From positions 1 through 64,000 of the forward strand of contig CASDQW010000046.1 in assembly GCA_949282965.1 (NCBI GenBank): a stretch of DNA of 64,000 bases, written 5' to 3'. The position numbers were made by a program, and so were the translations under genes. This document shows positions 1-64,000 of this stretch, one piece after another. The notes below the pieces were generated by a model. That model was not told the DNA's origin. It was given only the letters and a program-made list of their open reading frames with translations, and did not search any database. Each line of letters opens with the position of its first letter. Positions within the stretch are counted from its first letter, which is position 1. Source of the stretch: an uncultured Lentisphaeria bacterium (GTDB lineage Bacteria > Verrucomicrobiota > Lentisphaeria > Victivallales > Victivallaceae).

Positions 1-457
1 ATTCACCTCCCGCGTTACAGAATGCAAATATAGCATAATTTTCTTGGATTTCATCTTTTATTTAGGGATAAGTTCTAAGCCGAAGCCGCCCCCGCTGTCG
101 ATCCGAAAAAGCAGGCCGGAATGCGCAGGCGTAGTATCCTGTTACTCCGGCAAATTACATTTCCACCGTAAAGTTTTCAAGCGAATGATGGAAATTAACA
201 TTTTACGGGCTTCCCCGTCTGACAATTTAAGATGATGGACCGGAGATTTTTCCATTCGCACCAAGGAAGCCCATTCACCGGTTCAGAGTTTGTTACGTGA
301 TTCCAAGTTCAGCATCACATAGGCTTTTTTTCAACTCCAGACGGAGCCATTTTCCCTGCAAGACTTGCAATCGACAAATGGCGGGATACTGTAAATCAAG
401 AAGCTTTTCCCCCCAATCCTTCCATAAAAAAGTTGTCTAAACCAGGAAAGTGGTGCA
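1..457. other. Intergenic lead-in, no gene recognised
   Basis: The stretch is AT-richer than most of the window. It holds only short open frames without convincing ribosome sites or recognisable protein sequence. It presumably carries the end of a unit outside the window and the promoter of the gene starting at 458. Confidence 0.5.
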
Positions 458-928
458 ATGAACAATCAAGGTGACATTGATTTTTCATCCGTTATATCAA
501 TCGAGGACTTAGACCAGAAAACATTGCATGGCATTTCTGAAACCTATCATAGCGCCAAAGCATTTATGGAAAATCAGAAATGGTGTCTCCGCATACTTGA
601 ATCGTTTTTGGGAATTGATGAAGGATATATTCTGGGGGTTTTCTTGTTTAAGATTATTCCATCGAATGAAAATATGGAGGAGTATTTGTGGGTGGTCGTC
701 GGCGATCTGCCGCCGCTGTATCTGGTGACGGAAGCCGCGCCGACCCCAGCTTTCGCGTTATTAAGATATATAGAAGAAATGACGGTCTGGGCCGAGGCGG
801 CGATAGGCCAGACGGATCGTGCCGACCTGCCGCCGATAGAGGCGGCTTTTTCCAGGGAAAACGGCTTTGCTCTACGAACCCGCCTGCAATTGCTGCGGGA
901 ATACCTTTCGGAAAATTACTCTCTATAA
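458..928 (+). CDS. Conserved-looking hypothetical protein (156 aa)
   Basis: This is a soluble, acidic 156-residue protein with no signal peptide or membrane segment. The start is supported by an AGGAAAG ribosome site 8-9 bases upstream. The core (about residues 55-110) has the pattern YILGVFLFKIIP, then LWVVVGDLPPLYLVTE, then a helix with ALLRYIEEMTVWAEA. It reminds me of small uncharacterised proteins carrying a WVVVGDLPPAYLV-type motif, but I cannot name a family. The 5' part is AT-richer than the following genes, which could reflect transfer. It stands alone, with the tRNA-His gene downstream on the other strand. Function unknown. Confidence 0.7.
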   Translation: MNNQGDIDFSSVISIEDLDQKTLHGISETYHSAKAFMENQKWCLRILESFLGIDEGYILGVFLFKIIPSNENMEEYLWVVVGDLPPLYLVTEAAPTPAFALLRYIEEMTVWAEAAIGQTDRADLPPIEAAFSRENGFALRTRLQLLREYLSENYSL

Positions 929-1217
929 GAAAAGCCGTTAACAACGAGTCCGGCTATCCCGGATATGCTTGGAACGTTTTTCCCTGCCCAGCTTCCCCCT
1001 TGCAACGCGGCATGGGGCTGAGTCGCAGCACTCAAGAGGAGGCAATCCGGAAGCCCCGGATTCGTCAGAAAACGACAGGAACGAAGAACCCTTCCTCTGC
1101 ATCAAACGTCTAACGGTTCTGCAAAAATTTTTCCCGCCCTGACCAGGGACAAAACAAGCAAGGAAAGACCTGAGGGAAAAATGCGGAAAAATATCTTTGG
1201 AAGAACGGAACCTGCGT
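929..1217. other. Intergenic, no gene recognised
   Basis: No supported gene. A short inverted repeat near 1053-1071 (AATCCGG/CCGGATT) lacks a following T-run, so it is not called as a terminator. Confidence 0.45.
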
Positions 1218-1250
1218 AAAAAAAACTCCGCTCAGCAATCTGAACGGAGT
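1218..1250 (-). terminator. Rho-independent terminator of tRNA-His
   Basis: Read on the minus strand, ACTCCG pairs with CGGAGT and the helix extends inward by four more pairs after one mismatch. It closes a 4-base loop and is followed directly by a run of eight T. It lies 14 bases beyond the tRNA 3' end. Confidence 0.85.
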
Positions 1251-1263
1251 CAAGCATTCAAAA

Positions 1264-1341
1264 TGGGGTGGTAGACCGGACTTGAACCGGCGACCTCCTG
1301 GGCCACAACCAGGCGCTCTAACCAACTGAGCTACAACCACC
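1264..1341 (-). tRNA. tRNA-His (anticodon GTG)
   Basis: The minus strand folds as a complete cloverleaf with encoded CCA. The anticodon GTG is at 1304-1306, in a 7-base loop closed by CCTGG/CCAGG. The D arm is GCTCAGTTGGTTAGAGC and the T arm has loop TTCAAGT. The extra 5' G (position -1) opposite C73 is the identity feature of tRNA-His. The acceptor stem contains one U6-U67 mismatch. A promoter and a terminator flank it, so it is transcribed alone. Confidence 0.96.
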
Positions 1342-1359
1342 ATCCAGAATAGTTTCAAT

Positions 1360-1387
1360 AAAATAACACCATCTCCGGGAAAATCAA
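1360..1387 (-). promoter_or_regulatory. Sigma70-type promoter of tRNA-His
   Basis: On the minus strand TTGATT (1382-1387), a 16-base spacer and TATTTT (1360-1365) place the transcription start about 12 bases before the tRNA 5' end. Confidence 0.6.
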
Positions 1388-1459
1388 GTCCTGAAAAGCG
1401 AAAAAATACCGTAATTTCCTGCTCGTCCCCCCTCGTTTCAGGCCTCACCCGGCGGCAGA

Positions 1460-1696
1460 TCAGTTGATTTCGCCGTCGCTCTGCAGCTCCTGCACGATAT
1501 CCTTGACATCCTTGTCCGAGCCTTCCGCCGGCTCACCGCCCAGCGCCACCGTCGCCCCGGTAATCAGGTCGCGGATCCGGGTGCTGAACGCCGAAAGCGC
1601 AAAGAACGCCACCAGCGCAATCACCACCACCAGAATCACGTACTCCACGACCGCCTGCCCTTTCTGGCGCCGACGCATTGACTTACGCTTCAACAT
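1460..1696 (-). CDS. Flp/class III pilin-like small membrane protein (78 aa)
   Basis: A basic leader (about residues 1-13, many K/R) is followed by the motif GQAVVEYVILVVVIALVAFF at residues 13-32. This gives one hydrophobic helix with the Gly-Gln and the Glu-Tyr expected in Flp/TadE-type pilin precursors processed by a prepilin peptidase. The acidic tail of about 40 residues contains GGEPAEGSDKD. It is the second of two tiny pilin-like genes read from a shared promoter at 1949-1977. Family placement (Flp or TadE-like minor pilin) is inference from length, leader and motif. No assembly ATPase or prepilin peptidase gene lies in the window. Confidence 0.75.
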   Translation of the reverse strand: MLKRKSMRRRQKGQAVVEYVILVVVIALVAFFALSAFSTRIRDLITGATVALGGEPAEGSDKDVKDIVQELQSDGEIN

Positions 1697-1749
1697 GTTC
1701 CAACCCTCCGGTCCGTTCGGAGCACTCTCCGGCTCCGGTTGTGATCGTT

Positions 1750-1926
1750 TTATGGATACTCAATACTGATCAAATTCACCAGCCGCCCGCCGTACAGCGA
1801 AAAAAAGAAAACCAGCGACAGCAGCACCACCGCCACCAGCGACAGCATGACCAGCGCAATGGCATATTCGCTCATGATCTGGCCATCGCAGCGTTTCCAT
1901 TTCGTTTTACGTCCGGCAACACGCAT
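1750..1926 (-). CDS. Second tiny pilin-like protein (58 aa)
   Basis: The 58-residue product has a very basic N-terminus (MRVAGRKTKWKRCDGQ), then MSEYAIALVMLSLVAVVLLS and a second hydrophobic stretch ending SLYGG. Gly-Gln and Glu-Tyr sit just before the hydrophobic helix, as in the neighbouring 78-residue protein. A GGAG ribosome site lies 7 bases before the ATG, and a strong promoter (1949-1977) lies just upstream. The 53-base gap to the second pilin gene fits one transcript. This is probably a pilin or minor pilin of a tight-adherence-like or type IVb system; the role is inferred. Confidence 0.7.
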   Translation of the reverse strand: MRVAGRKTKWKRCDGQIMSEYAIALVMLSLVAVVLLSLVFFFSLYGGRLVNLISIEYP

Positions 1927-1948
1927 TATAACGCTCCATCGCGTTCAT

Positions 1949-1977
1949 ATATTATTGCGTTTCCGGTACATTTGCAA
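1949..1977 (-). promoter_or_regulatory. Promoter of the pilin-like gene pair
   Basis: On the minus strand TTGCAA (1972-1977), a 17-base spacer and TAATAT (1949-1954) precede the GGAG/ATG of the 58-residue gene. It lies between the end of panD (1999) and that gene, so the pair can be expressed independently of panD. Confidence 0.65.
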
Positions 1978-1998
1978 ATAAAAACAGAAAAAAACGCG

Positions 1999-2382
1999 TC
2001 AGATCATATCCGCTTCCGGCACCCGTCCCTTGCGCTGGACAATCCGGTTCTGCTCGTCCAGTACGATCACCTTCGGCACGATTCGCGCCGCCTCCTCCTC
2101 TGAACAAAGTGAGAAGGCCATGATCGTCACCACGTCCCCTTTTTTGCCTTTCAGCGCCGCCGGTCCGTTCAGGCAAAACGCCCCTTCGCCCGGCCGACCG
2201 GGAATCGCGTAGGTTTCCAGCCGTTCGCCGTTGGTCCGGTTCACCACCAGAATCTTCTCGTATGGCAGAATGCCCGCCTCTCTGAGATAGCGGATATCGA
2301 TCTCCATGCTGCCCTCGTACTCCAGATCGCAGCGAGTCAGGCGCGCGGTATGGATTTTCCCGCTCAACATCTGCTTTTGCAT
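1999..2382 (-). CDS. panD: Aspartate 1-decarboxylase (pyruvoyl type)
   Basis: Converts L-aspartate to beta-alanine for pantothenate and coenzyme A synthesis in the cytoplasm. The N-terminus MQKQMLSGKIHTARLT matches the family pattern. Starting at 2382, the self-cleavage pair is Gly24-Ser25 within EYEGS, the same numbering as the E. coli enzyme; Ser25 becomes the pyruvoyl group. TNGERLETYAIPG and the conserved NGPAA follow. The length, 127 aa, equals the family norm. Two in-frame ATGs and a further one at 2397 lie upstream, but the alignment favours 2382. It is divergent from metG; the pilin pair follows but has its own promoter. Confidence 0.95.
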   Translation of the reverse strand: MQKQMLSGKIHTARLTRCDLEYEGSMEIDIRYLREAGILPYEKILVVNRTNGERLETYAIPGRPGEGAFCLNGPAALKGKKGDVVTIMAFSLCSEEEAARIVPKVIVLDEQNRIVQRKGRVPEADMI

Positions 2383-2514
2383 CATCATCCCAATCATTGT
2401 GCGGCGCGCAACGATGAAAAAACCCGGGAAAACGCGCCGACTGTTGTTCCCGTTTCCTTTTCTTTAATATACCGCGTTTTCGAAAAAATACCAGACGCAT
2501 TCCCCGGTGGCCAT

Positions 2515-2543
2515 TTGCAAACCTCCCGCTTTGATGGTAAATT
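2515..2543 (+). promoter_or_regulatory. Promoter of metG
   Basis: TTGCAA (2515-2520), a 17-base spacer and TAAATT (2538-2543) sit 48 bases before the metG start. Confidence 0.6.
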
Positions 2544-2591
2544 GTCCGCGAACAGTTTGAGTGAACCGCATAAGCAAAGGAATCCCTTCTG

Positions 2592-4538
2592 ATGAATCAG
2601 AATCACTTTTACGTTACCACGCCCATCTATTACGTCAATGACAAACCGCACATCGGCCACGCCTATACCACCATTCTGGCCGATGTTCTGGCCCGGTATT
2701 ATCGTTCGCTGAACGTGCCCACGTTCTTTCTCACCGGCACTGACGAACACGGTCAAAAGGTGCAGAAGGCCGCCGAAGCCCGCCGGATGGCGCCCCAGGC
2801 GCACTGTGACGAAACCGTGGTGCGGTTCCAGGAATTGTGGCGGAAGCTCGGCATCACCAACGACAAATTCATCCGCACCACCGACGCCGCGCACAAGGCG
2901 GTCGTGCAGGAGGTGCTGCAGGATCTCTACGACCGGGGCGAAATTTACAAGGCGGAATACACCGGTTGGTACTGCGTCGGCGACGAACGCTTTTTCACCG
3001 AAAAAGACCTCGTGGACGGCAAATGCCCGGAATGTGGCCGGGAAGTCACCCGGATCGTCGAATCCAATTACTTCTTCCGCATGAGCAAATACCAGCAGTG
3101 GCTGATCGACTACATCGAAACCCATCCGGACTTCATCCAGCCGGCGTTTCGCGCCAACGAAACACTCGGATTTCTGCGGAAAGAACTCTCCGATCTCTGC
3201 ATCAGTCGTCCGAAATCCCGCCTTTCCTGGGGCATTGAACTGCCGTTCGACCGGGATTACGTCTGCTACGTCTGGTTCGACGCGCTGCTCAACTACGTCT
3301 CCGCCGTCGGCTACCGCCGTGATCCGGCCATGTTCGAAAAATGGTGGCCGGCCTCCTACCATCTGATCGGCAAAGACATTCTGACCACTCACAGCGTCTA
3401 CTGGCCCACCATGCTCAAGGCGATGGATCTGCCGTTGCCCCGGACCATTTTCGCCCACGGCTGGTGGCTGACCGGCAATACCAAAATGAGCAAATCCCTC
3501 GGCAACGTCGTCAACCCCATGGAAATGGTCGAAAAATACGGAGTGGACGCCTTCCGCTATTTCCTGCTCGCTGAAATGGCCCCGGGGCAGGACGCCTCGT
3601 TTACCGAGGAGGCGTTCATCGCCCGCTACAACAGCGATCTGGCCAACGACCTGGGCAACCTGCTCAGCCGGGTGCTGAAGCTGACCCTCCGTCATCTTCA
3701 GGGCGTGATTCCCCCGGCGGGTCCCCTCCAGGAAGAGGACCGGGAACTGCTGCAAACCGTCTCCGCCGCGGTCGACGCCATGGAACAGGCGCTGCACGCC
3801 ATGAAGTGCGACCAGGGCCTGGCCGCGGTCCTGAACGCGGTCCGGGCCGGAAACCGCTATCTCGAAAAGACCGCGCCGTGGACCCTCGCCAAACGCGGCG
3901 ATACCGAACGGCTTCAGACGGTGCTTCACACTGCGGCGGAAGCCCTGCGGCAAATTGCCATTCTGCTGTTGCCGGTCATGCCCGGCAAAATGACCGCGCT
4001 CGGCGAAGCGCTCGGCTTCGGTGCCGAAGAGTTTGCCGCGCAACGGATTGCTGAACTGCGACAGGGCGGGGATTTCGTTTCCGGCCGGACCATGCGCGAT
4101 ACCGACGGGCTTTTCCCGCGGATCCAGACCGAAGAGAAAACGCAGAAACCGGCATCCTCGACGCCAGCCCCGGCTCCGGCCCCGAAGCCGAAAACGGTGC
4201 TCCCGGGCGTGGCCGATCTGATCACCATCGACGACTTCTTCAAGACGCAGCTACGCACCGCGGAAATCCTCGCCGCCGAAAAGATCGACGGCGCGGACAA
4301 GCTCCTGAAGTTGAAGATCCGCATGGGCGACGAAGAACGTCAGCTGGTCGCAGGCATCGCCCGGTATTACGCGCCGGAAGCGGTGATCGGCAAACACATC
4401 GTCGTCGTCGCCAACCTGAAACCGGCGAAAATCCGCGGCATCGAATCGCAAGGCATGCTGCTGGCCGCCAAAATCGGACAGGACCTGAAGCTGATCACCG
4501 TCGACGGTGAAATCGCCTCCGGCGCCAGCGTCGGGTAA
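2592..4538 (+). CDS. metG: Methionyl-tRNA synthetase with C-terminal tRNA-binding domain
   Basis: Charges tRNA-Met with methionine. The class I catalytic domain has the HIGH box in PHIGHAYTTI (residue about 20) and the KMSKS box in TKMSKSLGN (about residue 297). A single CPEC pair near residue 140 suggests a one-knuckle connective domain. The anticodon-binding helical domain follows. An alanine/proline linker (about residues 520-540) leads to an EMAPII/Arc1p-like OB domain (about 545-648) used for dimerisation and tRNA binding. At 648 aa the length is normal for the long form. Its own promoter lies upstream; the HNH gene follows after 10 bases. Confidence 0.97.
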   Translation: MNQNHFYVTTPIYYVNDKPHIGHAYTTILADVLARYYRSLNVPTFFLTGTDEHGQKVQKAAEARRMAPQAHCDETVVRFQELWRKLGITNDKFIRTTDAAHKAVVQEVLQDLYDRGEIYKAEYTGWYCVGDERFFTEKDLVDGKCPECGREVTRIVESNYFFRMSKYQQWLIDYIETHPDFIQPAFRANETLGFLRKELSDLCISRPKSRLSWGIELPFDRDYVCYVWFDALLNYVSAVGYRRDPAMFEKWWPASYHLIGKDILTTHSVYWPTMLKAMDLPLPRTIFAHGWWLTGNTKMSKSLGNVVNPMEMVEKYGVDAFRYFLLAEMAPGQDASFTEEAFIARYNSDLANDLGNLLSRVLKLTLRHLQGVIPPAGPLQEEDRELLQTVSAAVDAMEQALHAMKCDQGLAAVLNAVRAGNRYLEKTAPWTLAKRGDTERLQTVLHTAAEALRQIAILLLPVMPGKMTALGEALGFGAEEFAAQRIAELRQGGDFVSGRTMRDTDGLFPRIQTEEKTQKPASSTPAPAPAPKPKTVLPGVADLITIDDFFKTQLRTAEILAAEKIDGADKLLKLKIRMGDEERQLVAGIARYYAPEAVIGKHIVVVANLKPAKIRGIESQGMLLAAKIGQDLKLITVDGEIASGASVG

Positions 4539-4548
4539 GCGTGGTTTC

Positions 4549-4881
4549 ATGGACGACTGGATCGAAATCGAACGCGATGAGCGGCACATCCGGCGTGAAC
4601 GCGCCAAGGCGCGGGAATTGCGCCGGACGCCGTACTTTCAGGAAAAATTCCGGCAGGGCATCTGTTATTACTGCAAGCGGAAGTTTCCGGAAGAAGAGCT
4701 GACGCTGGACCACATCGTCCCGGTTGCCCGCGGCGGCCGCAGCACCCGCGGCAATCTCGTGATCTGCTGCCGCGCCTGCAATCAGGCGAAAAAATACCTG
4801 ACACCCGCCGAAATGTTGTTGCGTGAACTCGCTCCCGACAATCAGCCGGAAACGACCGACCCGGAAACGCCGGAAAACTGA
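4549..4881 (+). CDS. HNH endonuclease family protein (110 aa)
   Basis: This small basic protein has a compact HNH fold. Zinc ligands are CYYC (about residues 40-43) and CRAC (about 75-78), and the catalytic part is LTLDHIVPVARGG followed by the N of RGNLV. The N-terminal 30 residues are rich in Arg/Glu and probably helical. It starts 10 bases after the metG stop with little ribosome-site sequence, so it may depend on metG translation. Such single-domain HNH proteins occur widely outside mobile elements; the substrate cannot be told from sequence. Confidence 0.85.
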   Translation: MDDWIEIERDERHIRRERAKARELRRTPYFQEKFRQGICYYCKRKFPEEELTLDHIVPVARGGRSTRGNLVICCRACNQAKKYLTPAEMLLRELAPDNQPETTDPETPEN

Positions 4882-4943
4882 ACCGGAACTTCAGCAGGTT
4901 CCCCCTCGCTTCCGGACAAGCGGACGACTCCTGGACAACAGCG

Positions 4944-4967
4944 GCGGAGCCGGAACACCGGCTCCGC
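4944..4967. terminator. Stem-loop between convergent genes
   Basis: A perfect 10-bp inverted repeat with a 4-base AACA loop lies between the ends of the HNH gene and the URO-D-like gene. T-runs are weak on both sides, so it may act as a weak bidirectional terminator or an RNA 3'-end stabiliser. Confidence 0.5.
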
Positions 4968-4983
4968 AGTTTGAAAAACCGCC

Positions 4984-6162
4984 TCAGCCGTTCAGACGCC
5001 AGGAAGCGGCCGTTTCCAGGAAGGCCTGAACGTTTTCCAGCGGCGTGCCGGCCAGAATGGTGTTGCTGCAGCCGAAGAAATGCCGGGTATTTCCACCTCC
5101 CTGAAGCACTTCCTGCACATGCTGACGCACCATCTCGACCGTCCCCCGGCAAAGCACGTCTCCTGCAACATTTCCCCACAGCACCAGTTCCGGATACCGG
5201 CGGCGCAATTCGGCGGAGGTCATCGTCGCCAGGAAATCGATCTCGCCGTATCCGGGAATCCCCGCATCCACAAAAAGATCGTCGGCAATGTCCCACACCT
5301 TGCCGTCGCTGCGCCACATGTAATGGACCCCGCGCTCGCGGCTGTAGCGCGTGAACGCCTTCAACCGCGGCAGCATCAGCTCCCGGAAAAGCTCCGGCGA
5401 GTACATGGTCCCGTTGTTGTCGGCCATGTCTCCGCCCCCCAGAACCACCGCAATGCCGCGTTCGACCGCGGCATCCACCGCCGCCTTGGCGATCTCCAGC
5501 TGGCAATCGAGCAGATCGGCCACCGCACCCGGTTCCAGCAGACAGGCCATCAACGCCGCCTCGGTTACCCCGACGGAAAAACCGCCGCCGACCCCCAGCA
5601 CCAGAAATTCATCTCCGACGCGTTTCTGCATCGCCGCCTCCCAGCAGCCGAAAGTGCGCCGGGTCGCTTCCACATTTTTCTCCAGTGCGGCGGCGGCCTG
5701 CCGGGCCCGTTCCGGCCAATCCTCGGGCTCCACCACCGGAGCGTTGGTTTCGATCACTCCGTAATTGCCGGAGGCAGGATCGTAATTCCAGCGCTCCCAG
5801 ATCCCGTCCGGATCCCCGTAGAGAAAGGTATTCTCGTCCAGTTTCTTCGTCGGTTTGCGGGACATCCGCCAGCCGTGGCGGATCACATCGGCTTGCATCA
5901 ACCGCGCCAGCGCCAGCAGATCATCGTCCACCGCCGCTTCGAAATCGGCAAACGCCTGATCGCCTTTCAGCAGGGCCTCGGCCTCCGCGCGCCACAGCGA
6001 CCCGGTTCCGGTATGTACGGGCCGCCCCAACATCCGGGAAGCGGTTTCGCACGCCACGGTCGGCGTATAATTCGGCAGACGATCCAGCGTCTCGCCGGCG
6101 ATGGCGGCCAGGCTGCGGCTCCGTCCGGACAACCGCCTCGGCTCCTGCAATGATGACTCCAT
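4984..6162 (-). CDS. Uroporphyrinogen-decarboxylase-like (URO-D/MtaA superfamily) protein
   Basis: The 392-residue cytoplasmic TIM-barrel protein belongs to the URO-D/methylcobamide methyltransferase superfamily. Visible markers are the N-terminal segment with DRLPNYTP, the Gly-rich VLGVGGGFSVG, LGGGDMADNNGTMYSPELF, HYMWRSDGKVWD and the C-terminal FFGCSNTILAGTPLENVQAFL, typical of family members near carbohydrate genes. True HemE is shorter (about 350 aa) with a different N-terminus, so a haem role is doubtful. A corrinoid-linked methyl transfer or demethylation role is possible but unproven. It is transcribed alone; an inverted repeat overlaps its likely promoter. Confidence 0.82.
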   Translation of the reverse strand: MESSLQEPRRLSGRSRSLAAIAGETLDRLPNYTPTVACETASRMLGRPVHTGTGSLWRAEAEALLKGDQAFADFEAAVDDDLLALARLMQADVIRHGWRMSRKPTKKLDENTFLYGDPDGIWERWNYDPASGNYGVIETNAPVVEPEDWPERARQAAAALEKNVEATRRTFGCWEAAMQKRVGDEFLVLGVGGGFSVGVTEAALMACLLEPGAVADLLDCQLEIAKAAVDAAVERGIAVVLGGGDMADNNGTMYSPELFRELMLPRLKAFTRYSRERGVHYMWRSDGKVWDIADDLFVDAGIPGYGEIDFLATMTSAELRRRYPELVLWGNVAGDVLCRGTVEMVRQHVQEVLQGGGNTRHFFGCSNTILAGTPLENVQAFLETAASWRLNG

Positions 6163-6208
6163 GAACCATTTCCTCCTTGTTCAAGCAGATTCGGTATGCT
6201 TTTTCTTA

Positions 6209-6255
6209 ATAATAGCGGCATTCCCCCGAAATGTCTTCCCGCATATTGACATTTC
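6209..6255 (-). promoter_or_regulatory. Putative promoter overlapped by an 8-bp inverted repeat
   Basis: On the minus strand AAGACA (6232-6237), 17 bases, TATTAT (6209-6214) forms a plausible promoter for the URO-D-like gene. A perfect inverted repeat, GAAATGTC (6228-6235) and GACATTTC (6248-6255) with a 12-base spacer, overlaps the -35 box. That is the geometry of a repressor operator. Confidence 0.5.
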
Positions 6256-6313
6256 TTGCCGTATTTTGAAGAAAACGGTGCTCAGACAGAACAGCGTAAC
6301 AATTTTATCACAA

Positions 6314-7639
6314 TCATTTTCCGATGCAGAAGCGGCTGAAGATGTTTTCCAGCACGTCGGGATCCGTCGTTTCCCCGGTAATCCGACCGATCGCCTCGAT
6401 GGCCGTCCGCAATGGAATGGCTGCCAGCTCCCACTCTCCGGCATCGATCAATTTTGCCGCCTCCGGCAGTACCGCGGACGCCCGGCGCAGCTGCTCCTGA
6501 TGCCGGGCATTGACCGCGATCTCCGGTTCCCGCCAGTCTTTCTCCTGCCAGACCATGGCGGCAAATGTGTCGGCCAGTTCCGCCAGTCCCGCTCCGGTCC
6601 TGGCGGAAATCCGCACCGTCGGAAACGCCACCTGCGGCAGCACCACTTCCGGTGCGACATCCATTTTATTCCAGACCGCCACCGTGCACGGCGGCGCAGC
6701 GGCAGCCAGCTCCGCCGCCTCCCTCCGCGGATCGGCGGCGGCATCCAGCACCCAGAACACCACCTCCGCAGTGCGCAACGACTCCCGGCTCCGCTCCATG
6801 CCGATCCGTTCGATGACATCGCCGCCTTCGCGCAGTCCGGCGGTATCGATCAACCGCACCGGAATGCCGCGGATCTCGGTCCTTTCCTCCAGGGTGTCCC
6901 GGGTGGTCCCCGCAATGTCGGTCACAATCGCCCGTTCGTAACCGAGCAGCCGGTTGAGCAGACTGGATTTGCCCGCATTCGGCCGTCCGGCGATCACCAG
7001 CCGGACGCCTTCCCGCAGCAAGGTTCCCGCGCGACCGCTCCGTGTCAACGTTTCCAGCCGGGCGGACACCGGATCCAGCCGGGCGGCCAGGGCATCGTTC
7101 CAGTCCAGTTCCTCATCCGGAAAGTCCAGATGGGATTCGCATTCGGCCAGAATCTCCACCAGTTCGCCGCGCAGCCGCCCCAGCTCCTCGCTGAGCGCCC
7201 CGGCCAGCTGGCGCTCCGCCAGATGCAGTGCCATGTCGCTCTGCGCCGCCACCAGATCCCCGACCGCCTCGGCCTGCACCAGGTCGATTTTGCCGTTCGC
7301 AAACGCCCGGAAGGTAAATTCTCCCGGTTCCGCCATCCGGCAGCCCGCCTCCCGGACCGCCGTGAGCACGGCATGCGCCGCCCGGGCGCCGCCGTGACAA
7401 TGCAGCTCCACCACGTCGTCCCCGGTGTAACTATGCGGCCCCGGCATGAACACCCCGAGCACCTGATCGCCACCGACCCGGCCGAGCACCATGCGCCGGG
7501 GACATTCCGGCCCGGGCAATGTCCCGCCCTGCCAGACGTTCCGAAGCGTTGCCCAAGCTTCGGGCCCGGCGATGCGGATCACCGCAATCGCGCCTCCGAT
7601 CGCCGTGGCCGGCGCGCAGATGGTATCGGCGGTGTTCAT
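6314..7639 (-). CDS. mnmE: tRNA modification GTPase MnmE
   Basis: With MnmG it installs the 5-carboxymethylaminomethyl group on wobble U34 of tRNAs. The N-terminal tetrahydrofolate-binding domain (about 1-115) contains DTICAPATAIGGAIAVIRI. The G domain carries GRPNAGKSSLLN (G1), DIAGTTRDTLEE (G2), DTAGLR (G3) and NKMD (G4). The C-terminus ends FCIGK, the conserved cysteine motif. I chose the ATG at 7639, after GGAAGG, giving 441 aa; a GTG 12 bases upstream is less likely. It follows the Gfo/Idh gene by 16 bases, so they are probably co-transcribed. Confidence 0.97.
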   Translation of the reverse strand: MNTADTICAPATAIGGAIAVIRIAGPEAWATLRNVWQGGTLPGPECPRRMVLGRVGGDQVLGVFMPGPHSYTGDDVVELHCHGGARAAHAVLTAVREAGCRMAEPGEFTFRAFANGKIDLVQAEAVGDLVAAQSDMALHLAERQLAGALSEELGRLRGELVEILAECESHLDFPDEELDWNDALAARLDPVSARLETLTRSGRAGTLLREGVRLVIAGRPNAGKSSLLNRLLGYERAIVTDIAGTTRDTLEERTEIRGIPVRLIDTAGLREGGDVIERIGMERSRESLRTAEVVFWVLDAAADPRREAAELAAAAPPCTVAVWNKMDVAPEVVLPQVAFPTVRISARTGAGLAELADTFAAMVWQEKDWREPEIAVNARHQEQLRRASAVLPEAAKLIDAGEWELAAIPLRTAIEAIGRITGETTDPDVLENIFSRFCIGK

Positions 7640-7655
7640 CGTCCTTCCCACCGGC

Positions 7656-8705
7656 TCAGAGCGTCACCCATTTGCCGGAACGGGCCGCCTCGTAACAGGC
7701 AATGACCAGCCGGGCGGTTTCCGCCGCATCCTCGCCGGTCACATAAGGAGCCCGATGGTTGCGTATGGCATCGATGATGTCGGCAATCTGAGCCGGATGA
7801 CCGCCGCCGTAATAGCCTTTACTGACCTGCAGCGCCTCATCCAGTTTGCACTGAGCGAAGGCTTTTTCGATCTCCTTCTTCCGCGCCGGATCGGTGAAAT
7901 TAAGATAGGACGGCACAAAATCGGTGTATTCAATAAACCCTTCAGTGCCGGTAATGGTATAACCGCTGCGCCATGTAACCGACCGGCTGCCGGAGGTCAC
8001 CGCCACCGTCGCCAGCGCGCCGGACCGGAACCGCAGAGCGATCACGATGGTATCCTCGGTCTCAATAATGCCCTGATGCGCCAGGTTGTCGTACTTCGCC
8101 GCCACGGCTTCCACCTCTCCCAGAAAGAACCGCAGCAAATCGAAGTGGTGCACCGACTGGTTGATCAGCACGCTGCCCCCTTCCTGCGACCAGGTGCCGC
8201 GCCAGGCGTCGGCCAGATAATATTCGTCGGTCCGCAGACAGCTCACATACAGCGTCGCGCTCAGTACCCGTCCGAAACGGCCGTCGGCGATCAATTGCCG
8301 CAGCACCCGGTTGGTCGGTTCGCAACGATGCTGGAAAATTCCGCTGAACACCAGTTCCGGATGCCGTTTCCGGGCCGCCAGCATCGTTTGGAGTCCGGCC
8401 CCGGTGCTGGTCAGGCATTTCTCGCAGACGACATGCTTGCCGTGATCCAGGGCCGCCGCCACAATCTCGGCATGGCTGGCGTGATCGGTGCAGACACTGA
8501 CCACGTCGATCTCGGGATCGGAAAGCAATTCTATGTAATTGGTCGTCCGATAGGGAACGGCATATTTGTCCCCCAGGGCGTCGGCCTTGCTCCGCTCCAG
8601 GTCGCACAGATACTTGACCCGGACATCCGGCACCCGAAGATAACTTTCGATATGCGTCGGAGCAATCACTCCGCAACCGATGATGCCGCAATTGATCTGC
8701 TTCAT
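7656..8705 (-). CDS. Gfo/Idh/MocA-family oxidoreductase
   Basis: NAD(P)-dependent sugar or cyclitol dehydrogenase family, 349 aa. The Rossmann fingerprint is GIIGCGVIAPTHIESY (about residues 5-20). The EKC of HVVCEKCLTS corresponds to the family EKP active-site segment, here with Cys in place of Pro. A conserved SVHHFDLLRFFLG helix carries the two histidines of the family. The start at 8705 has a GGAG ribosome site 7 bases away. The sugar substrate cannot be read from sequence. mnmE follows closely, which is an odd pairing. A LacI-type palindrome lies 59 bases upstream. Confidence 0.9.
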   Translation of the reverse strand: MKQINCGIIGCGVIAPTHIESYLRVPDVRVKYLCDLERSKADALGDKYAVPYRTTNYIELLSDPEIDVVSVCTDHASHAEIVAAALDHGKHVVCEKCLTSTGAGLQTMLAARKRHPELVFSGIFQHRCEPTNRVLRQLIADGRFGRVLSATLYVSCLRTDEYYLADAWRGTWSQEGGSVLINQSVHHFDLLRFFLGEVEAVAAKYDNLAHQGIIETEDTIVIALRFRSGALATVAVTSGSRSVTWRSGYTITGTEGFIEYTDFVPSYLNFTDPARKKEIEKAFAQCKLDEALQVSKGYYGGGHPAQIADIIDAIRNHRAPYVTGEDAAETARLVIACYEAARSGKWVTL

Positions 8706-8763
8706 ACAGGTTCTCCTTCTTTGTACATGCATCGTATTTCCAGCGCCATTGCCGCCATCATAA

Positions 8764-8775
8764 TAAACCGGTTTA
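8764..8775. promoter_or_regulatory. Palindrome resembling a LacI-family operator
   Basis: The perfect 12-bp palindrome TAAACCGGTTTA has the central CG and A/T-rich half-sites typical of LacI/GalR-family operators. It lies upstream of the Gfo/Idh gene that starts at 8705. No LacI-family gene is present in the window. Confidence 0.45.
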
Positions 8776-8829
8776 AAAGAAAAAGCAAATTTTTCCGAGT
8801 TTTTTCTTCTGTTTTTCCGGCGGCGAGGT

Positions 8830-9882
8830 TCAGGCCAGCCCTAACAGAGCCCGGCAGTTATAAACCAGAAATCCGGCATAAAGCAGCAGCAGCACCGCGC
8901 CGTGCACCCGGTTCAACCGTCCTCCGGTGGCCATACAGCCGAGCAGCGCTACGCCGGAGCCCACCATCAGTGCGAGGTTGACCGCGCCGTCAACACCGGC
9001 GATTTCCAGCGGCCGTACCAGGGCGCAGGCACCGAAAATCATCAGGATGTTAAAGGTGCAACTGCCGATGATGTTGCCCACGGCCAGGTCGTGACGGTGC
9101 TTCAGCACTCCGGCAAGCGTCACGGCAAGTTCCGGTACGGAGGTTCCGAAGGCAACGACGGTTACGGAAATGACCATCGTGCTGATCCCGAGTTTTTCCG
9201 CCCCCCACACCACATTGTCCACCAGCAGCTTGGATCCGGCGATCACCATGCACAGACCCAGCACCGCCAGACCATTGCAGCGCCACGCGGAAGGCAGCGG
9301 CGGCACTGGCGTGTCCCCCGGCTCCGCCGCCGTTTCCGGCCCCCCGCCTTCCGATTCAGATCCGGCAGCGTCCGGTTCGGAATTACGGAGCAGGCTCCGG
9401 CAATACCAGACCGCCAGCGCCAGCAGCAGCAGACCGCCCCAGCGGTTGATACCGGGTTCAAGCACCCCGCGGTTCCCCGGCACCCGGGTAATGACCGTCA
9501 GCAGAACCGTCAGCAGAAACACCAGAAACATGAACACCGCGTCGCGGGTCAGCAGCCGGCGGGAAAAGCAAAGGGAACCGCCGATCAGTGCCCCGAGCCC
9601 GAGCATCAGCGTGATGTTGGTGGTAATGCTCCCCACGATATTCCCGACAATGAACTCCGGCTGGTTGCAGAACGCCGCGTACAAACTGGACGCCAGCTCC
9701 GGAAGCGAAGTGCCGATGCTGACCAGCGTCAACCCGATGGCCAGTTCCGACACCCGAAAACGCCGGGCGATGTCAGCGGAGGCATCGATGAAGATATCGC
9801 TGCCTTTGATCAAAATCCACAACCCCCCCAGAAACAACAACACATTGACCAGCAGCCAGGAGCTGTGTAATTCCCAGTCCAT
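8830..9882 (-). CDS. Na+/Ca2+ exchanger (CaCA family, YrbG-like)
   Basis: Inner-membrane cation antiporter of 350 aa with about 10 hydrophobic segments in two inverted halves. Each half carries the alpha-repeat signature: GTSLPELASS with VGNIVGSITTN (about residues 57-90), and GTSVPELAVT with VGNIIGSCTFN (about 240-275). These acidic/Gly-rich segments bind the transported ions. The central hydrophilic loop (about residues 165-200) is rich in Glu, Gly and Pro. A ribosome site (GGGACGGA) and a promoter lie upstream. Ion specificity is inferred from the family. Confidence 0.93.
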   Translation of the reverse strand: MDWELHSSWLLVNVLLFLGGLWILIKGSDIFIDASADIARRFRVSELAIGLTLVSIGTSLPELASSLYAAFCNQPEFIVGNIVGSITTNITLMLGLGALIGGSLCFSRRLLTRDAVFMFLVFLLTVLLTVITRVPGNRGVLEPGINRWGGLLLLALAVWYCRSLLRNSEPDAAGSESEGGGPETAAEPGDTPVPPLPSAWRCNGLAVLGLCMVIAGSKLLVDNVVWGAEKLGISTMVISVTVVAFGTSVPELAVTLAGVLKHRHDLAVGNIIGSCTFNILMIFGACALVRPLEIAGVDGAVNLALMVGSGVALLGCMATGGRLNRVHGAVLLLLYAGFLVYNCRALLGLA

Positions 9883-9960
9883 ATTCCGTCCCTATAGCCT
9901 TCCTGTTTCCGGTTCCGGAAGTATCCGACACCCGGATTCTGAACAAAAAAAGAACTTGAT

Positions 9961-9989
9961 ACTGTACCATCGGAACGGACATTTTTCAA
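9961..9989 (-). promoter_or_regulatory. Promoter of the exchanger gene
   Basis: On the minus strand TTGAAA (9984-9989), a 17-base spacer and TACAGT (9961-9966). Confidence 0.55.
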
Positions 9990-10092
9990 TAGTAAGACGC
10001 CATAAAAAATATTGCTGCGGAACCTTCCCCCCCAGGCGGAGCCCCTCCCTTTGTCGGACCGCCTTTCCCATACCGGATGCCTCCCGGCTCCG

Positions 10093-11976
10093 TCAGCTCC
10101 CGATCAGGAACTCCGTACAAATTTCAGGCTTTTCCGTCGGTTCCAGCAGCCGGATTCCGAGTCGGAACACCCGCTGCCGGGTGGGCGAATCCTCTTTGAT
10201 CTCCGTCGGAATCAGTTCGAACGGACCGGAGGCGGAAATCCGGATACGCAGCACCCGGCCGCCGTTACTCACCTCCACGACATCGGGCGCGGTTTGCCGA
10301 AATGCCGCCGGAGCAATCAGCGCGGTTTCAAACGGAAGCGCCGCAGTAAACACTCCCCGGTCGCGAACCACAATCCGTTCCGGATGGCGCTCCAGCACAA
10401 ACAGCCGTTCCAGGGAACGGATGCGCGAATCCCCATATGCCGGCTGCAAGTCGGTCCGCCACCGGAATACGCCGTTTTTCTCCGCCGCCTCGACGGTCCG
10501 GCAATCCGTGCCGCCGCCGGTCCGCTGCAGTTTTCCATCCACCACCGGTACCGGATGTCCGAAGGAACTGAGCAGGCCGGACTGATAACGGTCTTTGCTG
10601 AAAGTTCGCCGGGTATACACTTCGCTGCCCGGATCGAAGAGCATCGGCACCTCGTCGATCATCACCACATAAGAGCCCACATCATTGTGATTGTGGGGTT
10701 CATCATTGCTTCCCCCCTTGATCGCGGCCGCAAAGCGTCCACCGGAAACCGGGCGCAGCACCGCCACGCCGCCGGATGGAAACCAGGACAAAGACGCCTT
10801 GCCCGGATCTTCCGCCACGGCTTGCGCCGTCTCCGGTTGAACCGCCGGCGTCAACGCCACCATCGGCAGCAATCCGTCCATCCAGACCGGATCCCCGTTT
10901 CCCGCCGCACTCCCCGCCAGAAAATCCCGCCAGGAACAAAGCGTCTGCGACACCCGCGAGTTCAATCCGCAGTCGGCAAAGGCCGGGACCACGCCCCCGG
11001 ACATCTGTATCGCCTCGCCGTACCGCCCGGCCGCCAGCATGACCGGATGTTCCATCAGGTTCACCGCACCGCCAGTGGCCCGGTACACCATCAGGGCGAA
11101 CCGCAGATTATGCCCGTATCCGTAATTCCAATACCCGACCCCTTCAAAACAATACCCGTCCGCCCCGAACCCCTGCAGCGAACAGGCAATCAGCCGCACC
11201 GCCCCCGCCACGGTCCGCGATCGGGCGTCGAAATCCTCTTCCAGCGCCAAAGCCGCACCGGTGACCCCCGCCAGACAGACAGCATTCCAGTTGGTCCGCG
11301 CCGTCAGCCACGAATCCGCCTTGCGTTTCCCGGCAAGCATCTCCTGAAACGGCGTCAGCACCCGGGCACGAATCTGTCGGTCCAATTCCTGAATCAGCTC
11401 CGGATCCAGCGAACCCGCCACCGTCCGGGAGACCACCGCCAGCCGCCAGCCGAGCAGCGCGGAAACCAGATCGATGGAAATCGCCTCCCCCTTCCAGACC
11501 CGGTTACCCCGGTCATGCGCGGGCAACACCCAGCTTTTCGCCGCAAGAAACGCCCGCAGCGCCGCTTCCAAACGCTCCCGGTAACGAGGGTCGCCGGTCA
11601 GACACCAGGCGACGGCAACTACGGTCACGTTTTTCTCCAGATTGCTCCGGACGCTCTGATAGCGCGACCGGTTGCCGTTGCGGGAAAACTCCAGGTACAA
11701 CTCGTCCGTCGGCACCGGCAGCGGCAAGGCCAGCAGTTTCTCCGCGGCGGCAATGCGCTTGCGACCTTCCGGCGTCTTCGCCTGTTTCAGCCACCACTCC
11801 CGGTCAGAATACGGTCGCTGGTCCCCGAACCAGCATTCCCGCCGCAGCGTTTCCGGAATCCGCGCCGCCAGCCGTTCCATCGCCGCATCCCGGGGAAACT
11901 CCACTCCAGACGCAATCCCCATGACGCCGATCACCAACCAGCCCGCCAGCAGCAGCCCATACCATCGTCCGGCCAT
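10093..11976 (-). CDS. Secreted heparinase II/III-like polysaccharide lyase
   Basis: The 627-residue protein has a signal peptide (MAGRWYGLLLAGWLVIGVMG, then ASG). An all-helical alginate-lyase-like toroid domain (about 40-340) contains WNAVCLAGVTGAALAL and a Tyr/Gly-rich YCFEGVGYWNYGYGHN. A beta-sandwich heparinase II/III-like domain (about 390-625) contains NDEPHNHNDVGSYVV, the His-rich signature that binds metal or substrate, and then LFDPGSEVYT. It should act in the periplasm or outside the cell on uronic-acid polysaccharides by beta-elimination. The exact substrate is not predictable. Confidence 0.88.
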   Translation of the reverse strand: MAGRWYGLLLAGWLVIGVMGIASGVEFPRDAAMERLAARIPETLRRECWFGDQRPYSDREWWLKQAKTPEGRKRIAAAEKLLALPLPVPTDELYLEFSRNGNRSRYQSVRSNLEKNVTVVAVAWCLTGDPRYRERLEAALRAFLAAKSWVLPAHDRGNRVWKGEAISIDLVSALLGWRLAVVSRTVAGSLDPELIQELDRQIRARVLTPFQEMLAGKRKADSWLTARTNWNAVCLAGVTGAALALEEDFDARSRTVAGAVRLIACSLQGFGADGYCFEGVGYWNYGYGHNLRFALMVYRATGGAVNLMEHPVMLAAGRYGEAIQMSGGVVPAFADCGLNSRVSQTLCSWRDFLAGSAAGNGDPVWMDGLLPMVALTPAVQPETAQAVAEDPGKASLSWFPSGGVAVLRPVSGGRFAAAIKGGSNDEPHNHNDVGSYVVMIDEVPMLFDPGSEVYTRRTFSKDRYQSGLLSSFGHPVPVVDGKLQRTGGGTDCRTVEAAEKNGVFRWRTDLQPAYGDSRIRSLERLFVLERHPERIVVRDRGVFTAALPFETALIAPAAFRQTAPDVVEVSNGGRVLRIRISASGPFELIPTEIKEDSPTRQRVFRLGIRLLEPTEKPEICTEFLIGS

Positions 11977-12022
11977 TCACTCTGCCTCCTTTTCGAACTC
12001 ATCATCCTGTCCGTTTCGTTAT

Positions 12023-12051
12023 ATATTAATGACTGTCCCCGGTAAAAACAA
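12023..12051 (-). promoter_or_regulatory. Promoter of the heparinase-like gene
   Basis: On the minus strand TTGTTT (12046-12051), 17 bases, TAATAT (12023-12028). It is back-to-back with the PHP-gene promoter. An AATGACTGTC/GACAGTC(G)TCATT inverted pair (12028-12037 and 12096-12107) brackets both. Confidence 0.5.
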
Positions 12052-12092
12052 TCATTCCTGCCGGAACTTTCCCGAAAATTCCGAAAAAGCTC

Positions 12093-12120
12093 TTGACAGT
12101 CGTCATTTTCCTGATATGTT
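12093..12120 (+). promoter_or_regulatory. Promoter of the PHP-domain gene
   Basis: A consensus TTGACA (12093-12098), a 16-base spacer and TATGTT (12115-12120) lie 53 bases before the start codon. Confidence 0.5.
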
Positions 12121-12172
12121 CATGAAAATATGTTTGCATTGAGAACGCCATCACCCCGGGAGACGCCGACGC

Positions 12173-13054
12173 ATGACGGAGCCAGCGGCAGGAATCGACC
12201 TACATGTTCACAGCACCGCCTCGGACGGCAGCGTCCCGCCGGAAGAAATTCCGGCTCTGGCCGTTGCGGCGAATCTGTGTGCGGTGGCGCTGACGGACCA
12301 CGACACGGTGTCCGGCATCCCCGCCTTCCTGGCCGCCGCCGAGGCGTTTCCACAACTGGAAGCGATTGCCGGAGTGGAGCTTGCCGCCATGTACAGCAGC
12401 CGGGAAATACATTTCGTGGGATTGTTCATCGACCCCGAGGCGCCGACGCTCCGGGCTTTTCTGGAACATCAACGGCAGGAGCGGATGGAACGGGCGGACC
12501 TCATCCGTCGCCGACTCACCTCGCTGGGCTACCCGCTGACCGATGCGGAAATCGCCGAAGCCGGTGGCGGAGAAGTAACCGGCCGACCACATTTCGCCCG
12601 GGCGCTGCAGCAAAAATACCACTTCTCCAGCATGGCGGAAGTATTCGACAAACTGCTGAAGCGCGGCTGCCCCGCCTATATTCCGCGGCAACTGCCGCCC
12701 CCCCACGTCGTCATCGAAACCATTCATGCCGCCGGCGGCGTCGCCGTCTGGTCCCATCCGGTTTACCGGCAGCGCAATGAACGCGCCTGGGTACGCCGGA
12801 TCATGAAAAAATTCACCCCGCTGGGGCTGGATGCCGTCGAAGGATATTACAGTTTGTTCGGCCCGGCTGAAACCGCGCTCGTCTCCGAATTGGCGACGGA
12901 ATACGGTCTGGCGCTTTCCGGAGGCAGCGATTTCCATGGAGAGAACACCCCCCGGATCGCCCTCGGGTCAGGCGCCGGAAAAATGTTTGTCCCCGCCCAA
13001 CTCCTGGACGAACTGAAAAAGCGAAAAACACAAAGCCGCGCGCAACGCTCCTAA
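12173..13054 (+). CDS. PHP-domain phosphoesterase (YciV/RNase AM-like)
   Basis: The 293-residue metal-dependent phosphoesterase keeps all PHP motifs in order: DLHVHSTASDGS (about residue 8), LTDHDTV (about 40), GVELAA (about 68), the central insertion with GRPHFARAL, WSHPV (about 193) and SGGSDFHG (about 252). These His/Asp residues bind the catalytic metal cluster. The architecture matches the YciV family, whose E. coli member is a 5'-3' exoribonuclease also acting on 3',5'-bisphosphonucleotides. Which activity applies here is inference. It is a single gene with a GGGAGA ribosome site. Confidence 0.92.
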   Translation: MTEPAAGIDLHVHSTASDGSVPPEEIPALAVAANLCAVALTDHDTVSGIPAFLAAAEAFPQLEAIAGVELAAMYSSREIHFVGLFIDPEAPTLRAFLEHQRQERMERADLIRRRLTSLGYPLTDAEIAEAGGGEVTGRPHFARALQQKYHFSSMAEVFDKLLKRGCPAYIPRQLPPPHVVIETIHAAGGVAVWSHPVYRQRNERAWVRRIMKKFTPLGLDAVEGYYSLFGPAETALVSELATEYGLALSGGSDFHGENTPRIALGSGAGKMFVPAQLLDELKKRKTQSRAQRS

Positions 13055-13124
13055 GCATTGCGCTCGGCTCGCAATCAGGTCCGAAGGCCGGCTTCCCGCC
13101 GGCTGCGTCACCGCCCGTTCCCGA

Positions 13125-14084
13125 TCACAGAACGGAAAAATGCACGATCAGGCTTTTCCCGCCGCACTTGAATATGACAGAAGTCTGGCCGGGCCCCACC
13201 GCCTTCAATTCCACTTCCGCCTTGTCATAGCGAAACGGCCAGACACCGTCGGTATCATGTTCCAGTTTGACCCGGCAAACCGCCGGATCGTACTGGCTCA
13301 CCGTCCAATACCGGTCGTTCTCGCCATCTTCTCCGAGTTCGAAATCGATCTCAGATCCGCGCGGCAGCGACACCTGCAGTTCCGTCTTTTCGGCCAGTCT
13401 GCTCAATGCATAAAATTTGTCGTGAATCAGCGGCCGCAGAGCATTGGCCTGCGCCGCGGGAGCCGCAGTCGAAACCGCAGGAGCGGTCTGAACCGCGGGA
13501 ACAACCGGATGCGTCGCAGGCGCAATCGACTGAACCGTCGCGGACGACGGCGGATAAACGGCCTTGAATTCCGCCTCAATATCTTCAAACACCACCCGGC
13601 TTCCGGGATTGGCCACCAGACAGATCCGGATGAATTTGACACTCGGATCGGTCATGGAGAAATAATTCTTGATTTCGCTGCCGGCCGCAGACAGCTGATA
13701 GGTCCGGATCTGGCCGGACTTGGCAAGCGGCTTCCGTGCCTGGTCGAATGCCTGGAAGCCCACGGATGCCGAACCGCTGCCGCGCAGAGTCACTTCCAGC
13801 TTCAACGTCCGCCCGGCCACCGCATGGAAATCCGAACAAACCGTTTTGGCGTTTCCGGTGGGAGCGGCGACTTCCAGTCCGAATTCGTCCCAATCCTCGC
13901 CCTGAACGACCTTCGTCTGCCCGGCAAGCGCATCGGCCGCCCAGCCCGGTGCCATGACCGCGCCCGGTGTAGCGCCGCGGAAATCACCGTTTACCCGCAG
14001 CTCCACCTCGTCATCTCCGTATGCGCCGACCACCAAACCCGTCGCCAGCACACTGATCCAAAACATCTTCCGACAATGCTGCAT
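13125..14084 (-). CDS. Secreted two-domain protein with a C-terminal chagasin-like sandwich
   Basis: The 319-residue exported protein has a signal peptide MQHCRKMFWISVLATGLVVG. The start at 14084 has AAAGGA 6 bases upstream; two other ATGs lie 9 and 15 bases earlier. The N-terminal domain (about 25-175) looks like a carbohydrate-binding jelly roll (VNGDFRGATPG, VTLRGSGSASVGFQAFD, FEDIEAEF). An Ala/Pro/Val linker follows. The C-terminal part (about 230-319) has LPRGSEIDFEL, YWTVSQYDP and VGPGQTSVIFKCGG. This pattern resembles chagasin/I42-type or bacterial Ig-like sandwiches. Function unknown; no enzyme motif is visible. Confidence 0.75.
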   Translation of the reverse strand: MQHCRKMFWISVLATGLVVGAYGDDEVELRVNGDFRGATPGAVMAPGWAADALAGQTKVVQGEDWDEFGLEVAAPTGNAKTVCSDFHAVAGRTLKLEVTLRGSGSASVGFQAFDQARKPLAKSGQIRTYQLSAAGSEIKNYFSMTDPSVKFIRICLVANPGSRVVFEDIEAEFKAVYPPSSATVQSIAPATHPVVPAVQTAPAVSTAAPAAQANALRPLIHDKFYALSRLAEKTELQVSLPRGSEIDFELGEDGENDRYWTVSQYDPAVCRVKLEHDTDGVWPFRYDKAEVELKAVGPGQTSVIFKCGGKSLIVHFSVL

Positions 14085-14325
14085 ACTCATTCCTTTCATT
14101 CCGGGATTTATCTGTTTCCCTGACCTCGGGGATTGATCCTCGCCCCCGGCAACGTCCCCGCGCCACCACCATCACCGGCGAAACGCTTCGATTTCTCTCC
14201 GGCATCCTCGAAGCCGCCCGGCGGCGTACTATAACACCGGCAGGCCATTCATGCAAATTTCATTTTCCCGGTCCGTCTTTCAGTATCCCTTCCCCCGGGC
14301 ATACGGGAACCGGAAATCCGGACTT

Positions 14326-15198
14326 TCAGCCGACTTCCGCCCGTTCCGGAATCGATTCCGCCGCCCCCGCCCGGGTAACCGCAATCGCCGCGGCGCGGCA
14401 GGCGAAATCCAGCGCCGTCGCCGTCGTCATGCCTTCCAGCGTTCCGGCCAGAAAATACCCGATGAACGTATCCCCCGCCGCCGTCGTATCCACGGCCGCC
14501 ACTGCCGGTGAAGCCGCCCGGTAACGCTCCGCACCGCGCGCCGCAAGCGCCCCATCCGGCCCCAGCGTCAACACCACCAGCGTTTCCGGATAACGGCCAC
14601 TCAACACCGTCAGAATCTCCTCGGGCGCCGCCACGCCCGCCAGACCGCCGCCCTCGATTTCATTGACGATCAGCATATCCAAACATTCCAGCGGCAGCGC
14701 CACCGCCGGATCGAACGGTGCGAAGTTGAAGGCACAGTGCAGGCCGTTCGCCCGCGCCCGGCGCATCATCCGTTCCGGTGCATTCACCTCGTTCTGCAAC
14801 AGAATCCAATCCCCCGGCTCCGCCGTCGCGAACACCCGGTCCAGAAAAGCGTCGTCCAGCCGGTGATTTGCTCCGGGATACAGCACAATCGCATTGTCCG
14901 CCGCGTCATCCACCAGAATCACCGCGTGACCACGCGGCTCCGCTCCGGTTTCGACCAGCGTCACATCCACGCCGGCATCCGCCAGGGCTGCGATCAGCAC
15001 CCCGCCGTCGGGCCCGACTCTCCCGGCGTGCAGCACCCGGGCCCCCGCCCGGGCCAGCGCCACGGATTGATTGGCACCCTTGCCTCCGCAATGCACCGCA
15101 CGGGAACGGGCGCTCAGCGTTTCGCCCGGACGCACCATGTGTTCCAGCGCATAGACGATGTCGATATTCAGGGAACCAATGTTGATCACCGCCGCCAT
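14326..15198 (-). CDS. rbsK: Ribokinase (PfkB family)
   Basis: Phosphorylates D-ribose to ribose 5-phosphate. The first PfkB signature is HCGGKGANQSVALARAGA (about residues 33-50) and the second is DTTAAGDTFIGYFLAG (about 240-255) with the catalytic Asp. The N-terminus MAAVINIGSLNIDIVY is typical of ribokinases. The ATG at 15198 is preceded by GGAGA, and the 290-aa length is normal. No ribose transporter is adjacent. A near-consensus promoter lies upstream. Confidence 0.9.
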   Translation of the reverse strand: MAAVINIGSLNIDIVYALEHMVRPGETLSARSRAVHCGGKGANQSVALARAGARVLHAGRVGPDGGVLIAALADAGVDVTLVETGAEPRGHAVILVDDAADNAIVLYPGANHRLDDAFLDRVFATAEPGDWILLQNEVNAPERMMRRARANGLHCAFNFAPFDPAVALPLECLDMLIVNEIEGGGLAGVAAPEEILTVLSGRYPETLVVLTLGPDGALAARGAERYRAASPAVAAVDTTAAGDTFIGYFLAGTLEGMTTATALDFACRAAAIAVTRAGAAESIPERAEVG

Positions 15199-15253
15199 CC
15201 GTAACGTCTCCTTCCCATTTATCCTGTTTGCCCCCTTTGCCGCTCCGGAACGA

Positions 15254-15282
15254 ATCATAGCATCATCCCGAGTTTTCGTCAA
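15254..15282 (-). promoter_or_regulatory. Promoter of rbsK
   Basis: On the minus strand TTGACG (15277-15282), a 17-base spacer and TATGAT (15254-15259). This is a near-consensus promoter 56 bases before the rbsK start. Confidence 0.65.
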
Positions 15283-15587
15283 ATCCACCATTTTTATAAA
15301 ATAAAATAAATTATGACATTGCAAATGAAAAAGCCGGAGGTATATTTCTCCTTGATCCGGTATGAGACACGCCACAGACGGGTTCCGCAAAAACTGGCCG
15401 TCGGTCTGACGGGTTTCGACCGAACAAGCCGGGTACGGACGGCGTTTTCAAGCAAACGGTTCCCTCAACAAGGGAATTGGAAAACGGGTTCGACCTGATC
15501 GGATAAATGCGATCATTCAGGAGAGAGTAACATAACATAGTCGGCGATGCTCCCCCAGACGTCGTCGGCCATCAGCAAGGCAGAAAA
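15283..15587. other. Intergenic between rbsK and the FHA gene
   Basis: It begins with a very AT-rich block (15290-15315). I see no gene or stable terminator here. It must contain the FHA-gene promoter, which I could not place firmly. Confidence 0.4.
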
Positions 15588-16130
15588 ATGGCAGAAAACC
15601 CGAAACTGACAGTCCTGTTTGAAAAGCTGCGCGGCAAGACCTTCGTGCTGGACAAACCGGAAATGAGCGCCGGCCGGAAAGATGCGATGGATATCTGCAT
15701 CAAGGATCCCAGTCTGAGCGGTCATCATTGCGATTTCATCCGGCTGGAATCCGGCGGCTATCTCATCCGGGATAACGACAGCACCAACGGTACGCGGGTC
15801 AACAACGTGCCGATCACGGAGCACGAACTGAAAAATTCGGATATCATTCAGCTCGGCGGCGTGGAAATTCTCTATGACTGCGCCTCCGATGGGGAAAGTC
15901 CCGCGTCCGGCAGCGGTTTCGGCCGGACCCATACCATCAATCTGGACAGCCTCGAATCCAACCTCTCCACGGTCAAGGAACTGAACAACTACTCTCCGTT
16001 CGCGGAAGTCGAAGTCAAACAGCAGGCGCGCACCCACAAGATCATGCTGGCCGGGCTGTGCGTTCTTGCCCTGGGACTGATTGCCGTGGTGGCCCTGCTG
16101 CTGGTCAAACTCTTTTCCCTCGGAGAATAA
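15588..16130 (+). CDS. FHA-domain protein with C-terminal membrane anchor
   Basis: The 180-residue protein has an N-terminal forkhead-associated domain (about 8-100) that binds phosphothreonine peptides. The diagnostic residues are present: SAGR, then SLSGHHC (the Ser and His of the pThr pocket), then DNDSTNGTRVN. A low-complexity linker with THTINLDSLESN follows. One transmembrane helix lies near the C-terminus (KIMLAGLCVLALGLIAVVAL). The tail-anchored layout puts the FHA domain in the cytoplasm. A dCache-type Ser/Thr kinase is encoded 3 kb downstream, and its phosphorylated partners are plausible ligands. Confidence 0.9.
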   Translation: MAENPKLTVLFEKLRGKTFVLDKPEMSAGRKDAMDICIKDPSLSGHHCDFIRLESGGYLIRDNDSTNGTRVNNVPITEHELKNSDIIQLGGVEILYDCASDGESPASGSGFGRTHTINLDSLESNLSTVKELNNYSPFAEVEVKQQARTHKIMLAGLCVLALGLIAVVALLLVKLFSLGE

Positions 16131-16272
16131 GACGGGCGACCGGCCCTCTCCCTCTGCCGGAGGACATCGGCGGGGAAATCTTTATCGGCAAGCGTTTTCC
16201 GATTTGCCGTAAGAAAGGTATTTTTTTTGATCCCGGATTCGTCCGGAAAACTGGAACAGGACTGATTTTTTT

Positions 16273-18246
16273 ATGGCAAACGACCCCATGCTCCGGCCTC
16301 CGCAGCGCTCCGGCAAAGCCGCGCTGGTCTGGCTGCTTATTTTTATTCTGCTCGGCACACTTTTATTATTTAACGGTATCAACCCGGCCAAGGTCACGGA
16401 GCTCGACCAGACCGAGTTTGAGGCGAAGCTCGCCGAAGGCGCCATTAAAACCGCCGTGGTCACCTCGGAAACCAACCGGGTGCTGACCATTGAAGGCAAA
16501 TACGTCGCCACCCCGTCGTCCCTCGCCGGAACCGTAAAACCTCAGCCGGACAACCAGAATGAAGCGCATTACAGCACCCGGGTCATTTATTCCGAAAAAC
16601 TCGGGGATCTGCTCGCCCGCACCCAGTTGAAGGTGGAAGCGGGCAAAGACTCCTGGTGGGCCCTGATCGTACCGCTGCTGCCGGTGATCCTGATTCTGGT
16701 GGCCATCTACTTTTTCACCTCCCGCCAGATCAAGATGGCCGGACGCGGCGCCATGGATTTCGGCAAAAGCCGGGCCCGGATGATCCCGCCCGATGAGTTG
16801 CACGTTAAATTCGACGACATCGCCGGGGCCGACGAGGCCAAAGAGGAAATTCAGGAAATCGTCGAGTTTCTCCGCGATCCTCTGAAATTCCAGCTCGTCG
16901 GCGGACGCATTCCGAAAGGTTGCCTGCTCGTCGGCGAACCCGGTACCGGGAAAACCCTGATGGCCAAAGCCGTTGCCTGTGAAGCCGGAGTCCCGTTCTT
17001 CTCCATCAGCGGTTCCGACTTCGTGGAAATGTTCGTCGGGGTCGGGGCCAGCCGGGTGCGCGACATGTTCGAACAAGCCCGGAAAAATACCCCCTGTCTG
17101 ATCTTCATCGACGAAATCGACGCCGTCGGACGTTCGCGCTTCTCCGGCTGGGGCGGCGGCCATGATGAACGGGAGCAGACCCTTAACGCCATGCTCGTCG
17201 AAATGGACGGACTGGAAAGCCGTTCCGGAGTCATCGTCCTCGCGGCCACCAACCGCCCCGACGTGCTGGATCCGGCACTGCTTCGTCCCGGGCGTTTTGA
17301 CCGGCAGATCGTCATGGATCTGCCCGACATCGTAGGACGGCGCAAAATCCTCGAGGTGCATGCCAAAAACATCAAAATCGATGACACCGTTGATCTGGAC
17401 ATCATTGCCCGGACCACGCCCGGATTCAGCGGGGCGGACCTCGCCAACCTCTGTAACGAAGCGGCGCTGCTGGCCGCCCGCTACGGCCGGGAGGCGGTCA
17501 ATGCCGCCGATATGGAAGAGGCCCGGGACAAAGTCTGTTATGGTCGGGAACGCCGCAGCCGCCGCATCGTCGAACGTGAACGGCGCCTGACCGCCTACCA
17601 CGAAGCAGGGCACGCCCTGGTCGCGATTCATACCGAACACAGTACACCGGTGCACAAGGTAACCATCATTCCGCGCGGTCAGTCCTACCTTGGAGCCACC
17701 TTCATGATGCCCAAGGAGGATGTCTACACGCACAGCCGGCTGGAAATGCTCGACGAAATGGCCGTATCCATGGGCGGACGCGTCGCCGAGGAACTGGTTT
17801 TCGGAGACATCACCACCGGCGCCGCCGCCGACATCGACCACCTGACCAAAATGGCCCGGGCCATGGTCTGCGTCTACGGCATGACCGACGCACTCGGACC
17901 GGTGAAATATACCGATATGCGCGCCCATCCCCATGTTCGGATTGACATGCCGCAGCAGGATATGCTCGGACCGGAAACCGCGCGGGAAATCGATCTGGAA
18001 ATCCGTAAGCTGATTGCCCGGGCCCATGACCGCGCCCGCGCGCTCCTGACCGAACACCGCACCCAGCTGGAAAAACTGGCGATCGCCCTGCTGGAAAAGG
18101 AAACCATGTCCATCGACGAAATCCGTACGCTGTTGAATCTGGATCCGGTCCCCGAGGACCAGCCGGCGGCCCCCTCTGCCGATTCCGGCGAAACCATCGC
18201 TCCGGTCGACGAGCATGAAACTCCCCCCGCAAGCGATCAGGCCTGA
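16273..18246 (+). CDS. ftsH: ATP-dependent zinc metalloprotease FtsH
   Basis: Membrane-anchored hexameric AAA+ protease that degrades misfolded membrane proteins and short-lived regulators. Two transmembrane helices (about residues 16-36 and 128-149) flank a small periplasmic domain. The AAA module has Walker A GEPGTGKT (about 222), Walker B LIFIDEID (about 276) and the second region of homology [21 protein letters not shown]. The protease domain has the zinc motif HEAGH (about 443). At 657 aa the length is normal. Its 3' end overlaps the yggU reading frame by 32 bases. Confidence 0.97.
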
Positions 18247-18526
18247 CGACGACGGGGCCGTTCTCGAGTGCCATATCCAGCCCGGCGCCGCCGCCGGGCG
18301 GATTGCCGGAGAATACGACGGACGGTTGAAAATCGCCGTCGCCGCCCCACCGGTCGACGGCAAGGCCAATGCCGCATTGATCCGCTTCTTCAGCAAAAAG
18401 CTGAATATGCCGCCGAGCCGCATCCGGATCGTCAGCGGCGAAACCGGACGGCGGAAACGGCTGCTTTTTACCGGCCTGAATCCGGAACAGTTGGCGGAAC
18501 GGTTGGCGCCGCATCTGCCGGAATGA
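18215..18526 (+). CDS. DUF167/YggU family protein
   Basis: The 103-residue cytoplasmic protein matches the UPF0235 family: CHIQPGAAAG, LKIAVAAPPVDGKANAALI, then IVSGETGRRKRLLF. The APPVDGKAN and SGxTxRxK motifs are the family signature. The molecular function of the family is not established. Its start lies inside the ftsH 3' end (32-base overlap), which implies translational coupling. Confidence 0.9.
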   Translation: MKLPPQAIRPDDDGAVLECHIQPGAAAGRIAGEYDGRLKIAVAAPPVDGKANAALIRFFSKKLNMPPSRIRIVSGETGRRKRLLFTGLNPEQLAERLAPHLPE

Positions 18527-18641
18527 ATCTTGCTTTAACCGGCCCGCCCCCCCTGCCCAGGAACAATGAAAGCGTATGCCGCCCGCGGTCCGGGAATGGT
18601 GGCGCAACCGGCGGAAAGATCGACAAAAGACTGGTTGTCTC

Positions 18642-18669
18642 TTGTTTTTTTACAATTGAATATTATACT
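18642..18669 (+). promoter_or_regulatory. Promoter of the Ser/Thr kinase gene
   Basis: TTGTTT (18642-18647), a 16-base spacer and TATACT (18664-18669) lie in a very AT-rich patch unlike its surroundings. Confidence 0.5.
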
Positions 18670-18860
18670 TATATGGTTGCTTCCTGTCTCCAGCCGGCCC
18701 CGCTATGGAGCGGACACCGATAATCCGTATGTCCATGCGTTCATTCGTCGCAGGCAGGCGGGACCGGGGAAATACCGCTCGGAACAGGCCGGTCGCCTCT
18801 TCCGGAACAGGTTGTATGCCATTGGATCAGACGACAAGAAAGGACCGTTTGTCCGTCATC

Positions 18861-21089
18861 ATGCAGGACATCGACGCCACCAGAATCCTTACACCGGAAC
18901 AAATCGAACAGGCCGCTACGGCGCGTCCCGCCACCGCGGTTGATCCCGATGACGGGATTCCCGGCACCATTTCGGAACTCCCGGTTGACGAATCCCCGGA
19001 ATTCCGGAAGAGCCTGCCGCCGCTGAACCGGCGTTATCGCCTGGGAGAGCTCTTTGCGGAAGGCGGGTTCGGACTGATTTTCCGGGCACATGACCGGTTT
19101 CTGGACCGGGCGGTGATCATCAAAACCCTGCGCCCGGAATTGACGAAAAATCCGGAAGCCGTGCTCAAATTCCTCCGGGAAGCCAAGCTGAATGCCCGCC
19201 TCGACCATCCATCCATCGTGCCATTGTACAGTCTGGACGGAGATGACGCGAATGGCCTGCATCTGGCCATGAAACTCGTTGACGGCATCACGATGCGGGA
19301 ATTTCTTTCCCAAATCCGCCGGGAGGGCGAGAATCACCGCGTCTCCGCCGCAGAAGAACAGGCGGCGCTGAATGTCCGGCTGGAATATTTCCTGAAATTA
19401 TGCGAAGCGATCGCCTATGCCCATACTCGCGGCGTCGTGCATTGCGATCTCAAGCCGGAAAACATCATGGTCGGGCGACATGGCGAACTTTATGTCATGG
19501 ACTGGGGCAGCGCCGCCTTGTCCGGAATCGCCCGCGGCCGCAAAATTGAGGGGACCCCCGCCTACGTCGCCCCGGAAACCTTGAAAGACGAAACCGTCAC
19601 CCCGGCCGCCGACATCTTTGCCCTGGGCATGATTCTCTATGAACTGGTCACCTTGCACCGGGGGGTGAACGGCCGTTCCGCCCGGGAAGTGCTGGACCGG
19701 GTAAAGGCGGGACAATTTGAGCCGGTGCGACACTTTCACCACCATTTGAAAATACCCCGGGCATTGACGGCCATCATCGAACGCGCCCGCCATCCCGATC
19801 CTGCGCAACGCTATCGGAAAGTCCAGGATCTGGCTGATGACATCCGGCATTTTCTGTTCAACGAAGAGGTCTCCGCCTGTCCGGACGGACCGTTGCAGAG
19901 TATCGCCCGGCGCATGTACAAATACCGCATTCAGTCGCTGGCAGCGGTGGCGACGCTGCTGTTTCTTCTCGCCGGTCTGACAGCCTGGAGTCTCTATCGG
20001 GAAAACCGCAGCAGTACGGAGTCCAATCTGCGCACGCTTCAGCGCCTGGCCCTGCAGCGCCAGACCGAAGTTGCCGCGGCCACCATCAACAACCTGTTGC
20101 TGTCCATTCAGGAACAACTGAAAGCCTTCGGCACCGGCCTGAGCATCGAATACGACAAGCCGGAACGGCCCCGTGCTGCCGAAGAGATTTTCTTCAATCA
20201 GGATTACCTCACCCCGGAAACCGCCCCGAAGGATCTGGCTTTTTCGCCGATTTTCAATCGGTCGATCAGCATGACCCGCTCCGCCTGCCATCCCCCTGCC
20301 GGAATGTCCCGGGAAGACGCAACCCGGGTGCTGCGGGATCTGCCGATGCCGGAACACGGCGGTCTGGGATTGCTGCTGCGCGGAATCACCGCATTTGACG
20401 GAACGGAACGGGCTGTCCGGGAAAATGTGGCGGCATTCACCGAGAAAGGCGGGGCGATCCGCCGTCTTTCGCTCCTGTTCAACAACGGCATCGGTCTCCG
20501 CTATCCCGGCATGTATGAAAAAATTCCCCCTTCCCGGTTCCAGGACGAGTGGATCCAGGAACTGCGTCGGCGCAATTCGCGATTTTTCTACTGGGGGTTG
20601 CCGCGACTTGACAGTGCCAACCATTTGATCTTTTCCTGCTGGGGGCCGCTGATTGACGCGAACGGCAACGAACAGGGATCCATCGGAGTCGATGTCTGCT
20701 TTCATGAAGTGGTCAAACATCTGTATGAAGCCACCGCCGCGCCGGACGGGCCGTCTCACTATTATCTGATCAACGAGCGGGACGAAATAATTTTCTCCTC
20801 CCGCCAGCGGGAGCTCGCCGATCACCGGCAGCTGACGGCGCAGGAAGCGGAACAACTTCCACCTCTCCGGAAATTCCCGGTGCCGGCCCTGTTGGAGCGA
20901 ATCCGCAACTCCACCATCCGCCAGGCGGAATACGAACGCGACGGGCGCCGTTATATTGTCTCGTGGAGTCCGATCGCAGCCACGAAATGGCTGCTGGTTC
21001 AGGTCACTGATGCGACCCGGATGCCGCCGCCGGAGATCGCCCCCACCATCCATTACCGGACGCAGCCGCCGTTCTCGCCCCTCCGGTGA
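18861..21089 (+). CDS. Transmembrane Ser/Thr kinase with extracytoplasmic dCache-like sensor
   Basis: The N-terminal PknB-type kinase domain (about 58-325) has the glycine loop GELFAEGGFG, catalytic Lys in VIIKTL, HCDLKPENIM in place of HRD, DWG in place of DFG, and YVAPE. A transmembrane helix follows (about 357-378: LAAVATLLFLLAGLTAW). The C-terminal region (about 390-690) carries LLFNNGIGLRYPGMYE, FYWGLPRLD, HLIFSCWGPLIDANG and GSIGVDVCF, the pattern of a double Cache ligand-binding domain. It should sense a small molecule outside the inner membrane. The start is uncertain: in-frame options at 18705, 18816 and TTG 18849 (AAAGGA 4 bases upstream) exist. Confidence 0.88.
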   Translation: MQDIDATRILTPEQIEQAATARPATAVDPDDGIPGTISELPVDESPEFRKSLPPLNRRYRLGELFAEGGFGLIFRAHDRFLDRAVIIKTLRPELTKNPEAVLKFLREAKLNARLDHPSIVPLYSLDGDDANGLHLAMKLVDGITMREFLSQIRREGENHRVSAAEEQAALNVRLEYFLKLCEAIAYAHTRGVVHCDLKPENIMVGRHGELYVMDWGSAALSGIARGRKIEGTPAYVAPETLKDETVTPAADIFALGMILYELVTLHRGVNGRSAREVLDRVKAGQFEPVRHFHHHLKIPRALTAIIERARHPDPAQRYRKVQDLADDIRHFLFNEEVSACPDGPLQSIARRMYKYRIQSLAAVATLLFLLAGLTAWSLYRENRSSTESNLRTLQRLALQRQTEVAAATINNLLLSIQEQLKAFGTGLSIEYDKPERPRAAEEIFFNQDYLTPETAPKDLAFSPIFNRSISMTRSACHPPAGMSREDATRVLRDLPMPEHGGLGLLLRGITAFDGTERAVRENVAAFTEKGGAIRRLSLLFNNGIGLRYPGMYEKIPPSRFQDEWIQELRRRNSRFFYWGLPRLDSANHLIFSCWGPLIDANGNEQGSIGVDVCFHEVVKHLYEATAAPDGPSHYYLINERDEIIFSSRQRELADHRQLTAQEAEQLPPLRKFPVPALLERIRNSTIRQAEYERDGRRYIVSWSPIAATKWLLVQVTDATRMPPPEIAPTIHYRTQPPFSPLR

Positions 21090-21100
21090 TCGGTGCCGGC

Positions 21101-21128
21101 TTGCAATTTTCACAGAATATGCTATAGT
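21101..21128 (+). promoter_or_regulatory. Promoter of the prs-dnaB operon
   Basis: TTGCAA (21101-21106), a 16-base spacer and TATAGT (21123-21128) give a 5' leader of about 190 bases before prs. No recognisable riboswitch is seen in that leader. Confidence 0.55.
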
Positions 21129-21325
21129 AAAACATGCAGTCAGTGTTTTAACGTGTCGAAAGCCTTGATCCGTTTGTGCAGGATCGGTCGGCGTTACGAT
21201 CGTTTGAAACGATCGCCGATCACCGGAAGGTTGCGGAAAAATTCTCGGACACCTCCAGTCCGGGATGTGTTTCGTTTTCATTCCGGTCCGACGGTTCAGG
21301 GCGAAGACCCAGAAGGATGCGGAAA

Positions 21326-22279
<954 letters not shown>

Positions 22280-22320
22280 GCACATACGTTTCAGCCGTAA
22301 ACATCAACGAAAGGATTCCC

Positions 22321-22953
22321 ATGAGCAAGGACAACAACGAAATCGCGGTGCAGCCGCGGAGCGAATTCGGCAACAACGCCGCGCGCCGCGCCCGCAACGC
22401 CGGACTGATCCCGGCCATTATCTATGGCAAGGACCAGGAACCCCGGGCCATTTACCTCAACGCCGGAGACTGGACGTCGCTGGCCCAGCACCACCATCAC
22501 CTGATCTACCTCGTCGACGGCGACCGGAAACAGGCCGCGCTGGTCAAGGAAGTGCAGATCAACCATCTCAAGAATTACTACGTGCACATCGATTTCCAGG
22601 CGGTTGACGTCCATGCGAAAGTGCACTCGACCATTTCTCTGCACGCGGTCGGCGACTGCATCGGCGCCATCCACGGCGGTACCCTCGAACAGAGCATCCA
22701 CGAACTTGCCGTTGAATGCACGCCCGCGGACCTGGTCGATGAAATCAAGGTCAACGTGGCCGATCTCGATATCGGGGATCATCTGCTGGTCAAGGATCTC
22801 GTCATTCCTGCCGGGCTGACCGTCCTGACGGAAGCCGACGCCATCGTCTTCCACGTCGCCCGCCCGATGCAGGAAGAAGAAGCTGCTCCGGCAGCCGCGG
22901 AAGTGACCGAACCTGAAGCCATCAAGGAAAAGAAGAAGGAAGACGCCGAGTAA
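22321..22953 (+). CDS. rplY: 50S ribosomal protein L25/general stress protein Ctc
   Basis: Binds 5S rRNA. The 210-residue long (CTC) form has the L25 domain (RSEFGNNAARRARNAGLIPAIIYG, about 11-34) and a C-terminal TL5-like beta domain ending in an acidic Ala/Glu/Lys tail (EEAAPAAAEVTEPEA). AAAGGA lies 5 bases before the ATG at 22321. The pair rplY-pth is a common arrangement because both act in translation. Confidence 0.95.
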   Translation: MSKDNNEIAVQPRSEFGNNAARRARNAGLIPAIIYGKDQEPRAIYLNAGDWTSLAQHHHHLIYLVDGDRKQAALVKEVQINHLKNYYVHIDFQAVDVHAKVHSTISLHAVGDCIGAIHGGTLEQSIHELAVECTPADLVDEIKVNVADLDIGDHLLVKDLVIPAGLTVLTEADAIVFHVARPMQEEEAAPAAAEVTEPEAIKEKKKEDAE

Positions 22954-22977
22954 GCGTTTTCCCGGAGCATCCGGAAT

Positions 22978-23628
22978 ATGACGCAGCAGGAACCGCGAAT
23001 CAGTCTGATTGTCGGGCTGGGGAATCCCGGCCGGGAATACGCCGGAACCCGGCATAATGCCGGATTCGACGTAGTGACCCGACTGTTGCGGCGTCTTCCC
23101 GGAGAATTCGCGGAAAGCCACCGTCATGAAAGCCGTTGCTTCGAAGGGCGGTTCCGCGGGCGGACGCTGATACTTCAGCTGCCGCAGACCTATATGAATC
23201 TGAGCGGGACGGCGGTGGCCGGACTGCTCAGGAAACGGGGCCTGGCCCCGGAAGAAATGCTGGTGGTGTCCGATGATCTGGATCTGCCGCTCGGCCGGAT
23301 GCGAATCCGGATCGGCGGGTCGGCCGGCGGGCATCGCGGCCTGGAATCGATCATTGCGGAGACCGGCAGTGCCGGATTCATCCGACTCAGGATCGGCATC
23401 GGGCGCAACCGGGACGAAGCCGTCACCGATTACGTGCTCGGCCGGATGGATGAAACGGAACAGCCGATATATGAAGAGGTTCTGGACGCGGCAACAGATG
23501 CGGTGCTGGCGCTTCTGACCGGGGGGATTTCCCGGGCGATGAATCAGTACAACGCCTGGCACCCCGCCGCGCCGGAGACGGACGGCGGCGACGCCGCGGA
23601 AGTAAAAAAAACGGAGACGCTTTCCTGA
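22978..23628 (+). CDS. pth: Peptidyl-tRNA hydrolase
   Basis: Releases tRNA from stalled peptidyl-tRNA. The 216-residue protein has LIVGLGNPGREYAGTRHNAGF (catalytic His in TRHNAG), QTYMNLSG, VVSDDLDLPLGRMRIR (catalytic Asp) and GSAGGHRGLESI. The C-terminal tail of about 25 residues (DGGDAAEVKKTE) is an extension past the usual fold. It sits between rplY and rpsF in one operon. Confidence 0.97.
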   Translation: MTQQEPRISLIVGLGNPGREYAGTRHNAGFDVVTRLLRRLPGEFAESHRHESRCFEGRFRGRTLILQLPQTYMNLSGTAVAGLLRKRGLAPEEMLVVSDDLDLPLGRMRIRIGGSAGGHRGLESIIAETGSAGFIRLRIGIGRNRDEAVTDYVLGRMDETEQPIYEEVLDAATDAVLALLTGGISRAMNQYNAWHPAAPETDGGDAAEVKKTETLS

Positions 23629-23659
23629 ACAGGAAAGCCACGAGAAAAGAGGTCTTATT

Positions 23660-23986
23660 TTGAAAAAATACGAAGCTGTGTTCATTCTGGACATTCGCAA
23701 GGTGGACGATGAAGGGGAAGCCTTCAGCAAGGATTTCGCCGCGCTGATCGATGCGCTCGGCGGGAAATTGACCGCCGCGGTCTCCATGGGCCGCAAGCAG
23801 TTCACCTATGACATCAACAAACGCAAGGCCGGCATCTATTGGAATTTCGTCTTCGAACTCGCGCCTTCCAAGGTGATCGAGCTCAAGGACAAGTTCAGAC
23901 TGAACGAAAAGGTGTTGCGCAATCTGATCATCATCGACGAGCGTCCGGCGGAACTTCCGGCCGAACCCGCGGCGGAAGTTGAGTAA
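23660..23986 (+). CDS. rpsF: 30S ribosomal protein S6
   Basis: Small-subunit protein that pairs with S18. MKKYEAVFILDIRK opens the ferredoxin-like fold, and the RKQFTYDINKRKAGIYWNFVFE segment is typical. An acidic tail (PAELPAEPAAEVE) follows. The start codon is TTG at 23660 with AGAGG 7 bases upstream; no ATG fits the conserved N-terminus. The order rpsF-ssb-rpsR-rplI is the classical ribosomal cluster. Confidence 0.95.
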   Translation: MKKYEAVFILDIRKVDDEGEAFSKDFAALIDALGGKLTAAVSMGRKQFTYDINKRKAGIYWNFVFELAPSKVIELKDKFRLNEKVLRNLIIIDERPAELPAEPAAEVE

Positions 23987-24034
23987 TCGGACGGCCCGGC
24001 ACCCCATCCGGGAAAGGATACGGGAGGGAATACC

Positions 24035-24598
24035 ATGGCATCTCTGAATAAAGTCTTTCTGATCGGCAATCTGACACGGGAACCGGATCTGCGTTACACG
24101 CCTTCCGGGGCCGCCGTCTGCGAACTCGGCCTGGCAGTCAACCGCCGTTTCACCGTCAACAACCAGGACCGCGAGGAAACCTGTTTTGTCGATGTGACGG
24201 TCTGGAGCAAATCCGCGGACAACTGCAAGCGTTTTCTGGAGAAAGGTTCGCCCGTCATGGTGGAAGGACGCCTCCAGTACGACACCTGGGAAGACCGCGA
24301 CGGCGGCGGCAAACGTTCCCGCCTTCGCGTAGTTGCTGAACAGATTCAGTTTCTCGGCAGCCGCCGCGACGGCAGCGGTGACGGCGGATACGACCAACAG
24401 CAGCGCGGCGGATACGACCAGCAGCAGCGCGGCGGGTATGACCAGCAGCGCGGCGGCAATTATGAACCGCGTCCGTATAACCGGGCCGGCAACAGCGGCG
24501 CCCCTGCCGGCCCGCGCGGTGGTCAGCAACCAATGCCGCCGATGCCGGAAGCCGCGTTCAATCCGGGTACCGAGGCTGAGGAAGATATTCCATTCTGA
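24035..24598 (+). CDS. ssb: Single-stranded DNA-binding protein
   Basis: The OB-fold domain (about 1-110) opens with SLNKVFLIGNLTREPDLRYT and contains FVDVTVWSKSADNCKRFLEKG. A Gly/Gln/Arg-rich flexible linker with three copies of an RGGYDQQQ unit follows. The C-terminal tip EEDIPF is the acidic peptide that recruits replication and repair proteins. GGGAGGGAA precedes the ATG. Lies between rpsF and rpsR. Confidence 0.97.
   Translation: MASLNKVFLIGNLTREPDLRYTPSGAAVCELGLAVNRRFTVNNQDREETCFVDVTVWSKSADNCKRFLEKGSPVMVEGRLQYDTWEDRDGGGKRSRLRVVAEQIQFLGSRRDGSGDGGYDQQQRGGYDQQQRGGYDQQRGGNYEPRPYNRAGNSGAPAGPRGGQQPMPPMPEAAFNPGTEAEEDIPF
24383..24451 (+). repeat. In-frame tandem repeat in the ssb linker
   Basis: Two 24-base units and a third shortened to 21 bases (one CAG fewer) encode the GGYDQQQR repeats of the SSB linker. 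The unit number is likely to vary between strains. Confidence 0.8.
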
Positions 24599-24648
24599 TC
24601 AAATCCAAGTTTTTTTATAAAGCAACAAACCTTTAGAAAGGCAAAAAC

Positions 24649-24876
24649 ATGCAAAAGAGAAGTTCGCGTCGGCGTCAGCCGGCCAAACCGAAAATCTGCC
24701 GCTTCTGTGAAGCCAAAGTCCGTTACATCGACTTCAAGGACGCGGAAACGCTCTCCAAATTCCAGACCGAAAAGGGCAAAATCATGCCCCGCCGCATCAC
24801 CGGCACCTGCCTGGACCACCAGAAGATGCTCTGCACCGCCATCAAACGCGCCCGGATCATCAGCCTGGTCTACTAA
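24649..24876 (+). CDS. rpsR: 30S ribosomal protein S18
   Basis: The 75-residue basic protein has the S18 core: CRFCEAKVRYIDFKD, then RRITGTCLDHQKMLCTAIKRAR. The cysteines in CRFC and two later Cys suggest a zinc-binding form. AGAAAGG lies 7 bases before the ATG. It forms a heterodimer with S6 on the ribosome platform, encoded two genes upstream. Confidence 0.96.
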   Translation: MQKRSSRRRQPAKPKICRFCEAKVRYIDFKDAETLSKFQTEKGKIMPRRITGTCLDHQKMLCTAIKRARIISLVY

Positions 24877-24897
24877 TCTGAGAGGAGACAAAACATC

Positions 24898-25353
24898 ATG
24901 GCAGCTCATATCAGCCTGATTTTGCTGGAAGACGTTGAAAACCTCGGTCTTGCCGGCGACGAAGTGCATGTGGCGCCGGGCTACGCCCGCAACTATCTGT
25001 TGCCGCGGGGACTCGCCGCCAAAGCCACGCCCGGAACGCTCCGGCTGCTCGCGGCCCGCAAGGAAAAAATCGAAGCCAAGCGCGCCGCCGAACTGGCCAC
25101 CGCCCAGGAACTGGCAGCCAAACTGGCCGAACTGGAAATTTCGATTGCCGCTCAGGCCGCCGAAGACGAACAGCTGTTCGGCTCGGTTACCGCGCGCAGC
25201 ATCGCTGAAAAGCTCGCCGAAAGCGGCTTCGCGATCGATCACAATCACGTCAAACTCGAAACTCCGATCAAGGCCCTCGGCAGCTACACCGTCGACGTCA
25301 AACTGCACGCCGACGTCGTGGTGCCGCTCAAGGTCTGGGTCGTGCGCGGCTGA
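24898..25353 (+). CDS. rplI: 50S ribosomal protein L9
   Basis: The 151-residue protein has the N-terminal 23S-binding domain (ILLEDVENLGLAGDEVHVAPGYARNYLLPRG read across residues 9-39), a long central helix rich in Ala/Glu/Lys, and the C-terminal domain (LFGSVTARSIAEKL, then KLETPIKALGSYTVDVKLH). AGAGGAG lies upstream. Last ribosomal gene before dnaB. Confidence 0.97.
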   Translation: MAAHISLILLEDVENLGLAGDEVHVAPGYARNYLLPRGLAAKATPGTLRLLAARKEKIEAKRAAELATAQELAAKLAELEISIAAQAAEDEQLFGSVTARSIAEKLAESGFAIDHNHVKLETPIKALGSYTVDVKLHADVVVPLKVWVVRG

Positions 25354-25374
25354 CGCGGCGACGAGAGGAGTCTC

Positions 25375-26820
25375 ATGCCGGAAGAACGCAGCATGACGAA
25401 AAGCGCTTCCGCCCCCCTGCCGGCGACGGACCGGGCATTGCCCGCCGATCCGGCCATGGAGCGGGCGGTGCTTTCGGCCATGCTGCGGGAACCGATTCCC
25501 TGCGTGGATATCGCCCTGAGCCAGTTCGGCCGCAATCCGGAGGTGTTTCACTCGCAGGTTCACCGGGAGGTGTTTGCAGCGATTCTCGCACTGGCCGACC
25601 ACCCCCGGAAGCAGGTCGATGTCGTCGCCGTCGCCCATCAGCTGCAGACTGCGGGCAAGCTGGAGGAAATCGGCGGCGAAGTGTTTCTGGCGGAACTGTA
25701 CGGAGCGGTGGCAACCACCGTCAATCTCGAATCCTGGTGTGTCACACTGCGGGAACTGTTTACGCTGCGCCGGATGATCGCGGTCTGCTCCGAAGCCATG
25801 CTGCGCTGTTTCGATCCCGCGGCCAACGCCCCCCGGCTGTTGGAAGAAGTCGAAAGCGCCGTCTACAATATCCGCAATGCGGAAAACAAATCCAACTGCG
25901 CTGAAATCCGGGACTGCATTGTCGACCAGTTCAAATACCTTCAGGACGTTCTTGACGGCAAGATCGAAGTCGGCATTTCCACCGGGTACGCCCAGCTTGA
26001 CGCCTACACCGGCGGTCTGAAACCCGGGGAAATGTTCGTCCTGGCCGCCCGCCCCTCCATCGGGAAAACGTCGCTGGCACTCAACATCATCCGCAACATG
26101 GCCCTGCCGACCCGCACCCCCCGCCCGCGCAAAGTCGCGTTCTTCAGTCTGGAAATGACGACGGAACAGATTGCCCGGCGTCTGCTGTGCACCGAGGCGG
26201 GACTTTCCGAAACCGTCTTCTGGAACAAGACCTTCCAGCCCGGCGACATGAGCAAGCTGACCCAGGCGATCAGCGCCTTCCGGGATGCCCGGATTTACAT
26301 TGATCCGACCGGCGGGTTGACTATCTCGGAGCTGCGCGCCAAGGCACGCAGATTGCGCATGACCCCGGACGCGGACGGAACCCCGTCCATCGACGTGGTG
26401 GTGATCGACTATCTGCAGCTGATGCACGCCGACAACCAGGCGGATGGACGTCAGAATGAAGTTGCAGCCATCTCCAGCGGCATCAAATCTCTGGCCAAGG
26501 ATCTGAACATTCCGGTACTGGTTCTGGCCCAGCTCAACCGCGAAGTGGACAAGACGGCCGGAGCGTCCGCCCGCCCGAAACTTTCCCATCTGCGCGAATC
26601 CGGTGCCATCGAGCAGGATGCCGACATCGTTACCTTCCTGCATCGCAACCGGGACGACGCCAAGGAAGTCTCCTCGGCCTCCCAGAGCGTCGAAGCGGAA
26701 CTGATCCTTGAAAAGAACCGGAACGGTCGCACCGGCGTCATCAAACTGAATTTCTTCCCGACCCGCATGGAATTCACCGCCGCCAGCCCCTATCGCGAAG
26801 AAGACGGACCTCCCGCCTGA
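25375..26820 (+). CDS. dnaB: Replicative DNA helicase DnaB
   Basis: Hexameric 5'-3' helicase of the replication fork. The N-terminal domain (about 20-125) contains PADPAMERAVLSAML. The RecA-like domain has GLKPGEMFVLAARPSIGKTS (Walker A), FFSLEMTTEQIARRLL, VVVIDYLQLM (Walker B) and LSHLRESGAIEQDADIVTFL. At 481 aa it has no intein or insertion. Closes the prs operon. Its last 31 bases overlap the convergent CBM9-like gene. Confidence 0.97.
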   Translation: MPEERSMTKSASAPLPATDRALPADPAMERAVLSAMLREPIPCVDIALSQFGRNPEVFHSQVHREVFAAILALADHPRKQVDVVAVAHQLQTAGKLEEIGGEVFLAELYGAVATTVNLESWCVTLRELFTLRRMIAVCSEAMLRCFDPAANAPRLLEEVESAVYNIRNAENKSNCAEIRDCIVDQFKYLQDVLDGKIEVGISTGYAQLDAYTGGLKPGEMFVLAARPSIGKTSLALNIIRNMALPTRTPRPRKVAFFSLEMTTEQIARRLLCTEAGLSETVFWNKTFQPGDMSKLTQAISAFRDARIYIDPTGGLTISELRAKARRLRMTPDADGTPSIDVVVIDYLQLMHADNQADGRQNEVAAISSGIKSLAKDLNIPVLVLAQLNREVDKTAGASARPKLSHLRESGAIEQDADIVTFLHRNRDDAKEVSSASQSVEAELILEKNRNGRTGVIKLNFFPTRMEFTAASPYREEDGPPA

Positions 26821-27683
26821 TGCGCTTCACCACCGTCGCCGTGCTCCGGAAGCGGTGCCGGTGCCGCCTCGGAATCCCCCTGAAAATACAAATACCCGAA
26901 TTCCTCCGGCAAATGAAATTGCCGTTTTGACAGACGTGCCCAGCTGAGCCAGTGCGGATTGGCCTCGTTTTCCCCGATTTTGTAGAAATTGGCGCGCCAC
27001 GGCTGCCGCAGCAGATCCGGCGTGATCTTCCTTTCGGAATATTTCTCCAGCAGCGAAAAGGGCACTCGGAAGCGCACCTGCCAGCAGCGGAAGGAATCAT
27101 CCGCCGTCAGGATTTTTTCCGGCAGCGTGCTCCGTACCTGCAACTGCAGCAATTCCCCGGGCGTAAAAAACATTTCGGCCCGTCTGCGGATGTCGTTGTC
27201 CGGCGGATACCGGTTATAACGGGCCACCAGCGCTCCACGGGGGGTCAGCTCAAAGTTGAAGAAATGCCAGTCCGGTCCCGGCAGCCGTAGAAAAAATTCC
27301 ACACAGCTGTCCTGCCAGACTTCGCCCTGATTTTCCTCCCGCGACAGAACGTAGCGGTCCAGCACCAGAAAAATCACCTGGATTCCTTCCCGGTCGTACA
27401 GCAGCCGGAACTTCGTCTCCGGCACAAACCGCGTCGGCCGATCCGGACACCAGAACAGGTTATCGACCGCGCCGGTTTCCGCATTCTGCCAGAAAGGCGC
27501 CGTCCACCAGTCGTCCGCCGTCGCCGGTCCGGTACTTGCCGCAATCCGGTAACGGTAATATTCCGGAACCGGAACCGGCCGCTCCAGCATGCCGTCCAAG
27601 GGTTCCGCCGCCATCGTTCCGCCGGCCATCATCCCCAACAACAGCAGGCCGGCTCCCCGCATCAGCCATTCAGTCAAACGCAA
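26790..27683 (-). CDS. Secreted CBM9-like carbohydrate-binding protein
   Basis: The 297-residue exported protein has a signal peptide with LLLLGMMAGGTMAA. The mature part matches family-9-like carbohydrate-binding modules: WWTAPFWQN, FRLLYDREGIQVIFLVLD, QDSCVEFFLRLPG, FNFELTPRGALVARY, then RVPFSLLEKY. I start it at TTG 27683, which has AAAGGGA 7 bases upstream and overlaps the preceding gene by 14 bases. The ATG at 27662 lacks a ribosome site and would shorten the signal peptide. Its 3' end overlaps dnaB. Probably binds sugar polymers; no catalytic domain is seen. Confidence 0.8.
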   Translation of the reverse strand: MRLTEWLMRGAGLLLLGMMAGGTMAAEPLDGMLERPVPVPEYYRYRIAASTGPATADDWWTAPFWQNAETGAVDNLFWCPDRPTRFVPETKFRLLYDREGIQVIFLVLDRYVLSREENQGEVWQDSCVEFFLRLPGPDWHFFNFELTPRGALVARYNRYPPDNDIRRRAEMFFTPGELLQLQVRSTLPEKILTADDSFRCWQVRFRVPFSLLEKYSERKITPDLLRQPWRANFYKIGENEANPHWLSWARLSKRQFHLPEEFGYLYFQGDSEAAPAPLPEHGDGGEAHQAGGPSSSR

Positions 27684-28710
27684 CGCACAATCCCTTTCTG
27701 ATCGTGACGGCCTCCGCCGTCGGCTGCGGGGTCCCCGTCTCCGCATCGTACCGGAAACGGCAGATCGTCCCGCTCCGTTCATTGGCCACCCACAGATGCC
27801 GCCCGTCCGGTTCAAACGCAAAATCCCGCGGCCAATCGCCCCCCGTCGGCACCGTTCGCAGCAATCGGAGTTGCCCCTCCCCATCCGCCGTCAGAACGGC
27901 CAGGGTATTCTGCCCCCGGTTGGACACCAGCAGGAAACGCCCGTCGGGGCTGTTCCGGATCGCCGCCGGGTAATTTTCCACGTTCACGCCGTCCGGCAGC
28001 GTCGAAATCGTCGCGATCCGTTCCGGCGGCATGTTCCCCCGCCAGCGGAAAGAACTGACCGTGCTGCCCAGTTCTCCCGCCACAAAGAAGAATTCCCCCC
28101 GCCACACCAGATGCCGCGGCCCCGTTCCCGGCGGCAGTTCCGCCCGGAATGCCGCCGGCGCCTTCACCCCGGCAACCGGATCATACTCGTAAAACAACAC
28201 CGCGTCGATCCCCAGATCCACCGCCGCCAGGTACGCCCCGTCCGGCGTAAAGCCGACAAAATGCGCATGCGGCCCCTCCTGCCGCGGCGTCGGACCGTTT
28301 CCGGCGTGGCGGATGCCCCGTCCTGTCGTCGGCAATCCGCCCTCCATCCGGTATTCCGCCAGGGTTCCGTCCCCGTAATTGGCTACATAGAGAAACCGCT
28401 CGTCCGGGCTCAGCACCAGATGGCAACTGACCGTGCCCAATGCCGGGACCCGCGTCTCCAGCCGGGTCCGACCGTCGTCCACCAGACGGAACACCGCCAG
28501 TTCACCGGTTTCGGACAAAGTTCCGTACAAGCGCTGCCGGTCGCGACTCCAGATCGTATAATTCAAACCCGGAGCCGAAACAAAATCCGTGACCTCCCAG
28601 CGACCGTCCCCCCGCCGTTCCACCCGGTATAACCCGCCGCCTTCCCGCGCCGAGGCCTCGGAACCGATCCTCAGAATTACCGGTGCGGGATTCGCCATCC
28701 TCTCGCTCAT
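27670..28710 (-). CDS. Lactonase-family seven-bladed beta-propeller protein
   Basis: The 346-residue protein resembles the 6-phosphogluconolactonase (YbhE-type) propeller family. Repeated blade motifs include LSPDERFLYVANYGDGTLAEY, GPHAHFVGFTPDGAYLAAVDLG, NSPDGRFLLVSNRGQNTLAV and FEPDGRHLWVANERSGTI (each given in part). The start at 28710 has a very strong GGAGGAGAGG site. An in-frame ATG at 28815 would add a signal-peptide-like helix (KLAAVWLLASTGI), so a secreted form cannot be excluded. Lies with the CBM9-like gene and AraC regulator; it may hydrolyse a sugar lactone. Confidence 0.82.
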   Translation of the reverse strand: MSERMANPAPVILRIGSEASAREGGGLYRVERRGDGRWEVTDFVSAPGLNYTIWSRDRQRLYGTLSETGELAVFRLVDDGRTRLETRVPALGTVSCHLVLSPDERFLYVANYGDGTLAEYRMEGGLPTTGRGIRHAGNGPTPRQEGPHAHFVGFTPDGAYLAAVDLGIDAVLFYEYDPVAGVKAPAAFRAELPPGTGPRHLVWRGEFFFVAGELGSTVSSFRWRGNMPPERIATISTLPDGVNVENYPAAIRNSPDGRFLLVSNRGQNTLAVLTADGEGQLRLLRTVPTGGDWPRDFAFEPDGRHLWVANERSGTICRFRYDAETGTPQPTAEAVTIRKGLCVAFD

Positions 28711-28926
28711 TTCCTCTCCTCCCGTCAGGATTCCCGTCGATGCCAGAAGCCACACCGCCGCCAGCTTCCCGGCGCGGCGACAACCGGTCAGGCATCGGAT
28801 ACTGTTTATCAACATACCTTCCCGTTCTTCATTTTGCAACTCATTCCCGCCGGACAAACCGTGCAACCTCCGAAACACACCGGCTACGCCGCGCCCCAGC
28901 CCCCATTCCGCGTTTTCAGCATATTC

Positions 28927-29706
28927 TCAGGATACCGGATAAGGCCGATAACGACGTCGATATTCGGCGGGAGGAATGCCGACTGTCTGGCGAAACTGCC
29001 GATAAAACACCTCCAGAGATTCAAATCCGCATTCAGCGGCGATGAATTTGACGGGCGCCTCGCCGCCGGCCAGCAGCAGTCGGGCCCGGTTCAGACGTTT
29101 GCGCAGCAGCCAGCGATGCGGCGAGCTGTGCAGATGTTCCCGGAAAAGCGCGAAAAGATACGGTCGGCTAACGCCCCCCGCCGCCGCGAGCTCCTCCGCC
29201 GAAAGCGCCTCCGCATAATGCTCCTCCATATACTGCAGAATCTGCCGCAGCGGTTTCGGGTAAAGGGTTTTCACCGCCGGTCCGGCGCTCAGCGCCCGCC
29301 AGGCGAGAGCCGCGTAGGCGTAAGCTGTCAGCGCCTGCCGGTCATAGCGCTGCTCATGAAACGCCGCCAGCATTTCCGCACCGAACTCCACCGCCGCCTC
29401 CGGCGGCTCCCAGATCGTTACCCGTCCGACAGGCCGGTTCGGCACGTCCACTTCGAATTTGAACACCGCGCACCGATAAGGATCTTCTTCCGGGGTCCGG
29501 TGCACCGTCCATTCCCCGGGACAGTGCCAGAACATCGCACCGCGCCCGAACACGGTCTCCATGCCTTCCTGTTCAAAAAACACCCGGCCGCCGGTGATCA
29601 ACTCCACCAGCTCCGTATGTTCCGGGATCTGCACCGGCGTCACCCGCCGATCCGCAGGAGCGGAATAAAAACTCACCGCCGCCAGGCGTTTCACATGATC
29701 ATACAT
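28927..29706 (-). CDS. AraC-family transcriptional regulator
   Basis: The 259-residue regulator has an N-terminal cupin-like sugar-sensing domain (about 1-140: TELVELITGGRVFFEQEG, MFWHCPGEWTVHRTP). The C-terminal double helix-turn-helix (about 155-255) has ALSAEELAAAGGVSRPYLFALFREH and FIAAECGFESLEVFYRQFRQTVGIPPAEYRRRY (given in part). It is divergent from the isomerase/oxidoreductase pair. Direct repeats in the shared intergenic region are candidate binding sites. Likely a sugar-responsive activator of those genes; the effector is unknown. Confidence 0.92.
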   Translation of the reverse strand: MYDHVKRLAAVSFYSAPADRRVTPVQIPEHTELVELITGGRVFFEQEGMETVFGRGAMFWHCPGEWTVHRTPEEDPYRCAVFKFEVDVPNRPVGRVTIWEPPEAAVEFGAEMLAAFHEQRYDRQALTAYAYAALAWRALSAGPAVKTLYPKPLRQILQYMEEHYAEALSAEELAAAGGVSRPYLFALFREHLHSSPHRWLLRKRLNRARLLLAGGEAPVKFIAAECGFESLEVFYRQFRQTVGIPPAEYRRRYRPYPVS

Positions 29707-29746
29707 TTTTTTTACTTTCCGACCGTCGGAGAAAAAAACCCACTTG

Positions 29747-29830
29747 CATATTTTCTGTCAAATAATCATACTTTTCATCAATTGCGATTCCGCAATTCAT
29801 ACCATATACTATATAGAGAACATACTTTCC
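29747..29830 (+). promoter_or_regulatory. AraC-type operator and promoter of the isomerase operon
   Basis: Direct repeats CATATTTTCT (29747-29756) and CATACTTTTC (29767-29776) start exactly 20 bp apart and end 5 bp before a TTGCGA (29782-29787), 17-base spacer, TATACT (29805-29810) promoter. A third copy, CATACTTTCC (29821-29830), sits just past the start point. A 7-bp inverted repeat AATTGCG/CGCAATT (29780-29797) spans the -35. Repeat 1 adjoins a minus-strand TTGACA (29756-29761) that may drive the regulator itself. Confidence 0.55.
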
Positions 29831-29872
29831 GTTAAAAAAAGGTCAAGCACCAAAACAGGAGGAAATGGAAAA

Positions 29873-30670
29873 ATGTTGCGTCCCGTAGCCGTTCAGTTGT
29901 ATTCCCTGCGCGAACAGGCCGAAAAAGATTTCGTGGCGGTTCTGAAGAAGGTCGCGGACATCGGTTACAAGGCCGTTGAACCGGCCGGCTTCTGGAACCT
30001 GCGCCCGAGCGAATTCAAGAAAATCATCGCCGACCTCGGTCTGGAAATGTATTCCTCGCACTCCCCCTGGGCCCGTCCCAACAACCTCGGAGAATGCATG
30101 GAAATCGCCTCCATCCTGGGACTGGACAAGATCGTCTGCGGTTATGGTCCGGAAGAATTCCGCGACATGGACGCGATCAAGCGCACCGCCGAACAGACGT
30201 CGAAAATGGCCGAAATCGTCGGCAAACAGGGCTTCACGCTCTTCCAGCACAATCATTACTGGGAATTCGACCGCCTCGACGGCCGGATCAAATACGACAT
30301 CTACGCCGAACTCTGTCCGGAAGTCAAATTTGAAATCGACTCTTTCTGGTCCACTAATTTCGGCGCGGAAGATCCGGTGGCCATGCTCAAACTTTTCGGA
30401 GACCGGGTCATCCTGCTGCACATGAAGGACGGTTCGCTCAAACGCACCGATGAGGGGCTTCGCATCGTCAACGGCATCTACGACAACAAGGCCGACCTGC
30501 GTCCGCTGGGCACCGGCGACCTGCCGATCGCCGACCTGATCGCGGCCGCCCCGGCCACCGTCGGCAGTGTGGTCATCGAGCTGGATTACTGCAATACCGA
30601 AATGGTGCGGGCTCTGGAAATCAGTTATCAGTTCGTCACCTCCTCCGGTCTGCTCGTCGGCAACAAATAA
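29873..30670 (+). CDS. Sugar phosphate isomerase/epimerase (xylose isomerase-like TIM barrel)
   Basis: The 265-residue cytoplasmic TIM-barrel protein is of the AP-endonuclease-2/IolE type. Motifs: VAVQLYSLREQAEKDF, ADIGYKAVEPAGFW, LFQHNHYWEF, VKFEIDSFWSTN, VILLHMKDGS and SVVIELDYC; the Glu/Asp/His residues are the metal ligands. The ATG at 29873 follows AGGAGG by 10 bases. Another ATG 9 bases upstream is out of frame. First gene of a two-gene operon with a Gfo/Idh oxidoreductase, the usual partnership for converting cyclitols or keto-sugars. Confidence 0.9.
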   Translation: MLRPVAVQLYSLREQAEKDFVAVLKKVADIGYKAVEPAGFWNLRPSEFKKIIADLGLEMYSSHSPWARPNNLGECMEIASILGLDKIVCGYGPEEFRDMDAIKRTAEQTSKMAEIVGKQGFTLFQHNHYWEFDRLDGRIKYDIYAELCPEVKFEIDSFWSTNFGAEDPVAMLKLFGDRVILLHMKDGSLKRTDEGLRIVNGIYDNKADLRPLGTGDLPIADLIAAAPATVGSVVIELDYCNTEMVRALEISYQFVTSSGLLVGNK

Positions 30671-30700
30671 GTTCTTTTACGCTACTGGGAGATTATTGTC

Positions 30701-31822
30701 ATGAAAACCACCAAAGTCGGCATCATCGGCTGCGGCATGATCAGCGACACCTATTTCAAGGCCGCGACCAAGTTCCGCATCCTGGAAGTCGTCGCCTGCT
30801 CGGACATTATCCCGTCCCGCTCCGCGGCGAAAAAGGAACTCTACGGCGTTCCCAATGTGACCAACGAGGAACTCCTCGCCAATCCGGAGATTGAAATCGT
30901 CCTCAATCTTACGCCGCCGCAGGTGCATTCGAAAATCGCGATCGACACCCTGAACGCCGGGAAACACGCCTATTCGGAAAAACCCTTCGGCGTGGACGCC
31001 GCCGACGCCGCCAAAGTCATGAAGCTGGCGAAGGAAAAAGGCCTGCGTGTCGGCTGCGCGCCGGATACCTTCCTCGGCGGCGGCCAGCAGACCGCCCGCA
31101 AACTGATCGACGACGGCTGGATCGGCAAACCGCTCTCCGGCACCGCCATCGTCATGGGGCGCGGTCCGGAAAAATGGGGCCAGGCCCCGTTCTTCTACGA
31201 TTACGGCGCGGGCCCGATGCTGGACCTCGGCCCGTATTACATGACCGCGCTGGTCAACCTGCTCGGCCCGGCAAAAAGCGTCATCGCCCGGACCACCAAG
31301 GGCTTCGACTACCGGACGCTCGGCGCGGAAGTCAGCGAAACCTATCAGGGGATCTACAAGCCGTATGACCGGTATCCGGTCAACGTCACCACCCACCTGA
31401 CCGGTGTCATCGAATTTCAGTGCGGCGCGCTGATCACCGTGATTGCCAGTTTCGACTGCTACAAGCACGGCCACAATCCGATCGAAATCTACGGCACCGA
31501 AGGTTCGCTGCAGGTCCCCGATCCCAATACCTTTGACGGCCCGGTGCGGGTGTTCCGCAACGGTTACGCCGACTGGGAAAACGTGCCGCTGACCTTCGGC
31601 TATACCGAAAACAGCCGGAGCATCGGCGCCGCCGATATGGCCTATGCCCTGCGCAGCGGCCGGGCGCATCGCGCCTCCGGCGAACAGGCCAACCACGTGC
31701 TCGAAATCATGCTGGCGTTCGACAAATCCAGCAAACTCGGCACCCGGGTCGACCTGGAAACCACCTGCCAGCGGCCGGCCCCCCTGCCGCTCGGTCTGGA
31801 ACCGGGCGAACTGCCGGAATAA
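30701..31822 (+). CDS. Gfo/Idh/MocA-family oxidoreductase
   Basis: The 373-residue NAD(P)-dependent dehydrogenase has VGIIGCGMISDTYF (dinucleotide fold), GKHAYSEKPFGVD (family EKP motif with the catalytic Lys) and YDYGAGPMLDLGPYYMTALV. The C-terminal domain supplies the substrate pocket. It differs from the Gfo/Idh protein at 7.7-8.7 kb, which has EKC. It lies 30 bases after the isomerase with a GGGAGA site; a long terminator follows. Probably acts on the same sugar as the isomerase. Confidence 0.93.
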   Translation: MKTTKVGIIGCGMISDTYFKAATKFRILEVVACSDIIPSRSAAKKELYGVPNVTNEELLANPEIEIVLNLTPPQVHSKIAIDTLNAGKHAYSEKPFGVDAADAAKVMKLAKEKGLRVGCAPDTFLGGGQQTARKLIDDGWIGKPLSGTAIVMGRGPEKWGQAPFFYDYGAGPMLDLGPYYMTALVNLLGPAKSVIARTTKGFDYRTLGAEVSETYQGIYKPYDRYPVNVTTHLTGVIEFQCGALITVIASFDCYKHGHNPIEIYGTEGSLQVPDPNTFDGPVRVFRNGYADWENVPLTFGYTENSRSIGAADMAYALRSGRAHRASGEQANHVLEIMLAFDKSSKLGTRVDLETTCQRPAPLPLGLEPGELPE

Positions 31823-31858
31823 GCGCCGGCTGTTTTTCCAGCCGCCGGAACCGGAGGT

Positions 31859-31884
31859 GTGCCGCCAGCGACGCGGCACGTTTT
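31859..31884 (+). terminator. Stem-loop after the oxidoreductase operon
   Basis: GTGCCGC/GCGGCAC form a 7-bp stem with a 7-base loop, followed by GTTTT. It may be a first, weak terminator. Confidence 0.45.
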
Positions 31885-31909
31885 CCCAGGCGGCGGCCCA
31901 ATGAGGATC

Positions 31910-31957
31910 GCGTTTCACCGTTCCGATGCGTTGAACGGTGAAACGCGGTGATTTTTT
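31910..31957 (+). terminator. Long hairpin terminator of the isomerase/oxidoreductase operon
   Basis: A perfect 14-bp stem (31910-31923 with 31933-31946) and 9-base loop is followed after five bases by six T. It separates the sugar operon from rpsD. Confidence 0.75.
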
Positions 31958-31969
31958 CGGAGAAACGCC

Positions 31970-31998
31970 TTGACATTCTCTCCGGAACGGAGTATGGT
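31970..31998 (+). promoter_or_regulatory. Promoter of rpsD
   Basis: Consensus TTGACA (31970-31975), a 17-base spacer and TATGGT (31993-31998) give a leader of about 120 bases. S4 autoregulates its own leader in other bacteria; I cannot define such a fold here. Confidence 0.65.
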
Positions 31999-32125
31999 AA
32001 AAGATCGCAGTTTTCCGTTATTGCGACACCGCCGGGTTGCGGCCCCATGAACAAGGCTTGACGCCGGGATCCGCGCGGGACCATTCAAACCAGAAGCAAA
32101 TGCTTCAAACAGAAAGGGATTGGTT

Positions 32126-32737
32126 ATGCCAACCGCAAGTCGAGCGAAACACAAGTTCTGCCGTCGCATCGGCCAGTGCATCTGGGGATGCCCGAACTGC
32201 CCCACCGTCAAAGGCATGGCTCGTGCCTATCCGGCCGGCCCGCATGGCAAAGGCCGCCGCTCCAAGCTCTCCACCTATGGCGAACTGCTGATCGAAAAGC
32301 AGAAACTCAAAAATTACTACGCCATCAGCGAAAAGCAGCTGCAGATCGCTTACACCAAGGCGAAATCCGGTACCGGTCAGGCCGGGGAAAAGCTGTTCAG
32401 CTCCCTGGAAACCCGTCTGGATGCGCTGGTTTATCGTGCCGGTTTTGCGCCGACGATTTTTGCCGCTAAACAGTATGTGAACCACGGCCACATTCTCGTG
32501 GACGGGAAAAAAGTGGACCGCGCCTCCTGCCGGGTCAAAGAAGGTCAGGTCATCTCGATCAATGCCGAAAAATCCCCGGCCATCGCTGAAGCCGCCAAAA
32601 AAAGCAACTCCACCATCCCGGCTTATCTGGAAGTCGATCGCGACAACCTGAAAGCCACGCTGGTCCGGATGCCGCAGGCGGACGAAATTCCGGTCAACGT
32701 CAAGATCATGAGCGTGATCGAATACTACGCCCGTTAA
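32126..32737 (+). CDS. rpsD: 30S ribosomal protein S4
   Basis: The 203-residue primary 16S-binding protein nucleates small-subunit assembly. The N-terminus has Cys12, Cys18, Cys22 and Cys25 (CRRIGQCIWGCPNC), suggesting a zinc-binding form with unusual spacing. AYPAGPHGKGRR and the S4 RNA-binding domain (LETRLDALVYRAGFAPTIF, then AKQYVNHGHILVDGKKVD) follow. The ATG at 32126 has AAAGGGA 6 bases upstream. It is monocistronic here, outside the alpha operon. Confidence 0.96.
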   Translation: MPTASRAKHKFCRRIGQCIWGCPNCPTVKGMARAYPAGPHGKGRRSKLSTYGELLIEKQKLKNYYAISEKQLQIAYTKAKSGTGQAGEKLFSSLETRLDALVYRAGFAPTIFAAKQYVNHGHILVDGKKVDRASCRVKEGQVISINAEKSPAIAEAAKKSNSTIPAYLEVDRDNLKATLVRMPQADEIPVNVKIMSVIEYYAR

Positions 32738-32767
32738 CCATACCTGCCACATGGCAGAATGGAGGAC

Positions 32768-32802
32768 AAGCGCCGTTTCCTCTCCGGGAGCGGCGCTTTT
32801 CT
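32768..32802 (+). terminator. Terminator of rpsD
   Basis: AAGCGCCG (32768-32775) pairs with CGGCGCTT (32791-32798), and TTCTT follows. Confidence 0.7.
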
Positions 32803-32887
32803 TATGGTTTTCCCATTTCCGGCAACGAAATCATTCCGAAAGTTTACGAAAAACCATTTCTATTTCGACAAATCCTGGATTCGTCGC

Positions 32888-32916
32888 TTGCTTTTCATAA
32901 ATTGCGGGTGTAATTG
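32888..32916 (+). promoter_or_regulatory. Possible promoter of the parvulin gene
   Basis: TTGCTT (32888-32893), 17 bases, TAATTG (32911-32916). The -10 match is modest. Confidence 0.4.
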
Positions 32917-33025
32917 TTTATCTGGAGAAAAAAATGCGTTACCCGCAGCGGATTTCGTCATTGAGATTCGGACGGGGGGACCGGATCATCCGGATCGAAC
33001 AAGAACAGGAAAGGATTTCTGAACA

Positions 33026-34174
33026 ATGAACGCAAAAATGTTGAGCCTGACTCTGGCAGCCGGGGCGTTGATGGTCCAATTGACCGCCGCCGAACAGCCG
33101 GCCGCCGCACCCGCCGCAGCCAAGCCCGCCACACCCGCCGCAGCTGCGCCCGCCGCGGAAAAACCGGCGCAGAATGCGGAACAAAAGGACATCTGGAGTT
33201 TTCTGCCTCCGGTTGTCGCCCGGGTCAACGGCAAAGATATCACCAAACAGGAGTTCGTCGATGTCATGACCGCCCAGCTCAAGGGGCCCGACGGCAAGAT
33301 TCCGCCGATGATCACCGCGGAACTGCTTGAACGGGTCGCCCCGATGCAGGTCAAGGCCTTCGTCGATCAGAAACTGTTGCTGGCCGCCGCGGAAAAGGCC
33401 GGCTTCAAACCCTCCGCCGAACTGGTGAAAAACACCATGAAGGAACAGCTTGACGCCATGCCCAAGGAACAGCGGGAAATGGTCAAGCTGCAGCTTCAGA
33501 TGACCGGCAAGAGCGAAGATGCCTACATTGATGAAATGGCCAAGAACCCGACCATTCAGGAAAGTTTCGCCATTGAACGCTATCTGGACAAGACGGTCGT
33601 GTCGAAGATCACCGTCGCCGATGCGGAGGCCAAAGCCTATTATGATGCGAACGTCTCGCGTTTCAAGGAACCCGCCGATCCGGCCAACACCATTCGTGCT
33701 TCGCACATCCTGATCAGCACCCCGGACAAGGCGACCAAGGAACAGCTCGACGCCGCCAAAGCCAAGGCGGAAGCGATCCTGGCCGATCTCAAGAAGAATC
33801 CGGCCGGCTTCGAAGCCGCCGCCAAAGCCAACAGCGATTGCCCCAGCAAGGAAAACGGCGGATCGCTCGGTGCCTTCGGCAAGGGCCAGATGGTCAAGGA
33901 ATTCGAAGAAGCCGCCTTCGCCCTCAAGGAAGGCGAACTCTCCGGCGTGGTGAAGACCCAGTTCGGATACCATATCATCCGGCGTGATGCCGCGCAGCAA
34001 GAAAAAACCATCCCATTTGAAGAAGTCAAGGACCGTCTGCTGGAAGGCCTCAAGGGACAGAAGGCCCAGGCCGAAGTGGAAAAGATGCTGACGGAACTCG
34101 AAACCGCTAACAAGGCGGAATTTCTGGTCAAAGCCCCGGAACCGACTCCGGCTCCGGCAGTGCCAACCAAGTAA
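33026..34174 (+). CDS. Secreted parvulin-type peptidyl-prolyl isomerase (SurA/PpiC-like)
   Basis: The 382-residue periplasmic foldase has a signal peptide (MNAKMLSLTLAAGALMVQLTAA) and an Ala/Pro-rich spacer (about 22-50). The SurA-like N-terminal helical chaperone region (about 55-220) starts VVARVNGKDITKQEF. The rotamase domain (about 225-330) has ASHILIS, DCPSKENGGSLGAFGKGQMV, AAFALKEGELSGVVKTQFGYHII (in part), all parvulin marks. A C-terminal helix and Pro/Thr tail follow. Likely helps fold outer-membrane or secreted proteins. Confidence 0.93.
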   Translation: MNAKMLSLTLAAGALMVQLTAAEQPAAAPAAAKPATPAAAAPAAEKPAQNAEQKDIWSFLPPVVARVNGKDITKQEFVDVMTAQLKGPDGKIPPMITAELLERVAPMQVKAFVDQKLLLAAAEKAGFKPSAELVKNTMKEQLDAMPKEQREMVKLQLQMTGKSEDAYIDEMAKNPTIQESFAIERYLDKTVVSKITVADAEAKAYYDANVSRFKEPADPANTIRASHILISTPDKATKEQLDAAKAKAEAILADLKKNPAGFEAAAKANSDCPSKENGGSLGAFGKGQMVKEFEEAAFALKEGELSGVVKTQFGYHIIRRDAAQQEKTIPFEEVKDRLLEGLKGQKAQAEVEKMLTELETANKAEFLVKAPEPTPAPAVPTK

Positions 34175-34192
34175 CGGTTGTTTCATCTCCTT

Positions 34193-34227
34193 CCCCGGCG
34201 CCGACGGCGTCGGGGATTTTTTTTTTT
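34193..34227 (+). terminator. Terminator of the parvulin gene
   Basis: A very GC-rich stem (CCCCGGCG with CGTCGGGG, one G-U) is followed by A and an 11-base T-run. Confidence 0.85.
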
Positions 34228-34257
34228 ACCGGGCCGGATTCGACGGTGCCGGCACAC

Positions 34258-34286
34258 TTGTTTTTTTGCTTCTCCGGGTGTATCTT
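34258..34286 (+). promoter_or_regulatory. Promoter of the esterase gene
   Basis: TTGTTT (34258-34263), a 17-base spacer and TATCTT (34281-34286). Confidence 0.5.
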
Positions 34287-34330
34287 ATGAAAGGAGTCAG
34301 ACTGTTTTTTTCAACCGGAAAAGGATACCC

Positions 34331-35161
34331 ATGTTAGAAGCTCGTTCCAATCTGAAGCCCCTGCAGTGTTTACCTCTCTGGCCGGAACGCTGTTCCGCCG
34401 GCACCGGCAATGCCGAGGATGATTTTCAGCCGACACTGGACTGCTATCCGCTCGAAGACGGAAAGTTCCATCCGATTCTGGTGATTTTTCCCGGCGGCGG
34501 CTACAGCATCCGGGCGCCGCATGAGGGCGTGGACATCGCGGACCGTTTCCGCCAGCTCGGCTGCCATGCTTTCGTCGTGCAGTACCGGACGGCCCCCTAC
34601 CGCTTTCCGGAACCGCAGCGGGACGCTTTCCGCGCCATCCGGCTGGTGCGGCAGCTGGCGGACCGGTGGCGGATGTTGCCCGATCGCCTGGCCGTCTGCG
34701 GTTTTTCCGCCGGCGGCCATCTGGCGGCCTGCACCGGTACCATCGCCGCGGAAATCAATGCTGACGCCGGAGACGCGGCTGATGCTTTCGATATGACTCC
34801 CAATGCGCTGATTCTCGGCTACCCGGTCATCTCCTTCGGGCCGAACGGACACGAAGGTTCCGGGCAGAATCTTCTCGGGGACAGGTTGGATGCGGAACGG
34901 GAACGCTATTCGCTCGAAAACCGGGTCGGACCGCATACCCCGCCGACCTTTCTGTGGCATACCGCAACAGACGCGGGGGTGCCGGTGGAAAACAGTCTGT
35001 TGTTCGCCGCCGCCATGCGCGCCCACCAGCGCCCCTGGGGACTGCACGTCTTCCCGAACGGGGTTCACGGCCTGGGACTGGCGCCGGAACATCCCGACAT
35101 CGCCGTCTGGCCGGAACTGGCACGGGATTTTCTGCGGGATCACTGCGGGTTCCCGCTTTGA
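34331..35161 (+). CDS. Alpha/beta-hydrolase esterase (BD-FAE/acetylxylan-esterase-like)
   Basis: The 276-residue hydrolase has no signal peptide. The oxyanion segment is VIFPGGGYSIR, the nucleophile elbow CGFSAGGHLAA (catalytic Ser about residue 125), the acid is probably in TATDAGVP, and the His is in NGVHGLGL. This matches small carbohydrate deacetylase-type esterases. AAAAGGA lies 5 bases before the ATG. It could deacetylate imported oligosaccharides, in line with the lyases and CBM proteins elsewhere; substrate not known. Confidence 0.88.
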   Translation: MLEARSNLKPLQCLPLWPERCSAGTGNAEDDFQPTLDCYPLEDGKFHPILVIFPGGGYSIRAPHEGVDIADRFRQLGCHAFVVQYRTAPYRFPEPQRDAFRAIRLVRQLADRWRMLPDRLAVCGFSAGGHLAACTGTIAAEINADAGDAADAFDMTPNALILGYPVISFGPNGHEGSGQNLLGDRLDAERERYSLENRVGPHTPPTFLWHTATDAGVPVENSLLFAAAMRAHQRPWGLHVFPNGVHGLGLAPEHPDIAVWPELARDFLRDHCGFPL

Positions 35162-35207
35162 AAACAATGGAACAATACCGGAATGACTTCCGGAGGAGAA
35201 ATATGGC

Positions 35208-35903
35208 ATGATTTATTTTGATCCGATGTATTTTCTGTTTATTCTTCCGGGGCTGTTGCTGGCGATGTGGGCGTCCTACCGCACCAAAAGCACGTTTGCC
35301 CATTACTCGCGGGTCCCGGCCTCCTCCGGCATGACCGGCGCGCAGGCGGCGGCCCGGCTGCTGCAGAATGCCGGCATCGACAATGTCCAGATCGAACGGA
35401 CTGACGGTTTTCTGTCCGACCACTACGATCCCGTCTCCCGGAAGCTGCGGCTTTCGGACGAAGTCTACTCCGGACGCAGCCTCTCTTCCATCGGCGTCGC
35501 CTGTCACGAAGCCGGGCACGCCATTCAGCATGCCCAGGCCTACGGGCCGCTGACATTGCGCAGCATGATGGTACCGGTGGTGTCGCTGGCGTCGCCGCTG
35601 TCCTACATCGTCATTCTGGCGGGTTTCTTCATGCACGCGCCGGGATTGATTTTCGCCGGTGCGGTGATCTTCAGCGCGGCGGTGCTTTTCTCCATCGTCA
35701 CGCTGCCGGTGGAATACGATGCCAGTGCCCGCGCCAGAAAACTCATGGAGAGTGCCGGCATCGTCACCTCCCGCGAAGCGGACGCGGCGGGAAGAGTCCT
35801 GAACGCCGCGTTTCTGACCTATGTGGCGTCCGCCGTCAACTCTCTGCTGGTGCTGCTGTACTACCTCTACCGCGCCGGACTCTTCGGCGGACGGCGCGAC
35901 TGA
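35208..35903 (+). CDS. Membrane zinc metallopeptidase (YugP family)
   Basis: The 231-residue integral membrane protein has an N-terminal helix (YFLFILPGLLLAMWASY), a soluble part with SSGMTGAQAAARLLQNAGI, and the zinc motif GVACHEAGHAIQHA (HExxH, about residues 99-111). Two to three further membrane helices follow, with PVEYDASARARKL carrying the third zinc ligand region. The family is widespread; substrates are unknown. GGAGGAG lies 11 bases upstream. Followed by a 162-aa membrane-anchored protein and the heptose kinase. Confidence 0.92.
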   Translation: MIYFDPMYFLFILPGLLLAMWASYRTKSTFAHYSRVPASSGMTGAQAAARLLQNAGIDNVQIERTDGFLSDHYDPVSRKLRLSDEVYSGRSLSSIGVACHEAGHAIQHAQAYGPLTLRSMMVPVVSLASPLSYIVILAGFFMHAPGLIFAGAVIFSAAVLFSIVTLPVEYDASARARKLMESAGIVTSREADAAGRVLNAAFLTYVASAVNSLLVLLYYLYRAGLFGGRRD

Positions 35904-35924
35904 TACCGGAAGGGAGGAACAGCC

Positions 35925-36413
35925 ATGGACCGCTCGTTATTCACCGCGAAATTCAAACGGGATTACGTCGCCGCCTCGGCGGTGGTGATTTTCTTTCTGA
36001 TCGTGGTTTCGGAAATTACGCTGGCGGTCGGCATTCCCACCTACCTGCTCCGCTCCGACATCTGGGCGCTGCAGATCAAACGCCAGCAGCTGCTAACCAG
36101 TTTCGACACCCTGCGCCGGACCTGCAATGAAGCCCAGATCAAGGACACCGCCGCCGATGAGGAAAACAAGATCGTACTGTGGTCCCTGAATCTGATGGCC
36201 AATTATCTGCGTCTGCATCGACAAACCATTGCCGCCGATGAAATCGCGGAAATTCAAAAAGATATTACCGATCTGCGCCTGATCGCCGGCAAGGCGAGAC
36301 AGGGGAAAAGCGTCAACCAGGAAATGGAACTCAATCCGCAGCCGTTTCTCAATGCCCTCACCCGGCAACTGGCAAACGGTTCCGCGAAACCAGGCAACCA
36401 TGAAAGCAAATAA
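35925..36413 (+). CDS. Membrane-anchored hypothetical protein
   Basis: The 162-residue protein has one N-terminal transmembrane helix (AASAVVIFFLIVVSEITLAV) and a helical, probably coiled-coil, periplasmic part (about 45-130; ALQIKRQQLLTSFDTLRRTC, EIAEIQKDITDLRLIAGKA). No family recognised. Its stop overlaps the start of the heptose kinase gene by 14 bases, so it belongs to the envelope operon and may serve LPS or cell-wall assembly. Confidence 0.75.
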   Translation: MDRSLFTAKFKRDYVAASAVVIFFLIVVSEITLAVGIPTYLLRSDIWALQIKRQQLLTSFDTLRRTCNEAQIKDTAADEENKIVLWSLNLMANYLRLHRQTIAADEIAEIQKDITDLRLIAGKARQGKSVNQEMELNPQPFLNALTRQLANGSAKPGNHESK

Positions 36414-37401
36414 ACTGATTCCAATCATCGACCGGTTCCGGGAAAAACGCATCGCCGTCATCGGAGACCTGATGCTCGATGTCTATCTGTGGGGACGCGC
36501 CACGCGGATTTCCCCGGAAGCCCCGGTTCCGGTCGTCTCCATCGACCGGACCAGCAGCTGCCTCGGCGGCGCCGCCAACGTCATGCGCAATCTGGTCACC
36601 CTGGGCGGCTCCGCATTGGCTTTCGGCATGATCGGCGACGACGCGGACGGCCGGGAACTCTGCCGGCAGCTGGCCGAATACGGCATCAATCCGGAATCGG
36701 TCTGCGTGGATCCAATGCGTCAAACCACCCACAAACAGCGGGTCATCGCCGGAACCCAGCAGCTGCTCCGGGTGGATCACGAAGACGCCTCCCCCGCTCC
36801 CGCGCGGTTGCGGGAAGCCATTACGGAAAAAGTGCTGGCTCTGATCGAAGCGGGAGAAGTTGACGCGGTCATTTTCGAAGACTACGCCAAAGGCCTGCTG
36901 TCCGACGACATGCTTGCCGCCATTGTGCCCGCCGCCGCCCGGCGCGGCATCATCACCGCGCTGGACCCGAAACCCGGCAATCTGTCCCCGGTCCGGGGCT
37001 TGACTGTCATCAAACCGAACCGTCAGGAAGCCGTCGCCATGGCCGCGCTGCTGAACCATTCCGGACGAGAACCGGCGACGGAACTGGACCGCGTGGCAAA
37101 CCGGCTCCAGCAGCAATGGGGACCGGAATACCTGCTGATTTCCCTGGCCGCGGAAGGCATGGCGCTGTACGGGCGAAAGGGGACGAAAACCGTGATTCCG
37201 ACCCGGGCGCGGGAAGTGTTCGACGTTTCGGGCGCGGGAGACACGGTCGTGGCGGCGTTCACCCTGGCCCTGGCTGCGGGCGCCACGCCGACGGAAGCAG
37301 CTGAAATCGGCAATTATGCCGCCGGCATCGTCGTCGGCAAAGTCGGCACCGTACCTGTTTCCGCCGACGAAGTGAAAAAAGAACTCAACCGGGAGAACTG
37401 A
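36400..37401 (+). CDS. rfaE1: D-glycero-beta-D-manno-heptose-7-phosphate kinase
   Basis: The 333-residue PfkB-family kinase makes heptose 1,7-bisphosphate for the LPS inner core. Signatures: VIGDLMLDVYLWGRATRISPEAPVPVV (in part), CLGGAANVMRNL, DPKPGNLSPVRGLTVIKPN and DVSGAGDTVVAAFTLAL with the catalytic Asp. Only the kinase half of E. coli HldE is present; the ADP-transfer half must be encoded elsewhere. The start lies inside the preceding gene with AGG 5 bases upstream. kdsB follows after 3 bases. Confidence 0.95.
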   Translation: MKANKLIPIIDRFREKRIAVIGDLMLDVYLWGRATRISPEAPVPVVSIDRTSSCLGGAANVMRNLVTLGGSALAFGMIGDDADGRELCRQLAEYGINPESVCVDPMRQTTHKQRVIAGTQQLLRVDHEDASPAPARLREAITEKVLALIEAGEVDAVIFEDYAKGLLSDDMLAAIVPAAARRGIITALDPKPGNLSPVRGLTVIKPNRQEAVAMAALLNHSGREPATELDRVANRLQQQWGPEYLLISLAAEGMALYGRKGTKTVIPTRAREVFDVSGAGDTVVAAFTLALAAGATPTEAAEIGNYAAGIVVGKVGTVPVSADEVKKELNREN

Positions 37402-37404
37402 CCC

Positions 37405-38136
37405 ATGGATCAAGTCGTCATCGCCATTCCCGCCCGTTACGGGAGCACCCGCTTTCCCGGCAAACCGCTGGCGCTTCTCCGCGGCAAGCCGATGATTCGT
37501 CACGTATATGAAAAGGCCGCCGCATCCACCGCCGATCTCGTCATCGTCGCGACCGACGATGAACGCATCCGCGACGCGGTGGAAGCGTTCGGCGGGAAAG
37601 CGGTCATGACCCGCGCCGACCACCCTTCCGGCAGCGACCGGATCCGCGAAGCCGTTTCCGGGCTGGATTGCGACATCAACATCAATGTGCAGGGAGATGA
37701 ACCGCTGATCCCGACTTCCGTCATCGACGAATTGATCAACCTGATGAAAAATCATCCGGAGTATGAAATGGCCACCGTGGCGGTCCCCGCCGATGCCGAC
37801 GCCCTGCATGACCCCAACCGTCCCAAGGTGGTTTTCGGTGCGACCGGTGCGGCGCTCTATTTCAGCCGTTCTCTGATTCCCTTCCGGCGCGAAGGCGGCG
37901 AAGAAACCACGGTATACGCCCACTGGGGCATTTACGCCTACCGCCGCGCCGCGCTGGAAAAGTTCGTGCAACTCCCCCCCGGACGCCTCGAAATGTGCGA
38001 AAAACTCGAACAGCTCCGGGCTCTGGAGAACGGCATCGGCATCCAGGTGCTGGTTTCCCACCTGACCAGTATCGGCATCGATACGCCCGAAGATCTGGCA
38101 CGGGCGGAACAACGGCTGCAGGAGGTCGGATTATGA
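37405..38136 (+). CDS. kdsB: CMP-KDO synthetase
   Basis: Activates KDO with CTP to give CMP-KDO for lipid A glycosylation. The 243-residue enzyme starts VVIAIPARYGSTRFPGKPLA, the nucleotide-binding loop. VQGDEPLI carries the metal-binding Asp, and HWGIYAYRRAAL is typical. Its TGA overlaps the ATG of kdsA (ATGA), so translation is coupled. Confidence 0.97.
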   Translation: MDQVVIAIPARYGSTRFPGKPLALLRGKPMIRHVYEKAAASTADLVIVATDDERIRDAVEAFGGKAVMTRADHPSGSDRIREAVSGLDCDININVQGDEPLIPTSVIDELINLMKNHPEYEMATVAVPADADALHDPNRPKVVFGATGAALYFSRSLIPFRREGGEETTVYAHWGIYAYRRAALEKFVQLPPGRLEMCEKLEQLRALENGIGIQVLVSHLTSIGIDTPEDLARAEQRLQEVGL

Positions 38137-38945
38137 ACAGTGTCACCATCGGCAATTCCGTCGTCATCGGCGACGGCCGTCCGGTCCTGATCGGCGGGCC
38201 CTGCATGGCGGAAAGTCTGGAACTCTGTCTGGAATGCGCCGAATACCTGAGCGCCCTGTGCCGGGAACTCAAGGTCGGTTATATTTTCAAAGCCTCCTAC
38301 GACAAGGCGAACCGCACCAGCGGCAACTCCCGCCGCGGTCCCGGCCTGACCGCCGGACTGGCCATGCTGGCGGAGGTCAAACAACGGTTCGGCGTCCCCG
38401 TCGTCACCGATGTACATGAATCCGTGGATGTCCCGCGGGTGGCGGAAGTGGTCGATCTGCTCCAGATTCCGGCTTTTCTCTGCCGCCAGACCGACCTGCT
38501 CGTCGCCGCGGCAAAATCCGGGAAACCGGTCAACATCAAAAAAGGCCAGTTCATGGCTCCCGAAGACATGCGCGGCGCCGTGGAAAAAATCCGCCAGGCC
38601 GGCAACCATCAGATTCTGCTGACAGAGCGCGGCAGCACCTTCGGTTATCACAACCTGGTGGTTGATTTCCGCTCGCTGCCGATCATGCGGAGATTTGACG
38701 TACCGGTGGTGTTCGACGCCACCCATTCCGTGCAGCTCCCCGGCGGACTCGGCGGCGCGTCCGGCGGCAACCGGGAATTCGTCCGCCCGCTGGCCCGGGC
38801 CGCCGCGGCGGTGGGCATCGACGCGCTGTTCGCCGAAGTGCACCCCCGACCGGACCAGGCCTGGTCGGACGGGCCCAATTCCCTTTCGTTCGAAGACGTC
38901 CGCGAAGTGCTCGCCGAGGTCCTCGCCATTGCCAAACTTTCATAA
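38133..38945 (+). CDS. kdsA: KDO-8-phosphate synthase
   Basis: Condenses arabinose 5-phosphate and phosphoenolpyruvate. The 270-residue TIM barrel has IGGPCMAES, FKASYDKANRTS, RGPGLTAGLAML, VVTDVHES, QIPAFLCRQTDLL, NIKKGQFMAPEDM, LTERGSTFGYHNLVVDFRSL (in part) and FDATHSVQLPGG. NCMAES-like Cys in GPCMA suggests the metal-dependent class II form, but this is only a tentative reading. Overlaps kdsB. Confidence 0.97.
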   Translation: MNSVTIGNSVVIGDGRPVLIGGPCMAESLELCLECAEYLSALCRELKVGYIFKASYDKANRTSGNSRRGPGLTAGLAMLAEVKQRFGVPVVTDVHESVDVPRVAEVVDLLQIPAFLCRQTDLLVAAAKSGKPVNIKKGQFMAPEDMRGAVEKIRQAGNHQILLTERGSTFGYHNLVVDFRSLPIMRRFDVPVVFDATHSVQLPGGLGGASGGNREFVRPLARAAAAVGIDALFAEVHPRPDQAWSDGPNSLSFEDVREVLAEVLAIAKLS

Positions 38946-38964
38946 CCCTACAGGAATTTCCGGC

Positions 38965-41550
38965 ATGCCGTTTCAATTTTTCCGTTCATGGTTTCCGATG
39001 TTTCTGCTGCTGGCACCGGCTGTTCTTTTGCTGCTGACTCCGGCAACCGCCAACGCCAATTCCCTCAACGAACTGCGCGGCTTGAAAACGCGGGAATCCC
39101 GTTTCCCGGTTTACCACAAGAACCGCCTGCAATTGATGATCTACAGCGCCGAGGCCGAACGTCAGGGGGACCTCATCATCACCACCGGCCCGGTCATGGA
39201 CATCATCCGCCGCAACGCCGACATCGATCTGATCGACAACACTCGAAAAACCGTCATCTACCAATTGAACGCCCCTCTTGCCGACATTCTGGCATTCTGG
39301 GCGCAGCGTCTGTACAGCGAAGGCGTCATCAGCAGCACCCGGGCCGACATCAACCAGGAAAGCCAGCAGGCGGCGGGCGGCGAACCGGTCTTTTTCCGGT
39401 CCCCGCTGCTGGATCTGGACGGAGTGGGCTTTGACGCTGATTATTCCCGGCGGACGCTTTCGGTGCGGAAAAACGTGCGCATCGTCCTGCGCACCGCCGC
39501 CAGCAACCCGGAAAATCTCCTGAAAAGCGGCAAAATCCCCGAAAAATACGAGTTTATCAGTGCCTATGCCGACTCTCTCTACATCGATTTCAACAAGGGC
39601 GAAATCATCCTGCGTGGTCATGTCAAAGTTGACGAGGAACGGGCGGTCATCACCTGCGACCGGCTGCTGATCTATCTGGACCGGAATGACCGGAACACCG
39701 AACCGACCGACGCGGATCCCATCTCCGCTTCCGGCGTCGAAGGCATCTCCAAGGTCATCTGCGAAGGCCATGTCGTGATCGACCGCAAAACCGCTCCCGA
39801 GGTGGCAGTCACGGAGCCGCAGCAGCGCGCCACCGCCGACCGGGTGGAATACCAGCTCAAATCCGGGCTCATCACGCTGACCGGGCTGCCGGACAATCCG
39901 CCGGCCCTGCACCGCGGCAAGGACACCCTCAGCGGCGAAACCATCGAAATCCGCCGCAATTCGGAACAAATGTTCATCCGGAAAAACTGCCGGCTGGTCT
40001 TCCACCGGGAGGATGCGGATCAACACACCGCCAAACGCACCGATCTTCGTTCCGATGCGATGGATATGGACTATCGCCGGAATTCCGCGGTCTTCACCGG
40101 CAACGTTGCGGTGGAAGACCCCGATATGCAGCTCACCTGCCGCCGGATGAACGTTACATTCCGCTCGACCGATCCCGGCGCGGCCGCCGCGGCTCCCGCC
40201 GCCACACCCGCCGCCGAAACCACGCTGATGCCCGCAGGTATCGATGCCGGCGGGAAACGGGAACTCGCAGAAATCGTCTGCCATGACAACGTCCGGGTCG
40301 TCCGCCGGGGTACTGCGCCGGAAGCCGGAGAACGGGCGGAGGCCGCCCAGGCCGTACTGGATTACGAAAACCGGAAGGTCACCCTTTCCGGTGCGCATCC
40401 CCGGCTGGTACGGGGCAATGACTCGCTGACCGGCGAGCAGCTGATTATCTGGCTCAATGACGAACGGCTGAGTTCACCCGGAGACAGCCGGATCATCCTC
40501 TGTTCCGCCCCGGCCCCGGGTCAGGCCGCCGTTCAGACGGTGATCACCTCTGATTCCAGCGACCTGAACTACGGGGGCAATCTCCTGACGTTCAAGGGGA
40601 ATGTAAAAGTGCGCGATCCCCGTATGACGCTGGACTGCGACGAAATGAAAATTCATTTGAAAAATGCCCCCGGCGAAAAAAACGCCGCGCCCGCCGCCCC
40701 AGCCGCCGACAGCAGTACGCTCGGCCTCGGCACCGGCAATTCCGGCAGCAAACTGCTGGACCGGATCGTCTGCACCGGCAAGGTTCACGCCGTGGAAAAA
40801 CGCATGAAACTGGACTGCGACGTGCTGACTTTGCATTTCCAGCAGGCCTCCGACGAAACGCCCGCGCCCGGTGCCCTGCAGTCCGGCAAAACTCAGCTGG
40901 TCCGGATCGACAGTGAAGGCCATGTCCGGCTGGTAAGCAATTCCGACGCTGTCGCTCAGGCGAAAACCGATGCGGAACAGAACGCGACCACCACCGACCC
41001 GATCGCCGGATCACTCCTGCAGGGAACGGGCGGGGTCACCACGCTGACCGCCGACCGCGGCCAGGTCGACCTGCTTAAAAACATTTCGGAATTCCACGGC
41101 AAAGTCCGAGTGGAGGAACCCCGGGCAACGCTGGACTGCGATTCGCTTTACCTCCACGCCCGCACCGTTACGCCGGGGGCTGCCCCTGCGGCGGCACCGC
41201 TGGAAGACATCGACCGCGATCCCTTCGCCACCACGGCGACCGACGTGCCGAACACCATCGGTATCGGCGACAACCGGGAATTGACGGACGTGATTGCTCA
41301 GCACCACGTAACCATTGTACGCAAACTGCCGTCCGGCATCCAGCGCGCCATCGGCGACCGGGCACATTACACTGTGGCCGACCGCACCGTGACCCTGACC
41401 GGAACGCCGCAGGAGCTGCCGATTCTGGAGGATCCCGCACAGGGACGCATGAAAGGGAAACGCATCCGGGTCGACCTTGCCAGCGAACGGGCCACCATTG
41501 ATGAACAGGTGTCGCTGGAGGTGAAAAACCTGAATTCACTTCAACTCTGA
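38965..41550 (+). CDS. LptC-like/multi-OstA (LptA-type) fusion protein
   Basis: The 861-residue exported protein lies between kdsA and lptB. It has a signal peptide (FLLLAPAVLLLLTPATANA). An N-terminal part (about 30-180) resembles LptC with DGVGFDADYSRRTLSVRKNVRI. A chain of OstA/LptA-like beta units follows, each with a phrase such as TCDRLLIYL (about 230), LTCRRMNVTF (about 392), LDCDEMKIHL (about 556), LDCDVLTLHF (about 617) and LDCDSLYLHA (about 722), alternating with hydrophobic GNVxV strands and Ala/Pro linkers. LptA is normally about 180 aa, so this may form a long LPS bridge by itself. The fusion reading is inference. Confidence 0.8.
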   Translation: MPFQFFRSWFPMFLLLAPAVLLLLTPATANANSLNELRGLKTRESRFPVYHKNRLQLMIYSAEAERQGDLIITTGPVMDIIRRNADIDLIDNTRKTVIYQLNAPLADILAFWAQRLYSEGVISSTRADINQESQQAAGGEPVFFRSPLLDLDGVGFDADYSRRTLSVRKNVRIVLRTAASNPENLLKSGKIPEKYEFISAYADSLYIDFNKGEIILRGHVKVDEERAVITCDRLLIYLDRNDRNTEPTDADPISASGVEGISKVICEGHVVIDRKTAPEVAVTEPQQRATADRVEYQLKSGLITLTGLPDNPPALHRGKDTLSGETIEIRRNSEQMFIRKNCRLVFHREDADQHTAKRTDLRSDAMDMDYRRNSAVFTGNVAVEDPDMQLTCRRMNVTFRSTDPGAAAAAPAATPAAETTLMPAGIDAGGKRELAEIVCHDNVRVVRRGTAPEAGERAEAAQAVLDYENRKVTLSGAHPRLVRGNDSLTGEQLIIWLNDERLSSPGDSRIILCSAPAPGQAAVQTVITSDSSDLNYGGNLLTFKGNVKVRDPRMTLDCDEMKIHLKNAPGEKNAAPAAPAADSSTLGLGTGNSGSKLLDRIVCTGKVHAVEKRMKLDCDVLTLHFQQASDETPAPGALQSGKTQLVRIDSEGHVRLVSNSDAVAQAKTDAEQNATTTDPIAGSLLQGTGGVTTLTADRGQVDLLKNISEFHGKVRVEEPRATLDCDSLYLHARTVTPGAAPAAAPLEDIDRDPFATTATDVPNTIGIGDNRELTDVIAQHHVTIVRKLPSGIQRAIGDRAHYTVADRTVTLTGTPQELPILEDPAQGRMKGKRIRVDLASERATIDEQVSLEVKNLNSLQL

Positions 41551-41582
41551 CGGAGAGAAACGGGCATTTTCGGAAAAGCGCC

Positions 41583-41611
41583 TTGCATTTTTCGGAAATC
41601 GCTTTTACATT
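41583..41611 (+). promoter_or_regulatory. Internal promoter of lptB
   Basis: TTGCAT (41583-41588), 17 bases, TACATT (41606-41611) just after the OstA-repeat gene. Confidence 0.5.
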
Positions 41612-41676
41612 ATCTCCGGACAAAGGAAATGTTTGACTTTCCCGGCGGCGCGTCCGCCGGAAACTATAGAGGCAAG

Positions 41677-42417
41677 ATGTCGGAAACCAATCACGAGACG
41701 CTGGTCCAGGCCTCCCATCTGGTGAAAACCTATCACGGGCGGCGGGTCGTCAACGATGTATCGCTCCACGTACGCGCCGGAGAAGTGGTCGGACTGCTCG
41801 GACCGAACGGCGCGGGAAAGACTACCAGTTTTTACATGGTTATGGGCCTGATCCGGCCTGATTCCGGTTCGGTGACATTCCGCGGCGTGGATATTACGCA
41901 CATGCCGATGTACCGGCGGGCCCGGATGGGCATGGGCTATCTGGCGCAGGAACCGTCGATCTTCCGCAAATTGACGGTGGAGGAGAACATCATGGCCATT
42001 CTCGAAACGCTGGCCATCTCCCGCGCCGAACGCCGCCAGCGCCTCAAGGAGCTGCTGGACGAGCTGGAATTAACCCGCCTGGCCAAACAGAAGGCCATGA
42101 CGCTCTCCGGCGGCGAACGGCGGCGGCTGGAAATCACCCGGGCCCTGGTGACCAATCCGCTGTTCATCATGCTGGACGAACCGTTCAGCGGCGTGGACCC
42201 GCTGGCGGTCTACGACGTGCAGCAGATCATTCTGCAGCTGAAGCAGCGCAACCTCGGCATCCTCATTACCGACCACAATGTTCGGGAAACGCTTTCGGTG
42301 GTGGATCGGGCTTACCTGATGTGTCAGGGACAGGTTCTGCTGGAGGGCGATCAGGATTTTCTGGTCAATGACGAACGGGCCCGGGAAATCTATCTCGGTC
42401 CGCAGTTCACCATGTAA
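41677..42417 (+). CDS. lptB: LPS export ABC transporter ATPase LptB
   Basis: The 246-residue ATPase powers LPS extraction from the inner membrane. Walker A is GLLGPNGAGKTTSFYM, the Q-loop YLAQEPSIFRKLTVEENI, the signature LSGGERRRLEITRAL, Walker B IMLDEPFSGVDP and the switch His in ITDHNVRETL. The phrase DITHMPMYRRARMGMGYL is characteristic of LptB. The ATG at 41677 has AGAGG 4 bases upstream; an earlier in-frame ATG at 41629 sits too close to its ribosome site. hpf follows. Confidence 0.95.
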   Translation: MSETNHETLVQASHLVKTYHGRRVVNDVSLHVRAGEVVGLLGPNGAGKTTSFYMVMGLIRPDSGSVTFRGVDITHMPMYRRARMGMGYLAQEPSIFRKLTVEENIMAILETLAISRAERRQRLKELLDELELTRLAKQKAMTLSGGERRRLEITRALVTNPLFIMLDEPFSGVDPLAVYDVQQIILQLKQRNLGILITDHNVRETLSVVDRAYLMCQGQVLLEGDQDFLVNDERAREIYLGPQFTM

Positions 42418-42530
42418 AAAGTTTGAAAATGGCCGGAACCGTTCTGCGAGGAGAGGACGGCCGCCCGGCAAAGGCCGTTTCGGCCGCTCGGCCGGAACGC
42501 CATGGCAACCATAACAGGGAGGCGCATCTT

Positions 42531-42866
42531 ATGCAACTCACAATCACCGGTCGTCATTTCGACATTACCGACAACCTGAGAAAAGCCGTCGAGGATAAAC
42601 TGCTCGCCGCCTTTGAAGGCAAGTCGCTGAAAATCATCGCCGCGTCCGCGGTTCTCGCCGTCGATAAAAACCGCTGCCGGGCCGATTTCGTCGTCAATTA
42701 CAAAGGACATGACGCGGCGGCCGCCGCCGAAGGCTATGACATGTACAAGGTCATCGATGAAGCCATCGCGAAAATCGACGTGCAGCTGAATAAATTTCTG
42801 GACAAGGTCCAGACCCATCAGGCGACGCCGCTGCGCGACGTGACCGCCCCTCAGACCACCGAATGA
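42531..42866 (+). CDS. hpf: Ribosome hibernation-promoting factor (short HPF/RaiA-like)
   Basis: The 111-residue protein binds stationary-phase ribosomes. MQLTITGRHFDITDNLRKAVEDKL and the conserved DMYKVIDEAIAKIDVQLNKF helix identify the S30AE domain. There is no long-form C-terminal dimerisation domain. GGGAGG lies 8 bases before the ATG. The lptB-hpf order resembles the lptB-rpoN-hpf arrangement of proteobacteria, without rpoN. Confidence 0.92.
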   Translation: MQLTITGRHFDITDNLRKAVEDKLLAAFEGKSLKIIAASAVLAVDKNRCRADFVVNYKGHDAAAAAEGYDMYKVIDEAIAKIDVQLNKFLDKVQTHQATPLRDVTAPQTTE

Positions 42867-42899
42867 TACCGCTCATCATCCGGTAAAACGATAACCACG

Positions 42900-42935
42900 G
42901 GGAAAAACCTTTTGAAGAAAAGGTTTTTCCCTTTT
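42900..42935 (+). terminator. Strong terminator of the envelope operon
   Basis: A perfect 14-bp stem (42900-42913 with 42918-42931) with a GAAG loop is followed by TTTT. Confidence 0.85.
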
Positions 42936-43025
42936 CATATTCCCATGCGGCAGCCCCTGCCGCCGGCGTGCCGGATCCGGCAGCCCTGTCCACGTTGTCG
43001 ACAACACTTGGAACAATCGGTGAAC

Positions 43026-43054
43026 TTGACAAGGAAAAAGGTCTGATGTAATAT
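43026..43054 (+). promoter_or_regulatory. Consensus promoter of the large heparinase-like gene
   Basis: Perfect TTGACA (43026-43031), a 17-base spacer and TAATAT (43049-43054). Confidence 0.7.
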
Positions 43055-43125
43055 AATTTTTCAACGGCATTCTCCACAGAAAACGGGCTTTGCCCAGAAC
43101 CGGAAAACAGGGAGCAAATATTTTC

Positions 43126-46100
43126 ATGCGCACACGATGGTTGGGTACTTTGTTGATCGCCGCCGCCTTCGGCGTTGCAGCCGCGCCGTCCGTTCTGTTC
43201 CAGGATGCATTGAACCGGGGCTCCGGCAAGGACGGTGCTCCGGCAGGCTGGCAACTCTACCGCACCCGGATCGACGGCAGTTCCGGCACCATTCGCTTTG
43301 AAGGCGCAGGAAAAACCGTCCGGCTGCAGGACGACGGCCCGGGGGAAATCGGTTTTTCCCGCGTGTTCACCGTCAAGCCGGGTACCTGGCTGCGCGCCTC
43401 TCTGGAAGCCGCCGTGCCACCGGGTGAGCGCGGCGGGGAAACCGCGTTCAGACTTCAGTTCACCTTTCGCCAGACGCGCCAGAGCAAGGCGGAAGTCATT
43501 GCCGCCGATGCCGGTGGCAAGTTTTACACCACCGTCAATGACATTCAGGTGCCCGCCGGCGCCACGCAACTGACCGTTTATATCTATTCTCACAAGAGCC
43601 CGACCGGTACCATTCTGGTCCGCAATTTCAAACTGGAGGAATCCGCCACCCCGTTCCCCGCTCCCGCCGGAGTACGCCCCAGCACCGCCCCCCGGCGACT
43701 GGAGGCGGAGAGCGCCGAACTCAATGCCCGGACCGCGGAAGTCATTTCCCGCAGTAATCTGCAGGGCGGTCGCGGCGTTGCCCTGAAAGACGGTCAGGCG
43801 TCCTCCACCAAAGTGACGGACGCCCCGCCCGACCTGACGTTCCGAATCCGGATGCCGCAGCCCGGTCGCTACGTGATGCGCACCCACGCCGCCACCAACG
43901 AAAAAGGCGCGGAACAAATGCGCCTGGCCGGTTCGAAATTCGCCTCCATGTTCATGAAAATCCAGATCGACGACCAGCGCCCCACGGAACGGGTGGTGTT
44001 CGTACCCTGGAGCCGTCCCGAGTCCTGCCTCCAGACGGCTGGGAAATTCGCATTCAACGGCAAGGACCAGCTGCTGAAACTCTGGCTGCCGGAAGGACTT
44101 CAGCTCGATTACGTGGAACTGGTCCCGTACCTCCCCCCGGCCGTGCCGAAGCCCGCGCAGAATTACAAGCCGACGTTGACGCCGCCGCCGACCCATCCCC
44201 GGCTGCTGGTCACCCCCGCCACGCTGGAACAGGTGCGCGCCAATCTGGAAAAACCGGAAAATCTGCCCTACTGGAACCGGCTAAAAGCTGTCGCGGAAAA
44301 ACCGTTTGAATTCAAATTCAATCCCGATGCCGAAGTGCACTATAATACGGGTCTGGAAAACGCCGCCGCCTGGAAGGCCTTTTACTACCTCATGACCGGC
44401 GACAAAAAAATCGGTCGGGAGGCCGTTCAGTTGACCTGCGACTACATCAGTCATGTCGAATTCGGCAATCTCCTCGACATCACCCGCGAAATCGGTTCCG
44501 CCCTGTTCTCGGCCGCACGCGTCTACGACTGGTGCTACGACCTGATGAGCAAGGAAGAACGCGACCTCATCCGCAACAACATGATGCGCCTCGCCGACGA
44601 CATGGAAAACGGCTGGCCGCCCTTCCTCCAGAGCATCGTCAACGGCCACGGCAATGAAGCCCAGGTCAACCGCGACCTGCTCTCCATGTCCATCGCCATT
44701 TACGACGAAGATCCGCTGCCGTACCAGTACTGCGCGTACAAAATTCTCGAAGAGCTCGTCCCCATGCGGAAGTTCGAATACCAGTCCCCCCGCCACAACC
44801 AGGGCATCGGCTACGGCTCCTACCGGTTCAGCTGGGACATGCACGCCGCCTGGATCTTCCGACGCATGCTCAACCGTCCGGTATTCGACGACAACATCAA
44901 GGACGTTTACAAGTACTGGCTGTATATGCGCATGCCCGACGGCGGCATGCTGCGCGACGGCGACGGCCTGGTCAACGCCAAATACTGGGGCGCGCCGCTG
45001 ACCACGTTCCTCTGCTACACCTATGCCGACAACCCCGTCTGCAAGGGAGAGTTTTTCCGCCAGGGCAACCTCAATTACGACCCGGTGCTCTTCCTGCTGC
45101 TGAACAATCCGGACCTCAAGCCGGAATCGTCGCTGCGTTCGCTGCCGCTGACCATCGACTTCGGACCGGTCCTCAGCGGCATGGTGGCCCGCACCGGATG
45201 GAACATCGGCAGCGGCTCCTCCGATGTGGTGGCGGAAATCAAGGGGGGCGGCGTCCACTTCGGCAATCACCAGCACGCCGATGCGGGTTCGTTCCAGCTC
45301 TACTACCGCGGACTGCAGGCGGCCAAGCTGGGCCTGTACCGTTTTTACGGTACGCCTTACGATATGAACTTCAACAAACGCTCCATCGCACAGTCGATGA
45401 TGCTTGCAGTCGACCCCTCGGAAAAATTCCTGTCGACCCCGGCCAATGACGGCGGTGTGCGTTTCAACCAGGGTTTTCCGGTCACTCCCGAGGAAGCGCT
45501 CAACAATCCGCGCTATCACAACGGCAGAAAAATCTCCTGCAGTTTCGGTCCCTCCCCGATGCGGCCGTTCTACAGTTATTTTTCCGTCAATCTGAAGGGC
45601 GCCTATTCGGGCAAGATCACCGGCTATGTACGCAGCTTCTGTTTCCTGAATCTCGGCAACGAAAAAGTGCCGGCGGCCATCATCATCTTTGATGACATGA
45701 CCACCGCCCGGGCCGAATTCAAGAAGTACTGGCAGCTCAACACCCTCAATCCGCCGGAAACCACCCCGGAAGGAGCAGTGCTGCACAACTCCAGCCTCGG
45801 GCTGGTGGGCAAGGTTCACGTCAACATGCTCCTGCCCCGTCCCGCCGACCGGAAACTGGAAGTGCTGAGCGGCGCCGATGCCAACAGCGTCTTCGGCATG
45901 AAATTCACGCCGCCGTATTCCGCGCCGGAAGCAAACGGCACCCGGCTGATGTTCTCGCCGCTCAAACCGGCGCAGAACGACGTCTTCCTCACCGTTCTCC
46001 AGACCGTGGACGGCGATTCGCAGCCGTTCCCGGTGGCATACACGGAAACGGACGGCATTTACACCGTCACGCTCGCCGACCGGATCGTGACGCTGGTGAA

Positions 46101-47109
46101 AGGCACGGCGCTGCGGGAAAAAGCCTTCGGCGTCGTCGCACCGGCCGGCAAAGACCAGTACCAGATCCTGCTGACCGGACTCAAGCCCGGCGAATGGCAC
46201 ATCACCGCGCCCGACGGCAAAGCCCTGTACAATGCCCGGGTGGCAGCCGGCAAGAACACCCTCTTCTTCGTCGCCGCACCGGGCCGTTACGCCGTCGCTC
46301 CGAGAACCGCCCCGGGCGCGCCCGCGCTGACCGAGGATCCCGCCTTCATGCCGCCGGAAACCGGCGCCATTCCCGAAAACGCCGTCATGGTCAACGGCAA
46401 AGTCGTCCCCGGCACCATCAAACGGTCTTCCACCGGACCGCTGGTCCCCGCCGAAGCCGTCTTCCACGCGCTGGACGTGCCCACGAAAAATGCGGACGGC
46501 ATGCTGACCGTTGACCTAGGCAGCAAAGCGATCTTCAGCAACTACAGCGCCGATTTCACCATTGACGGGATCAACTTCTCCATGCAGAACCGGGCGGAAC
46601 GTGTCGACGGCATCTGGTATCTGCCCGCCCATGTCGTCGCCGCCCTGACGCATTCCCAACTGGTCAGCGACACCATCAACAACAGCGTGGCCTTCCTGCC
46701 GGCGCCGCATCGCCGGAATCAGCCGGTACTGTGGGCCGAGTCGAACAAAAACGCCAATCAGGATGAGATTTTTGAAATGCTCTCGTCGCGGACCGGAAAA
46801 AGCACCTACTGGGCAGGAAGCGGCAAGGACACCTGGTTCAAGCTGGTGTTGAACCGGCCGATGAAACTCAAGGGCATCGGCATCCGGTGGCTCTCGGGGG
46901 CCAGCCGCGTGGCGAAGTTCTCGCTGGAATGCTCCCCCGACGGACGGAACTGGCACACCGTCTACAAGGGACAGAGCTCCGGCCAAACGGAACAGATGGA
47001 AACCTATTCCTTCCCGCCGGAAACCGTCCGCCAGATCCGGTTCAACGGGTACGGCAACAATCAGAACGATTGGAATTCGATCTACGATTTCAAGTTGATC
47101 GAAGAATAA
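43126..47109 (+). CDS. Large secreted modular heparinase II/III-like enzyme
   Basis: The 1327-residue exported protein has a signal peptide (WLGTLLIAAAFGVAAA). Order of modules: jelly-roll-like domain (about 25-190); second sugar-binding-like domain (about 200-345, opening with RRLEAESAELNARTAE); alpha-toroid domain (about 365-640); heparinase II/III-like beta domain with HFGNHQHADAGSFQLYYRG (about 708-725); a domain resembling the copper-amine-oxidase N-terminal fold (about 1085-1190; AVMVNGKVVPG, LVPAEAVFHAL); and an F5/8-type-C discoidin domain (about 1205-1325; WFKLVLNRPMKLKGIGIRWL, FSLECSPDGRNWHTVYKG). Probably degrades uronate-containing polymers outside the cell. GGGAG lies upstream. 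Confidence 0.88.
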   Translation: MRTRWLGTLLIAAAFGVAAAPSVLFQDALNRGSGKDGAPAGWQLYRTRIDGSSGTIRFEGAGKTVRLQDDGPGEIGFSRVFTVKPGTWLRASLEAAVPPGERGGETAFRLQFTFRQTRQSKAEVIAADAGGKFYTTVNDIQVPAGATQLTVYIYSHKSPTGTILVRNFKLEESATPFPAPAGVRPSTAPRRLEAESAELNARTAEVISRSNLQGGRGVALKDGQASSTKVTDAPPDLTFRIRMPQPGRYVMRTHAATNEKGAEQMRLAGSKFASMFMKIQIDDQRPTERVVFVPWSRPESCLQTAGKFAFNGKDQLLKLWLPEGLQLDYVELVPYLPPAVPKPAQNYKPTLTPPPTHPRLLVTPATLEQVRANLEKPENLPYWNRLKAVAEKPFEFKFNPDAEVHYNTGLENAAAWKAFYYLMTGDKKIGREAVQLTCDYISHVEFGNLLDITREIGSALFSAARVYDWCYDLMSKEERDLIRNNMMRLADDMENGWPPFLQSIVNGHGNEAQVNRDLLSMSIAIYDEDPLPYQYCAYKILEELVPMRKFEYQSPRHNQGIGYGSYRFSWDMHAAWIFRRMLNRPVFDDNIKDVYKYWLYMRMPDGGMLRDGDGLVNAKYWGAPLTTFLCYTYADNPVCKGEFFRQGNLNYDPVLFLLLNNPDLKPESSLRSLPLTIDFGPVLSGMVARTGWNIGSGSSDVVAEIKGGGVHFGNHQHADAGSFQLYYRGLQAAKLGLYRFYGTPYDMNFNKRSIAQSMMLAVDPSEKFLSTPANDGGVRFNQGFPVTPEEALNNPRYHNGRKISCSFGPSPMRPFYSYFSVNLKGAYSGKITGYVRSFCFLNLGNEKVPAAIIIFDDMTTARAEFKKYWQLNTLNPPETTPEGAVLHNSSLGLVGKVHVNMLLPRPADRKLEVLSGADANSVFGMKFTPPYSAPEANGTRLMFSPLKPAQNDVFLTVLQTVDGDSQPFPVAYTETDGIYTVTLADRIVTLVKGTALREKAFGVVAPAGKDQYQILLTGLKPGEWHITAPDGKALYNARVAAGKNTLFFVAAPGRYAVAPRTAPGAPALTEDPAFMPPETGAIPENAVMVNGKVVPGTIKRSSTGPLVPAEAVFHALDVPTKNADGMLTVDLGSKAIFSNYSADFTIDGINFSMQNRAERVDGIWYLPAHVVAALTHSQLVSDTINNSVAFLPAPHRRNQPVLWAESNKNANQDEIFEMLSSRTGKSTYWAGSGKDTWFKLVLNRPMKLKGIGIRWLSGASRVAKFSLECSPDGRNWHTVYKGQSSGQTEQMETYSFPPETVRQIRFNGYGNNQNDWNSIYDFKLIEE

Positions 47110-47118
47110 CGCCGCGGG

Positions 47119-47142
47119 CGGCGGCACATGCCGGTGCCGCCG
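47119..47142 (+). terminator. Stem-loop after the heparinase-like gene
   Basis: A 9-bp GC stem with a 6-base loop lies 10 bases past the stop. No T-run follows, so termination here is uncertain. Confidence 0.4.
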
Positions 47143-47163
47143 TCCACCCTTCCGTTTCTCACC

Positions 47164-47200
47164 AAAAAAGCCGCGGGCCGGAATTTCTCCGCCCCGCGGC
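47164..47200 (-). terminator. Terminator of serC
   Basis: Read on the minus strand, GCCGCGGG pairs with CCCGCGGC and is followed by TTTTTT. Confidence 0.8.
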
Positions 47201-47225
47201 ATCTATTTTCAATCCGCGAACTTCG

Positions 47226-48305
47226 TCAGCCGTTCAACCGGACGAATTCCTTCATGAAGTCGATCAGCGCGTCCACACCCGCCATCGGCATCGCATTGTA
47301 GATGCTCGCCCGGCAGCCGCCGACCAGCCGATGTCCCTTGAGGTCCGTCAATCCGGCGGCAGTCGCTTCCTTGACGAATTTCGCATCCAGTTCGTCGCTC
47401 GGCGTCCGGAAAACCACGTTCATGTGCGAACGGTCCGCCTTCGCCACCGGCGTGCGGAAGAAATCGGTACTGTCCAGATAGCCGTACAGTTTGGCGGCCT
47501 TGGCATCGTTGAGCTTTTCGATTTCGGCAATGCCGCCCATCGTCTTGAAGTGATCCGTCACCAGCGCCAGCATGTAGACCGCGAAGGTCGGCGGAGTATT
47601 GAACATCGACGCGTTTTCGCTGTAGGTCGAGTACTTCAGCATGGTCGGCACCCGGTCGGAGGTCCGTTCCAGCAGGTCCCGGCGGATGATCACCAACGCC
47701 ACCCCGCTCGGTCCGAGATTCTTCTGCGCTCCGGCGTAAATCAAACCGAAATCGTTCACGTCAAACACCCGCGACATGATGTCGCTGGACATGTCCGCGA
47801 TCAGCGGCACTCCGGCCGGCGCCTTCGGCAGCACCCGGTACTGGGAACCGGCAACGGTATTGTTGCTGGTAATATGCATGTAGGCCGCACCCGGCGTCAA
47901 TTTCCATTCCGCCTGCGCGGGGATGTGGTCATACTTGGACTCCTTGCTCGACGCGGCCAAATTGACATTGCCGAACAGCTTCGCCTCCTTGGCCGCCTTG
48001 GCCGACCACACGCCGGTGTCGACATAGTCGGCGGTACCTCCGTTCAGGAGGTTCATCGGCACCATGGCGAACTGCATGCTCGCACCGCCCTGCACGAAGC
48101 AGACCGCATAATCATCGGAAATATTCATCAGCTCCCGGACATTCTGTTCCGCGCGTTCCATAACCGGCGCGAAATACTTGCCGCGGTGACTGAGTTCCAG
48201 AATCCCGCTGCCGGAATTCTGATAATTGCAGAACTCCGACTGAGCTTTCTCCATCACTTCCTTCGGCAGCCTGGCCGGACCGGCGCTGAAATTGTAAATC
48301 GGCAT
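47226..48305 (-). CDS. serC: Phosphoserine aminotransferase
   Basis: Converts 3-phosphohydroxypyruvate and glutamate to phosphoserine in serine synthesis, and can serve PLP synthesis. The 359-residue class V aminotransferase starts YNFSAGPARLPKEV. It has GGASMQFAMVPMNLL, HITSNNTVAG, ADMSSDIMSR and the PLP lysine in YAGAQKNLGPSG. RLVGGCRASIYNAMP near the end is typical. A good promoter and an inverted repeat lie upstream. No serA or serB neighbour. Confidence 0.97.
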   Translation of the reverse strand: MPIYNFSAGPARLPKEVMEKAQSEFCNYQNSGSGILELSHRGKYFAPVMERAEQNVRELMNISDDYAVCFVQGGASMQFAMVPMNLLNGGTADYVDTGVWSAKAAKEAKLFGNVNLAASSKESKYDHIPAQAEWKLTPGAAYMHITSNNTVAGSQYRVLPKAPAGVPLIADMSSDIMSRVFDVNDFGLIYAGAQKNLGPSGVALVIIRRDLLERTSDRVPTMLKYSTYSENASMFNTPPTFAVYMLALVTDHFKTMGGIAEIEKLNDAKAAKLYGYLDSTDFFRTPVAKADRSHMNVVFRTPSDELDAKFVKEATAAGLTDLKGHRLVGGCRASIYNAMPMAGVDALIDFMKEFVRLNG

Positions 48306-48349
48306 GATCGTCTCCCTTGAAAATAAAAAATGCTCTTCCAGGTTTCTTT

Positions 48350-48378
48350 AATGTACCACGAAAAAATGTTTTTTGCAA
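48350..48378 (-). promoter_or_regulatory. Promoter of serC
   Basis: On the minus strand TTGCAA (48373-48378), 17 bases, TACATT (48350-48355), 45 bases before the serC ATG. Confidence 0.6.
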
Positions 48379-48383
48379 CCCGG

Positions 48384-48405
48384 TTTCGATAAAAAAATAT
48401 CGAAA
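48384..48405. promoter_or_regulatory. AT-rich inverted repeat upstream of serC
   Basis: TTTCGATA and TATCGAAA are separated by six A, just 5 bp upstream of the serC -35 box. On the plus strand a TC and seven-T tract follow, so it could also act as a terminator. A 15-base exact copy of its right part recurs in the rex leader at 48883-48897. Confidence 0.45.
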
Positions 48406-48839
48406 TCTTTTTTTCCCCTTTCCGCCACAGGATGGAATATTCCGCCCTGCCTTTTATGCGTCCCCCCGGCATTCATCCGGCCGCTGGCGTCGGGTATTTC
48501 CCGGGCGAACAGACAAAACGGTTGCGGGAGGTCGGCGGAGCATCCCCGGTTTTTCCCCGGTTGGGGCAACGAAAAACAATGCATGCTCCAATAAATTCAG
48601 CTCAAAAAAGCCCATAAAAGCCGGCTTTCAACGGTCGCGAAAACCGTTGCGCGCTCTTCTTCCCTGACGCTTCCTTCAAGAGAACCGTCCCCCATAAACG
48701 TGGTTGTTCCAGCCGGTCTCCGTGCGGCGTCGAACGCCCACTTTCCGCGGGAACGAACCGGCAGGAACGCCTGGCATGAAAGCCCGGCGATTTTCCGGAT
48801 AATCTTTTTTCAGATCAATGATTTTCAGGTCCGTTCCAT
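48406..48839. other. Long serC-rex intergenic region
   Basis: No confidently assigned gene. A minus-strand frame without ATG (stop at 48676, TTG at 48852) encodes 58 residues of protein-like composition but has no ribosome site. I recognise no structured RNA. Confidence 0.4.
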
Positions 48840-48868
48840 TTGACTTTTTCAACGGACTGTTGTATATT
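48840..48868 (+). promoter_or_regulatory. Promoter of rex
   Basis: TTGACT (48840-48845), a 17-base spacer and TATATT (48863-48868). Confidence 0.6.
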
Positions 48869-48914
48869 CTACGATCGTTGGGTAAAAAAATATCGAATTG
48901 AGGAAAGAGATCTC

Positions 48915-49583
48915 ATGGCGAATATCAAAGTTCAAAAAATGCCGACCATCCGCCGGCTGCCAACCTATCTCTACAAACTCTCAGAAATGCACAAGGCCGG
49001 CGTCGGCATCGTCGCGACCCCCGAGCTTGCCCGCTATATGAACCTGGCGGAAATCGTCATCCGCAAAGACCTGGCGATCACCGGCGTTTCCGGCCAGCCC
49101 GGCGTCGGCTACAAAGTCTGTGAACTGATCGACGCCATCCGACGTTTTCTCCAGTGGGAAAATCCCGCGGCGGCCATCCTCGTCGGCGCCGGCTCCCTGG
49201 GGCATGCGCTGCTCGGCTACGACGGATTCGAAGATTACGGTTTGAAAATCATCGCCGCATTCGACGCGGATCCGGACAAGATCGGCACCTTGGTGCACGG
49301 CCGGGAAGTTTTTGACATCGCATTGCTGGCGGAGAAAGTCCGGGAGCTGAAAGTCGAACTCGGCATCATCTGCGTTCCCGCGGCTTACGCCCAGGAAGTG
49401 GCGGACGCCATGGTGGCCGCGGGAATCCGGGGCATCTGGAACTTCGCCAACGTCAGTTTGAAAACACCGGACCACGTCGTGGTGCAGCGGGAAGTGATCG
49501 CCGGCGGCTTTGCCGTGCTCTCCGTAAAACTGCGTCAAAGCATGGAAAACACCGCCAGCGCCGATTCCGCGCCGAGAGATTGA
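48915..49583 (+). CDS. rex: Redox-sensing transcriptional repressor Rex
   Basis: The 222-residue homodimeric repressor senses the NADH/NAD+ ratio. The N-terminal winged helix (about 8-80) has PTIRRLPTYLYKLSEMHKAG and IRKDLAITGVSGQPGVGY. The Rossmann domain has ILVGAGSLGHALLGYDGF, ICVPAAYAQEVADAMVAAGI and GIWNFANVSL. A swapped C-terminal helix closes it. It sits 50 bases before hydC in the same direction, so it probably controls the NADH-linked hydrogenase. AGGAAAGAGA precedes the ATG. Confidence 0.95.
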   Translation: MANIKVQKMPTIRRLPTYLYKLSEMHKAGVGIVATPELARYMNLAEIVIRKDLAITGVSGQPGVGYKVCELIDAIRRFLQWENPAAAILVGAGSLGHALLGYDGFEDYGLKIIAAFDADPDKIGTLVHGREVFDIALLAEKVRELKVELGIICVPAAYAQEVADAMVAAGIRGIWNFANVSLKTPDHVVVQREVIAGGFAVLSVKLRQSMENTASADSAPRD

Positions 49584-49633
49584 GCAAGAGAATATTTTCA
49601 TCATACAACCAATCAAATTTGAGGTTTCAAAGT

Positions 49634-50143
49634 ATGCAGCAGACCATGGAGAAGACCCAGGCGATGATCGACCATCTCGCCGAAGTCAACCGGATTCTGG
49701 AAAAAAACGGTTACCAGGAATCCCGGTTGATTCCGATCCTGCAGGAGGTGCAGGACGTTTACAAGTACCTTTCGAAAGAGATGATCAGTTACGTGGCCAC
49801 CAGTATCGGGGTGCCGCCCTCCCGGGTTTACGGGGTGGCGACCTTCTACGCCCACTTCTCCATGCAGCCGAAGGGGAAATACATCATCCGCCTCTGCGAC
49901 GGCACCGCCTGCCACGTCAAGAAATCGCACGGTATTCTCAATGCGCTGTACGCTCATCTTGATCTCAGCGCCGACAAGCGGACCACCGACGACCTGCTCT
50001 TCACCATCGAAACCGTCAGCTGCCTCGGGGCCTGCGGTCTGGCACCGGTCATGGTCGTGGGCGATGAAGTCCACGGACAGGTCACGCCGGAACAGGCGGT
50101 CGCCATCGTCGACCAGCTCCGCGCCGCCGAAAAACAAGCCTAA
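49634..50143 (+). CDS. hydC: NADH-dependent [FeFe]-hydrogenase gamma subunit (NuoE-like)
   Basis: The 169-residue thioredoxin-like [2Fe-2S] protein corresponds to NuoE, HndA or Thermotoga HydC. The cluster ligands are the Cys in RLCDGTACHVKKS and the pair in SCLGACGLAPVMVV. The N-terminal helical part has LIPILQEVQDVYKYLS and VPPSRVYGVATFYAHF, the family pattern. GAGG lies 9 bases before the ATG. First of three hydrogenase genes. Confidence 0.93.
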   Translation: MQQTMEKTQAMIDHLAEVNRILEKNGYQESRLIPILQEVQDVYKYLSKEMISYVATSIGVPPSRVYGVATFYAHFSMQPKGKYIIRLCDGTACHVKKSHGILNALYAHLDLSADKRTTDDLLFTIETVSCLGACGLAPVMVVGDEVHGQVTPEQAVAIVDQLRAAEKQA

Positions 50144-50158
50144 CCTACGGAGAAGAAA

Positions 50159-52057
50159 ATGTCCGCTGAACCCATCATCGACCTGGAAAAAATCACCGCC
50201 GATTACCTGGCCGCCGCCGGCAAGGTCAAACGCCGCATCATTCTCTGCGCCGGCACCGGCTGCGTGGCCAACGGCTCGCTCGAAGTCCGCAAGCGCCTCG
50301 CCGAGGAACTGGCCGCCGCCGGCATCATCGCCGAACTCGAACTCAAGGCCGAAACGCCCGAAGGCGCCACCTATCTGTCCAAAAGCGGTTGCCAGGGCTT
50401 CTGCCAGGCCGGTCCGCTGCTGCATCTGGAACCGGAAGGCATCCTGTATACCAAAGTGAAAGTTTCCGACGTCAAGGAAATCGTTGAAAGAACCATCCTT
50501 CGCGGGGAAATCATCGACCGGCTGCTGTATGTCGACGTGCGTACCGGCAAACATTGCCGCGGCAACGCGGAAATCCCCTTCTACAGCCGCCAGAAGCGCG
50601 TCGTCCTCTCCAACTGCATGATCGAACCGGACGACGTGCGCGAATACATCGCCCGGGGCGGTTACGCCGGCGCCCGGAAAGCCGTCCGGGATATGACGCC
50701 CGAGGAGGTCTGTCAGACCGCGATTGATTCCGGACTGCGGGGCCGCGGCGGCGGCGGCTTCCCGACCGGGTTGAAATGGAAATTCACGCTCGCCAGCAAA
50801 AATGAGAAAAAATATGTCATCTGCAACGGTGACGAGGGCGACCCCGGTGCCTTCATGGACCGCTCGGTGATGGAAGGCAACCCCCACAGCGTGATCGAAG
50901 GCATGATGATCGCCGCCCGCGCCATTGAAGCGGACGAAGGCTTTGTCTATGTGCGCGCGGAATACCCGCTCGCCGTCAAGCGCATGCGCGCCGCGGTCAA
51001 GGCAGCGGAAGACGCCGGTCTGCTGGGAGCTCACCTGTTCGGCGCCGACTTCTCCTTCCGGCTGCACGTGATGGAAGGCGCAGGCGCATTCGTCTGCGGC
51101 GAAGAAACCGCCCTGATCGCCTCCATCGAAGGCAAACGCGGCATGCCGCGGCCGAAACCGCCGTTCCCCGCCCAGAGCGGGCTCTGGGGCAAACCCACGG
51201 TCATCAACAACGTCGAAACCCTCGCATCGGTCCCGATGATCTTCCGCGAAGGTCCTGCCGCCTACCGGGCCTGCGGTACGGAAAAGTCCCCCGGAACCAA
51301 AACCTTCGCCCTGACCGGGCACGTGGTAAACACCGGGTTGATCGAAGTGCCGTTCGGCACCACGCTGCGCGAAATCGTTTACAATATCGGCGGCGGTGTG
51401 ACCGACAACTCCGGCAAAGTCACCAACGACGACTTCAAGGCGGTTCAGATCGGCGGACCTTCCGGTGGCTGTCTGACGCCTGAAATGCTGGATCTGCCGC
51501 TGGATTTCGATTCGCTCCGTTCCGTCGGCGCCATGGTCGGCTCCGGCGGTCTGGTGGTGATGAACAAACAAACCTGTATGATCAAAATCGCGCGTTTCTT
51601 CATGCAGTTCACCCAGAACGAATCCTGCGGTAAATGCGTTCCCTGCCGGGAAGGCACCAAGCAGATGCTGGCGCTGCTGGACGACATCATCGAAGGCCGG
51701 GCCGACCGCCGCACCCTGGAACTGCTGGAGGAAACGGCCAAAGCCGTGCAGCTCGGCTCTCTCTGCGGTCTCGGCAAAACCGCGCCGAATCCGGTGCTGT
51801 CCACGCTGCGCTACTTCCGCGACGAGTACGAAGCCCACGTTTTCAAGAAAATCTGCCCGACCGGCGAATGCAAGGCGCTCGCCCGACCGGAAATCGATCC
51901 GGAAAAATGCAAGGGCTGTACCGCCTGCATGCGCAAATGCCCGGTCGGCGCCATCACCGGCAAACTCAAGGAAGTTCACGTGATCGACGCGGACAAGTGC
52001 ATCAAATGCGGCGCCTGCAAGACGGCCTGCAAATTCGGCGCGGTCATCGGTCTGTAA
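50159..52057 (+). CDS. hydB: NADH-dependent [FeFe]-hydrogenase beta subunit (NuoF-like)
   Basis: The 632-residue subunit binds NADH and FMN. An N-terminal thioredoxin-like [2Fe-2S] domain (about 20-115) has ILCAGTGCVANGS and KSGCQGFCQAGP. The NuoF core has GLRGRGGGGFPTGLKW and NGDEGDPGAFMDRS (FMN/NADH site) and the [4Fe-4S] ligands ESCGKCVPCREGTKQ. The C-terminal ferredoxin domain has CKGCTACMRKCPVG and CIKCGACKTACKFG. This layout is that of electron-bifurcating HydABC/Hnd complexes, where NADH and ferredoxin electrons meet. Bifurcation is inferred from architecture. Confidence 0.95.
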   Translation: MSAEPIIDLEKITADYLAAAGKVKRRIILCAGTGCVANGSLEVRKRLAEELAAAGIIAELELKAETPEGATYLSKSGCQGFCQAGPLLHLEPEGILYTKVKVSDVKEIVERTILRGEIIDRLLYVDVRTGKHCRGNAEIPFYSRQKRVVLSNCMIEPDDVREYIARGGYAGARKAVRDMTPEEVCQTAIDSGLRGRGGGGFPTGLKWKFTLASKNEKKYVICNGDEGDPGAFMDRSVMEGNPHSVIEGMMIAARAIEADEGFVYVRAEYPLAVKRMRAAVKAAEDAGLLGAHLFGADFSFRLHVMEGAGAFVCGEETALIASIEGKRGMPRPKPPFPAQSGLWGKPTVINNVETLASVPMIFREGPAAYRACGTEKSPGTKTFALTGHVVNTGLIEVPFGTTLREIVYNIGGGVTDNSGKVTNDDFKAVQIGGPSGGCLTPEMLDLPLDFDSLRSVGAMVGSGGLVVMNKQTCMIKIARFFMQFTQNESCGKCVPCREGTKQMLALLDDIIEGRADRRTLELLEETAKAVQLGSLCGLGKTAPNPVLSTLRYFRDEYEAHVFKKICPTGECKALARPEIDPEKCKGCTACMRKCPVGAITGKLKEVHVIDADKCIKCGACKTACKFGAVIGL

Positions 52058-52081
52058 ATGCAAGGGGAGAAGCAAGCAATC

Positions 52082-54100
52082 ATGGATAAGAATACTCTCA
52101 CCATCAATGGCCGGGAAGTCGCCATCGCCGGCGAGCGCAACCTTCTGGAAGTGATCCGCAAAGCGGGGATCGACCTGCCGACCTTCTGTTATCATTCCGA
52201 GCTGTCGATCTACGGTGCCTGCCGCCTGTGCCTGGTCGAAATTCAGGGCAAAGGGATTTTCGCCTCCTGCTCGACCGCGCCGGCACCGGGCATGTCGGTG
52301 CTCACCGATACCAAAGCCATCCGCAAGATGCGCAAGATCAACGTCGAACTGCTCCTGGCCAACCACAAGCGGGAATGCCCTTCCTGCGCCCGCAGCGCAA
52401 CCTGCTCGCTGCAGGACATCGCCCGCAAGCTCGGCGTCACCACCGTGCGCTACAAACAGCCCGCGGCCGACCTGCCGATCGACGATTCCAGTCCGTCGCT
52501 GTTGCGCGACCCGAATAAATGCGTGCTCTGCGGCGACTGCGTCCGGGTCTGCTCCGAAGTGCAGACGGTCGGCGCGCTGGATTTCGCGGGACGCGGCTCC
52601 AATGCCCGGGTGGTTCCGGCGTTTTCGCAGAATCTGGCGGACGTCGAATGCGTCAACTGCGGCCAGTGCGCGGCGGTCTGTCCGACCGGCGCCATCGTAC
52701 CGAAATCCAACTGCGATCAGGTCTGGGACGCCATTCATGACCCGGAAAAAACCGTGGTCGTTCAGGTCGCTCCGGCCGTGCGGGTGGCGCTCGGCGAGCA
52801 CTTCGGCTTCAAAAGCGGAGAAAACGTGGCGCGGCAGATGGTTTCCGCCATGAAAATGATGGGCTTTGATCAGGTATATGATACCTGTTATGCCGCCGAC
52901 ATGACGATTTTCGAGGAAGCCACGGAATTGATCGAACGGATCACCCGGGGCGGCAAGATGCCGATGTTCACCAGCTGCTGTCCCGCCTGGATCAAATTTC
53001 TGGAAACGTTCTATCCGGAATTGATGCCGAATTTGTCGAGCACCCGTTCGCCGCAGCAGATTTTCGGTGCGGTGGCGCGCCGGACCCTGCCGCAGCAGCT
53101 CCGGATCAAACCGGAAAATCTGGTGGTGGTTTCGGTCATGCCCTGTACCGCCAAGAAATTCGAAGCTCAGCTGCCGAAATTCAGCACCGACGGACGTCCG
53201 GACGTCGATTACGTACTGACCACGATCGAACTGGCTCAGATGATCGAATCGATGGGGATCGATCTGGCGGCGTTGCCGCCGGAAACCTTCGACATGCCGT
53301 TCGGATTCTCCACCGGTGGCGGTGTGATTTTCGGTACGACCGGCGGGGTTATGGAAGCGGCCCTGCGGTACGCGGTGGAAAAGATCGACGGGAAGCCGCT
53401 GGAAAGAATCGACTTCAAGGAAGTCCGCGGTCTCACTCCCCGCAAGGAAGCGGAACTGGAAGTCAACGGCGTCAAGCTGCGTCTGGCCGTGGTCCATGGT
53501 CTGGGGAACGCCCGGAAGCTGCTCGAAGACATCAAGGCCGGCCTGGTAAAGGTGGACTTTGTCGAAGTGATGGCCTGCCCCGGCGGCTGCATCAGTGGCG
53601 GCGGCCAGCCGATTTCTCATGAAACGGATTTCCGGACTCAACGGGCCCGCGGGCTGTATGAAACGGACAAGGTCCGCCAGCTTCAGAAGCCCCAGGACAA
53701 CTTCTGGGTGGAAAAATGCTACCAGGAAACCCTCGGCGGCCATCCCGGCTCCCATGCTGCCCACCTGGCGTTGCACACCCACTATCAGAACCGCAACCAG
53801 ATTTTCGACGCCAAGATCCCGGTGCTGCACGGTGAAGGGGCCGCGGACAAGATTCCGGTCTGCATCACCATCTGCACCAAACAGGAAAACTGCCCCGGCC
53901 AGGCCCTGCTCGGCATGGTGGTCGACTATATCAAGAAAAACAATCTGGCGGAACGTTTCGACGTGGATGCCGCCTTCAGCAGCCGTCCGGAAGCCGACGG
54001 GACTTTGGCCGTGACTGTAGGCGACCGGGAAATCGGTCGCAGCGACTCTCTGGAAGCAACCTTCCAGGCAGTAGTGACGGCCCTGAACGCCGCCTGCTGA
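52082..54100 (+). CDS. hydA: [FeFe]-hydrogenase catalytic subunit with C-terminal extension
   Basis: Produces or oxidises H2. The N-terminal [2Fe-2S] domain has TFCYHSELSIYGACRLC. A His-type cluster segment has HKRECPSCARSATC. Two [4Fe-4S] motifs follow (CVLCGDCVRVC and CVNCGQCAAVC). The H-cluster motifs are complete: TSCCPAW (about 297), MPCTAKKFE (about 353) and MACPGGCISGGGQP (about 497). After the usual end near residue 575, about 95 residues remain, with ICTKQENC and a small alpha/beta-like tail. The gene is 672 aa long. The maturases HydE, HydF and HydG are not in the window. Confidence 0.96.
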   Translation: MDKNTLTINGREVAIAGERNLLEVIRKAGIDLPTFCYHSELSIYGACRLCLVEIQGKGIFASCSTAPAPGMSVLTDTKAIRKMRKINVELLLANHKRECPSCARSATCSLQDIARKLGVTTVRYKQPAADLPIDDSSPSLLRDPNKCVLCGDCVRVCSEVQTVGALDFAGRGSNARVVPAFSQNLADVECVNCGQCAAVCPTGAIVPKSNCDQVWDAIHDPEKTVVVQVAPAVRVALGEHFGFKSGENVARQMVSAMKMMGFDQVYDTCYAADMTIFEEATELIERITRGGKMPMFTSCCPAWIKFLETFYPELMPNLSSTRSPQQIFGAVARRTLPQQLRIKPENLVVVSVMPCTAKKFEAQLPKFSTDGRPDVDYVLTTIELAQMIESMGIDLAALPPETFDMPFGFSTGGGVIFGTTGGVMEAALRYAVEKIDGKPLERIDFKEVRGLTPRKEAELEVNGVKLRLAVVHGLGNARKLLEDIKAGLVKVDFVEVMACPGGCISGGGQPISHETDFRTQRARGLYETDKVRQLQKPQDNFWVEKCYQETLGGHPGSHAAHLALHTHYQNRNQIFDAKIPVLHGEGAADKIPVCITICTKQENCPGQALLGMVVDYIKKNNLAERFDVDAAFSSRPEADGTLAVTVGDREIGRSDSLEATFQAVVTALNAAC

Positions 54101-54145
54101 CCGGCGCGGAGGACACTCCGTACGAAGGAGGCTGCGGCCTCTATG

Positions 54146-54198
54146 CACCCTGCGGGGGAGCGGGTCTATTCCGGCCCGCATTCCGGCAGGGTGTTTTT
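54146..54198 (+). terminator. Terminator of the hydrogenase operon
   Basis: CACCCTGC (54146-54153) pairs with GCAGGGTG (54186-54193) around an inner GCGGG/CCCGC stem; TTTTT follows. Confidence 0.8.
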
Positions 54199-54231
54199 CT
54201 GTCTATTTTCCATATTTTCCCGTTCAGCAGC

Positions 54232-54260
54232 TTGAAAAGAAGTTTCTTTTCCTGTATAAT
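54232..54260 (+). promoter_or_regulatory. Promoter of the response regulator gene
   Basis: TTGAAA (54232-54237), a 17-base spacer and consensus TATAAT (54255-54260). Confidence 0.65.
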
Positions 54261-54339
54261 ATGGATATAGTTCGGAAGAATGATGTTTTGCGCGTCGCTC
54301 CCGGTCGGGATGTGGTCGCGTTTTCATGTTGGAGAAAAA

Positions 54340-54756
54340 ATGGCTGAAACCCTCAAAGATCTGCCGGGCGGCAATGAAACCATCCTGATTGTGGATGATC
54401 ATGAAACCATCTGGGATTTTCTGATCGAAGCATTGCAACGTCTTGGCTATTCGGTGCTGCTGGCGGAAAACGGAGCGGACGCAGTGGAAATCTACCGGGA
54501 AAATCCCGGCCAGGTCGATCTGGTGCTGCTGGACATGATCATGCCGAAGGTGGGCGGGCATCAGGCGTTCTGCCAGATCCGGGCCATGGACCCGAACGCA
54601 ACGATTCTGCTGTCCAGCGGTTTTGTATCCGAAGAGGAAGTGCATGACCTGCTGCAACAGGGGGCCTGCGGTTTCCTGCCGAAACCGCATCGACTGCCGG
54701 ATGTCGCCCGGGCCATCCGCAAGGCTCTCGACCGCCAAACCGTCAAGGCCTGCTGA
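54340..54756 (+). CDS. Single-domain response regulator
   Basis: The 138-residue receiver domain has no output domain. ETILIVDDHETIWDFL gives the acidic pair, LVLLDMIMPKVGG the phosphoacceptor Asp, LLSSGF the switch Ser and FLPKPHR the conserved Lys. The phrase VDDHETIWDFL and the SSGF/KPHRLPDVARAI end resemble receivers paired with hybrid histidine kinases. No kinase is adjacent. GGAG lies 5 bases before the ATG. uvrC follows after 27 bases, so they may share a transcript. Confidence 0.93.
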   Translation: MAETLKDLPGGNETILIVDDHETIWDFLIEALQRLGYSVLLAENGADAVEIYRENPGQVDLVLLDMIMPKVGGHQAFCQIRAMDPNATILLSSGFVSEEEVHDLLQQGACGFLPKPHRLPDVARAIRKALDRQTVKAC

Positions 54757-54783
54757 CGAATTGTCGGGCCCAAACCGCTTGCG

Positions 54784-56241
54784 ATGAAAAGGGAATTTCA
54801 CCCGTCGGATCTGCCCCATCAACCCGGCGTATATGTTTTCCGGGACCGCTTCGGCCGGGTCATCTATGTCGGCAAGGCTTCGGATCTGCGGCGGCGGGTT
54901 TCCAGCTATTTTCAGCCTTCCCGGCTGGCCCGGGCCGACGCCAAACTGCGTTCACTGGTCAACTCCATTGACGACTGGTCGTTCCAGACGGTGCGCAACG
55001 AGGATGAAGCCCTGATTCTTGAATCCCGCCTGATCAAGGAATACGCGCCGCATTACAACATTCTGATGCGGGACGACAAGCGCTACCCGCTGCTGAAAAT
55101 CGATCTGCGCGACCGCTTCCCGACACTCAAGCTGGCCCGTATCAAAAAAGAAGATCATGCCCGCTATTTCGGACCGTTTCCGCAGGGCGGAGCGCTGCGT
55201 GCGACGCTGGATTTTCTGCTGGCGCATTTCGGGCTGCGCGCCTGCCGCGACTCCTCCCCCGACGCGGAAACCCGCAAGCGCTGCCTCAAACGCATCGTCC
55301 GGGATTGCAGCGCCCCCTGCACCGGCGCCGTCAGCGAGGCGGAATACCGGCAGCTGGTGGAGCGGGTGCTGCAGGTGCTCTCCGGCGACATCGGCGAACT
55401 CTCCACCGAAATCCGGGAAAAAATGCAGCAGGCGGCCGCCGCCAGAAAATTCGAAGCCGCCGCCCGTTACCGGGACATCCTGACCAATCTGGAGGCCGTT
55501 TTCGGTGAGAAAAAACGCGCTTTCGAACGCCCGGAGCTGCCGGAACTGCCGGACGGTCCCGCCGCCGTCCGGGATCTGCAGCGGGAACTGGGCTTGCCGA
55601 ACCGCCCGGAACGGATGATCTGCTTTGACAATTCCAATTTGTTCGGGACGTTCGCCGTCTCCTCCATGGTCTGCTTTCATGACGGGCGGCCGGACCGGGC
55701 GAACTACCGCAGGTTCCGGGTGCGCACGGTGGCGCAGCCCGACGACTTCGAAACCATGCGGGAGGTCATCACCCGCCATTTCGGAAGGCTGCTGCGGGAA
55801 GACCGGGCACTCCCGGATCTGGTCGTCATCGACGGCGGCCGTGGGCAGCTTTCCGCCGCGCTGGACGCGCTGATTGCGCTGGGCTGTCCGCCGCTGCCGG
55901 TCATCGGACTGGCCAAACGCAACGAAGAGGTGTTCCTCCCCGGACGGGAGGAACCACTGCGGCTGGACCGGCACGGACCGGCCCTGCGGCTGCTGCAGGC
56001 GATCCGCGACGAGTCGCACCGTTTCGCCATCACCTATCACCGACAGCTGCGCATGAAACGGTTGGAACAGTCGCTGCTGGACGACATTCCCGGTATCGGG
56101 GAAGAGCGCAAGAAACAATTGCTCCGGACCTTCGGCTCGGTGCGCGCCATCCGGCACGCCGACGCGGCGGAAATCGCCCGGAAAATCCCGGGGATCGGAG
56201 AAAAATTAGCACAAAAACTCATTGACTTTTTAGCGGAATAA
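54784..56241 (+). CDS. uvrC: Excinuclease ABC subunit C (short form)
   Basis: Makes both incisions in nucleotide-excision repair. The N-terminal GIY-YIG nuclease is PGVYVFRDRFGRVIYVGKASDLRRRV (in part, residues 14-39). A UVR helix pair for UvrB contact is EIREKMQQAAAARKFEAAARY. The RNase-H-like nuclease has CFDNSNLFGTF, VVIDGGRGQL and RDESHRFAITYH. Helix-hairpin-helix motifs (LLDDIPGIGEERKKQLL, IPGIGEKLAQKLI) end it. At 485 aa it is over 100 residues shorter than E. coli UvrC, mainly between the GIY-YIG and RNase-H parts, yet all catalytic motifs remain. Confidence 0.95.
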   Translation: MKREFHPSDLPHQPGVYVFRDRFGRVIYVGKASDLRRRVSSYFQPSRLARADAKLRSLVNSIDDWSFQTVRNEDEALILESRLIKEYAPHYNILMRDDKRYPLLKIDLRDRFPTLKLARIKKEDHARYFGPFPQGGALRATLDFLLAHFGLRACRDSSPDAETRKRCLKRIVRDCSAPCTGAVSEAEYRQLVERVLQVLSGDIGELSTEIREKMQQAAAARKFEAAARYRDILTNLEAVFGEKKRAFERPELPELPDGPAAVRDLQRELGLPNRPERMICFDNSNLFGTFAVSSMVCFHDGRPDRANYRRFRVRTVAQPDDFETMREVITRHFGRLLREDRALPDLVVIDGGRGQLSAALDALIALGCPPLPVIGLAKRNEEVFLPGREEPLRLDRHGPALRLLQAIRDESHRFAITYHRQLRMKRLEQSLLDDIPGIGEERKKQLLRTFGSVRAIRHADAAEIARKIPGIGEKLAQKLIDFLAE

Positions 56242-56291
56242 GATTATTTTCATAGCGATTTCCAAAATTCATAAAGAAGGAATGCTCTGAA

Positions 56292-58034
56292 ATGACCGTA
56301 AAGTATGCTTCCCTCGCCTTCTGCGTGGCAATAGCAAGTGCCTTTCTGGCATGGCCGGGAGTCGGTGCGGAATCCTCTCCCATGGCGGAAGCCGGACGGC
56401 TGTTCAAGGAAAAACTCACCGCGGCCGCCGCCAATCCAGCCTCCGACACGGCAACCACCCCCATGACGCCGCAGAACATCCCGGGCAGTGTCGTGCTGAT
56501 CGGCAGCAGCGAGGGGTGCGGCAGCGGTTTTCTGTGCCGTTTGTGGGGCGTTCCGGTCATCGTCACCAATGCCCACGTGTATGCGCGCATGTATCAATCC
56601 ACCATAGAAGACGGACGTCAGTACCGTTATACCCCCAAAGCCGCGCTGATCTCCCGAAAACGGGACCTGGCCCTGATCGAAGCGGACATTCCGTCAGATC
56701 GGTGTCTGTTTGAAATCGCCGAAAACCTTGCCACCACCCCGCTCCGAACCCCGGCCAATGCCTATGGTGACAGCCTCGGCGATCGGGTCATTACGGTTCT
56801 GAACGGTCAACTTCTCGGCATCGGTCCGGATGAAATCGAAATCTCCGCCGGAATCGTTCCCGGCAATTCCGGAGGTCCGGTGGTCAATCAGAACATGCAG
56901 ATCATCGGCGTTTCCACTTACCTGAAACTGCTGACTCCCGACGCCAATATGCTGGACGGCACCCGGTTCGGAAGACGGTCGCCGCCGAGAGGCATCCGCC
57001 GGTTCGCCATCCGGATCGATAATCTTGATCCGCAGGAGTTTGAAATCTTCGATCCGAAACAGCAGCAGAAGGATCTGAACGTCTTTCAGTACCTGACGAC
57101 CGCCAACGCGAACTTTCAGAGAGCCATCAAAAGTGAAAAAGGCATGGCGCTCTGGATTGCTTTCCACCGCGTCTATCGCCGGGTCAATCCGTTCTGGAAC
57201 TACCAGAGCCCCATTCTGTACCTCAAGAAGTTGATCGTTCAGGAGCAACGGCTCATGGCTGCCGCCTCCGGCCTGCTGAATCTTCCGCTGCACGTGCTGA
57301 CGCCTCAGGAAAACCGGATGGTGAATCAAATGTTTCAGCAATTATCCCGCTACCGGCGCGACAGTTTCCGCTGCAATGTCTGTAACGGAAGAGGCGAACT
57401 GCCAGATGCCAGACTTCAGGATGGCCGGACCTACTCCTACCAGAGCGACAACAGCCGGAAAATCTGCCCCGAATGTTCCGGGCTGGGACAGGCAAACGTC
57501 CCTTATTACAATATTATGCGAACCAGTCCGACCAGCGTCCGCTACCCGAAATTCCGGATCGCCTCGGTCGTCCCCGGCATGGATCAGGCCACCACGTTGA
57601 AACTCCTGCAGGCGAGCGATGTCGCGGAGCCCATCAACGTCAACGGCATTTTCCAGCTTTACACGCTCCCCGGCAACCATGCCTACTATCAGGCGACCAA
57701 TACGTATCTTACCTTCGTCGCCCGGCGTCTGAGCGCCATCAACATTCATTTTCCGGCGGGACAATCGTTATGGGAAGAACTGAAACAGGATCTGATCCAA
57801 AAATTCGGAAAGCCGACCGTCGATTTCGATTATGGCTCCCTCTTGGGCTACGTGGTCTTCGAGCACCCGGAAGGGGTCATCATGCTGACCAATGCAGATC
57901 GCGGCATCCGCCTCACGGCCCGGCATTATCTCCTGACCGAACTGGAAATGCGGTTTCTGGAAAACCTGGGAAAAAAACTTTTCATCCCGCAGAAACATAA
58001 CGGCGGAGAACTTGATCGCAATTTCTTCATGTGA
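56292..58034 (+). CDS. Secreted trypsin-like serine protease with DnaJ-type zinc motifs
   Basis: The 580-residue exported protein has a signal peptide (LAFCVAIASAFLAWPGVGA). The trypsin-like domain (about 60-240) has the triad in VTNAHVY, SRKRDLALIEAD and VPGNSGGPVVN. A helical middle part follows. A pair of DnaJ-like CxxCxGxG motifs lies at CNVCNGRG (about 360) and CPECSGLG (about 392), normally a zinc knuckle. The C-terminal domain (about 430-570) is of unknown type. No PDZ domain is recognised. First gene of a membrane-quality-control-like cluster; the next gene starts 6 bases after its stop. Confidence 0.82.
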   Translation: MTVKYASLAFCVAIASAFLAWPGVGAESSPMAEAGRLFKEKLTAAAANPASDTATTPMTPQNIPGSVVLIGSSEGCGSGFLCRLWGVPVIVTNAHVYARMYQSTIEDGRQYRYTPKAALISRKRDLALIEADIPSDRCLFEIAENLATTPLRTPANAYGDSLGDRVITVLNGQLLGIGPDEIEISAGIVPGNSGGPVVNQNMQIIGVSTYLKLLTPDANMLDGTRFGRRSPPRGIRRFAIRIDNLDPQEFEIFDPKQQQKDLNVFQYLTTANANFQRAIKSEKGMALWIAFHRVYRRVNPFWNYQSPILYLKKLIVQEQRLMAAASGLLNLPLHVLTPQENRMVNQMFQQLSRYRRDSFRCNVCNGRGELPDARLQDGRTYSYQSDNSRKICPECSGLGQANVPYYNIMRTSPTSVRYPKFRIASVVPGMDQATTLKLLQASDVAEPINVNGIFQLYTLPGNHAYYQATNTYLTFVARRLSAINIHFPAGQSLWEELKQDLIQKFGKPTVDFDYGSLLGYVVFEHPEGVIMLTNADRGIRLTARHYLLTELEMRFLENLGKKLFIPQKHNGGELDRNFFM

Positions 58035-58040
58035 GGTGCT

Positions 58041-59642
58041 ATGAAACGATTGACGACAGGCTGGCTGACGGTTTTGCTGCTGCTGACGGCAGCGGCGACG
58101 GCAAAATGTGTGACGCCCGGCGCCGGAGAAACGGCGGACCGCCGTCTTTTCACCGCCGGCGACGGTACCGGAACCGTCTATTATGTGCCGCAGTTCACGG
58201 AATTCAAGGAGGTGTCCGAAGCGGACCTGCTGTTTTTGCGCAAGGTGCTCCGGCGCGCCCGGAAGGAAGGCGTCCGCGCCGTGATTTTCGAACTCGACAC
58301 GCCGGGAGGCCGGGTGGATGTGGCATTGCGCTATCTGTCGGTTTTCGCCAAATCCGAGGTACCGGTGGTGGCACACCTCAACCCCCAGGGGATTTCCGCC
58401 GGCATGATCATCGCGTTGGCCGCGGACCGGATTGCCATCGACCACCATGGCATCATCGGCGACGCCATGCCGCTGGCGATGACACCGGGCGGTATGCGGC
58501 CGATTACCGCGCCACCGGACAAAACTCCGCCGGAAACGCCCCCCGCGGAAAACACCGGCAAGCCGGAGGAAAAATCCCCCTCCCCCGAAAAACAACCGCC
58601 TCCGGCCACCCCGTCCTCCTGGGAACCGCTCCTGGAAGAGATCCGCAGACTGCGCCAAGACGGTTCCCACCAGCCTTTGACCAATGAGGAGAAACGGCTC
58701 GCGGATCAAAAATTCCTGACCGTTTTCTTCAAAGTGCTGCAGGTTCTGGCGGAGAAAAACGACCGCCCGGTCAAGGTCATCCGGGCCACAGCCGATCCCT
58801 ACACGGTACTTACCGTCAAGGATGACGGCATTCGCCACGATGGACGCGCTCCGCTGACACTGTCCGCGACCGAAGCCCAGAAACTGGGAGTGGTCGACTA
58901 CGTCGTGCGCGGTCGGAACGACATTTTAGCGGAAATCGGTTTGCCGAATGCCCGGATAGAAGAAATCCGGCCGAGCCCCACGGACCAGATCTTTTCATTT
59001 CTGGCGCACCCGATGGTGGCAGGGGTGCTGATCATGCTGGGGTTGGTCGGGCTGTTCGTGGAGGTGAAAACCCCCGGGTTCGGGGTACCGGGCATTCTCG
59101 GGATCTGCGCAGTGGTATTGTATTTCATCGGCCAGATCGCGGTTGGCGCCTCCGAATGGGGCCCGATGGTGATCTTCTTCATCGGCGTGGTGCTGCTGGC
59201 GCTGGAAATCTTCCTGATCCCCGGCTTCGGTCTGGTCGGGGTGCTCGGCGGCATCTGCGTGCTGGGGTCCATGGTGGCCGCATTCGGCTTTGACAACCTG
59301 GAAACAGCGGTGCAGGTGGTCGGCGGCGGTCTGGTTGCCGCGCTGCTGATCATAACGGTGCTGGTCATGTATGTGCTGCCCAAAACCGCGCTGTTCCGGC
59401 GTTTTGCACTGGCGGAGGCGGTCGGTCGGGACAGTGGCCAGGAAGCCGCCCAGGCGGAAGCGCTGGCAGAGCAGGAAGCGGGCGCATTGGGGAAAGCCAT
59501 TTCGCCACTGCGTCCGTCCGGAACGGTGGAACTGAGCGGGAAGCGTTTCGATGCGGTAACCGAAGGGGACTTCATTGACGCCGGCTGCGAAGTTCAGGTC
59601 GTCGGCAAACGGAACTTTCAGCTGATTGTTCGCAAAATCTGA
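58041..59642 (+). CDS. NfeD-family membrane-bound serine protease (long form)
   Basis: The 533-residue long NfeD protein has a signal sequence (TTGWLTVLLLLTAAATA). A ClpP/SppA-like domain has IFELDTPGGRVDVALRYL and QGISAGMIIALAADRIAID, with the likely Ser nucleophile in GISAGM. A Pro-rich insertion lies at about 160-200. Four to five membrane helices (about 310-455; MVAGVLIMLGLVGLFVEV, GVPGILGICAVVLYFIG) and a C-terminal OB-fold domain (SGKRFDAVTEGDFIDAG, VQVVGKRNFQLIVRKI) complete it. Long NfeD proteins work with flotillin/SPFH proteins, and two FloA genes follow. Confidence 0.92.
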   Translation: MKRLTTGWLTVLLLLTAAATAKCVTPGAGETADRRLFTAGDGTGTVYYVPQFTEFKEVSEADLLFLRKVLRRARKEGVRAVIFELDTPGGRVDVALRYLSVFAKSEVPVVAHLNPQGISAGMIIALAADRIAIDHHGIIGDAMPLAMTPGGMRPITAPPDKTPPETPPAENTGKPEEKSPSPEKQPPPATPSSWEPLLEEIRRLRQDGSHQPLTNEEKRLADQKFLTVFFKVLQVLAEKNDRPVKVIRATADPYTVLTVKDDGIRHDGRAPLTLSATEAQKLGVVDYVVRGRNDILAEIGLPNARIEEIRPSPTDQIFSFLAHPMVAGVLIMLGLVGLFVEVKTPGFGVPGILGICAVVLYFIGQIAVGASEWGPMVIFFIGVVLLALEIFLIPGFGLVGVLGGICVLGSMVAAFGFDNLETAVQVVGGGLVAALLIITVLVMYVLPKTALFRRFALAEAVGRDSGQEAAQAEALAEQEAGALGKAISPLRPSGTVELSGKRFDAVTEGDFIDAGCEVQVVGKRNFQLIVRKI

Positions 59643-59687
59643 TATCGGGCTCCGGAATCAATATTTTTAACAGAAAGGACTGCTTGT

Positions 59688-60590
59688 ATGGGGTTGGGTT
59701 TGTGGAGTTTCATTCTGCTGGGGCTGGCGGCGCTGGCGGTGCTGTGGCTGTTTCTGGTCGTCATTCCCGTCCGCCACTGGGTGGCGGCACTCTGCTCCGG
59801 AGTGCCGGTCGGCATCTTCACCTTGATCGGCATGCGGCTGCGGCAGGTGCCGCCGCACCTGATCGTCGATGCCATGATCCAGGCACACAAGGCCGGCATC
59901 GCTCTGACCACCGACGTGCTGGAAGCACATTTTCTGGCCGGCGGCAACGTCATGCGCGTCGTTGCAGCGCTGGTGGCGGCGGACAAGGCGAACATCGCCC
60001 TCTCCATTCAGCGGGCAACCGCCATCGACCTGGCCGGACGCAACGTGCTCGAAGCCGTCAAAATGTCCGTCAACCCCAAGGTCATTGAGACCCCGGAAGT
60101 CGCGGCCATGGCCAAGGACGGCATTCAGGTCAAGGCCATCGCCCGGGTCACGGTCCGCGCCAACATCGACCGGCTGATCGGCGGCGCGGGAGAACAGACC
60201 ATTCTGGCTCGGGTCGGCGAAGGGATCGTCACCACCATCGGCTCGGCCTCCAGCCACAAGCAGATTCTGGAAAATCCCGACATGATTTCGAAAACCGTAC
60301 TGAAGAAAGGACTGGATTCCGGCACCGCCTTTGAAATTCTCTCCATCGACATCGCTGACGTGAATGTCGGGAAAAACATCGGCGCCCAACTCCAGACCGA
60401 TCAGGCCAATGCCGACAAAAACATCGCCCAGGCGAAAGCCGAAGAACGCCGTGCCATGGCCGTCGCGCAGGAGCAGGAAATGCTCGCGCGGATCGGAGAA
60501 ATGCGCGCTAAACTGGTCGCGATGGAAGCGCAGGTGCCGCTGGCCATCGCTCAGGCCTTCCGCAGCCCGGATCTCAAAATGGGCAACTGA
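59688..60590 (+). CDS. floA: Flotillin-like protein FloA (copy 1)
   Basis: The 300-residue FloA/YqfA scaffold has an N-terminal membrane hairpin ([21 protein letters not shown]), the SPFH-like core ([51 protein letters not shown] in part, [22 protein letters not shown]), and the Ala/Glu-rich helix [18 protein letters not shown]. It organises membrane microdomains and associates with NfeD in other bacteria. It lacks the C-terminal YYRMKN tail seen in the second copy. Confidence 0.94.
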
Positions 60591-60624
60591 ATAACCCTGT
60601 AACCCGAAAAGGATTCACATACTT

Positions 60625-61605
60625 ATGGCTGGAATGGTTGGAATTATTGCGTTGCTGGTGGTGCTGGCGGCGATATTTGTCGTGTTTGTTGTGGTCATCC
60701 CGATCCCCCTGTGGATCGCGGCGATTTTCTCCGGGGTCCGGGTCAGTGTATTCGGGCTGGTGGGCATGCGGCTGCGCCGGGTACCGCCGCAGGTGATTCT
60801 CTCCGCGTTGATTCAGGCACGTAAGGCCGGACTGGAAGGCATCAATTCCAATGCCCTGGAAGCCCACTATCTGGCGGGAGGAAACGTTTTCCGCGTTATT
60901 TTTGCACTGGTGGCGGCGGACAAAGCAGGCATTCCGCTGACACTGCAGCGCGCCACCGCCATCGACCTGGCCGGGCGCGACGTGCTCGAAGCCGTCAAAA
61001 TGTCGGTCAACCCCAAAGTCATTGAAACCCCGGTAGTGGCCGCTGTGGCGCAGGACGGCATCCAGCTGCAGGCGGTCGCCCGGGTCACGGTCCGGGCCAA
61101 TATCGACCGCCTGGTCGGCGGCGCCGGTGAAGAAACCGTCCTTGCCCGAATCGGGGAAGGCATCGTCACCACCATCGGTTCGGCCGCCAGCCATAAGCTG
61201 GTGCTGGAAAATCCCGACATGATCTCCAAAACCGTGTTGAAAAAAGGTCTGGACTCCGGCACCGCGTTTGAAATTCTCTCCATCGACATCGCCGATGTCG
61301 ATGTCGGCAAAAACATCGGCGCCGAACTCCAGATGTCCCAGGCAAATGCCGACAAGGACATTGCCCAGGCCAAGGCCGAGGAACGCCGCGCCATGGCCAT
61401 CGCCCTGGAACAGGAAATGAAAGCCAAGATCCGGCAGATGGAAGCCGACCTGGTTGCCGCCGAAGCGGAAGTGCCGCAGGCCATTTCCGAAGCGCTGGCC
61501 TCCGGCCGTCTCGGCATCATGGACTACTACCGGATGAAAAACGTGATGGCCGATACCGACATGCGCCAGGCCATCGCCAAACCGGCTGCCGCAACCGCAG
61601 AATGA
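60625..61605 (+). CDS. floA: Flotillin-like protein FloA (copy 2)
   Basis: The 326-residue paralogue is adjacent to copy 1. The core is nearly the same ([64 protein letters not shown] in part), but the membrane hairpin and the C-terminus differ. It ends with the family-typical [20 protein letters not shown]. The two cores share long identical peptide runs, which points to an in-place tandem duplication or conversion. The pair may form mixed assemblies. Confidence 0.95.
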
Positions 61606-61617
61606 CGGGGGCCCCCG

Positions 61618-62121
61618 ATGAGCGATTTTTTGGAAGTTCTAATCAGCTTTATCGTCATGGTCGTCGTGGCCGGCGGTGAATACTGGTTGAAAAAGAGAAA
61701 AGAGCGTCAGGAACACGACGACTACTGGGAGCAAAAACGCAAAAACCGCCGGAAACCGGGCAGTGCTTCCCGCAGCCGGCGGCCCGTTTCCCGCACGGTC
61801 CCGACGGCACCGACTGATTTTTTCGAACCGGATGCCTCGGCGGCAACCACGCCCTCCCGACCGGTGCCGTCTTCGCTGGAACCGGAATGGAGCACCTCCG
61901 CCTGGCTGGAAGCGGCAGAAACTCCGTCACCAGCCCCGACGACGCTGAACGTGCCGTCTCCGGAAATCGCCCCGCGCCCCTCCATGCCGATGGCCGCCAC
62001 GCCCCGCCCCAGGCAGACCGAGAAGCCCCATCCCTATGTAGCCATGTTGCGCCGCAACAGCCGCGCGGCGGTGGTCATGATGGAAATTCTCTCCCCGCCC
62101 AAGGCCTTGCGAAAGCAGTAA
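61618..62121 (+). CDS. Small membrane-anchored proline-rich protein
   Basis: The 167-residue protein has an N-terminal transmembrane helix (LEVLISFIVMVVVAGGEYWL), a charged Lys/Arg/Glu stretch, a long Pro/Ser/Thr/Ala-rich disordered region (about 45-135) and a short basic C-terminal segment with RRNSRAAVVMMEIL. The ATG follows GGGGG. It lies 12 bases after the second FloA gene and ends the operon. Similar proteins beside FloA genes are likely accessory; I know no family name. Confidence 0.75.
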   Translation: MSDFLEVLISFIVMVVVAGGEYWLKKRKERQEHDDYWEQKRKNRRKPGSASRSRRPVSRTVPTAPTDFFEPDASAATTPSRPVPSSLEPEWSTSAWLEAAETPSPAPTTLNVPSPEIAPRPSMPMAATPRPRQTEKPHPYVAMLRRNSRAAVVMMEILSPPKALRKQ

Positions 62122-62135
62122 GCACCGTGTCGTCT

Positions 62136-62174
62136 GTCGCCGCCTCCGGAGTTCCGTGCGGCGACTTTTTTTTT
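62136..62174 (+). terminator. Terminator of the NfeD-FloA operon
   Basis: GTCGCCGC (62136-62143) pairs with GCGGCGAC (62158-62165), followed by nine T. Confidence 0.88.
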
Positions 62175-62219
62175 ACGACGCATGCCAGCGTAGACCGGCC
62201 ACGAAAGCGGCAACGGCAA

Positions 62220-64000
62220 TCAATCCTCCTCGTCTTCCAGCAGCGTTTCCAACTCACTGCGCTCAACCGGCTGTGCATTCTTCGGCAATTCAGCCACACA
62301 CCGGAACCCGATGTCGTTTTCGCTGTCTCCGGAACTTCCGATGGACCAGCAACGCGCCTGCGTAGCGCCGGTCAGATAAGAGCCCCCCATCACACTGTAA
62401 ATGCGCCCTTCCGTATCGGGATTGCGCACAAATTCGCGCACATTTCCCGCCAGATCCTCCACGCCGTATCCGGAACGATCCAGCGGAAACGTTCCCGGCG
62501 GAGCTCCCACCGGATAGGCCGCACGCTGCGGATGCTCGCACAGGAGAGCGGCATCTTTCCGGAATTCATCGCCCCAGACGTAGGAACGGGCATCAGCGCC
62601 GCGCCCGGCCTTTTCCCATTCCAGTATGGTGGGCAGCCGATAGGTACGCCCGGTTTTTCTACTGAGATAACGGCAGTACGCTTCCGCAGCCGCCCCCGTG
62701 ATCCCGACCACCGGCAAATCCTCCCGGAAAGGCGGCAACAAGCGGCCATCCGCATCCCATAAATCATAGGATTTCCGTTCAGAGTCCGTAAAACGCCCCA
62801 TGCAGGCCGCCTTCTCTTCCGGACTGCGCAGTTGTTTCCAGAATTCCAGATATTGTCCGAACGTCACTTCGTTCCGGTCGATCAGGAATGCAGGCAAAGT
62901 CATCTTGCGTGCCAGACCAGCCCCGCCTGCGGCATTGTTGTGAAATTCGCCGCCCGGCACCAGAACCATCCCGTCAGGAATTTCCGGAATCGTGCTGACT
63001 TCCACACTTGTTTCCCCGGCCGGCGTCAGAATGACCGGAAAATACACCGGAGGACGCTCCGGCGCCTCAATCCGAACCAGATAACTGCCCGACGGCAAAT
63101 GATCAAGCAGTGCATCCGGCGCCACCGGTTCCCACTTTTCCACCTCCCCGGCAGGGGATGTCGCAACATCCCGACGCAGATATGCGCGAACATTGTCCGG
63201 CAAGTTCAGTCGCAGGATGCTCTCATCAGCCTCAACCCGCCGCACCAGTTCCGCCAACTCCCCATTCTGCCGAAACAGCTCCGGAAGAATCCCTTTCCAA
63301 CGGGAATTCAACTGCCGCAACAATGAGCGAAGCATCCGGTCGTTCTCTGTGGCGATACAGAACTTGATCTGCCGCAGCATGATATCCGACAACATCCCCA
63401 CCATCTCATGCCGTACCACATCACTGCCTGCTCCGCGATATTCAATTGCGGACAAACTCTCCATGACCGCGCTGCAGTAACTGAAAAACTCCGTCGTCTG
63501 GCGTGAGAATTCATTATCCAGCTCCATTCGTCGTTTCCCCGCCGCCGGAGACCCCAGCCCGGTATCATGCTGAAGCTGTCGGGAAGTCCGCAACGCCAGA
63601 TTATAATAGGCGTCAGCCTGGGAGACATTGTAACGCGCCACCTGGATCAAAGAACTGGTCTGAATGTGTTCGGAAATCCGATTGACCAGATATACCCCGC
63701 CAACAGACAGCAACGCAGCCAACAGAGTCACCGGCACCAGCGGGCGGCGAACGCACAACTTCAACAACCGGTACACCCAGCTGGGGGAATAAGCCTCCAC
63801 CGGATATTTATCCAGATAGTTGCGCACCTCCCGAATCAGGCTCTGCACGTCAGGATAACGATCATCGCGACGGCGGGCCATGGCCTTCAGCGTAACGGCC
63901 TCCAATTCCCGAGGAATCCCCAGAAGCGGTGCCCGCCGCCGGGGCCGCACCAGCCGCCCCGACACAACATCCCGCAACAATGACTCAGTCGGCTTGCTGC
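62220..64000 (-). CDS. Ser/Thr kinase C-terminus fused to a formylglycine-generating-enzyme-like domain (partial)
   Basis: The gene runs off the right edge; the frame stays open to base 64000. Visible order from the cut: end of a PknB-like kinase domain (ELEAVTLKAMARRRDDRYPD, the usual last helices); a transmembrane helix (LVPVTLLAALLSVGGVYLV); a helical extracytoplasmic region of about 200 residues; a PEGA-like beta segment (SGSYLVRIEAPERPPVYFPV); and an FGE-sulfatase domain with MVLVPGGEFHNN, DRNEVTFGQYLEFW, YRLPTILEWEKAGRG and GVEDLAGNVREFVRN. It ends in an acidic tail. The catalytic cysteines of true FGE are not evident, so the domain may only bind ligand. Confidence 0.88.
   Translation of the reverse strand, partial: SKPTESLLRDVVSGRLVRPRRRAPLLGIPRELEAVTLKAMARRRDDRYPDVQSLIREVRNYLDKYPVEAYSPSWVYRLLKLCVRRPLVPVTLLAALLSVGGVYLVNRISEHIQTSSLIQVARYNVSQADAYYNLALRTSRQLQHDTGLGSPAAGKRRMELDNEFSRQTTEFFSYCSAVMESLSAIEYRGAGSDVVRHEMVGMLSDIMLRQIKFCIATENDRMLRSLLRQLNSRWKGILPELFRQNGELAELVRRVEADESILRLNLPDNVRAYLRRDVATSPAGEVEKWEPVAPDALLDHLPSGSYLVRIEAPERPPVYFPVILTPAGETSVEVSTIPEIPDGMVLVPGGEFHNNAAGGAGLARKMTLPAFLIDRNEVTFGQYLEFWKQLRSPEEKAACMGRFTDSERKSYDLWDADGRLLPPFREDLPVVGITGAAAEAYCRYLSRKTGRTYRLPTILEWEKAGRGADARSYVWGDEFRKDAALLCEHPQRAAYPVGAPPGTFPLDRSGYGVEDLAGNVREFVRNPDTEGRIYSVMGGSYLTGATQARCWSIGSSGDSENDIGFRCVAELPKNAQPVERSELETLLEDEED

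Follow-up and report, generated by a model that had tools for sequence, protein, structure and literature searches.

The gene at 38965-41550 (+) of the window, by which we mean the whole 64,000-nucleotide stretch of Lentisphaeria DNA analyzed, encodes in one polypeptide an LptC domain followed by four LptA/LptD-N units, the third of which is irregular. We consider it likely that this 861-residue chain is a periplasmic LPS conduit made in one piece, a covalent Lpt bridge in which the number of units is fixed. This reading is based upon the content and order of the domains, the location of the gene in a block with lptB and KDO genes, the presence in the genome of lptF, lptG, and an lptD candidate, the orthology of the gene to separate lptC and lptA genes, and the finding of no free LptA or LptC.

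Genomic context of the fused gene

The fused gene is found in a block with the order rfaE-kdsB-kdsA-[fused gene]-lptB-hpf. The rfaE-, kdsB-, and kdsA-type genes upstream all function in synthesis of the LPS core (KDO/heptose), and the gene that directly follows the chain is lptB based on its match to NCBIfam LPS_export_lptB, in agreement with the original prediction.

36400..37401, + strand: rfaE/hldE-type PfkB sugar kinase (Pfam PfkB, 1e-37), found in the block of most relatives; start not fixed, the ORF opening at 36352
37405..38136, + strand: kdsB, CMP-KDO synthetase (Pfam CTP_transf_3, 4e-57)
38109..38945, + strand: kdsA, KDO-8-P synthase (Pfam DAHP_synth_1, 1e-68)
41629..42417, + strand: lptB, ATPase of the Lpt transporter (NCBIfam LPS_export_lptB, 368 bits, cutoff 240); likely start 41677
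42528..42866, + strand: gene that closes the block and keeps its place after lptB in relatives, which we take to be hpf/raiA-like
42899..42932, + strand: terminator-like hairpin of 15 pairs followed by a T run, by far the longest stem in a hairpin scan whose total matches were not above those of shuffles

A membrane-type ORF of 162 aa (window 35925-36413) lies upstream of rfaE and is conserved across the order; a Pfam scan of this ORF gave no match.

Domain composition of the fused protein

The region 38965-41550 (+) is a single ORF of 861 aa with no in-frame stop codons, which confirms the reading frame of the exported protein that had been proposed; its N-terminal signal peptide is predicted from sequence. 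The Pfam LptD_N profile (the LptA domain, PF03968) matched the chain over four stretches with 130.8 bits (cutoff 20.4, E 3e-38), and the chain barely passed the NCBIfam LptA profile TIGR03002 (72.2 bits against a cutoff of 71.7). For LptC, PF06835 scored 37.3 bits against the whole protein (cutoff 21), with the best stretch at residues 122-174; TIGR04409 scored 52.3 bits against 38, yet its best stretch falls in unit 2. When PF06835 alone was used in a six-frame search of the genome, scores did not reach the cutoff. We also used order-specific HMMs that were trained only on separate lptC and lptA genes from other families of the order, and these resolve the chain into the following parts.

39100..39492, + strand: LptC domain, residues 46-176 (order-specific LptC HMM, 107.9 bits)
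39568..39987, + strand: LptA unit 1, residues 202-341 (order-specific LptA HMM, 98.2 bits; PF03968, 44.5 bits)
40039..40485, + strand: LptA unit 2, residues 359-507 (order-specific LptA HMM, 104.0 bits; PF03968, 39.7 bits)
40537..40989, + strand: LptA unit 3, irregular, with a first half (525-613) and an extra half-repeat (604-675) (LptA HMM, 52.7 and 10.1 bits)
41038..41511, + strand: LptA unit 4, residues 692-849 (order-specific LptA HMM, 55.3 bits; structural match to LptA)
38965..39057, + strand: predicted signal peptide, residues 1-31, ANA/N site, read from sequence; the hydrophobic stretch and small-x-small site are also found in relatives

The original prediction of four to five LptA-like units is thereby narrowed to four by the order-specific HMMs, the fifth being only the extra half-repeat within unit 3. 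The five Cys-centered strands on which that count had drawn are all real, although the second reads TCRRM rather than TCD: TCDRLLIYL (C231), TCRRMNVTF (C392), DCDEMKIHL (C558), DCDVLTLHF (C618), and DCDSLYLHA (C725) map in turn to units 1, 2, and 3, the extra half-repeat, and unit 4. There is a fifth strand because unit 3 is enlarged by the half-repeat. The alternating GNVxV strands were likewise found, as G(N/H/K)VxV, all along the chain. Judged by sequence, the LptA and LptC profile matches and the Cys strands are far above chance.

The N-terminus of the LptC part is hydrophobic and is followed by a small-x-small site, and by eye the separate LptC genes of the order are alike in this respect; the LptC part seems to carry a cleavable signal peptide in place of a membrane anchor. 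The LptC head also contains a helical insertion with a conserved FW (window 39250-39330, residues ~96-122), which is present in the window's family, f2, f4, f5, and f7, and absent from the aligned f3 and f8 rows.

LptA units of the order carry a conserved pair of Cys residues, at alignment column 35 (96/111) and column 77 (89/112), with both present together in 84 units. In the window the pair is found at 39655-39762 (C231, C266) and at the corresponding positions of units 2 and 3, and the two residues lie close together on the two strands of a predicted hairpin that flanks a variable loop. The pair may possibly act as a disulfide staple; a search of the window's own genome for DsbA (PF01323) found none.

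Structure models and continuity of the groove

AlphaFold was run on the full chain with an alignment of four sequences (three close relatives, from two close genomes), and gave a model with a mean pLDDT of 51 and a pTM of 0.44. Units 1 and 2, the first half of unit 3, and unit 4 are the better-modeled parts; the LptC head and residues 566-692 have a pLDDT below 50 and are not interpretable. Structures were matched with Foldseek and VIA-align. Model residues 681-855 (unit 4) matched E. coli LptA (2r1a_C) with a Z of 16.9 and an rmsd of 2.0 over 128 residues, and residues 356-567, which span the junction of units 2 and 3, matched the N-domain of LptD with a Z of 16.2 and an rmsd of 3.0 over 171 residues. 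The model also matched LptC (Z 14.4); that unit 4 or unit 2 is a second LptC was considered and rejected, as the shared fold explains the match. A second AlphaFold model, of units 3-4 with units 1-2 supplied as alignment rows, reached a modest pTM of 0.58, and its structural matches once more included LptA and LptD.

In the low-depth model of the full chain the succession of strands is unbroken over the junctions between units 1 and 2 (E335-349/E356-369) and between units 2 and 3 (E508-513/E524-529). The continuous groove that had been proposed thus has partial support, from the strand succession at these two junctions and from the structural match that extends across one of them; the LptC head and a portion of unit 3 are not reliably modeled. 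A beta-jelly-roll groove continuous from end to end is a prediction, which this weak model supports in part. Since unit 3 is without a normal second half, the groove could be interrupted there, and the chain might then export LPS without a single continuous groove, with unit 3 serving as a spacer or docking module, with LPS passed between separate grooves, or with several chains assembling further. Consistent with such an arrangement, unit 3 consists of one LptA half and a half-repeat with no full second half, this region is poorly modeled in both AlphaFold models, and in E. coli a stable LptA oligomer is reportedly not strictly essential (PMC5575297). Yet unit 3 has the strands and the Cys motif of the other units and is kept across the window's family, and in the model the strands pass straight from unit 2 into it, so that we regard an interrupted path as unlikely.

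The junctions also bear upon whether the chain is a precursor that is cut after export into ordinary LptC and LptA proteins. Ala/Pro-rich stretches are present in the chain, for example at 403-425 and 566-590, but they sit within units, at a loop where single LptA proteins also vary. The junctions 1-2 and 2-3 are short, measuring about 17 residues when delimited by the profiles and 6-10 when counted from strand to strand in the model, and a polyprotein would have no evident advantage given that sister lineages have separate genes. Processing of this kind is therefore very improbable, and we favor a bridge that stays in one piece.

The corresponding locus in related genomes

We examined the same slot in 41 genomes of the order, 25 from the window's family and 16 from seven other families. 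The kdsA-[ ]-lptB slot was matched in 25/25 genomes of the family. The gene is split between contigs in three of these (G001, G002, and G004), and the intact members have a single long ORF of 574-1065 aa with about 3-5 units. Most members have four units in about 780-900 aa; G019, G015, and G021 have about three units (574-630 aa), and G020 has five (1065 aa). The irregular unit 3 is common to most members of the family by HMM. The window comes from a draft genome of 127 contigs, but a merging of neighboring genes by assembly or gene calling is refuted by the recurrence of the architecture across the family's sampled genomes, a single-contig one included, and by the absence of in-frame stop codons.

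In 15 of the 16 genomes from the seven other families, lptC (157-272 aa) stands in the slot as a gene of its own, followed in 13 of these 15 by a one-unit lptA (198-286 aa). The fused gene of the slot is orthologous to these separate lptC and lptA genes. An LptC-like head joined to a chain of LptA units, as originally proposed, is thus supported by sequence profiles, by synteny, and by the single-gene relatives. In G025 the separate lptC is followed by a two-unit LptA of 405 aa (L046), and in G035 by two tandem lptA genes (L056). The two G035 genes (L056:30-1737) are separate and diverged; their layout is possibly an intermediate toward fusion. The exception among the 16 is G028 (f5), which has a fusion of 929 aa. 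This fusion (L049:3115-5901) also has a Pfam Tae4 match of 38.7 bits over two stretches (best 702-766), which is perhaps spurious.

A wider search of the class found single proteins of about 890-970 aa that combine LptC with three LptA units, in three genomes of family f4, genus g38. These fused genomes (L086, L087, and L088) have an extra single lptA after the fusion and before lptB, which could serve as a chain extender or end cap. In two other genomes of genus g38, G115 and G093, lptC and lptA are unfused. In a more distant family of the phylum, G137 has a protein of 727 aa with LptC and three units that adjoins lptB. In another distant family, G135, G160, and G166 have proteins of 627-665 aa with a like architecture, and a neighboring lptB was identified in G135 alone; we read the head of these proteins as LptC-like, and the order-specific LptC HMM gave it no score.

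Origins of the fusions

Trees of the individual units were made with FastTree. All g38 units included, from fused and single proteins, form one clade with 0.999 support, which points to a g38 fusion that is clearly independent of that in the window's family, a second and separate origin. Within the window's family, units from different genera group according to their place in the chain, units 1 and 4 most distinctly, so that the tandem array appears to predate the radiation of the family. The units of G028 fall, with modest support, among single LptA proteins from other families, which favors a separate origin for the G028 fusion as well. Deeper branches of the tree are weak, and the tree-based claims of independence concern the g38 and G028 fusions. 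A further reading, which we consider less likely than not, is that fusion into covalent LptC-(LptA)n bridges happened several times in the phylum, with the unit number acting as a genetic ruler matched to the width of the periplasm. With repeated fusion and unit numbers of about three to five, the relation of bridge length to periplasm width becomes testable.

The remainder of the Lpt system

The window's own genome is a 2.81-Mb draft in 127 contigs, 86.6% complete. LptF and LptG are encoded elsewhere in it, at C109 and C7. The LptD candidate is a protein of 904 aa on C31 (L084:4472-7186) with an LptA-like N-region that scores weakly. A fragment in the genome matched LptD_2 (27.9 bits against a cutoff of 22.5); the 904-aa candidate scanned whole gave no PF19838 match, and thus the LptD assignment is based on the fragment match, the size, and the N-region. 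A search of the genome with Pfam LptD (PF04453) gave nothing. LptB, LptF, LptG, and a candidate LptD are thus encoded in one genome with the fused chain.

Separate lptA and lptC genes elsewhere had been named in the original prediction as evidence that would count against it, and none were found in the window's own genome or in near-complete relatives. PF03968 had no matches outside the fused frame in the own genome, in the single-contig G012, or in G020 and G009 (99% complete). An LptC profile of 13 rows found one LptC locus per genome in 9/9 genomes tested, this being the head of the long chain in fused genomes. The head of the chain was its sole match in the own genome, with a score that is inflated because the profile includes the window's own head. 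The 86.6% completeness counts against the absence of free LptA and LptC from the own genome.

A proposed covalent bridge

In the mechanism we propose, the N-terminal LptC domain, docked on LptB2FG, would take up LPS at the inner membrane. Four LptA beta-jelly-roll units arranged head to tail would carry a hydrophobic groove over the periplasm, and the last would contact the LptA-like N-domain of LptD. LptB2FG would push LPS along the fixed bridge, and LPS would leave through LptD. We infer the unbroken groove, the docking partners, the flow of LPS, and the presence of one chain per bridge. Joined in this way, the LptC and LptA parts would give a bridge whose number of links is set by the gene itself. 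Taking ~4 nm per LptA and the ~15 nm modeled for LptC-LptA-LptD of E. coli with one LptA (PMC10863985), a four-unit bridge would have a length of about 27 nm. That a natural protein combines LptC with four LptA units, and that our searches turned up no free LptA, speaks for a permanent bridge rather than a shuttle. For structural studies, the chain is a specimen whose stoichiometry is fixed.

Comparison with known systems

In textbook bacteria the LPS bridge is assembled from separate small proteins. The E. coli Lpt system shares with the fused chain its domains, their order from inner to outer membrane, and an adjacent lptB, and the folds match LptA, LptC, and LptD. It differs in that E. coli LptA is a separate protein of one domain, whereas the fused chain unites LptC with a set number of LptA units, several of them, in a single polypeptide. 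LptA was not found in its usual form, small, soluble, and of one domain, four units being joined to LptC in 861 aa. The fused chain is thus an Lpt variant, passing the LptA and LptC sequence tests and departing from the one-domain LptA. The copy number of LptA in the E. coli bridge has been stated to be unknown (PMC8727689, PMC10863985).

The two-unit LptA of G025 and the tandem lptA genes of G035 resemble the fused chain in that LptA units are duplicated in the same slot, and differ from it in that LptC remains a separate gene. Multi-unit OstA-type proteins occur in other phyla such as Bacteroidota, and if these also carry LptC the fused chain is less novel. We found no description of an LptC-LptA fusion in the open-licence literature, which is not proof of absence.

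LetAB has been described as one polypeptide between the inner and outer membranes, in contrast to the small interacting proteins of Lpt (PMC8727689). The fused chain is like LetAB, an MCE tunnel, in this one respect, that a single polypeptide bridges the membranes. It is unlike LetAB in its domains: a Pfam scan of the chain for MCE and TamB-type domains found none, and only LptD_N and LptC matched, whereas LetAB is built of MCE domains. The fused chain would place Lpt among the single-polypeptide bridges.
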